A model generated the notes under the pieces. It was given only the letters and a program-made list of their open reading frames with translations, was not told where the DNA came from and searched no databases. DNA of 28,846 bases, from IMG/VR virus record IMGVR_UViG_3300006192_000025, positions 1 to 28,846 of that record. The stretch is one strand, 5' to 3'. Positions 1 through 28,846 of the stretch are shown one piece after another. Source of the DNA: a virus. The translations under genes were made by a program, and so were the position numbers. How positions within the stretch are numbered: position 1 is the stretch's first letter; each line of letters opens with the position of its first letter.

Positions 1-3000
1 CATAAGTCCTGAATAAAATCAGGAATTGAATTAAGTATTTTATAAATATTATTATCATAAGTATCAAACCGGGCTCCGATTTTTTGCCGATATACATGAT
101 GATTATTCCATAAAATAATTGGTTTTCTGGTCTTTTCAGCAAATAATAAAAAGTCAGCCTTTAAGGCCATACTGCGTCTTTCTTGGGTGATATTAAAAAA
201 TGTATCTGGTACAACAAATGAAAGCCTGTCTTTTGTGGCAAATAAATCCTGATATAAGTCTTGAACAACCCGGGCTTCCGGAGATGCCCAGATAGATTGT
301 TTTTCTGGAACAATGCCGATTCTGTCTTTTTTGACGCCTTTTTGATTTTTATCTCGAACGATACTTTTGTCTCGTTTTGACAATTGAATGTCTTTTTGGT
401 TATCAAACAAAAACTTATCGACAATACTAGCTGATAAAATAAAAGATTCTTGGATTTCTTTTTCAAACTTTTTAACCCAATAATCAGTCTGACTGACATC
501 AGCGGTCACACCGGACAGTGTAACAGATGTGTCTTTTAAAATAATGCTATTCTTCTGTTCGATGACAGCAAACGTATCGATATCAAAAGTATAAGTCGTA
601 CCGGTATTTTTATAGGCATAAATACTTTTGTCATAAAAGCTTTCTTTACCAAATTTATCAAGGCCTAATAGGCTATCTTCAAAAGCTATCTTATCTCCTT
701 TTGTTCCGGTGATAGTATAGCGGCTGAACAGATTAGTTTGCCCTATTGCTAAAGCTCCGTATGCCCATTTGTTTTCGATAAACTCTTTCGTTCGTTTACT
801 TAGCTCAAATAATTTAAAAATGCTGTCAACGAGCTTATTAGAGCTTTTGGCGCTATAATTGTTAAAAGTATTAGCCTGTCGGTCTGTAACATTAAAAGAT
901 AGGTCATGATTATTAAAGATATTTTTATTATAAACACAAGCACTAACGATATTATCGATATAAACATTATCACTAAGCTTATAGGCGCTGTAATTCTTTA
1001 ACAGCATTGCTTTTGTTGTTACCTTGCTTCCTTGGGGTATCATCTTATCAATATAGTATTCACCTATCTCTTTTAAGGCTGAAACAGGTTGGGTATTACG
1101 GTTGAGCGACACCTTAGTTTTAATGACGTTATTACTCTTAAAATAATTTAAAGGAGGTTTTTGTTTAGCCGCCCCGTTGATTTGCCAGCCTATTGAAAAT
1201 CCATAACGAGTTCTTTGTGCTGATAAATTATATCCATACATCAGGCCTTTTTTAAACTTTCCACCAGTAATTGATTTAAATATACTTAGACTAGGCTTTG
1301 TTTTTAACCCCCATGAGTTCGTCTCAAACTCTAAAAAGGAGTTACGAGTTTTGCTTAAAAACGTGTTCTTGAATTCAATCAATGGCTTTTTCTCTCTGGT
1401 TACAGTCAAGGAATTATTTTTAATATTTATTTGTTTGTCATTCGTGGATGCCTCCAAGAAGTTATTCATTGATTGAATTGATAGTTTATCTTTACCGGCA
1501 AGATATTGACCTTTTATAAAGTCGGTATATCGGTTTTCTTGATAAGTTAACAATGAGTCATACTTCCCATTAATTTCCAGTCGTTCTTTGAAACCATTAT
1601 CTTGGCCGTCCAGCATTTGCATTTTGATTCTTTCTCGAAATGTCATATAGCTTTTATTACCAAGCGCTGTCTTACTTGTTATATTAGCAAATTCAATAAA
1701 ATATTCTTGAATTTGTTGACTGAACTTTCTAAAAGATAGCTTAGAAGAAGTAATGCTCGCAGTAATACTAAAAGGTGACGCTATTGCGTTTCTTAAGAGA
1801 GTTCCGTATTTTCTTTCGTTAGTCAATAAAATATTCGCAAATGTATTTAATTCATTATCTTGTTTAACAATATCAAAATTCTTATAAAACAAAAACTCAA
1901 TATCGGCTTTATTAAGCTTAAATCCTTCATCAATATTAACTTTTTTATTTCCGAGGTTTCCAATATAAATATTATAAAGCCCAGCTCCATCAATATCAGA
2001 GCCGATGTTAAGCCATTGATTGCCAGTAAGTGTCTTGATTGATTTGCTAAAATTAAGAGTCTCAAAAATATCGCCTTCTTTGTCTGAAGTGATGACATTA
2101 CAATTATCAAAAGAATTTGCGAATTTATTTGGCGGCAAAGAAGAGCAAATTGGATTTAATATAGCTTCTTTATCGCTATTGCCAGCGCCAAGTATGTCGT
2201 ATAACAAAAAACTAGCGGTGGGCCGATAAGCGTTAATGTTTTTGCTCACATCGGTCTTTGCTGATGTTTTTTCTATAATTACATCTCTTACGCTATCTAC
2301 CTTGCCGTCTTGGCGGCTTCCGAAAAAAGATTGAGCCATTTTTGTTCGTTGGCGTTCTTTTATTGTATTTATATTTTCAAGGATGTTTGCTATAATTTCA
2401 GATTCTGGCGCTGTCATAATGTTTTCAACGATATTACCCTGATTCTTACCTTGATAAAGCTGATGAAATTGCAATTTGTTATTTGCTATCAGGTCTCTTC
2501 TTCCAACAAAGAAAGCTTTATTGACATAAGCCTTGTTTCTCCGAGAAGACATGATATAAATTATCGGCAAATTAATAATCTTATTGTCTGGCAATGACAC
2601 AAAAGTGTCTTTTTGTTTTGTTGACAATTTTTCATGTTTAAGATTTATAGCTTTTTTGAAAATATATCCGTCATACCAAGGGCTTCTCTCTAAGATTAAG
2701 TTTTCTTTAGTATTTGTGTAAAAGTATTTTTTGAAAAATAAACTTTCTTTGTCTAAGTTAAAATAGTCATAAACTTGGGCAAAATATCCAGAATCTAGGA
2801 CGGTAAGCCTTTCGTCTTTTATTCGCTTTAACGAAGCTATTTTATCATATAAAATAAAGTCATAAGGTGATGGTTTATGTATATCAAGTAATTTATCAGG
2901 GTCTTCTGTCGAATGCGGGACTTTGTTTATGGCTAATGCTTTTTTGTTAACCTTTTCGGAAATGTTGCCTTTGACTTTGCTAATTTCAAGCATTGACTTA

Positions 3001-3230
3001 TGATATATCATAGAGTGAGCCGTTTTATCGACAAACAATGGATATAAAGCAGATAGTCCTGCCGCTACCTTTATGATAGAGACAGGACTATTGAGTATAC
3101 TTGCGTTAGAAAGGGCGATACATCTCTCATAAGTAAATCCATATTCAATTGAATTGGCATAAGTATATTGAAAAGCCGTTTCATGTTTTGGTTCGCTTAC
3201 GGCTTGAAAGCTAAAGGATATTTCGCCCAT
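1..3230 (-). CDS. Very large unrecognised virion-type protein, cut off by the window edge (at least 1076 residues)
   Basis: A minus-strand reading frame opens at an ATG at 3230 and stays open to base 1, so its C-terminus lies outside the window. The start follows a good Shine-Dalgarno (GAAGGAG) with a short spacer, and the protein begins MGEISFSFQAVSEPKHE. I checked the frame line by line at both ends and saw no stop; in between I read it by eye. The protein is rich in Lys, Asn, Ser, Phe and Ile and has no obvious signal peptide or membrane segment. Segments of alternating charged and aromatic residues suggest many beta strands or short linked modules. It is the last visible gene of the head-structural cluster, 21 bases after a 472-residue structural-type gene. 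By position it may be a tail or other virion protein. I recognise no domain and assign no function. Confidence 0.85.
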   Translation of the reverse strand, partial: MGEISFSFQAVSEPKHETAFQYTYANSIEYGFTYERCIALSNASILNSPVSIIKVAAGLSALYPLFVDKTAHSMIYHKSMLEISKVKGNISEKVNKKALAINKVPHSTEDPDKLLDIHKPSPYDFILYDKIASLKRIKDERLTVLDSGYFAQVYDYFNLDKESLFFKKYFYTNTKENLILERSPWYDGYIFKKAINLKHEKLSTKQKDTFVSLPDNKIINLPIIYIMSSRRNKAYVNKAFFVGRRDLIANNKLQFHQLYQGKNQGNIVENIMTAPESEIIANILENINTIKERQRTKMAQSFFGSRQDGKVDSVRDVIIEKTSAKTDVSKNINAYRPTASFLLYDILGAGNSDKEAILNPICSSLPPNKFANSFDNCNVITSDKEGDIFETLNFSKSIKTLTGNQWLNIGSDIDGAGLYNIYIGNLGNKKVNIDEGFKLNKADIEFLFYKNFDIVKQDNELNTFANILLTNERKYGTLLRNAIASPFSITASITSSKLSFRKFSQQIQEYFIEFANITSKTALGNKSYMTFRERIKMQMLDGQDNGFKERLEINGKYDSLLTYQENRYTDFIKGQYLAGKDKLSIQSMNNFLEASTNDKQINIKNNSLTVTREKKPLIEFKNTFLSKTRNSFLEFETNSWGLKTKPSLSIFKSITGGKFKKGLMYGYNLSAQRTRYGFSIGWQINGAAKQKPPLNYFKSNNVIKTKVSLNRNTQPVSALKEIGEYYIDKMIPQGSKVTTKAMLLKNYSAYKLSDNVYIDNIVSACVYNKNIFNNHDLSFNVTDRQANTFNNYSAKSSNKLVDSIFKLFELSKRTKEFIENKWAYGALAIGQTNLFSRYTITGTKGDKIAFEDSLLGLDKFGKESFYDKSIYAYKNTGTTYTFDIDTFAVIEQKNSIILKDTSVTLSGVTADVSQTDYWVKKFEKEIQESFILSASIVDKFLFDNQKDIQLSKRDKSIVRDKNQKGVKKDRIGIVPEKQSIWASPEARVVQDLYQDLFATKDRLSFVVPDTFFNITQERRSMALKADFLLFAEKTRKPIILWNNHHVYRQKIGARFDTYDNNIYKILNSIPDFIQDL

Positions 3231-3251
3231 AATAACACTCCTTCTATTTAT

Positions 3252-4670
3252 TTACACCATAGCCGCTGTATCTACGACAATTTGTGCAAATCTTTGACTA
3301 TTTAATGGACTACCACCCGGAGTTAAACCGTTAGCGGAGTAGCCTGAGATTGTAATGCCTGCATGAGCAGCAAATTTACGTTTGTCAACATCAGCTGCTT
3401 TTATGGCTGCAAAGTCAAGAGTAAGTTTCGTGTAAGTCTCGCCGCCATCAGCTTGGAATCCGCCATCAAATGCAGTTGTTAGTAAGGTGTTATCGGTGTA
3501 TGGAATACTGCCGTTGTATTCGTAAACGTTATTGACAATAGAAACGCCGATAATACCACCTTCGGCAATCTTAAGTTCAGGTGCTGCAAACATTAAACTA
3601 CCTTTGTTACCATATGCTCTAAGAACATAGGAGCCGCCAATAGAAGGTGCAGTAATTGTTTCAAAAGTAGAGTCTGCTGTTTCTTTATAAGGAATTATGT
3701 TCGAATCTGGTCTGAACAGACTGATGTTATCAAGAACAGCTTCCATTACTTCAGTATTGGTTAAATACTTACTAACGGTTGAGCAATTAAAGACAATGTT
3801 TTTAACAGCGGTTCCGATTGAAAGTGAGGCAGTAAGAGTTATACCGCCAATCCGGACTCGATTTTGTAAGGTATCGCTAGCGCTAATCCCGGCAATAACT
3901 TTAATAATAACATCGGTAATTCCATCAACAAGGCTACAAGCTGATTTATAGCTGCATCGAGCAACATCGCCGGTTGAAGTATTGACTCGGGCCTCGGTGT
4001 ATACGTTCAGGGCTGATGCATAACTTAATGTGTCATCTCTAACTGACCAGGTGACATCTACTGGGTCGGTCGCAAGTGTAGCGATTGACACAGTAGGAAC
4101 GAAGTTAAGTTTGTTCATGACGTTATTATGGCCAGACCATTCGCTACCTTGGATATACGAATCATTTGTGCCTTTAATGAGACCCCATAGAGCAGGCTGT
4201 GTAAATGTAACATCATTAAGAACTTCTGTATCAGTGATTGATTTTACAGAGGTCAGAATACGGGAAACAAGATTTGCGTTATTCTTTGAAACGGTTATCT
4301 CAAAGTACCCTGTCGCATTTCCTTCTCCAAACTTTGGTCTACCTGTAACTTTTCCATCAGCTGTCATATAACCAGAAAGTAACGGCGCTTCGATATCAAC
4401 AATGCGATATGAAATTGATGTACCGTTGATGCCATTATACGACAACGAAATATCATCAATAATACTTGTCATATCTTGTGCATTATTAACTTTTGCGACA
4501 GCTGCTTCATGGTCTAAAACGCAACAAGTTAAATCATCAAGAACGTTTGCTTTAACCTTTACTTTAAAAGTTTTTCTAGCAAACTTGATTTTACTTTCTG
4601 TTACGACTTTTGCCATCAGGCTAACGCCGGTATCTTTTTCTTTTCGTGTAACTAAACCAACAAAAGACAT
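3252..4670 (-). CDS. Unrecognised 472-residue structural-type protein
   Basis: The start is an ATG after a strong Shine-Dalgarno (AAAGGAGGATACAAA). The protein is rich in Thr, Val, Ser, Asn and Gly and looks mostly beta-stranded. It has an N-terminal 'SFVGLVTRKEKDTGVSLMAK' segment and a C-terminal part (about residues 340-470) of alternating polar and hydrophobic residues. There is no membrane segment or catalytic motif. It sits between two giant structural-type genes in the leftward late cluster. A GC-rich hairpin lies just upstream of its ribosome binding site, as also seen before the major capsid gene, which may indicate high expression. A tail tube, sheath-like or fibre-associated role is possible by position only. 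The gene call is firm; the function is unknown. Confidence 0.85.
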   Translation of the reverse strand: MSFVGLVTRKEKDTGVSLMAKVVTESKIKFARKTFKVKVKANVLDDLTCCVLDHEAAVAKVNNAQDMTSIIDDISLSYNGINGTSISYRIVDIEAPLLSGYMTADGKVTGRPKFGEGNATGYFEITVSKNNANLVSRILTSVKSITDTEVLNDVTFTQPALWGLIKGTNDSYIQGSEWSGHNNVMNKLNFVPTVSIATLATDPVDVTWSVRDDTLSYASALNVYTEARVNTSTGDVARCSYKSACSLVDGITDVIIKVIAGISASDTLQNRVRIGGITLTASLSIGTAVKNIVFNCSTVSKYLTNTEVMEAVLDNISLFRPDSNIIPYKETADSTFETITAPSIGGSYVLRAYGNKGSLMFAAPELKIAEGGIIGVSIVNNVYEYNGSIPYTDNTLLTTAFDGGFQADGGETYTKLTLDFAAIKAADVDKRKFAAHAGITISGYSANGLTPGGSPLNSQRFAQIVVDTAAMV

Positions 4671-4690
4671 TTTGTATCCTCCTTTATTAT

Positions 4691-4715
4691 TGCCCCTAGC
4701 TTTACACTAGGGGCA
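4691..4715. promoter_or_regulatory. Intergenic GC-rich hairpin in front of the 472-residue gene
   Basis: TGCCCCTAG and CTAGGGGCA form perfect 9-bp arms around a 7-base loop. On the leftward transcript the stem is followed by AATAATAAAGGAGG, not by a U-run, so it does not look like a terminator for the late operon. It may protect or process the mRNA 5' end. On the opposite strand it is followed by TCTTTGTTTT, so it could stop rightward antisense transcription. Confidence 0.6.
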
Positions 4716-4723
4716 TCTTTGTT

Positions 4724-7700
4724 TTATGGAATTAATTCAAACAGAATTTTTATTTTGTAGTTCTTTGTAATTAAAGGAAGGGCAATTCCTTTATAGGTTG
4801 TTGTTCCATCAACAATATCTTCGAACAATGTAATATCAGTGAAGTCCGTTTCGTCGTCAGTGTTGACAACTGTTGCTTTAGCTATTCTGTAGCCAGCAGC
4901 TGGAATCAAGGGTAGTTCGAACGTTCCGTCGTATTCGATGGAAGTTGTGATAGAATTTACCGTTTGGCCACTATACAGCATTGCTCCTTTTCCGCCTTCG
5001 ATATAAACATTTAAGTTACAAGGATATTGTAACAACCAGTTTTTATCGTTAACTTCGTCCTTAAGCGGTGTGCAGGAGAAATTGGTAATAACATGCTTTG
5101 TCTCAGTTTCGATAAGCTCTTCTTTTACACTGTAAAGAACCAGGTACTTGTCTGGACTTGCATCGGTAAGGGTAATATCAGTACCTGGAAGGGTGTCGCC
5201 AATCTCTTCAGCATATGGGACACCGGCAATTTTGTATTCAAATACTTCGTCTTCAGTTGTACCATCATGAAGAACGGCTTTAATCTGAGCGCCTGTTCCA
5301 AAAGAAGTAATTTCTGTGCTTGAAATACCGTACAGAATCTTTTCTCCATCTCCAGCAGTAAACCCTGAAATCATAAGATGAGACTTTGTTGTGTCGGCCT
5401 TTTCTGCGCCTTGTTCTAGGACAACTCCAGTGGTTGCCAGAATTGGAGTAGTTAAGTCGCCTTCATATTCGCTAGTGTTGATAACTGCGAGCTGTACCGG
5501 TACATAGTCTGATTTGGTTGCTTCTGTTCCAACCCATGCGGAATCGGGAACGATACTCCAGTAAACACTACAGCCATTGGTTGTTTTGTCTCTTGGAATA
5601 ATATTCTTATCTACTGGCCACCAAGCTTCTTCGGCTAATTTACCAAGCTCGCTCATGGCAATCTTAAGAATTAACTCTTCGTCAGAGTAGTCTGGTTCAG
5701 TTTCTTTTTTCTTAATTGCAACACCGTAACGAGAGTTCGGTGAATCGCTAAGGGGGGAGAATGGAGCGGAGACCGGGAAGTATACAAATGTTTCTTCGTA
5801 TTCGTTCGGGTCTTTCTCGAAGTCTTTATTGATAACCAGTTCATCAAGTGCATATAAACTTGAGCTGTCAATAACAAGTAAATCACTGAGCGTTCCTCGG
5901 GGTCCATCATTACTGTGAGTAACTTTAATTCGGTCAGCGTAATACTCGCCCGTGTAGCTTGACTTACCGTACATGACCTTACTCATGTATTCTTCAGTTG
6001 TAGCAAACATCATATGGTGTCGTTGGTAGTAAGCTTTAGACCGGGTATGATACATCATGATTGAAGTAACACCGTCCGAAGTATTAATACCATAGTCGTT
6101 AATCTTATCAACATCAATTACGTTACCAAAGACATCTCGTGAGACGCCGCTATTAATAACGAATTTTTCTTGATAATAACTGAAGCACACAAAAATCGTG
6201 TAAGTTTCGTCGAAGTTTGTATAACTTGGGTCAACGCTGAACTGTAATAGGTCTGCCTTGCCGTCGCTCATGATAAAGTTTCGCTTGTAGGCTGACATAA
6301 CTGGAGTGACTGGTTTTCCGGCTGCGTCAAGGATAACGTATTTTGGCCATTTTTCACGGTTAAAATAATTCTTATCGGTCAATTGCACGTAATAAACGGG
6401 ATTATTACTGCAAGGACTGTTCCAGGCACAATCATCTTTGATAAAGTTAGAAAAGGCTTCTACATCATAAGTATTGTCTCTTAATTCGTCAGCGCTCATT
6501 GAATAGTTACCCATATCATAGGTAATTTTTTCCATTGTCAGACTTGTATTACATGGTTCTGTGGAAGATGATGTAAATAAGGCAAAGTTACCAGCGGTAT
6601 CGTTTAAGGAATTTTCGAATGAATCGATTTTTCCACAATAACAGGCTGAAATTAAATGCCGGTCTCTCTGGTAATCTAATGATGGATTTCCCATAACAAC
6701 CACACTAAATCTATCGTTATTGGTATTAATCCAGTAACGCATTTTAGTATCAGCATTAAGACCAGAAGTTTCTAATGGCACAAATACGGTTCCGTCATGA
6801 ATACTTGAGATGCTCGGGTCAGTATCGACTGAATCAATCATGATTTCTTCGAAGTCTCTAAACCATGACAGTTTAGACCAAGGAGAGATATGAGAGTTCG
6901 TCTGAACGATTTCACCACTTGAGTTATACACGTTATCCATTGGCCCGCTACCGTCTTCGTTAATACGGTCAAACAATCGCATTAAAACGTGATGATTATT
7001 CAGCATGGTAATCCGGTTAGGAATAACATCATTACCGCCAACCTCGTATGCATAACGAACGACCATAACGCCATCAGTTGAGGCCTCGAAGGAAATACTG
7101 TCATCAAAGATAATACGTTGGTTGTCAGTATGATAAAGGGTGGTACTTAGTGGAATGTAAATACCATCAAGATAAAACTCTGGAGTCAGGTCTTCGATAG
7201 GTACGCTTTTTACAATATATTCAGCGCCTTTTGCGATTGAATAAGTCGTCAGTTTTTTAAGGCCTTCGAAAATCATGGTATAAATAGCTTCTTCTTTTGT
7301 TATTTCGATAGTCATCGAGTTTAACAACGAATAAGTTTTAGGCTCAATACCTTCACCACCATCAAGAGTGTTTAAGAACAGCTCATACAATTCTGCATCA
7401 TCTTGTTTGATTTTTGCAAGATATGCGGCATTAATTGCAAGTGTGGTTGTTGCTCCGGTTTCTGACGGAACACTGAATGATGTATTGCCAAAAATATTGT
7501 TTAACTTACTTACGTAAGCGTCACATTCGGCATAGGTCAGTTCGACTGAGCCAATACTGGTATCGTCTTTCTTATCAACAGCACAAATCGGAGCAGTATA
7601 AATATACTCTTCGGTTTCTTGCTGCACTTTGAAAGAATTTTCGTACATCCCTTTGGTAATTAGTTTGGGAGTGATGCCTTGACGTTCGCAATCCAGTGGA

Positions 7701-8137
7701 TATTCTTCCGGATTAACGACATACGATGGTTTATAAATTTCAAGATACATCGTCAGCGATGCTTTGTTTGAATCTGAATCGACAGTTAAATCATCGATTT
7801 CTTCGTCACTTAATTCTTTTGGCGTTGTTGTCGTTTTAAGAATAACAGTATCTGCAATCTTTGCCACCTGATTGTCGATTTTGAGTTTATACTCCTCGGT
7901 TGTCAGGTTATCAAGGTCAATAGCTAAAGAACTATCGGGTTGTGGGAATACAATATCCCAATTCTTAGATTTAAGAATAAATGGTTCTTCGATGACGTTT
8001 CCGTCAACGTCTTTAACAGCTTTTGTTTTAACGCCTAATGCCAAAACCTTGGCAATTTCTTTTGGAAAATCTGAAGAAGAACATAAGCCTTCGTAATATT
8101 TAAAAACTTTATATTCTCCATTAGCATTTGCGGCCAT
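4724..8137 (-). CDS. Giant unrecognised structural-type protein (1137 residues)
   Basis: The start is an ATG with a strong Shine-Dalgarno (AAAGGAGGTAAATTAA). The protein is acidic and rich in Asp, Glu, Thr, Tyr and Ser, with no signal peptide or membrane helix. The N-terminal part (about 1-330) is mixed helix and strand. The middle (about 330-760) is rich in aromatic residues and Asn, as in folded virion proteins. The C-terminal third (about 840-1137) reads as several beta-sandwich-like segments, including a 'VYIEGGKGAMLYSGQTV' stretch typical of repeat-like Ig or adhesin modules. It lies downstream of the major capsid and Ig-like genes in the late cluster. A role in the neck, tail or outer surface is likely by context, but I recognise no family. 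Confidence 0.88.
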   Translation of the reverse strand: MAANANGEYKVFKYYEGLCSSSDFPKEIAKVLALGVKTKAVKDVDGNVIEEPFILKSKNWDIVFPQPDSSLAIDLDNLTTEEYKLKIDNQVAKIADTVILKTTTTPKELSDEEIDDLTVDSDSNKASLTMYLEIYKPSYVVNPEEYPLDCERQGITPKLITKGMYENSFKVQQETEEYIYTAPICAVDKKDDTSIGSVELTYAECDAYVSKLNNIFGNTSFSVPSETGATTTLAINAAYLAKIKQDDAELYELFLNTLDGGEGIEPKTYSLLNSMTIEITKEEAIYTMIFEGLKKLTTYSIAKGAEYIVKSVPIEDLTPEFYLDGIYIPLSTTLYHTDNQRIIFDDSISFEASTDGVMVVRYAYEVGGNDVIPNRITMLNNHHVLMRLFDRINEDGSGPMDNVYNSSGEIVQTNSHISPWSKLSWFRDFEEIMIDSVDTDPSISSIHDGTVFVPLETSGLNADTKMRYWINTNNDRFSVVVMGNPSLDYQRDRHLISACYCGKIDSFENSLNDTAGNFALFTSSSTEPCNTSLTMEKITYDMGNYSMSADELRDNTYDVEAFSNFIKDDCAWNSPCSNNPVYYVQLTDKNYFNREKWPKYVILDAAGKPVTPVMSAYKRNFIMSDGKADLLQFSVDPSYTNFDETYTIFVCFSYYQEKFVINSGVSRDVFGNVIDVDKINDYGINTSDGVTSIMMYHTRSKAYYQRHHMMFATTEEYMSKVMYGKSSYTGEYYADRIKVTHSNDGPRGTLSDLLVIDSSSLYALDELVINKDFEKDPNEYEETFVYFPVSAPFSPLSDSPNSRYGVAIKKKETEPDYSDEELILKIAMSELGKLAEEAWWPVDKNIIPRDKTTNGCSVYWSIVPDSAWVGTEATKSDYVPVQLAVINTSEYEGDLTTPILATTGVVLEQGAEKADTTKSHLMISGFTAGDGEKILYGISSTEITSFGTGAQIKAVLHDGTTEDEVFEYKIAGVPYAEEIGDTLPGTDITLTDASPDKYLVLYSVKEELIETETKHVITNFSCTPLKDEVNDKNWLLQYPCNLNVYIEGGKGAMLYSGQTVNSITTSIEYDGTFELPLIPAAGYRIAKATVVNTDDETDFTDITLFEDIVDGTTTYKGIALPLITKNYKIKILFELIP

Positions 8138-8193
8138 TTAATTTACCTCCTTTTAAGTTGTCTTAATGTATTATATACCAATAAGATTAGCGG

Positions 8194-8724
8194 TTATGCG
8201 TTATTGATTGGTTCCATTTCTTCGCTCGTTATCTCTCCAGTTGGGACAGAAGCCTTGAAGGTATCAACAAGCTCGACGGTGATTCTTTCTTCTTTAACTG
8301 CATTTCTTAATAATCTTACTCCCAGCCATACCTTCTTCGCTGTTCCACTGATGTTGACAAATTTAAGTTTTAGCTTTGAAGAAGGGGGTAGTTTATACAC
8401 ATAAGTAGATGTACCAATGTATAAACCTTCTTTTACTTCTGTTGGGAACCATGTATCAAACCATAACTCGTCATTAACGAATAGATTGTAATAATCGTTC
8501 TCCCCATATCCGGTACACGTTACGACTAATGATAGCAATTCCGTTTCTTCGGCGGGACTGGTGTAGTCTAGGTCATATACGCCTGCGATAGCCGGGACAT
8601 TAATCATTGTCATTTTGTTATAAGGCTGGCTGAGCTGGGCAAAGTTTTTTATTTCTTTGACATAATTGACTTGTTTTACCTTATCCAGCTCGCCGCCTGC
8701 GACATATACTACTTCAAATCCCAT
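8194..8724 (-). CDS. Small probable virion protein with beta-sandwich character (176 residues)
   Basis: The ATG at 8724 lies 14 bases after the stop of the upstream gene; its Shine-Dalgarno (AGGATAAG) is weaker than its neighbours', so translation may be coupled. The sequence alternates strands and turns (for example around residues 75-135, with 'NLFVNDELWFDTWFP' and a 'LPPSSKLKLKFVN' strand). This resembles a compact jelly-roll or Ig-like fold. There is no catalytic motif or membrane segment. It sits between a 77-residue gene and the 1137-residue gene. A head-tail connection, neck or decoration role is plausible from context only. Confidence 0.8.
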   Translation of the reverse strand: MGFEVVYVAGGELDKVKQVNYVKEIKNFAQLSQPYNKMTMINVPAIAGVYDLDYTSPAEETELLSLVVTCTGYGENDYYNLFVNDELWFDTWFPTEVKEGLYIGTSTYVYKLPPSSKLKLKFVNISGTAKKVWLGVRLLRNAVKEERITVELVDTFKASVPTGEITSEEMEPINNA

Positions 8725-8738
8725 ATCTTTTACTTATC

Positions 8739-8972
8739 CTATTCTATTGGTTCTTCTGTAGGGTCAGGTTCTTCAGAGTAACCAACATATTCACGGTCCA
8801 AGATTCCGTTTATGGCAGCAGTGATAATCTCTTTAGCTATATCGCCTGCAAATAGGTACTCAACCAGCTCTTTTGCCGTGACTTGCTTGGTGTCTTCTAG
8901 GTCTTCAATAATAAAAACGTCTGTAGATTGTATTTCAAGGGATGTCTTTTCTGTCATTTCTTTAATTTTCAA
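8739..8972 (-). CDS. Small structural-cluster protein, TTG start (77 residues)
   Basis: The frame could begin at a GTG at 8981, but that codon lies inside the Shine-Dalgarno AGGAGGTG. A TTG at 8972 has the right spacing, so I take it as the start, giving 77 residues. The N-terminal half contains 'TDVFIIEDLEDTKQVTAKEL'. From memory, this resembles a short module ('D-x-F-x-I-E-D ... T-K-x-V-T-x-x-x-L') often seen at the start of phage structural proteins. The rest is a helix followed by an acidic tail (EEPDPTEEPIE). It sits tightly between the Ig-like gene and the 176-residue gene. Function unknown. Confidence 0.7.
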   Translation of the reverse strand: MKIKEMTEKTSLEIQSTDVFIIEDLEDTKQVTAKELVEYLFAGDIAKEIITAAINGILDREYVGYSEEPDPTEEPIE

Positions 8973-8991
8973 TTTAAGCACCTCCTATTGC

Positions 8992-10044
8992 TTATTCGAT
9001 TAGCAATCCGTCTCTCAATGTCTCAATGAATTCTGGTTCCTCTACGTCGTCAATATTTACTGGGGTGAAGATAACATAAGTTACATCAAAATAAGAATCA
9101 TAAATAATTGTCCATTTACCATCAACGGTGTCGTGACTGTATTCTTCGTGCTCTTCGTCAAAGCTTTCGCCAAAGACATAGCAATCATCGAGTTTAAGTC
9201 TGTCTTCCGTTACGAGACCTCTCATTTTAAGATAAATGATATTTGTCTTTAGGTTGACGTTAACCGTGTCGTCTTTTGGAAAAAATTCTAATACCTCAAT
9301 TGGTTCTTCCAGTCCTTCGATGAATTCATCGAAATGCATTAGTTCCGGGCTGTCTTCATTTGCTATAACAGCGTCGGTAATTATCTTAATAAATATTTGA
9401 GAGATATTACTCCATTCACCATTCTCGCTTTTAACCCTGAAGTGATACATTCCTTCTTCTATTTGAAGATTAGGTGTGTATCGAATAACTTCTTCAATTT
9501 TGTTCCCGGGAATTACTTTATCACATAACAATAGCTCAAAGGAATTATTCTTCGCAACCTGGAAAACATATGACTCGGAGCATTGGTTCTTCCATACAAA
9601 TTCAGGCATTGCATTTAAGATGCTTCCGTATTTAGGAGAAATTATCTCACAACGAGGGAAGCTTGCAGTCGATTCTGTATTAAAGCAAGAGACATGCTTC
9701 TGTATCATTTTATTTCCAACAATATCAGTGATTCCATCACTTAACAGTACCACATAACAGGTGTCTGTACTAAATGGTTCATCGGGTACATACGTAAGAA
9801 TTTTATCATTGTATGATATAGAACCCTTGGTAACACTGTACTGTGAATAATCCTTCAAGCTATTAACATTTTCATATATTTTATTGTAATCTTTAAGAAC
9901 AACAATGTTATTCCCAAGAGTACCCGGGTTGATGTCTGCGCTAAACGTTATAACAATAGAGCTATGTACGTTAGCATTTGTAGAATGATTACTCGGAGAT
10001 ACGCTTAGCACTCTCAATCCAATGGTTTCATTGTTGTTGTCCAT
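8992..10044 (-). CDS. Ig-like multidomain virion protein (350 residues)
   Basis: The frame extends to a GTG at 10053 that forms part of the Shine-Dalgarno (AAAAGGTG). The ATG at 10044 has correct spacing, so I chose it. Residues about 5-110 look like a bacterial Ig-like (Big_5 / SbsA type) domain: a strand, then 'P.....NANVHSSIVITFSADI', and a 'DGITDIVGNKM' turn typical of that family. Residues about 125-215 read as a fibronectin-III-like domain ('FVWKNQCSESYVFQVAKN', 'GMYHFRVKSENGEWS'). About 235-350 is a third beta domain. Such domains on phages decorate capsids or tails and may bind surface carbohydrate. It lies just after the head genes. Domain recognition is from pattern only. Confidence 0.85.
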   Translation of the reverse strand: MDNNNETIGLRVLSVSPSNHSTNANVHSSIVITFSADINPGTLGNNIVVLKDYNKIYENVNSLKDYSQYSVTKGSISYNDKILTYVPDEPFSTDTCYVVLLSDGITDIVGNKMIQKHVSCFNTESTASFPRCEIISPKYGSILNAMPEFVWKNQCSESYVFQVAKNNSFELLLCDKVIPGNKIEEVIRYTPNLQIEEGMYHFRVKSENGEWSNISQIFIKIITDAVIANEDSPELMHFDEFIEGLEEPIEVLEFFPKDDTVNVNLKTNIIYLKMRGLVTEDRLKLDDCYVFGESFDEEHEEYSHDTVDGKWTIIYDSYFDVTYVIFTPVNIDDVEEPEFIETLRDGLLIE

Positions 10045-10060
10045 ACGTATCACCTTTTAT

Positions 10061-10474
10061 TTATTTTTCAACTTTTGGGGTCGGGTCTTTTTTCCGTGGT
10101 GCTTTCTTAGCGACAGTTTCTTCTTTAGCTGCCGGAACTTCCTCTTCAGGAATAGCCTTTGCCGCCGGAGCTTCTTCTGTGACTTCTGGAATCTCTTCAA
10201 CTGAAGCTTCTTTAACAACAATCTCTTTTGCCAGAATCGGTTCAGATTTAGCAATTCGTCTTTCTTTTAAAGCATTCTTGCTTGTCACTATCGTACTCAT
10301 GTCAACTTTACCGTCAATATCCAAGATTGTTTGAGCTGTCAAAGCTCTTGCGATAGCAGGAGTAACCCTGTCAGCAAAACCGACAGGGCTACTTAATGTT
10401 AAGTGCAATCTTGAAACAGGACAGAAGAAAGCGTAATTATTAAATTTATTGGTATTCAATGCAAATCTAATCAT
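10061..10474 (-). CDS. Small protein with Pro/Ala/Glu/Lys-rich tail, next to the major capsid gene (137 residues)
   Basis: The start is an ATG after GGAAGGAAAATAAA. Residues 1-75 form a compact part ('MIRFALNTNKFNNYAFFCPV', then 'SSPVGFADRVTPAIARAL'). Residues about 80-137 are low-complexity, rich in Ala, Pro, Glu and Lys, ending KKAPRKKDPTPKVEK. The tail looks disordered. The gene directly follows the major capsid gene in the operon and precedes the Ig-like gene with only a few bases between. A head-completion or capsid-associated role is possible. I do not recognise a family. Confidence 0.8.
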   Translation of the reverse strand: MIRFALNTNKFNNYAFFCPVSRLHLTLSSPVGFADRVTPAIARALTAQTILDIDGKVDMSTIVTSKNALKERRIAKSEPILAKEIVVKEASVEEIPEVTEEAPAAKAIPEEEVPAAKEETVAKKAPRKKDPTPKVEK

Positions 10475-10502
10475 TTTATTTTCCTTCCTGTTTTTAGACT
10501 AA

Positions 10503-11675
10503 TTAATCAATCAGGTGAAGTCTTTCTGGAGTTGCGTAAGATTTAGCCATGCCAATGTTCTTAGCGCTACAGATAGCCCGGCCTTCATTGTAAGTACCAA
10601 AGCCGTATCGCTCGATAACTTTGATGTTGTTCAAATCACGAGATGGGTCTCTGAACTCTTCAGTTTTAAGTTCGTCTTTAACAATTTGAACACCGACATT
10701 ATTGGCATCAACACAGAACATATCAAATGTTTTACCAGCTTTGTCGATTGGAGCGAATGGTGAAAGATTTACGTTAAATGCAAACGGTAATCGACCTTGA
10801 ATACTTTCAGGGCCTAATTTGAATTGTGCATTTGGAGTTTCTCGTTTGGTTTCTCTGTCGAATGGAGCGGTTAAAGAACCAGTTAAACCATTTCGAGCAA
10901 ATACCGACCATACCAGCGGATGCATGATTAAATCAGTAGGAGTGTATTCGTTGTTGTAAACAGCAATGATAATATCCAGTAAGTCATCGATACTTAATGT
11001 ATCATTTAAATTACCTTCGAAATCAAGACCGGTAGTTCCGGCTGCTGGAATCTTAGCACGAAGACTGTTATCAAACACAGTCCAGCCATGTCGTAACCAT
11101 TCGTCAAATGCTTTTTGTTCTTTTAATCGAGCCATTGCTCGGCCTGCTTCAGACAACATCACAGAAACAAGGTCGAATTCTAAGTCAGACTGTAATTCAT
11201 CTGAGTATTGGATTCTTACCCCACTCTTACCTACGCTGATAAGAGAATTTTTGTGTAATTGCCAGTCTACAGTTTCTTCCGGAATTTCCTGACCTTCGGC
11301 AACGTCATGCGCTCGCATAACACCGATAGATGGGAACATTACCGCTTGACCGTTTTTCAGACGAATCTTTTTATAAAACTTGGACGCCAGATAAACTGGG
11401 TCAGCTGACTGCCGCATTGTTCCAATGATTACTCGTGGAATCAATACCTTCGCCGAGGGAGAAGCCAAGAAATCCTTAAATTGGAAACCCGGTACCGTCT
11501 TCCCGTCTAATACATCACCGAAAGCTTGAAAAACTTTTGTATCGTCTTCGGTTAATTCATATTGGTCTAATTCGGCATCTGTCAATGACAGGCCTTTAGA
11601 TAGTTTATCTTGTAATTCAGATTGGATTGTTTTGTTAGCAGAATCCATCTGGTTTAAAATATTCACTAGAGCCAT
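10503..11675 (-). CDS. Major capsid protein, HK97 fold (390 residues)
   Basis: The start is an ATG after TAGGAGGAATACAACA. Residues 1-80 are helical and could be a scaffold-like N-terminal region removed at maturation. From about 80 on, the features are those of HK97-type coat proteins: 'VLIPRVIIGTMRQ', 'AVMFPSIGVM', an E-loop-like 'AEGQEIPEETVDWQ', a long spine helix ('DLVSVMLSEAGRAMARLKEQ'), 'TPTDLIMHPLVWS' in the A domain, and a C-terminal 'VIERYGFGTYNEGRAICSAKNI' strand. Length is normal for the family. It lies downstream of portal, protease-scaffold and an accessory gene, the usual head order. A GC-rich hairpin precedes its ribosome binding site. Confident from motifs and context. Confidence 0.9.
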   Translation of the reverse strand: MALVNILNQMDSANKTIQSELQDKLSKGLSLTDAELDQYELTEDDTKVFQAFGDVLDGKTVPGFQFKDFLASPSAKVLIPRVIIGTMRQSADPVYLASKFYKKIRLKNGQAVMFPSIGVMRAHDVAEGQEIPEETVDWQLHKNSLISVGKSGVRIQYSDELQSDLEFDLVSVMLSEAGRAMARLKEQKAFDEWLRHGWTVFDNSLRAKIPAAGTTGLDFEGNLNDTLSIDDLLDIIIAVYNNEYTPTDLIMHPLVWSVFARNGLTGSLTAPFDRETKRETPNAQFKLGPESIQGRLPFAFNVNLSPFAPIDKAGKTFDMFCVDANNVGVQIVKDELKTEEFRDPSRDLNNIKVIERYGFGTYNEGRAICSAKNIGMAKSYATPERLHLID

Positions 11676-11699
11676 TGTTGTATTCCTCCTATTTTTGAT

Positions 11700-11722
11700 T
11701 ACTGCCCCATTCCGGGGCAGTA
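11700..11722. promoter_or_regulatory. GC-rich hairpin in the leader of the major capsid gene
   Basis: TACTGCCCC and GGGGCAGTA form perfect 9-bp arms around a 5-base loop. On the leftward transcript it is followed by ATCAAAAATAGGAGG, so there is no terminator U-run. It lies about 25 bases before the capsid start codon. It may be a 5' stabiliser or processing site that raises capsid mRNA level. A similar TGCCCC hairpin precedes the gene at 4670. Confidence 0.6.
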
Positions 11723-11740
11723 TAATTTAAAGTCAATTTA

Positions 11741-12940
11741 TTATTTTTTAAGTAAAACGTACATTGCGCCTTGAACACCTTTGAAGTCAGCCCAAGATGG
11801 TGTACCGTAATGCATTGCTTTGTAGCTTGCGGTAACAACTGCTTCTGCAACAGGTGCATCTGCCAGGGTTACAGAGATAAGGCCTTTGGTGTAATTAATC
11901 GCTACGTTGGTCGCATCAACAGCTACGCCATCAATTGCAACAGTAACGCCTAACTGTAAGTTAGGTAATTTACCACCAGCGAAATCAACTGCTTGGAACT
12001 GAACAACTGTACCAATAGCTGTACCAGCAGCAACTGTACCAATTTCCATGTCGGTATACTCGGTATCATTTTTACCAAATCCGTCATAGTTACCAGAACC
12101 ATCGTGTAACCCGGTAATACCAGTTGGGTTATCGATTAATTGACTTTGGTAATTTTGGAAGATAGTGTTTCCTTCTGGATAAGCTGGGTCAAAAGGATAT
12201 CCTTCGTCTGAAGGCATATTCGAAGCGCCTGAACGATTCAAGAATGCATCGTCTTCTTTTCTGGCGTTTTCTTCCCATAACATCCATTTTAACCAGCCAG
12301 TTGGTTCTGCATTTAAATCAGATGCCAAAACTTGACCTACGATTAAGTGAGGAGCGTCAGTACCAGCAATCCATTTAGTCAAACGACCAGATGGTGTAGC
12401 TTTTAAGTAATCGCCATTTTCACATACACCGATGACAGCACCCCAAGGCATTTTGTTATCAACTGACAGAGTTTGCTCTTCAGCAAGAACACCAGAAGCA
12501 TTAAAGTTTGCATTAGCTGTGAATCCAGGCATATAAGGCAGTTCAACATAATCAAGTGTAATGATTGAAGGTTGGTTACCACCGAATCTATCCATTTGGA
12601 ACCAGTCTTTGGTAAAGTTGTATGGAGCCATACCAATGGTATTCCCATTGTTTGCAAGACCGGGTAAGGTAATGGATGCTAAGAATTTCTTAGATACATA
12701 ATCTTTTACCGATGCGCCAACACCAACGACTCGTCCTTTTGGAATAACAACGTCCTCCATACCGGGGCCGCCGTACTGATAATTAAACAAAACGCCATCT
12801 TTAAACACACCAGACATTGCTGGTTTCTGGAAAGTAGGGTCGAGAATCCATTTCTCCGCTGGTGACATATGGCCAGAGCGGACAAGTGCTGTATTAGAAC
12901 GAGAACCCTGTTGGTTTTCATAACCTCTAAATAAAGCCAT
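11741..12940 (-). CDS. Probable capsid accessory or decoration protein (399 residues)
   Basis: The start is an ATG with a strong Shine-Dalgarno (AAAGGAGGAAAATAAAA). The gene lies between the scaffold and the major capsid gene. The protein is rich in Gly, Ala, Asn and aromatic residues and has no membrane segment. The N-terminal part contains 'SGHMSPAEKWILDPTFQ'. The middle has beta-turn-rich stretches. The C-terminal part (about 290-399) reads as a beta domain ('GTVAAGTAIGTVVQFQAV', 'KGLISVTLADAP'). The start MALFRGYENQQGSRSN and its position fit a structural protein made at high level, such as a decoration or cement protein. I cannot exclude a second coat-type protein. Confidence 0.8.
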   Translation of the reverse strand: MALFRGYENQQGSRSNTALVRSGHMSPAEKWILDPTFQKPAMSGVFKDGVLFNYQYGGPGMEDVVIPKGRVVGVGASVKDYVSKKFLASITLPGLANNGNTIGMAPYNFTKDWFQMDRFGGNQPSIITLDYVELPYMPGFTANANFNASGVLAEEQTLSVDNKMPWGAVIGVCENGDYLKATPSGRLTKWIAGTDAPHLIVGQVLASDLNAEPTGWLKWMLWEENARKEDDAFLNRSGASNMPSDEGYPFDPAYPEGNTIFQNYQSQLIDNPTGITGLHDGSGNYDGFGKNDTEYTDMEIGTVAAGTAIGTVVQFQAVDFAGGKLPNLQLGVTVAIDGVAVDATNVAINYTKGLISVTLADAPVAEAVVTASYKAMHYGTPSWADFKGVQGAMYVLLKK

Positions 12941-12958
12941 TTTTATTTTCCTCCTTTA

Positions 12959-13645
12959 TTATTTTACCAACTTTTTAATAATATCGTCAGCGAAATTATT
13001 AATAGTTTTAACTGCGTCGGTAGTTTTATGAGTATCGGCAGAACCGTTACTGTCTTTTTTGTCGTCAATAGAAAGCGTAGGGTTATCTACGTGTGCCGGT
13101 TGACGTTGTGGTGGTGCGGAATCAACACTTTTTGCTACTAGAGCATTAAGGTCTTTCATGGACATTCCAAGTAATTCTTCTTTGCGAGAATCTTTGGCGT
13201 CTTCTTTAATAGTGCCTGCGGTTACCTCGGTATGAATAATACTGTCAGCAATCAGCTCTTTATTAAGAGTGGCAAGGGCAATACATTTGTCTTTTGCATC
13301 AGTTGCTTCTGCTTGAGAGTCCTGAAGGTCTTTGGTTTGTTTTTCCAAAGAGTCTTTAGTTGTTGCCAGTTCAGCTTCAACTTCCCCCAATTTTGCAGTA
13401 GCGTCAGCAAGTTGAGTTTTTAAGGTTTCAATTTCCTGTGTAGCATCTTCAGTAGTAGCGGTGCTATCTTCAACGATAGGGTCAGCTTCTGGGTCTTTAT
13501 TGTCGGTAACTTCGGCTTCTGGTGTTTTTGTATCAGCGTCGGCTGTTTTTTCGCCGAGCAGTTTATCAATCATATCACTGATTGCGGTTTTCACATCAGC
13601 AGCTTTAGTATCTGTAGTGTTTTCTTTTTTCAATTCATCAGACAT
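12959..13645 (-). CDS. Nested scaffold protein from an internal in-frame start (228 residues)
   Basis: Inside the protease-scaffold gene, codon 262 is an ATG preceded by AAGAAGGAGGAAAGCAAC, a near-perfect Shine-Dalgarno with good spacing. The predicted product begins MSDELKKENTTDTKAADV and shares the C-terminus of the long form. It holds an acidic N-terminal stretch, a central coiled coil and a positively charged end (IIKKLVK), as expected for a scaffold that binds coat protein. The nested start would give many scaffold copies per protease copy. The Shine-Dalgarno is seen directly; use of the start is inferred. Confidence 0.75.
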   Translation of the reverse strand: MSDELKKENTTDTKAADVKTAISDMIDKLLGEKTADADTKTPEAEVTDNKDPEADPIVEDSTATTEDATQEIETLKTQLADATAKLGEVEAELATTKDSLEKQTKDLQDSQAEATDAKDKCIALATLNKELIADSIIHTEVTAGTIKEDAKDSRKEELLGMSMKDLNALVAKSVDSAPPQRQPAHVDNPTLSIDDKKDSNGSADTHKTTDAVKTINNFADDIIKKLVK

Positions 13646-14428
13646 GTTGCTTTCCTCCTTCTTATCTTGGTTATCTTTATTATTATCTGTAACAACCGTG
13701 ACTTTCATAATCTGTGCATAATCATCTGCCGGATTGTTTACAGTTGATACCTCGTGGTACTCAATGTCTTTTGCTCCCCAGTAACAAATTTCGTCTTTGT
13801 AGGTTTCGCCTTTCCAGTGACCGCAAAATTTAAACTTGCCGTCTTTCAAGATGTTTTTACCACAAATGTTACAAGTTACTGTTCCCATCGTGCCGCCGAT
13901 ACTAACCGTTCCGTAACGACCGTCCAGGAACTTAGGAATTGATTCTTGGTCAGTAATACGAGCTTTTAGATTAATGACTGACCGGTCTTCTGTTAAGGCA
14001 GACGGGCCTGTCCAAGCTTGTAAAATTCTTCCCATTGGCTCACTATAAGTATCGTGATTTTTCAACACTGGTTTTTTAAATGGATTAACAAATGACTCAG
14101 CATCGGTTTCCATGCTATCTTCATAATAGATACAATAGTTATGGTTTCTACCAGAATGCGTTGCTTCCATTTCGACATCAAGAGCGACAATGTTTTTCTT
14201 GCCGGACGCCATATCACTGAGTAATTGCAAAGAGTCAATTGCTTGTCCTTCTTGGTCGCAATATTCAATGTCATGTACTTTACGCACTCTATTTTTTTGG
14301 TTATCTGAGATAGAGGCAGCTGAGCTGTTTCCTATGTCTCCATTGATGTCATGAATTTTATTAAGGTCAATAGAGAACGATTTACCGTTTATATCTTTGA
14401 CCTCGAAGATTTTATTTTCATTCCCCAT
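12959..14428 (-). CDS. Prohead maturation protease fused to scaffold (489 residues)
   Basis: The gene starts one base after the portal stop. Residues about 45-240 look like a phage prohead protease. His125 sits in 'VLKNHDTYSEPMGRI', Ser176 in 'GRYGTVSIGG', and the domain ends with 'EYHEVSTVNNPADDYAQI', the motif that usually closes these domains. An insert at about 185-216 has Cys186, Cys189, Cys202, His204 and Cys215 and could bind zinc. Residues 262-489 are acidic and highly charged, with a coiled coil at about 335-390 ('EIETLKTQLADATAKLGEVE'), typical of scaffold. The protease would cut scaffold and coat protein during capsid maturation. Protease-scaffold fusions with a nested scaffold gene are known (the lambda C/Nu3 arrangement). 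Confidence 0.85.
   Translation of the reverse strand: MGNENKIFEVKDINGKSFSIDLNKIHDINGDIGNSSAASISDNQKNRVRKVHDIEYCDQEGQAIDSLQLLSDMASGKKNIVALDVEMEATHSGRNHNYCIYYEDSMETDAESFVNPFKKPVLKNHDTYSEPMGRILQAWTGPSALTEDRSVINLKARITDQESIPKFLDGRYGTVSIGGTMGTVTCNICGKNILKDGKFKFCGHWKGETYKDEICYWGAKDIEYHEVSTVNNPADDYAQIMKVTVVTDNNKDNQDKKEESNMSDELKKENTTDTKAADVKTAISDMIDKLLGEKTADADTKTPEAEVTDNKDPEADPIVEDSTATTEDATQEIETLKTQLADATAKLGEVEAELATTKDSLEKQTKDLQDSQAEATDAKDKCIALATLNKELIADSIIHTEVTAGTIKEDAKDSRKEELLGMSMKDLNALVAKSVDSAPPQRQPAHVDNPTLSIDDKKDSNGSADTHKTTDAVKTINNFADDIIKKLVK
13643..13660 (-). promoter_or_regulatory. Internal ribosome binding site for the nested scaffold
   Basis: On the minus strand AAGGAGGAAAGCAAC precedes an in-frame ATG at 13645. 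Within this 489-codon gene it has the quality of the ribosome binding sites at true gene starts nearby. It decides the start of the separate scaffold product. Confidence 0.75.
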
Positions 14429-14429
14429 A

Positions 14430-16295
14430 TCAAGAACCCCTTTCTATCAGTTGCGATTGCAACGTATGATAATTTTGTAAATATTTAATTAAAGAGTCCC
14501 TGTAAATTTTTACCCGGACATCCATAATATCAATAATGGATGATTCTGTACTGGCCGCTGATATGTCAGACAAGTCTTTGGATATTTCGTTAAACAACTT
14601 AGCAGATGTTCTGGCGATATAGTCTTCAATGTCTTGTTTGTCAATACTGGAATCTTTTGATGCGATATGCAACATCTCTTTGCTGTAGTCAATGACTATC
14701 TTGGATATACACGTATTATCAATTGGCGCTTTTGTATCATAACACCTTTTAATATAATTATCCATAGAAACTTCGAGATTATCTAATGCATCTTTTGCTA
14801 GGCCAATTGTTGCTGGACGAATACTATCTTTCTTTTTGGCAACTTTTTTATTGCCTTTGTCGCCGGAGCTTTTACCGCCTTGATTTTTCTGTTTGTTGTT
14901 TGTTTCTGGCGAACCAGTTGAACCGGCTTTTGCGGTTGCTATTGCAGCGGTTTGCTGCGCTGCCAACTCTGAGTTAGTTCGGGTAATAATCTGAACATGC
15001 ATTTTTTCACGGTCTCCGTCAGGAATTGGGTCACAACCAAGTTCGTCTCGCATTTCGTCTTCAGTAATCGCATTGTGTTCGTATTTGTATATAGCATGAA
15101 CTTCTTTTTTGATTTTGATATCCACATCGTTATCGTTAAATTTAAACTCAACAATTTGGTCTGGATTAAGAATCGGGTCATACCCGCCTTCCATAAGAAG
15201 CTCTTTTGTAATGAATGAGTTAAAGAACATTTCGATAACTCGACACATGGCCCGGATTCTATCGGCCATTTCAGAGGTCATATTGTCCCCTGTTGACCGG
15301 TTAGCGGTATTCCCTCGGCCAAACATGATGGCCGGAATACCCATACCAGAAAAGACTCGGGCTTCCATGTAGTTTAAATAAGGTTCTGCGTCAATGACTT
15401 GGTCTGACGCAATGGGTTTAATTGCAACCCTTTCAGTGGTAACCAGCCCGCCTTCTACATCCATTCCATCGATTGCTTCTTTAAGTGTATCGACTTCTGC
15501 GTTTGTTCCGGTCGCATCAGCTGTACCAACTGCTATATGATAAAACGGATAAATATTCCGATACATCATCTTTAATACATTTTCTTCGGCTTGTCTTAAC
15601 GCTCTTACGTCATCAAGTACCGGGATTAAAAACCCTGTCCCGTAAGCCTTACCTTTTTCACGTTTATAATAAAAGTGAACGACATCTTCTGGTTTAAAGA
15701 CTTGTGTTCCGCCTTCCGCTTCTTGTTGCCACTCTAATATGTTCCCGAATTCATCTCGCTTGCAGCGCATTGTTACCGGGTTTGCACAAAAATATCCAGC
15801 AATCGGGTCTTTCCCGTATAGGCCGGTTATCTTAGTTCCCTGAGGAAGAGCATTAACATCTTTGCTTCTGGCTTTAACTACTAAACAGTTTCCGTATTTT
15901 ACAAGGTCTTCTGCGATGTCCATCATTAATTGATTAGTTGGGGTACTGCTTGCTTCTGCGATATACTCAATTCTTAATTTCAAGTAATCGACAACGTTAG
16001 AGTCTGTCCCATAAAAGCTATAGCCTTCTTTGAATATCTGGTCAACATATTTATCAACCCCCTGGCGAATATATGAATCGGTATTATAACCGTTTTGTAT
16101 ATCGATAAGGTCAAAGTCTGGGTCTTCAAATTCAGTATCGCTACTTTCTTTGTATGTAACTCTTTTTACAAATTCAGAGGCAAGTTCTCGTCCAGTACCG
16201 CCGCCAGAACTTCCTGACGCATCTTTCCCATAAGTGGAAACAGGCAGTAATTCTTTGAAGAATGTTCTGGCTAGAAATAGTTTTGCTTTATTCAT
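14430..16295 (-). CDS. Portal protein (621 residues)
   Basis: The start is an ATG at 16295 with a modest GGATGGTGAAACGAAA leader. Portal-family features are clear: 'SYIRQGVDKYVDQIFKEGY' near the N-terminus, 'DLVKYGNCLVVKA' (about 130), 'PVTMRCKRDEFGNILEW', 'FKPEDVVHFYY', 'AYGTGFLIPVLDDVRALRQAEENV' (about 220-245), and the 'GIPAIMFGRGNTANRST' segment with downstream helices. The Lys-, Gly- and Ser-rich segment at about 465-500 is probably disordered. The C-terminal 100 residues are helical. The protein forms the dodecameric ring at one capsid vertex through which DNA is pumped. It lies downstream of terL and a linker gene, and immediately before the protease, as is usual. Confidence 0.92.
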   Translation of the reverse strand: MNKAKLFLARTFFKELLPVSTYGKDASGSSGGGTGRELASEFVKRVTYKESSDTEFEDPDFDLIDIQNGYNTDSYIRQGVDKYVDQIFKEGYSFYGTDSNVVDYLKLRIEYIAEASSTPTNQLMMDIAEDLVKYGNCLVVKARSKDVNALPQGTKITGLYGKDPIAGYFCANPVTMRCKRDEFGNILEWQQEAEGGTQVFKPEDVVHFYYKREKGKAYGTGFLIPVLDDVRALRQAEENVLKMMYRNIYPFYHIAVGTADATGTNAEVDTLKEAIDGMDVEGGLVTTERVAIKPIASDQVIDAEPYLNYMEARVFSGMGIPAIMFGRGNTANRSTGDNMTSEMADRIRAMCRVIEMFFNSFITKELLMEGGYDPILNPDQIVEFKFNDNDVDIKIKKEVHAIYKYEHNAITEDEMRDELGCDPIPDGDREKMHVQIITRTNSELAAQQTAAIATAKAGSTGSPETNNKQKNQGGKSSGDKGNKKVAKKKDSIRPATIGLAKDALDNLEVSMDNYIKRCYDTKAPIDNTCISKIVIDYSKEMLHIASKDSSIDKQDIEDYIARTSAKLFNEISKDLSDISAASTESSIIDIMDVRVKIYRDSLIKYLQNYHTLQSQLIERGS

Positions 16296-16335
16296 TTTCG
16301 TTTCACCATCCCGCCTTAAAATATAATATACGGTA

Positions 16336-17364
16336 TTAGTTCTCCGAATTGTAGTTAAACGTTGAGTAAATATTCATTAGAAGGGCTTTTTCCTGCTCTA
16401 AAGAGGTTAATTCGGATAGATAATACGCATTTCCGGTAAACGCCTTATTTACGTTTACGATGGCTTCATTGAGCCGGTCTTTGTATTCTTTGGTTTTTCT
16501 TGCAATAAAAACAGAGTTTGTCGATGCATCTAAGACGGTATACATGCCATTAACGTCTTTACGTTTGTCATAATAATTGTATAAAGTCTGAGTCATAGTA
16601 TTGATAGATTGTTCTTCGTCATAGGCTGACTTATGATAATTCAAACTTTGGTTTGTTTCATCGTAAAGTTGTTTAATTAGGTCACCTTGTTCCTTCTTTG
16701 CTAGGGCGCTATCGGTACTTAATACAACTTCTGATAGATTAATCGCCTTTTCGTTAACATCGAAAGCATGGAGCGATACAGACCGATTAAGGATAGAGTC
16801 TTGTGATATCGCCAAGTAATTGATTTTATTTTGCTCATTGCCAACTTCATACTTCTGAATTTGTTTCAGATAATCAGCGTCTATCGCTTGCGCCTGTTCT
16901 GTCGTAAGGGCCTTATCGTTATAGTATAATTTCTTTAATGTATTATTTAGCAAGACCAGTCGTCGCCTGGTTGCGTTAAGCGTTCCGATTAATTCTGGAA
17001 CGATGCTGCCGGTAATCAGATTGCTATGGTAGTTAATAAAGGCATCGATATACTCTTTATTGTTACTTTCGACAGCACTCATTAGAGAAGATATATTCCC
17101 ATATTCGTTCCAATCTCCATCGACAAAGGATTTAGTGAGTTCATCCATTAATATTTTAATATTGTCGGTTACGAAATCCAGATTAGACAAAGCAACGCTG
17201 GGAAGATTTTGAGCAATACTGTTTAATGTTTTAGAAAACTTAACCCCATCATAATTGGTACTGGTAACTTGTTCGACTTCTGTCTGGGTAGCCACTTCTT
17301 TATGGTATTCCAGCTTTGGCTTGTAACCAATAATTGCGCCATCATCTCTTCGTTGATTTGTCAT
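16336..17364 (-). CDS. Unrecognised helical protein between terL and portal (342 residues)
   Basis: The start ATG shares a base with the terL stop codon (TAATG), and its Shine-Dalgarno (AAGGAGGAAATTC) encodes the last TerL residues, so translation is coupled. The protein is predicted to be almost entirely helical and soluble, with long charged stretches such as 'GTLNATRRRLVLLNNTLKKL' and 'ALAKKEQGDLIKQLYDETNQ'. There is no recognisable catalytic motif. Its place between terminase and portal suggests a packaging or portal-associated minor capsid role. I do not recognise the family. Confidence 0.85.
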   Translation of the reverse strand: MTNQRRDDGAIIGYKPKLEYHKEVATQTEVEQVTSTNYDGVKFSKTLNSIAQNLPSVALSNLDFVTDNIKILMDELTKSFVDGDWNEYGNISSLMSAVESNNKEYIDAFINYHSNLITGSIVPELIGTLNATRRRLVLLNNTLKKLYYNDKALTTEQAQAIDADYLKQIQKYEVGNEQNKINYLAISQDSILNRSVSLHAFDVNEKAINLSEVVLSTDSALAKKEQGDLIKQLYDETNQSLNYHKSAYDEEQSINTMTQTLYNYYDKRKDVNGMYTVLDASTNSVFIARKTKEYKDRLNEAIVNVNKAFTGNAYYLSELTSLEQEKALLMNIYSTFNYNSEN

Positions 17365-18140
17365 TAGAATTTCCTCCTTTGGTAAGTTGCAGAACGCTTA
17401 TTAGTAGTTTGTTTTTGAATATTAATCACACCAACAACTCCATATTGACTACTTGGAGCTATCTTACCCAAGGGCATCGGTTCTTCTGATTCACCAACTA
17501 AGATTCGGCTTTTTACATCGACATCCCGTTTATCAAGCGTACCAATAAAGATAGTCTTAACCGAGAAGACTTTCTTGAGGAGCTGGCCGTACTTTTGCTC
17601 AAAGATAAGCAGTGCTAAGTTCATTGAGTCAATTGCATGTTCATTTTCATCAGTAAAGACCGGTAAGCCGGTAGAACTAATAGACTTCACTCGATATTCT
17701 TCAAGCTGTTCTATCATGGTTCTGTCTTTAGGGTCTAGGATAACCTTCCCTTTTTCAAATAGATTGACAGAGTTGTTAACCATAAAAGGTTTGATATGTT
17801 TGGAGTCTTTCTTACGGGTATACGGGTCAGTAACATCAATCTTTTGAGAGAATTGGTAACCGACAACTTTTTCGGCCAGTCCGGAACTTGGATTTGCTTC
17901 GCCATACTTATGAAGCATTTCTAGTTGGACTTCACCATAGCCACGGTCAACCGCAATCCAGTCGAACTGATATTCATCGTTTAAAGCAATGATTTTGTTC
18001 ATGGCGTTCACATAAGTAAATTCAGAACGGGCAATTTCAATTCTGAACATAATTTTAAAGACAGGGACGACCCGGCCCTCTGAGTCCTGATGGAATCTAT
18101 CAAATTCCATACATACCATGTTAGTGGCTGCGGAATATTT
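17364..18140 (-). CDS. terL: Terminase large subunit, exon 2 (nuclease domain)
   Basis: This segment continues the terminase after a group I intron. It starts at the AAA codon after the predicted intron-ending G, reading KYSAATNMVCMEFD, so that the joined protein reads GVDWD-KYSAATNM (636 residues in all). It carries the rest of the RNase H-like nuclease. 'DWIAVDRGYGE' supplies a catalytic Asp (about residue 443 of the joined protein), and 'EHAIDSMNLALL' (Asp about 549) is the usual C-terminal acidic motif. The reading frame extends upstream to an ATG at 18206, but those 22 codons are intron hairpin sequence, not exon. It overlaps the next gene by one base. Confidence 0.85.
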   Translation of the reverse strand, partial: KYSAATNMVCMEFDRFHQDSEGRVVPVFKIMFRIEIARSEFTYVNAMNKIIALNDEYQFDWIAVDRGYGEVQLEMLHKYGEANPSSGLAEKVVGYQFSQKIDVTDPYTRKKDSKHIKPFMVNNSVNLFEKGKVILDPKDRTMIEQLEEYRVKSISSTGLPVFTDENEHAIDSMNLALLIFEQKYGQLLKKVFSVKTIFIGTLDKRDVDVKSRILVGESEEPMPLGKIAPSSQYGVVGVINIQKQTTNKRSATYQRRKF

Positions 18141-19508
18141 CAATTTCTGTTGCAATATAACCGTTTCCGTTATATTTCTATCATCTCTGATAGTTACTGA
18201 TGACAATTCAGTAATGAAATTCAGACTATATCTTTAACTCTTGTATACTGTTACCATATATAAGAGTAGCAGGTGCTTTGTTACACTTGTAACTCATGGA
18301 TTTTCTCCATGGCATGTTAATGCTGATACTCGCTTCGTATATTTATATTTCAATAAATATCTTATTTTCAAACCGCCTAGATTCTATCTATTTATATATT
18401 TCTATAAGTGCGGTTGTCTAGCTTTTTCTAGTCGTTGAACCTTCCTCATTTAAACACATATGAGGCTCGGCTGCCATTATAGGATAACCTCTATTTTGTA
18501 ACTTATTACCATCCGATAGGAATTAGCCTATCTGCTCATCTATTAGATTATTGTGTTTTTCTAATAGGGCGGTATTACAAACTTAACGAGAGATTCCCGG
18601 CAATTCTCCTGCTTTTTCTATGTACGTTGCCGCACAAGGGGACACTTAATTGCAGCGTCAAAAATATCTTTTTTTCTTTGCATATATATATTAGCATCAT
18701 CGTACAGATAGTGATAAATAAGAATCATTGCTTCGTCACTTCCTGCTTCTAATGTTGCAATATGAGACCTTTGTTTTAAAATATACAAATTTGTTTTATG
18801 AAGTCGTTTTTGTATCTCTACTAACATTTCTTTTCCGCCTACTATATTAAACGTTGGTTTATTGTTACTAATAGATATACATCCATCGCCATCAAAATAT
18901 CCACGAATAAAATGAGAGATTAAATGATTTGGAACAGAAGTAGGAAAACAACATTTCAATGATTTTCTTTCCGTTACTCCATGACTTATTAAATCTAAGC
19001 ACATTTTTGTTGAGTTTATTTTTAATAACGATACTTCATATTTTTGTTGTATTATTTTATCTTGAATTTTATAACTTGAATTTATGCATTTCTGAAACTT
19101 TTCTAATGTGTTTTTATCTTTTGTTGCTAGATTTATTTGTAGACGATGACTATGTTTGTCCGACCCTCGATACACACATCCGTCAGCCATTATAAATCCT
19201 AGCCAATAAGCTTTATCTTCTGTATTAATAGTTTCAAAGTAAGACTCATCATAGAAATGTTTTCTAGCTCCTTGAGAATCAACGTTTCTTTTAATATTGT
19301 AACAATTCATTAATGATGTTACCGTTTTTACGTTTACTCCATAATATTTTGCTAACTTATTCATAGAATTCATTTCTGCATATTTTTCTTCAAGTTGTTC
19401 TTTTGTTGCAAAGATATTTCTAACTCCAGCCATGATATAACCTCCTAGTATTTTTATTTAATACTATTTTATTATGCATGGTGTGGATTGTCAAGCTGCT
19501 TTCATTTT
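18141..19508 (-). mobile_element. Group I intron interrupting terL, with a homing endonuclease gene in its first loop
   Basis: The minus strand shows group IA-type core elements in order. A P element AATTGCCGGGAA lies at about 18595-18606, an R element GTTCAACGACTAGA at 18427-18440, and an S element AAGATATAGTC at 18224-18234; R and S form P7. Three hairpins follow before exon 2, including one closed by a GAGA tetraloop and an 8-bp one (AATATAAC/GTTATATT), fitting P9-type stems. Exon 1 ends GGGAT, which pairs with GTCCC at 18639-18643 to give the canonical U-G at the 5' splice site. The intron ends in G at 18141, also canonical. The endonuclease gene lies between the 5' splice site and this guide sequence, that is, in the P1 loop. 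Splice sites are predicted, not shown. Confidence 0.85.
18618..19433 (-). CDS. LAGLIDADG homing endonuclease encoded in the terL intron (271 residues)
   Basis: The start is an ATG after CTAGGAGGTTATATC. Residues about 1-50 contain a helix-turn-helix-like segment ('KLAKYYGVNVKTVTSLMN') typical of DNA-binding modules attached to such enzymes. Two LAGLIDADG-type motifs are visible: 'WLGFIMADG' (77-85) and 'FIRGYFDGDG' (175-184), each with an acidic catalytic residue. This is a single-chain enzyme that should cut intronless terL alleles and promote intron spread. Its last codons overlap the ribozyme: the Lys-Cys-Pro-Leu-Val codons contain the GTCCC guide that pairs with exon 1, and the P element follows the stop codon within about 15 bases. 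Family assignment is confident; the target site is inferred. Confidence 0.9.
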   Translation of the reverse strand: MAGVRNIFATKEQLEEKYAEMNSMNKLAKYYGVNVKTVTSLMNCYNIKRNVDSQGARKHFYDESYFETINTEDKAYWLGFIMADGCVYRGSDKHSHRLQINLATKDKNTLEKFQKCINSSYKIQDKIIQQKYEVSLLKINSTKMCLDLISHGVTERKSLKCCFPTSVPNHLISHFIRGYFDGDGCISISNNKPTFNIVGGKEMLVEIQKRLHKTNLYILKQRSHIATLEAGSDEAMILIYHYLYDDANIYMQRKKDIFDAAIKCPLVRQRT

Positions 19509-20642
19509 ATCCCAGTCGACACCAAGAATACGAATATTTTGACCCTGAGTCTTTTTGAGATAGGCTTCTCGTTCGTCTTTTGGCCAGTTGGTAATATACT
19601 TGTGTTTGATTCGAGCGCCTTCGGCAATAGCTTCGTTGATGTATTTCTTTTGATATACACCCATTTCTTCTTCGCCAAATTCAGCCATAACTTCTTGAAT
19701 ATAACGCATTTCAGACAACTCTTCTCGGATATCTTCGAGATAAGTCTGTAGTGTATCCGGATTCGTTTTAAGTAGTTCTTTATTAACATTGGATGGCGCA
19801 TAAATCTCTGTCCACCCATTTCCTTCGCCGACAGTCTGTTCTTCTATCTCATAACCACTGAACATATTGTTTTTAATGTCATGTTGGGTTGGGGTATACT
19901 TCTTAGAGGCATTATTGCACCAACGATAATATTCTTCATGCTTTCCGGATGGGGTCGAGGCACAAATAAGCCGGATTCGTTCCGGAGCTTCATTTCGAAT
20001 ATTAATAATATTAGTAATTTGGTTTGACCCAATATAATCACATTCGTCAAGAATAATAACATCCGCACGTTGTCCACGAGTAGAGTTACCGCCACCAGAA
20101 GAGTTGTTCGCTCCAGCGGTAAGGCCTAAAATATTACTAACAATACCATTGACTGTAAAACAAATATTATGATGAACGTCCCGGGAGATTAATCCTTTTA
20201 ATAAAGGAGAGACTTCAATAAACTGATGAAGTCTCTTAAAGATTAAATCGATTTGAGTTTCATAAGGTGTCGCTATAATAATGTCATATTGTGGATTCGG
20301 GCCTTTGTTGTATTGAGTATAAGCAAACCATAGAATCAATACGCACATGTCGTCTGTTTTCCCAAGCCGACGACCTAACCGAAGGACAAGCTTTTTAGAC
20401 TTTTTACCTTCGGTTAGAATCGCAAATTGATAATCCCGGGCTTCCCAGTCAAGATAAACTTTTGCCCAAAGTACCGGATTATCGGTTACGATGTACTCAA
20501 GGGCTTCGCTTTTGCCCATAGAGTATTGTGACATAACAAAGTTAACTCGTTTATCAAGTTGTTCGTCCATAGGTAATAGTAATTGTATTAAACTGTCAAT
20601 CTCTGAATCACTAAGCTCGATGATTGTATTACTAGCTGCCAT
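19509..20642 (-). CDS. terL: Terminase large subunit, exon 1 (ATPase domain)
   Basis: The ATG at 20642 follows an AGGTG leader and lies 7 bases after the upstream stop. Walker A is 'LRLGRRLGKTDD' (Lys95, Thr96). Walker B is 'DVIILDEC' (Asp199, Glu200). The coupling motif is 'CASTPSGK' (227-234). The exon ends 'RILGVDWD' (Asp376 and Asp378), the first acidic motif of the nuclease. Without splicing, the frame would run only four more codons past exon 1 (K-M-K-A-A) to a TGA at about 19493, giving a protein lacking most of its nuclease. TerL forms the packaging motor on the portal and cuts concatemeric DNA. The joined length of 636 residues is within the family range. The gene follows the cassette of small hydrophobic proteins. 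Confidence 0.9.
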
Positions 20643-20649
20643 GCGACAC

Positions 20650-20883
20650 CTACTTCCTCATTATTTTGGCAAGAGCGAGGCCTGTCCCACTTACGCCAGC
20701 ACCTATTCCCATTCCAATTAAGCCATCTTTGACTCCAACGCCTAGCCCCCCAGCTAATTGCTGAGATACAGGCAGGCCTTGCGCTTCAAGGTTTTCGCTT
20801 TCAGTTAAAGCACCATAAGCCGTTCCGGAAATCGCTCCGGTAGTAAGAGCCGCTTTAAAAATAGGGTGTAATTTCATTTGCAT
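20650..20883 (-). CDS. Small Gly/Ala-rich membrane-type protein (77 residues)
   Basis: The start is an ATG after AGAAAGGAGAACGACT. Two hydrophobic Gly/Ala-rich segments are visible: about residues 9-25 ('FKAALTTGAISGTAYGAL') and about 44-73 ('AGGLGVGVKDGLIGMGIGAG' and on). Small residues at regular spacing resemble glycine-zipper helices that pack in membranes. The protein ends KIMRK, with positive charge. It directly precedes terL. No family is recognised; a holin is conceivable, but the company of similar proteins suggests a minor virion or DNA-ejection role. Confidence 0.75.
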   Translation of the reverse strand: MQMKLHPIFKAALTTGAISGTAYGALTESENLEAQGLPVSQQLAGGLGVGVKDGLIGMGIGAGVSGTGLALAKIMRK

Positions 20884-20897
20884 AGTCGTTCTCCTTT

Positions 20898-21329
20898 CTA
20901 ATATCTGTCCGCACTTCTAAAATAAGTCCGGGCTTCATTTCCAAGCGCTGATTGAATTGCTGTTCCATTATTGCGAATAGCGTTAAGACTTCGCTGACGC
21001 ATGGTGTATCCAGGTTTTGACATTTCAAAATAACCAGAGCCAAAATTACCAGCTCTTGCATATGCATCACCCATTTGTTTCGCTGAATGTTCGCCTGAAG
21101 CACTAAGTAAAGTCCCTCCAACTTGAACAGCGGCAACTGCAATACCCCAACCACCTAAGGCTTCGTACATTACAAATGTTCCAACCGCCTTTGCTACCGA
21201 AATAGCCTGACTATCTCCTTGCTCTCTGGCTGCTTTGTAGTCAGAGACCCCTCCTGCAACATTAATTGCATCGAAAGCTAAAGACATACCTCCTGCGCTT
21301 TTGGCCGCCTTGATTACTTGACTAATCAT
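20898..21329 (-). CDS. Gly/Ala-rich hydrophobic protein, probable minor virion protein (143 residues)
   Basis: The start ATG sits two bases after the upstream stop, with GGAGGTAATTAAAG before it. A hydrophobic stretch of about residues 46-78 ('AVGTFVMYEALGGWGIAVAA' and on) could span a membrane once or form a helical hairpin. The C-terminal part is polar, with a 'TMRQRSLNAIRNNGTAIQSA' segment followed by LGNEA that looks conserved in character. No signal peptide is evident. It belongs to the run of small hydrophobic genes before terL. A role inside the virion is inferred; no family is recognised with confidence. Confidence 0.78.
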   Translation of the reverse strand: MISQVIKAAKSAGGMSLAFDAINVAGGVSDYKAAREQGDSQAISVAKAVGTFVMYEALGGWGIAVAAVQVGGTLLSASGEHSAKQMGDAYARAGNFGSGYFEMSKPGYTMRQRSLNAIRNNGTAIQSALGNEARTYFRSADRY

Positions 21330-21331
21330 CT

Positions 21332-21757
21332 TTAATTACCTCCCATGCCGTACAGTGCGGCTATCATGCCCGGGTTAGCTCCAAAGTCATCGATTTTACT
21401 GGTCAATGATGTATCCTGTAAAGCATCGCCAGCCATTTCAGAGAATGCTTCATAGTCACCACGAGAAGCTCGCTTCATTGCTTCGACTCCCCCGGTGTTA
21501 AAGGCATCGGTCATTCTGGCCATGCCATCACCGTAAGAAATTTCTCCCATTTGGGACTTGGAACTTGTACTGGCCCCGCCTGAGATTAAACTTGCAGTAG
21601 TCATGACACCAACTGCTGCCACTCCACCTTTTAAATTAACTTTTCTAGGCACAAAAATCGAAGATAGACCGCCACCGTTATCTATGTTATTAGGTTGTGT
21701 CATGTTTTTACCAAGCGAACCCAATCCTTTAAGAATCCGTTTCGTCATTCCCGCCAT
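21332..21757 (-). CDS. Gly-rich small protein with one hydrophobic segment (141 residues)
   Basis: The ATG at 21757 overlaps the end of the upstream gene by 29 bases in another frame and has a good Shine-Dalgarno (GGAGGTAATTCCG) inside that gene. A basic N-terminus (MTKRILKGLGSLGKN) is followed by a Gly/Ala-rich hydrophobic segment at about 44-61 ('GGVAAVGVMTTASLISGG'). A soluble Asp/Met/Ala-rich C-terminal part ends in 'GMIAALYGMGGN'. The mix of overlap and matched Shine-Dalgarno implies coupled translation. Function unknown; grouped with the other hydrophobic cassette proteins. Confidence 0.78.
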   Translation of the reverse strand: MAGMTKRILKGLGSLGKNMTQPNNIDNGGGLSSIFVPRKVNLKGGVAAVGVMTTASLISGGASTSSKSQMGEISYGDGMARMTDAFNTGGVEAMKRASRGDYEAFSEMAGDALQDTSLTSKIDDFGANPGMIAALYGMGGN

Positions 21758-22550
21758 CGGAATTACCTCCTTGTACTACTTCTTGTATTAATTCTTCAAC
21801 GACTTCCGCTTGTTCAATTATTTCGCCGTCGTCAGTAAAAGAAATATCGCTAACGTTAATAATCTTATGCGACTTTTCCATTTCTTTAACCTGCTGGAAT
21901 AATTTAATCGCTGCATCGGAAGCTGTTTCGCTGCGTTTATCAGCAGCTTTATCTTTCCGGGTCGAGTTTAATTGATTAAGTATCTTAATCTTTTTGTCCT
22001 GAAGGCTTAATAAAAACTCTGTCTCCGGAGAAACAATCTTGCCATAATAGGGTTGGCATTTTTTATCGATATCTAATAAGGTATCAGCCATGAAGTCCCC
22101 ATTTAAGGCTATTTTGTTTTCAGCCCGAAGCATTTGTATTTCCATGTTAACCAAATCTTTAATAAGTGTAGCGTCAACAAGGTCTTTCGCTTCGATTACG
22201 TCATTAACAACGCTGATTTCAAAATGTTCGCACCACTGGTCGTATCTGGCCAGGATTGCGGCAATCTCCATTGGGCATCGCCGTCCTACTTTTCGCTGGC
22301 GTTTACTGACCATGCATATATCCGTATATACGCAGTCAACGCCTTTACATATAATAGGAACAGAGGCAAACATTCCATGCCTTGATGAATAGGCCCGACT
22401 CATATTGCTGATTTCTTTAACAACAGCAGCATCAATTCCCCATATCGAAGCCGATACCTCGTTGCCCTCTTTCCCGGCTAAGTCCGGGAGTGTATTATCA
22501 ATCCCGAACTCTACTATTTCATTAACATTAATCCCACCAGCTTCATCCAT
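21729..22550 (-). CDS. Four-Cys protein, candidate small terminase or packaging factor (273 residues)
   Basis: The start is an ATG after ACGAGGTGTCCCA. Residues about 60-110 contain Cys68, Cys73, Cys79 and Cys92 in the pattern C-x4-C-x5-C-x12-CPME, followed by helical 'IAAILARYDQWCEHFEI'. This could bind a metal ion. The rest is mostly helix, with an acidic C-terminus rich in Glu, Asp and Gly. From memory, proteins with a similar Cys cluster ending in CPxE are found near terL in other phages and are sometimes called small terminase. No clear helix-turn-helix is visible, so I give this as a possibility only. The gene lies three genes upstream of terL. Confidence 0.8.
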   Translation of the reverse strand: MDEAGGINVNEIVEFGIDNTLPDLAGKEGNEVSASIWGIDAAVVKEISNMSRAYSSRHGMFASVPIICKGVDCVYTDICMVSKRQRKVGRRCPMEIAAILARYDQWCEHFEISVVNDVIEAKDLVDATLIKDLVNMEIQMLRAENKIALNGDFMADTLLDIDKKCQPYYGKIVSPETEFLLSLQDKKIKILNQLNSTRKDKAADKRSETASDAAIKLFQQVKEMEKSHKIINVSDISFTDDGEIIEQAEVVEELIQEVVQGGNSDGGNDETDS

Positions 22551-22565
22551 TGGGACACCTCGTTT

Positions 22566-23129
22566 CTATAGAAATGGAATACCTACGATATTCTTCTGGC
22601 CGTAATTGTCTGTTGTTAGATTTCCACCTGATAAGTAACGACTACCAACAGCAGCGGCTGTATAAGTTCCGGCAGCAGCTGCCATCCGAGTGTGATTTAT
22701 CTTTTTATCCGGAGAGCTAAAGTAAGCCTGTGGATAATTTGCATACTTTTCAAGTTTTGAGGCGCTTTGTAAGACCGTTGAAGCATCTTCACTGTTTAGG
22801 ATGCTGTCAGAATGTTCTTTTGCATTTTTTAAAATGTCCTCAGTTGGATTATCGGTCGCTTTTTTTATCTGCTCAGACACAGAATCAATGGCGCTATGGG
22901 CGTCTTTACCGCTCATTTTACCGGCAATGTCATTAATGACATTTACGTCTACATCATTTGCCTCAAGCGCTTGACGTAAACCTCTTTCAGCCACGGTGTT
23001 CTGATACTTCTGGCTGTTTTTAAGCAAGCCTGCAACAGTGTTTTGTATCTCGCCTTCTGCTGGTTTTAACTTACCAAGTAATGACTCTGCTACTTCCTGG
23101 ATTGTACTTCCCCATGCTTTTCCGTTCAT
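22566..23129 (-). CDS. Helical protein with C-terminal Ala/Gly-rich hydrophobic stretch (187 residues)
   Basis: The start is an ATG after GAAAAGGAGAACCATT. Residues 1-140 are polar and helical ('LLKNSQKYQNTVAERGLRQA'). Residues about 149-162 are 'MAAAAGTYTAAAVG', a short hydrophobic segment, and the C-terminus is polar and hydrophobic (GIPFL). This layout, a soluble N-terminal part and a small-residue hydrophobic tail region, recurs in neighbours at 23919 and 24521. Function unknown; a minor virion or ejection protein is possible. Confidence 0.75.
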   Translation of the reverse strand: MNGKAWGSTIQEVAESLLGKLKPAEGEIQNTVAGLLKNSQKYQNTVAERGLRQALEANDVDVNVINDIAGKMSGKDAHSAIDSVSEQIKKATDNPTEDILKNAKEHSDSILNSEDASTVLQSASKLEKYANYPQAYFSSPDKKINHTRMAAAAGTYTAAAVGSRYLSGGNLTTDNYGQKNIVGIPFL

Positions 23130-23159
23130 AATGGTTCTCCTTTTCTTATTAATTAAAAT

Positions 23160-23510
23160 TTAAACAATACTTTTGCCGCCTCTGTTCCGATAACCTTCTT
23201 CCGGTGTTTTACCATAAACGATTTTGTTTTTCATCTTTTTATAGATATTCCCGTTCGTAAATATATTATTGTTGTCAATAATTGTTCTACCATAAGTGTC
23301 ATATCCGGAAGCAGCCATTTTAGCTTGAGTGTTTACATCTCCAGACGTAAGTGAGTCATAGGTCTGGACTTTTCCACGATACTTTGCTCTTTCTACGTCA
23401 ATTTCGACACGAATTTGTTTAGATAACTCTGCTTTAATTTCGGTATTGCCGAGGGCCGCAACAATAAACTTAACGATTTCCTGACTTAACGCTTGGCCTG
23501 GTATCCACAT
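23160..23510 (-). CDS. Unrecognised small protein (116 residues)
   Basis: The start is an ATG after a strong GAGGAGGT Shine-Dalgarno that also encodes the end of the upstream gene. An N-terminal amphipathic helix ('WIPGQALSQEIVKFIVAALG') is followed by a polar, basic protein with many Lys, Arg and Asn residues ('IYKKMKNKIVYGKTPEEGYR'). There is no membrane segment or catalytic motif. It is the main non-hydrophobic member in the middle of the cassette. Function unknown. Confidence 0.72.
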   Translation of the reverse strand: MWIPGQALSQEIVKFIVAALGNTEIKAELSKQIRVEIDVERAKYRGKVQTYDSLTSGDVNTQAKMAASGYDTYGRTIIDNNNIFTNGNIYKKMKNKIVYGKTPEEGYRNRGGKSIV

Positions 23511-23514
23511 ACGA

Positions 23515-23919
23515 CTACCTCCTCATACCCATCATCATACGGCGCATATCTTGTTCGTCTTCTTCGTGTTGTATTACCGCTCCGACGCCAGCTCCCATGG
23601 TCGCACCCATTACTACGTTTTGATTTTTCCTTAAAAAGTCACCAAATCCAGAATACCTCATTCCGTTTCTGGCATTTTGGCCAGCTACGGCCATTGCGCT
23701 ATTTGCCGCTCCCGGATTAGTATATTGATTTTCATTTCCGCCGAATGTAAAATTGATATCTGGGTCACGAGGGGCTTCACCGTCTACCGTGAATTCGACA
23801 CTATCAACTGTTTGAGGTTTCTTTTTGTTTTTTGGGGCTTGTGGTCTTGCCTTGCGTCCTTGCCATCCGAGCTCTTCGGCTACATCGTCAATAAACTTCC
23901 CAACTGATTTTATCTTCAT
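23515..23919 (-). CDS. Small protein with Gly/Ala-rich hydrophobic segment and Met/Arg-rich tail (134 residues)
   Basis: The start is an ATG after GAGGAGGAAATACA. Residues 1-35 are basic and Pro/Lys-rich. A hydrophobic Gly/Ala segment lies at about 101-116 ('NVVMGATMGAGVGAVIQ'). The tail 'DMRRMMMGMRR' is unusual, partly because its codons form the Shine-Dalgarno of the next gene. It is in the cassette of similar small hydrophobic proteins. Function unknown. Confidence 0.75.
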   Translation of the reverse strand: MKIKSVGKFIDDVAEELGWQGRKARPQAPKNKKKPQTVDSVEFTVDGEAPRDPDINFTFGGNENQYTNPGAANSAMAVAGQNARNGMRYSGFGDFLRKNQNVVMGATMGAGVGAVIQHEEDEQDMRRMMMGMRR

Positions 23920-23936
23920 TGTATTTCCTCCTCTTG

Positions 23937-24521
23937 TTATTCATCGTCATCATCGAATAAATTTGCCCCTAAGACACCAACGCCACCGGCAATACCGGCT
24001 GATATAAACGGATGAGCTTTAACCATGTCAAGAATTCCAGACTTGTCTGGACCAGCAATGTCTTGAGCGTTTTTAAGATTTTCAGCATGAGGTAAATCAT
24101 AAGGTAATGCAACCTCTTGTCGAACTCGCTCAAACTTTTCTTTTTTGGCGCTTGCTCCGCCGACACCTTGTCCATCCTGCTCATAAACAACGCCACCATT
24201 ATCCGCAAGAGGCGTTGGGTCTTTAGGAGGTTTCGTCGCATTAGAGTCTACATTAATCGCTTCATCTACCGCTGAATTTCCACCAGTTCTGGCTTCTTTG
24301 AGTTTTTCTTTGTAGGTCCTGTCAAGATTGACACTATTTTGAACTCTTTGGTCAATTTGCCCGATTCGTTGCCCAGTTTGTTCAGCAATATCACTTACTC
24401 TCTTTTCGACTTCTTCGATACTTCCTGAGTTAGTAAGTCTTTCAATACTGGCTCTTCCTTTCCCCACCATTTTTACGCCTGCTTTTTCAACGCCGCCAAT
24501 TACTTTTTGCACTAAAGCCAT
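23937..24521 (-). CDS. Protein with helical body and C-terminal membrane-type anchor (194 residues)
   Basis: The start is an ATG after AGAGGTGTAGTGAA. Residues about 30-80 form a charged, coiled-coil-like helix ('IEEVEKRVSDIAEQTGQRIG'). The middle is Gly/Asp/Pro-rich and likely disordered. About 170-188 is a single Gly/Ala-rich hydrophobic segment ('PFISAGIAGGVGVLGANLF'), followed only by DDDDE. A soluble head with a C-terminal small-residue anchor fits an inner virion or ejection protein that inserts in the host membrane, but this is inference. Confidence 0.78.
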   Translation of the reverse strand: MALVQKVIGGVEKAGVKMVGKGRASIERLTNSGSIEEVEKRVSDIAEQTGQRIGQIDQRVQNSVNLDRTYKEKLKEARTGGNSAVDEAINVDSNATKPPKDPTPLADNGGVVYEQDGQGVGGASAKKEKFERVRQEVALPYDLPHAENLKNAQDIAGPDKSGILDMVKAHPFISAGIAGGVGVLGANLFDDDDE

Positions 24522-24525
24522 TTCA

Positions 24526-24828
24526 CTACACCTCTACTTGGCAATATTGGTCTTTGATTACCTGATTCATTTTATCCATACATTCTGGGCAGCAGATTCC
24601 AGGGTTTTCTTTACGCCGGATAAAGTATTGACCACAACATTGCGGACAAATTACTTTTTTGTCTTTACGGTTATCCATATTGTACTTGGGAATGCTGTTT
24701 TCGTTTCGAATACGTTGGACACTTACTCGGTTATACTTAATAACATCGGCAATTTCGCTGTCTCTAAGTCCTTCTTCCTGAGATAAGCGTCGTATTTCGT
24801 TAACTATAATTGGACTGGTTGAACTCAT
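24526..24828 (-). CDS. Small HTH plus zinc-ribbon protein (100 residues)
   Basis: The start is an ATG after AAGGAGGAAATTAAA. Residues about 8-45 look like a helix-turn-helix ('LRDSEIADVIKYNRVSVQRI'). Residues 61-83 hold two Cys knuckles, CPQC (61-64) and CCPEC (79-83), typical of a zinc ribbon. This suggests a DNA-binding protein. It could be a late-gene regulator, or a terminase small subunit if DNA recognition for packaging lies here. It is second in the leftward cluster. Motifs are visible; the role is open. Confidence 0.82.
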   Translation of the reverse strand: MSSTSPIIVNEIRRLSQEEGLRDSEIADVIKYNRVSVQRIRNENSIPKYNMDNRKDKKVICPQCCGQYFIRRKENPGICCPECMDKMNQVIKDQYCQVEV

Positions 24829-24850
24829 TTTAATTTCCTCCTTACTTTAA

Positions 24851-25033
24851 TTACTGACCCAATTGATTCTTGGCAATCTGTTCGGCCAGCCTTTTATTAC
24901 GCTCCATCATATCGTCATTCAAGCTATTTAACATGTCGTTGATATTATCTTGCGACCCATTGGTGGCTTCTCGGGCCGTATTTTTTACAGCCTCGGCCGC
25001 CTTTCCGGTTCCTTTTTTTAAAAAACTAAACAT
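24851..25033 (-). CDS. Small charged protein, first gene of the leftward cluster (60 residues)
   Basis: The ATG at 25033 follows AAAGGGGG at a longer than usual spacing. The protein is 'MFSFLKKGTGKAAEAVKN' and a polar, helical remainder with no membrane segment. It would be the first gene transcribed from the candidate leftward promoter at about 25100. Because it is short and its Shine-Dalgarno spacing is poor, the gene call is moderate. Function unknown. Confidence 0.62.
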   Translation of the reverse strand: MFSFLKKGTGKAAEAVKNTAREATNGSQDNINDMLNSLNDDMMERNKRLAEQIAKNQLGQ

Positions 25034-25070
25034 CTATATCCGCTACCCCCTTTATGCCTTAAAACGCTTG

Positions 25071-25094
25071 TATCATAAGTGCTAACTTATGATA
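25071..25094. promoter_or_regulatory. Palindrome overlapping the candidate leftward promoter (operator candidate)
   Basis: TATCATAAG and CTTATGATA form perfect 9-bp arms around six bases. It overlaps the presumed -10 and start region of the leftward promoter, a position that suits a dimeric repressor or activator site. A hairpin in the 5' leader is an alternative. Confidence 0.55.
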
Positions 25095-25120
25095 TACCTG
25101 ATTTTATAAGATATTTGTAA
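25091..25120 (-). promoter_or_regulatory. Candidate promoter for the leftward structural cluster
   Basis: On the minus strand TTACAA is followed 18 bases later by TATATC, an approximate -35/-10 pair, about 60 bases upstream of the first leftward start codon. The region is the only long gap before the cluster. The match to consensus is modest. Confidence 0.35.
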
Positions 25121-25261
25121 CATATCTCTGCTTTTCCTTCGAGTTGGCTTCACAGATTTTCTGTAACATGATGTTGCAAGGCGTATTGTTCGGGAAAAAT
25201 TATGTATATATTTTTTTTGAACAGGGGCTTAATTTTTATTTATATATATTTTTGTGCGAAC

Positions 25262-25307
25262 AAAAAAAAAGAACGAAGGGACTTTTAGTTCCGCTCGTTC
25301 TTTTTTT
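25262..25307. terminator. Bidirectional intrinsic terminator in the divergent region
   Basis: GAACGA (25271-25276) pairs with TCGTTC (25295-25300), with an inner GGGAC/GTTCC stem and a TTTTA loop. Nine A's precede and seven T's follow, so each strand has a U-run after its stem. It sits between two divergent transcription units and would insulate them, or stop short transcripts from either side. Confidence 0.75.
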
Positions 25308-25353
25308 CGGTAACAGGTTTACAGATGTTAATTATTCTGAAAAGGAGTTTTTT

Positions 25354-25386
25354 ATGTGCAGATATTTATGTACAAGATTATTATAG
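25354..25386 (+). CDS. Possible 10-codon leader peptide
   Basis: AAAAGGAG precedes an ATG by the ideal distance, and the frame reads MCRYLCTRLL then TAG. The ribosome binding site is as good as those of real genes, but the ORF is tiny. It could be a leader peptide or a decoy. It lies downstream of the bidirectional terminator, on the way to the rightward gene at 25594. Confidence 0.3.
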   Translation: MCRYLCTRLL

Positions 25387-25508
25387 TTTATTTATTTATT
25401 AATTGCAATAGGTTTTTATTGGGAGGTTTGGATTAAATTTTTCGTATAGAGTATTTTATAGATATATTTTTCCCGGCGACCTACTTATAAATATTAATAG
25501 TATTCTTT

Positions 25509-25540
25509 AGTTCGATACCCAACCCCCTTTGTATCGAACT
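25509..25540 (+). promoter_or_regulatory. Perfect hairpin upstream of the metallopeptidase gene
   Basis: AGTTCGATAC and GTATCGAACT form perfect 10-bp arms around a 12-base C-rich loop. No U-run follows, so it is not a normal terminator. It could be a protein-binding site or an RNA leader structure about 50 bases before the start codon at 25594. Confidence 0.6.
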
Positions 25541-25593
25541 GAGATGATTAAAAATAAGACATGAGCAGTCTATAAAATCAGAAAGGCTTTACT

Positions 25594-26142
25594 ATGAAAG
25601 CATTAGAACCTAAAGACTTTAAGTCCTTTGTTGATGAGGAGCTTAAGAAAGAAGTACGTTGGAATGACACATTGGATGATGCATTATTTGAGACTATGGT
25701 AAATAACACACAGAATGTTATTTGCACACAAGGCATAGCAGTGCAAGAGCCTAGTACTGTACCCATTAATGATACTGAGTACACCATGTCTTTATTATAC
25801 AACCCTTATGCAGTCATGTCAGTAGGGTGTATGGTAGCAGTGTGTTACTTTAATGCTATGAATCAAATGGTTATCTTTGTTGATGATAAGTTCATGTCCT
25901 TAAGTCATAATAGCCAAGCCTTTACTATACAGCATGAGATAGGCCACATACATAATAAGCACTACAGCATCATGGGCAATCGTTACTTAGGTGAAGAACA
26001 CGCTGCTGATAGCTATGCCTGTACTCAAACAAGTAAAGATATAGGGATAAGTGCCCTTAGGGAGATTAAATCTGTATTAAAGGGCTTTGGATATTGGCGT
26101 TCAAGAAGAGAGCTAACCAAACGCATTAACTGTATTAAGTAG
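25594..26142 (+). CDS. HEIGH zinc metallopeptidase, M48-like pattern (182 residues)
   Basis: The start is an ATG after CAGAAAGGCTTTACT. The zinc site is 'TIQHEIGHIHNKHYS' (HExxH at 114-118), and a third ligand is probable in 'GEEHAADSYACTQ' (Glu134 or Glu135, Asp139), a gluzincin arrangement like that of M48-type peptidases. There is no signal peptide and no long membrane helix, so it probably acts in the host cytoplasm. At 182 residues it is a minimal catalytic domain. As the first rightward gene in a separate transcription unit, it may act early against a host protein, or it may process a phage protein. The fold is confident; the substrate is unknown. Confidence 0.85.
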   Translation: MKALEPKDFKSFVDEELKKEVRWNDTLDDALFETMVNNTQNVICTQGIAVQEPSTVPINDTEYTMSLLYNPYAVMSVGCMVAVCYFNAMNQMVIFVDDKFMSLSHNSQAFTIQHEIGHIHNKHYSIMGNRYLGEEHAADSYACTQTSKDIGISALREIKSVLKGFGYWRSRRELTKRINCIK

Positions 26143-26167
26143 AATAGGCTGTATTCAATTGTCCGCA

Positions 26168-26205
26168 ATGACGTTAAACTAACTCTTTTAATTAATCCAA
26201 ATAGA
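26168..26205 (+). promoter_or_regulatory. Conserved upstream element, copy 1 (promoter candidate)
   Basis: ATGACGTTAAACT (26168-26180) and TAATCCAAATAGA (26193-26205) recur almost unchanged at 27232-27260 before the next gene, with ATTGTCC also shared further upstream (26158-26164). TAAACT could be a -10 box with TTCAAT as a weak -35 at a short 15-base spacing. A phage-specific promoter or operator fits equally well. Confidence 0.6.
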
Positions 26206-26238
26206 GTGGCGACCAATATACGCAGAATGGAGAATAAC

Positions 26239-27174
26239 ATGAAATCAGCAAACAAAACAACAATCGTAGTAGATGCAAACGGTACAGCAACAGTATTAAC
26301 AAAAGAGGCTGATATGAGAGCCCGTATTGAGGCTGCTACAGCAGATGCCCTTTATGATGCTGCCTTCTTATTCAATAAGTGTAAAGAGGCTGTTAGTGAA
26401 TCTGTACCAAAGGAAGGAGAAACAAAAGAGTCCTTTGTTAAACGTACTGAAGGCTTAATTGATTCATTATTAGTAGGCTTGAATAAGGCCCTTACTATGA
26501 TGGCTGATGCTACTGGGCTTACTAGCCTAAGATTGACTATCTACGACATGATGGATGCTGGCTTAGCAGGAAAGACTAAAGGTAAAAGAGACCTTTATCT
26601 GATGGTTGACAAATACCGTGATTTAGTCGATAAGGAAATCGCTTATTTAAATAAAATCGGTACTGAGAAGTCCTTAAAGAAAGCCCTTACGCTAAAGGCC
26701 TATACCCAGGATAGCGAAGGCAAGAACATCTTTGAGGCAGTTATTGGCTCTATTATCTTAATTGGTAATAAGGTATCTGCTAAATTAAAGAAATGGTTCA
26801 AAGTAGACGTGGAAGGGTCTATTATGAACACCCTATGCAAGAAGTTCTCTAGCGTAGGCAGTGTATTGCGTAAAGGGGGTAAATTTGTCTTTAATGCAGT
26901 TAACCTTGCTGTAGGGTACGTAATAGCAGGCTCTATTAAAGTAGTAGAGATTGTTAGTAATTGCTTTGTTGCTATCTTTAATAACATCAAAGAATGGGTT
27001 ACTGAGAAACGTACTAAGGCTATAGATGGGGATGCTGTAACCATGATTAACGAAGAAATCGCTGTATGTGAGTCTTCTTTGAATGAATGCGAAGCTGATA
27101 ATAGAAAGGCTCGTATTGCTGAGATTAAGGCTGAGATTGCAAGATTAGAAGCTAAGAAAGCTCGATTATCTTAA
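26239..27174 (+). CDS. Helical protein with central membrane-type segments (311 residues)
   Basis: The frame extends to a GTG at 26206, but the ATG at 26239 has a GGAG Shine-Dalgarno at six bases and is taken as the start. The N-terminal half is helical and soluble. Residues about 165-260 hold hydrophobic stretches: 'IFEAVIGSIILIGNKV', and 'FVFNAVNLAVGYVIAGSIKV' running on to 'VEIVSNCFVAIFNNI'. The C-terminal 50 residues are a charged coiled coil ('KARIAEIKAEIARLEAKKAR'). It may sit on or in the host membrane. A strong terminator follows it, so it forms its own transcription unit. No family is recognised. Confidence 0.82.
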   Translation: MKSANKTTIVVDANGTATVLTKEADMRARIEAATADALYDAAFLFNKCKEAVSESVPKEGETKESFVKRTEGLIDSLLVGLNKALTMMADATGLTSLRLTIYDMMDAGLAGKTKGKRDLYLMVDKYRDLVDKEIAYLNKIGTEKSLKKALTLKAYTQDSEGKNIFEAVIGSIILIGNKVSAKLKKWFKVDVEGSIMNTLCKKFSSVGSVLRKGGKFVFNAVNLAVGYVIAGSIKVVEIVSNCFVAIFNNIKEWVTEKRTKAIDGDAVTMINEEIAVCESSLNECEADNRKARIAEIKAEIARLEAKKARLS

Positions 27175-27187
27175 TACTGTCTATATA

Positions 27188-27218
27188 GGGGTAGGCGTAT
27201 AGGGCCTACCCCTTATTT
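27188..27218 (+). terminator. Intrinsic terminator after the membrane-type gene
   Basis: GGGGTAGGC and GCCTACCCC form a perfect 9-bp GC-rich stem with a 7-base loop, followed by TTATTTG. It lies 14 bases after the stop codon and just before the second copy of the conserved upstream element, so the next gene is transcribed separately. Confidence 0.8.
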
Positions 27219-27219
27219 G

Positions 27220-27260
27220 ATTGTCCTGGTCATGACGTTAAACTGACTAATCTAAATAAA
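27220..27260 (+). promoter_or_regulatory. Conserved upstream element, copy 2 (promoter candidate)
   Basis: ATTGTCC, ATGACGTTAAACT (27232-27244) and TAATCTAAATAAA (27248-27260) match the blocks before the gene at 26239. Only the spacing between blocks and a few bases differ. TTGATT 16 bases before TAAACT could be a sigma70-like pair. It lies directly after a terminator and about 50-65 bases before the next start codon. Confidence 0.6.
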
Positions 27261-27307
27261 TAGGCTGGGTATGATGACCCGGCAGCCTAAGGGCAGAAGG
27301 AGATATA

Positions 27308-28273
27308 ATGAATTCAATGAATAACAACGTAGTAACTGGTAATGTAGTAGTAAACGTGGACGCTATGGATATGCGCTTAATCCATTTATTGGAAATGGTA
27401 GTACGTGACCTAAAGGTACAAGACCCTCTGTATGTTAAGAATGACGATATCCGAGCAGAGCTTTTAGACATAACTGGGGAAGTAATTGGTAAAGCCCATA
27501 ATAGAGCTTTCTTGGTTAATGCAATTAAGTCATCTATGGCAATTGACTACGATGCAATCATGGCCCATAATCCAAATACCGTATTTACCCCTTTTGTAAT
27601 TGACGTTGAAGAAGTTAAGAAAGCTGAATTAGAAAGACGCTTTGGTAAGTCTTACTTAGAAAAGACAGAAAGCTCGATTGATAAGTTACCGGAATTAGCA
27701 AGACAACAAATCGGCAAAGAAATCGGTTTTGATACAATCGGTATTATCCCAGAAAACAAACCAGAGATTAAGTCTGATACGAATCTCCCCTTATATATTA
27801 AGGAAGAGAATTGTGATATCGAGTCAAAAGAGTTAGACAAAAGACTGTTGATGGCACAGGTTATTAATGCGGCCAGCAGCAACATCGTTAAAGCATTTAT
27901 CACAAGAGGGATGTTGTTGTCTGTTATTAATAAAGAGTTGTTTGGGATTGGGTCTTTATATAAGAATCCAATAATGAAAGTTAATGGTTTAGGAGAATTC
28001 ACTCCAACAGAAGTGGCGTTAGCCACAAAGACCTTAAATGAATTAGTAACTGACTATTTGATTCCTCACAAAATGGGTTTCAAAGTTAAGCCTTATTATA
28101 TGGCATGGTTTCATAAGAATGCTAATTTGACTTATCAGGTTAAGGGCCGTGAGTATTTGATTAATACCAGCCGTAAAGTTATTATTAACTTAGTGACTAA
28201 GAATACTGTGCCATTAAATAAAGTCAATTGTGAATACTTGAATGACGGCTTGTTTGTAAGAGTGGCAAGATAG
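27308..28273 (+). CDS. Unrecognised protein of the rightward module (321 residues)
   Basis: The start is an ATG after AGAAGGAGATATA, a very strong ribosome binding site. The protein is soluble, mixed helix and strand. The N-terminal 130 residues are mainly helical, and a central acidic segment ('PENKPEIKSDTNLPLYIKEE') separates the halves. The C-terminal half contains 'PYYMAWFHKNANLTYQV' and 'EYLINTSRKVIINLVTK'. I recognise no catalytic or binding motif. The strong promoter-like element and ribosome binding site suggest high expression. Function unknown. Confidence 0.85.
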   Translation: MNSMNNNVVTGNVVVNVDAMDMRLIHLLEMVVRDLKVQDPLYVKNDDIRAELLDITGEVIGKAHNRAFLVNAIKSSMAIDYDAIMAHNPNTVFTPFVIDVEEVKKAELERRFGKSYLEKTESSIDKLPELARQQIGKEIGFDTIGIIPENKPEIKSDTNLPLYIKEENCDIESKELDKRLLMAQVINAASSNIVKAFITRGMLLSVINKELFGIGSLYKNPIMKVNGLGEFTPTEVALATKTLNELVTDYLIPHKMGFKVKPYYMAWFHKNANLTYQVKGREYLINTSRKVIINLVTKNTVPLNKVNCEYLNDGLFVRVAR

Positions 28274-28327
28274 CATTCGGGCCTTCGGCGCTGGTAGTTC
28301 AAAAGCCTTATAAAATATTAGCGAAAC

Positions 28328-28358
28328 GGGTTTCGAAGTGGCAAGGGTTTCGAAGTGG
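28328..28358. repeat. Tandem direct repeat of GGGTTTCGAAGTGG
   Basis: The 14-base unit occurs at 28328-28341 and 28345-28358, a 17-base period. The first copy overlaps a small CGAAAC/GTTTCG hairpin. The units share TTCG..GTGG with the other repeats of this region. Confidence 0.75.
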
Positions 28359-28382
28359 AATTGCAGATAATAATATAAGAGG

Positions 28383-28401
28383 AGAGGCCCTTCGGGGTGG
28401 C
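28383..28401. repeat. Structured repeat unit, copy 1 (AGAGG..CTTCGG..GTGGC)
   Basis: This 19-base unit recurs at 28541-28559 with changes at only two positions (6 and 14), which swap C-G for G-C. This is a compensatory change in a short hairpin (positions 6-8 with 12-14). A shorter relative is at 28281-28294. Confidence 0.65.
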
Positions 28402-28437
28402 TTAGCGAGAAATGCGATGCGTCGCTTTCTTGCTAAG
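28401..28437. ncRNA. Long imperfect hairpin, possible structured RNA
   Basis: CTTAGC/GCTAAG, AGAAA/TTTCT and GCGA/TCGC stack into about 15 base pairs plus one G-T pair, with a single bulged T and a TGCG loop. It follows directly on the first repeat unit and has no U-run after it. A non-coding RNA or transcript-end structure is inferred, not shown. Confidence 0.45.
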
Positions 28438-28451
28438 TATAATATAAAATA

Positions 28452-28540
28452 AGCCTCTTGTCAAGTCCTGCCTACCCGAATACTAAAACTTCTTTGTTTT
28501 TATTTATTAAGCTTAGCTTTTTGATTAAACACAAGAGGCT
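28452..28540. repeat. 10-bp inverted repeat around a 69-base AT-rich spacer
   Basis: AGCCTCTTGT (28452-28461) and ACAAGAGGCT (28531-28540) are perfect inverse copies. The left arm could also pair with AGAGGC at 28383-28388, giving two mutually exclusive structures. The function is unknown. Confidence 0.6.
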
Positions 28541-28559
28541 AGAGGGCCTTCGGCGTGGC
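28541..28559. repeat. Structured repeat unit, copy 2 (AGAGG..CTTCGG..GTGGC)
   Basis: This unit differs from copy 1 at positions 6 and 14 only, keeping the pairing. It directly follows the right arm of the inverted repeat, just as copy 1 precedes the long hairpin. Confidence 0.65.
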
Positions 28560-28846
28560 AATTATGCCTGATGTTGCAAGCTATGCCCCGGATGTTTGAT
28601 AATCCCTAGGAAATTTGATATAAATCAAGAAAATGGTTGTATCTGCCGTGGCATTTGTTGTTTGGAATTGGGGTTTTTAAGGGACTTCCCCCTTGAGAGT
28701 AACTGCTGGCTTATTAGAATAAGGGGCTTTTCGTGGGCTATATGTAACATGGTGCTGGTATTTTAGCTTTTTAGCTATATATCTGGGTCTATCTTATTGT
28801 TATGTATTGGTCTTGTATTCTGCATATTAGTTATAGTGTTTGTTAT

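Follow-up and report, generated by a model that had tools for sequence, protein, structure and literature searches.

A conserved cassette of glycine-zipper proteins beside the terminase gene of large phages, a candidate set of head-packaged, ejected membrane-active proteins

To our knowledge, descriptions of ejected membrane-active protein sets have so far come mainly from short-tailed phages that infect Gram-negative hosts and from phiKZ-like giants. In phages T7 (gp14-gp15-gp16) and P22 (gp7-gp20-gp16) the ejection proteins are located in the head, are encoded by several adjacent late genes, and carry Gly/Ala-rich, marginally hydrophobic segments. According to one review, phi29-like podophages, which infect Gram-positive hosts, lack ejection proteins (PMC8954989). 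The giant phages phiKZ, SPN3US and 201phi2-1 are jumbo myoviruses in which many head proteins are thought to be ejected (PMC5694885), the inner-head proteins being targeted by N-terminal propeptides that are cleaved at prohead-protease sites. MuF polymorphic toxins and polyvalent phage proteins are likewise head-borne, contain exchangeable enzyme domains and are delivered together with the DNA (PMC5512222, PMC5576092).

The DNA analyzed here, referred to as the window, comes from IMG/VR and is a fragment of 28.8 kb (28,846 nucleotides) in which no tRNA was found. A preliminary description of the window had singled out six neighbouring genes upstream of terL, each said to encode a short protein of no familiar family with a glycine-zipper-like segment, and had proposed that together they form a multi-component membrane-active assembly, possibly of ejected virion proteins. 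All six ORFs (g1, g2, g3, g5, g7 and g8, starting at 20883, 21329, 21757, 23129, 23919 and 24521) are present on the minus strand, and they are good genes of one late operon that lies directly before terL. The soluble proteins g4 and g6 are encoded by further members of the block, which forms a single tight operon whose genes overlap or lie apart by no more than a few tens of bases (the start of g3 overlaps the end of g4) and which has a clear AGGAG-like ribosome-binding site at nearly every start (Table 1). The described position directly before the packaging genes was confirmed, as terL begins 8 bases past g1 (start 20642) and is itself split by a LAGLIDADG endonuclease ORF.

Table 1. Features of the cassette and of the adjoining terL part, with positions in the window
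Feature	Positions	Strand	Description
g1, 77 aa	20650..20883	-	Two Gly-zipper stretches separated by a short polar turn (GAISGTAYGA ... GVGVKDGLIGMGIGAGVSG)
g2, 143 aa	20898..21329	-	Gly/Ala hydrophobic middle and conserved C-terminal tag
g2 C-terminal tag (GSGYFEM..GYTMRQRSLNAIRNNG...SALGNEAR)	20916..21041	-	Pairwise identity; hmmsearch of tag
g3, 141 aa	21332..21757	-	Hydrophobic Gly/Ala segment; C-terminal end belongs to the GAxGDLVFALHNxR family, here in the YGMG form
g3 C-terminal tag	21335..21400	-	Alignment of 21 loci; hmmsearch
g4, 273 aa	21729..22550	-	Soluble; four conserved Cys; helical hairpin
g5, 187 aa	22566..23129	-	N-terminal part variable, followed by a Gly/Ala segment and a conserved C-terminus (SGGNLTTDNYGQKNIVGIPFL)
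g5 C-terminal zipper and DIAGIPFL-type tag	22569..22688	-	Pairwise identity of last 40 residues
g6, 116 aa	23160..23510	-	Soluble, conserved (SGYDxYGRTI ... MKNKIxYGK)
g7, 134 aa	23515..23919	-	Gly-zipper near C-terminus, then acidic/Met-rich tail; this species only
g8, 194 aa	23937..24521	-	C-terminal Gly-zipper helix and DDDDE; N-terminal part without alignable relatives
g8 C-terminal helix and acidic tail (HPFISAGIAGGVGVLGANLFDDDDE)	23940..24035	-	
g9, 100 aa	24526..24828	-	HTH and zinc-ribbon-like; first cassette gene in most gut relatives
terL N-terminal (ATPase) part	19491..20642	-	PHROG terminase matches; relatives at 62-100%; synteny anchor

The N-terminal half of terL matched 21 IMG/VR loci at 62-100% identity, several of them on contigs of 208-218 kb, and on this comparison the window appears most like jumbo phages. 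Analysis of the terL loci by tblastn revealed g2, g3, g4, g6 and g9 again before terL in the same order, often joined by g5 and g1. For g7, g8 and g10 the only alignable full-length relatives were in an identical contig. The best conserved cassette protein is g4, which is found in nearly every cassette, and the most widely kept is g2, present as a single copy in each of the 11 relatives whose sequence was searched in full or almost in full; g1 was found in some relatives (L003, L013) and missing from others, and several relatives contain two paralogues of g5. Scans of viral contigs with a g2 profile yielded 32 and 17 loci, and once repeats were removed the order G4-(variable zipper proteins)-G3-G2-terL was seen in about 25 distinct phages. 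One match of g2 among bacterial genomes lay on a short contig that had been binned with a Cellulosilyticum MAG.

When isolates were searched with terL and portal, Moorella phage MTATph1 and Bacillus phage KLEB27-3 were related by both proteins and Acinetobacter phage ME3 by the portal only. For MTATph1 and KLEB27-3 the cassette was recovered as well: a search for it beside terL in other phages, as the preliminary description had suggested, returned these two isolates in addition to the viral contigs. In KLEB27-3 gp005 corresponds to g4, gp008 to g3 and gp009 to g2, followed by terL, and in MTATph1 CDS0247 corresponds to g4, CDS0248 to the g5 type, CDS0251 to g3 and CDS0252 to g2, with terL at the opposite end of the linear record. 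Two sheath genes are annotated in each of these phages, indicating contractile tails; the window fragment stops before the tail genes. The carriers are large phages, mostly of Gram-positive bacteria. Our literature search found no paper on KLEB27-3 or MTATph1. In the GenBank record of KLEB27-3, gp005-009 are labelled 'hypothetical' and many domainless neighbours 'structural protein', labels which may reflect virion mass spectrometry and which, if they do come from virion proteomics, argue against packaging of the cassette proteins. Small hydrophobic or Gly/Ala-rich proteins yield few peptides and are often missed by mass spectrometry, and we regard this labelling as counting mildly against head packaging.

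To score Gly/Ala-rich hydrophobic segments we used a window of 20 residues with at least 8 Gly+Ala, including 3 Gly, a mean Kyte-Doolittle value of at least 0.7 and no more than 2 charges. The glycine-zipper-like segment attributed to all six proteins was present in this strict form in g1, g2, g3 and g8, while g5 and g7 have a shorter, 15-residue uncharged run with 47-60% Gly+Ala. In the window the filter was passed by 4 of 9 cassette ORFs versus 1 of 23 other ORFs (p = 0.015). The same was observed in a complete 208-kb relative, G001 (5/8 in the cassette versus 3/219 elsewhere, p = 6e-7), and in the relative G006 (3/4 versus 9/197, p = 6e-4). Chance or a composition artefact as the cause of the pattern was ruled out by this enrichment together with synteny and profile matches. 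With respect to membrane propensity, measured on a crude biological-hydrophobicity scale with our own weighting, the cassette segments scored 2.7-5.5, and on the same scale values of 3.8, 5.6 and 6.9 were obtained for P22 gp7, gp16 and gp20 and of 4.3 and 2.3 for T7 gp14 and gp16. The holins lambda S and T7 17.5 also fall in the cassette range, as does TerL in its most hydrophobic stretch, so that the scale alone cannot tell ejection proteins from holins. The cassette segments are predicted on this crude scale to be membrane-compatible but marginal, and such helices are encoded in several adjacent late genes, as in the podovirus ejection loci. An amphipathic helix at the N-terminus of several cassette proteins (p = 0.008 in the window, p = 0.05 in G001, not significant in G006) is no more than suggestive of a second common signal. 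Two ORFs of 1,925 and 1,990 aa were among the few non-cassette ORFs of G001 passing the segment filter.

The zipper proteins are all built from a variable N-terminal part and a Gly/Ala zipper, to which most families, and most clearly g2 and g5, add a family-specific C-terminal tag. The C-terminal motif is TMRQxxxxxIxxNxxNxRSxLGxEAR in g2, GAxGDLVFALHNxR in distant members of g3 (YGMG or YGMR in the closest) and GxxDIAGIPFI in g5, and g8-type proteins end in a hydrophobic helix followed by DDDD. Pairwise identity in the last 40 residues was 63% in g2 versus 31% in the rest of the protein and 47% versus 18% in g5; for the g8 type it was 29% at the C-terminal end versus 19% in the rest, the difference was small in g3, and none was observed in g6. 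The tag motifs were confined to the cassette in two whole relatives. The part in front of the tag varies strongly. Two big proteins of 864 aa (L009) and 687 aa (L016), both inserted between g2 and terL, have only their C-terminal ~220 residues in common (40% identity, E = 3e-29), and g8-type proteins, including the positional equivalents of g8, keep the same end over lengths from 185 to 544 aa; from these comparisons the N-terminal parts are exchangeable. In two loci which we take to be marine from their IMG sample numbers (L050 and L053), zipper-containing cassette proteins of 760-1713 aa precede g2 and carry an SNase domain (E = 6e-12), protein-kinase-like domains of the Bud32 type (E = 1.3e-7) and repeated DDxYNTIEGL...FGSG linkers between domains; a search for isolates of this group was unsuccessful. 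No enzyme domain was found by Pfam or PHROG in the window's own cassette proteins. Since enzyme domains are predicted in the variable part of some relatives, cargo delivery may matter as much as channel building. The shared design in a conserved multi-gene cassette was borne out.

The cassette can be followed as far as ME3, in which a distant g2 lies directly before terL and the end of a 546-aa 'putative membrane protein' is the tag (TMRQMAISKLAKSGLNDRATLLGNESR; E = 7.6e-7 by local hmmsearch with the g2 profile). The g4 profile matched ME3_9 (E = 1e-4). In Bacillus phage 0305phi8-36, for which 55 virion protein genes are given in PMC2147016 and whose virion proteome was reportedly published by Thomas et al. 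(2007), YP_001429602 is related to ME3_9 and g4, and YP_001429607 is TerL. The ME3 protein before g2 has a DEDD-exonuclease-like start (FDTETTG) and, at its C-terminus, a hydrophobic helix; the Pfam RNase_T match of the start was no better than E = 0.04. The g2, g3, g4 and g5-tag profiles, which found ME3, gave no match to the ejection-gene regions of T7 and P22 that served as negative controls.

As had been stated in the preliminary description, the proteins belong to no familiar family: PHROGs and Pfam gave no match at or above the curated cut-off for the window's cassette proteins, and NCBIfam and a PDB sequence search gave nothing. The sole notable sub-threshold match was that of the g8 C-terminus to PF19029, the glycine-zipper region of DUF883 (E = 0.0018; 18.4 bits versus a Pfam cut-off of 27 bits), a likeness limited to the zipper of the C-terminal helix and driven by composition. 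Matches of g2 members to phrog_33643 and phrog_6785 (E = 0.003-0.2) were too weak for use. Likeness to a holin family, named beforehand as an observation that would count against the proposed assembly, was not seen, the best holin profile match being that of g8 to phrog_2879 at a non-significant E = 0.45, and no lysis gene was recognised in the cassette. AlphaFold (AF2) models were poor for both g4 (pLDDT 62) and g2 (pLDDT 55). A fold search with the low-confidence g4 model gave no PDB fold match, prefoldin-like matches being insignificant (E about 0.6), and neither this model nor the g4 sequence matched TerS; g4 is possibly a small terminase, a scaffold or a chaperone.

In comparison with the described systems, the best reading is that the cassette would work like the podovirus ejection proteins and is not homologous to them. 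Common to both are the several adjacent late genes, Gly/Ala-rich segments of equal strength and a head location, which for the cassette we infer. Unlike T7 and P22 with their short tails, the cassette isolates have contractile tails, two of the three infect Gram-positive hosts, and the cassette lies before terL and has conserved C-terminal tags. We do not place the cassette in the podovirus ejection family, because neither a sequence relationship nor a short tail was found, and it is not obvious why phages with contractile tails would need an extra channel as podoviruses do. No homology to the inner-head ejection proteins of the giant phages was found, and the conserved element of the cassette is C-terminal whereas their propeptides are N-terminal. 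The likeness to MuF and polyvalent proteins lies in the exchangeable enzyme domains, which in the case of the cassette occur only in some relatives and in none of the window's proteins. In the cassette of the window Pfam detected neither MuF nor any other known delivery domain; here the C-terminal zipper and tag would be the candidate delivery module and the variable part is N-terminal.

We favour, with a little less than even confidence, the explanation that the cassette encodes membrane-active proteins, a modular set which would be packaged in the head and leave the virion with the DNA. All cassette proteins would be made late with terL, and the family-specific C-terminal tag would dock each protein at its own prohead site, probably around the portal/core axis, where mutual packing would keep the zipper helices soluble. 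At infection the proteins would travel through the contractile tail, ahead of the DNA or together with it, and would then form a small hetero-oligomeric conduit or plug inserted in the cytoplasmic membrane, and the N-terminal nuclease and kinase domains of some relatives would act on the newly infected cell. This explanation is favoured by the conserved order beside terL, the single-copy g2, tags better conserved than the rest of the proteins, the exchangeable N-terminal parts with SNase and kinase domains in L050 and L053, the retention of g2 before terL in ME3, and a propensity equal to that of P22 gp7 and T7 gp14/16. Against it stand the KLEB27-3 labels, the sheath genes, the review statement on phi29-like phages (PMC8954989), the marginal propensity, the small (g3) or absent (g6) tag difference, the enzyme-free window proteins and the poor AF2 models. 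The original interpretation is partly supported: the conserved cassette and the shared design stood, the crude membrane propensity is like that of P22 gp7 and T7 gp14/gp16, and the common design is refined to a variable N-terminal part, a zipper and a family-specific C-terminal tag.

The main rival, which we consider possible though clearly the less probable account, is that these are non-ejected accessories of head assembly or packaging. T4 proheads form on the membrane, and the zippers could similarly form or anchor an internal core or membrane platform that nucleates the portal or prohead, with g4 as small terminase, scaffold or chaperone. The direct linkage to terL, the soluble g4 in nearly every cassette, the single g2 in every one of the 11 genomes tested and the KLEB27-3 cassette genes without the 'structural' label are all in keeping with such a role, as is the lack of any other recognised small terminase candidate in the stretch from g9 to terL, but exchangeable N-terminal parts and the nuclease and kinase domains of relatives are left unexplained by it, and the fold search of g4 matched no solved structure.

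Membrane effectors expressed late and never packaged, acting in superinfection exclusion, host envelope modification or holin-like lysis timing, would also be small, hydrophobic and late, with crude propensity near that of lambda S and T7 17.5. We consider this unlikely, as at least five different such proteins per phage in strict gene order, C-terminal tags conserved beyond genus level and relatives with large soluble parts all speak against it; together with the lack of a significant holin match or a recognised lysis gene, the holin reading of the cassette is disfavoured. It is more improbable still that the zipper and tag serve mainly as the delivery module of an injected-effector system comparable to MuF toxins and polyvalent proteins, in which the variable N-terminal domains are the point and a channel is secondary or absent. 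The exchange of N-termini over constant C-termini and the nuclease, kinase and possible exonuclease domains in relatives agree with it, but enzyme domains occur in few loci only, the window's proteins are small and without a recognisable enzyme domain, and g2 and g3, the most conserved zipper members, are almost wholly zipper and tag.

If the cassette is indeed a head-packaged, ejected set, long-tailed phages of monoderm bacteria would also eject membrane-active proteins. In that case the conserved C-terminal tags would be new candidates for the signals by which proteins are loaded into phage heads, and early effectors would come from the exchangeable N-terminal domains. We see a modest chance that this is a new modular delivery system. 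The wider proposal, put forward with considerable reserve, is that short C-terminal tags and zipper helices may constitute a portable delivery module which sorts mixed proteins, some with exchangeable N-terminal enzymes, first into the heads of large phages with contractile tails and then into the host, as a multi-component ejection system for Gram-positive hosts. As two isolated phages for which there are laboratory hosts, KLEB27-3 and MTATph1, carry the cassette, the question is directly testable. In the case of ME3, the annotation of ME3_9 and TerL points to genes of Bacillus phage 0305phi8-36, for which a virion proteome has reportedly been published.

One hairpin-like zipper motif, GG..GG..D(D)(D/E)(T/S)(I/V)(L/I)GGAxKGAxxGG, recurs across otherwise unlike cassette proteins and was found in the related phage loci L050, L010, L016, L022 and L009. 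The large proteins of the L053 and L050 cassettes, which are distant and probably of marine source, comprise several domains spaced by repeated linkers of ~40 residues (DDxYNTIEGL..G..R...TxFGSGxxG), possibly processing or packing units. The 864-aa protein of L009 had no match in Pfam and carries an HGSEEG...SCYGG arrangement, which we take to recall caspase-like peptidases. The 60-aa ORF has an amphipathic basic start, as in several cassette proteins, and no relatives were found except in an identical contig.

Coordinates of the cassette proteins and other genes discussed
Feature	Locus	Position	Strand	Note
Motif carrier	L050	3640-4089		
Large multidomain protein	L053	1316-6454		
Large multidomain protein	L050	55-2334		
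864-aa protein	L009	6684-9275		between g2 and terL
60-aa ORF	window	24851-25033		first in operon
Putative IrrE/M78-like peptidase	window	25594-26142	+	divergent; HExxH-type signature (QHEIGHIHNKHY)
1137-aa protein	window	4727-8137		PHROG matches
terL, split	window	17364-20642		endonuclease ORF inserted
LAGLIDADG endonuclease ORF	window	18618-19433		PF14528, 2e-12

Outside the zipper set, the IrrE/M78-like signature was sub-threshold (E = 0.002). The 1137-aa protein strongly matched phrog_35367 (function unknown; 9e-122) and also phrog_9485, a virion structural protein (7e-24). The terL gene is broken in its nuclease domain, after the GVDWD motif; Rfam intron models gave no match to the interruption, and terL of L046 and L098 is likewise interrupted at a similar place by an ORF of similar type.
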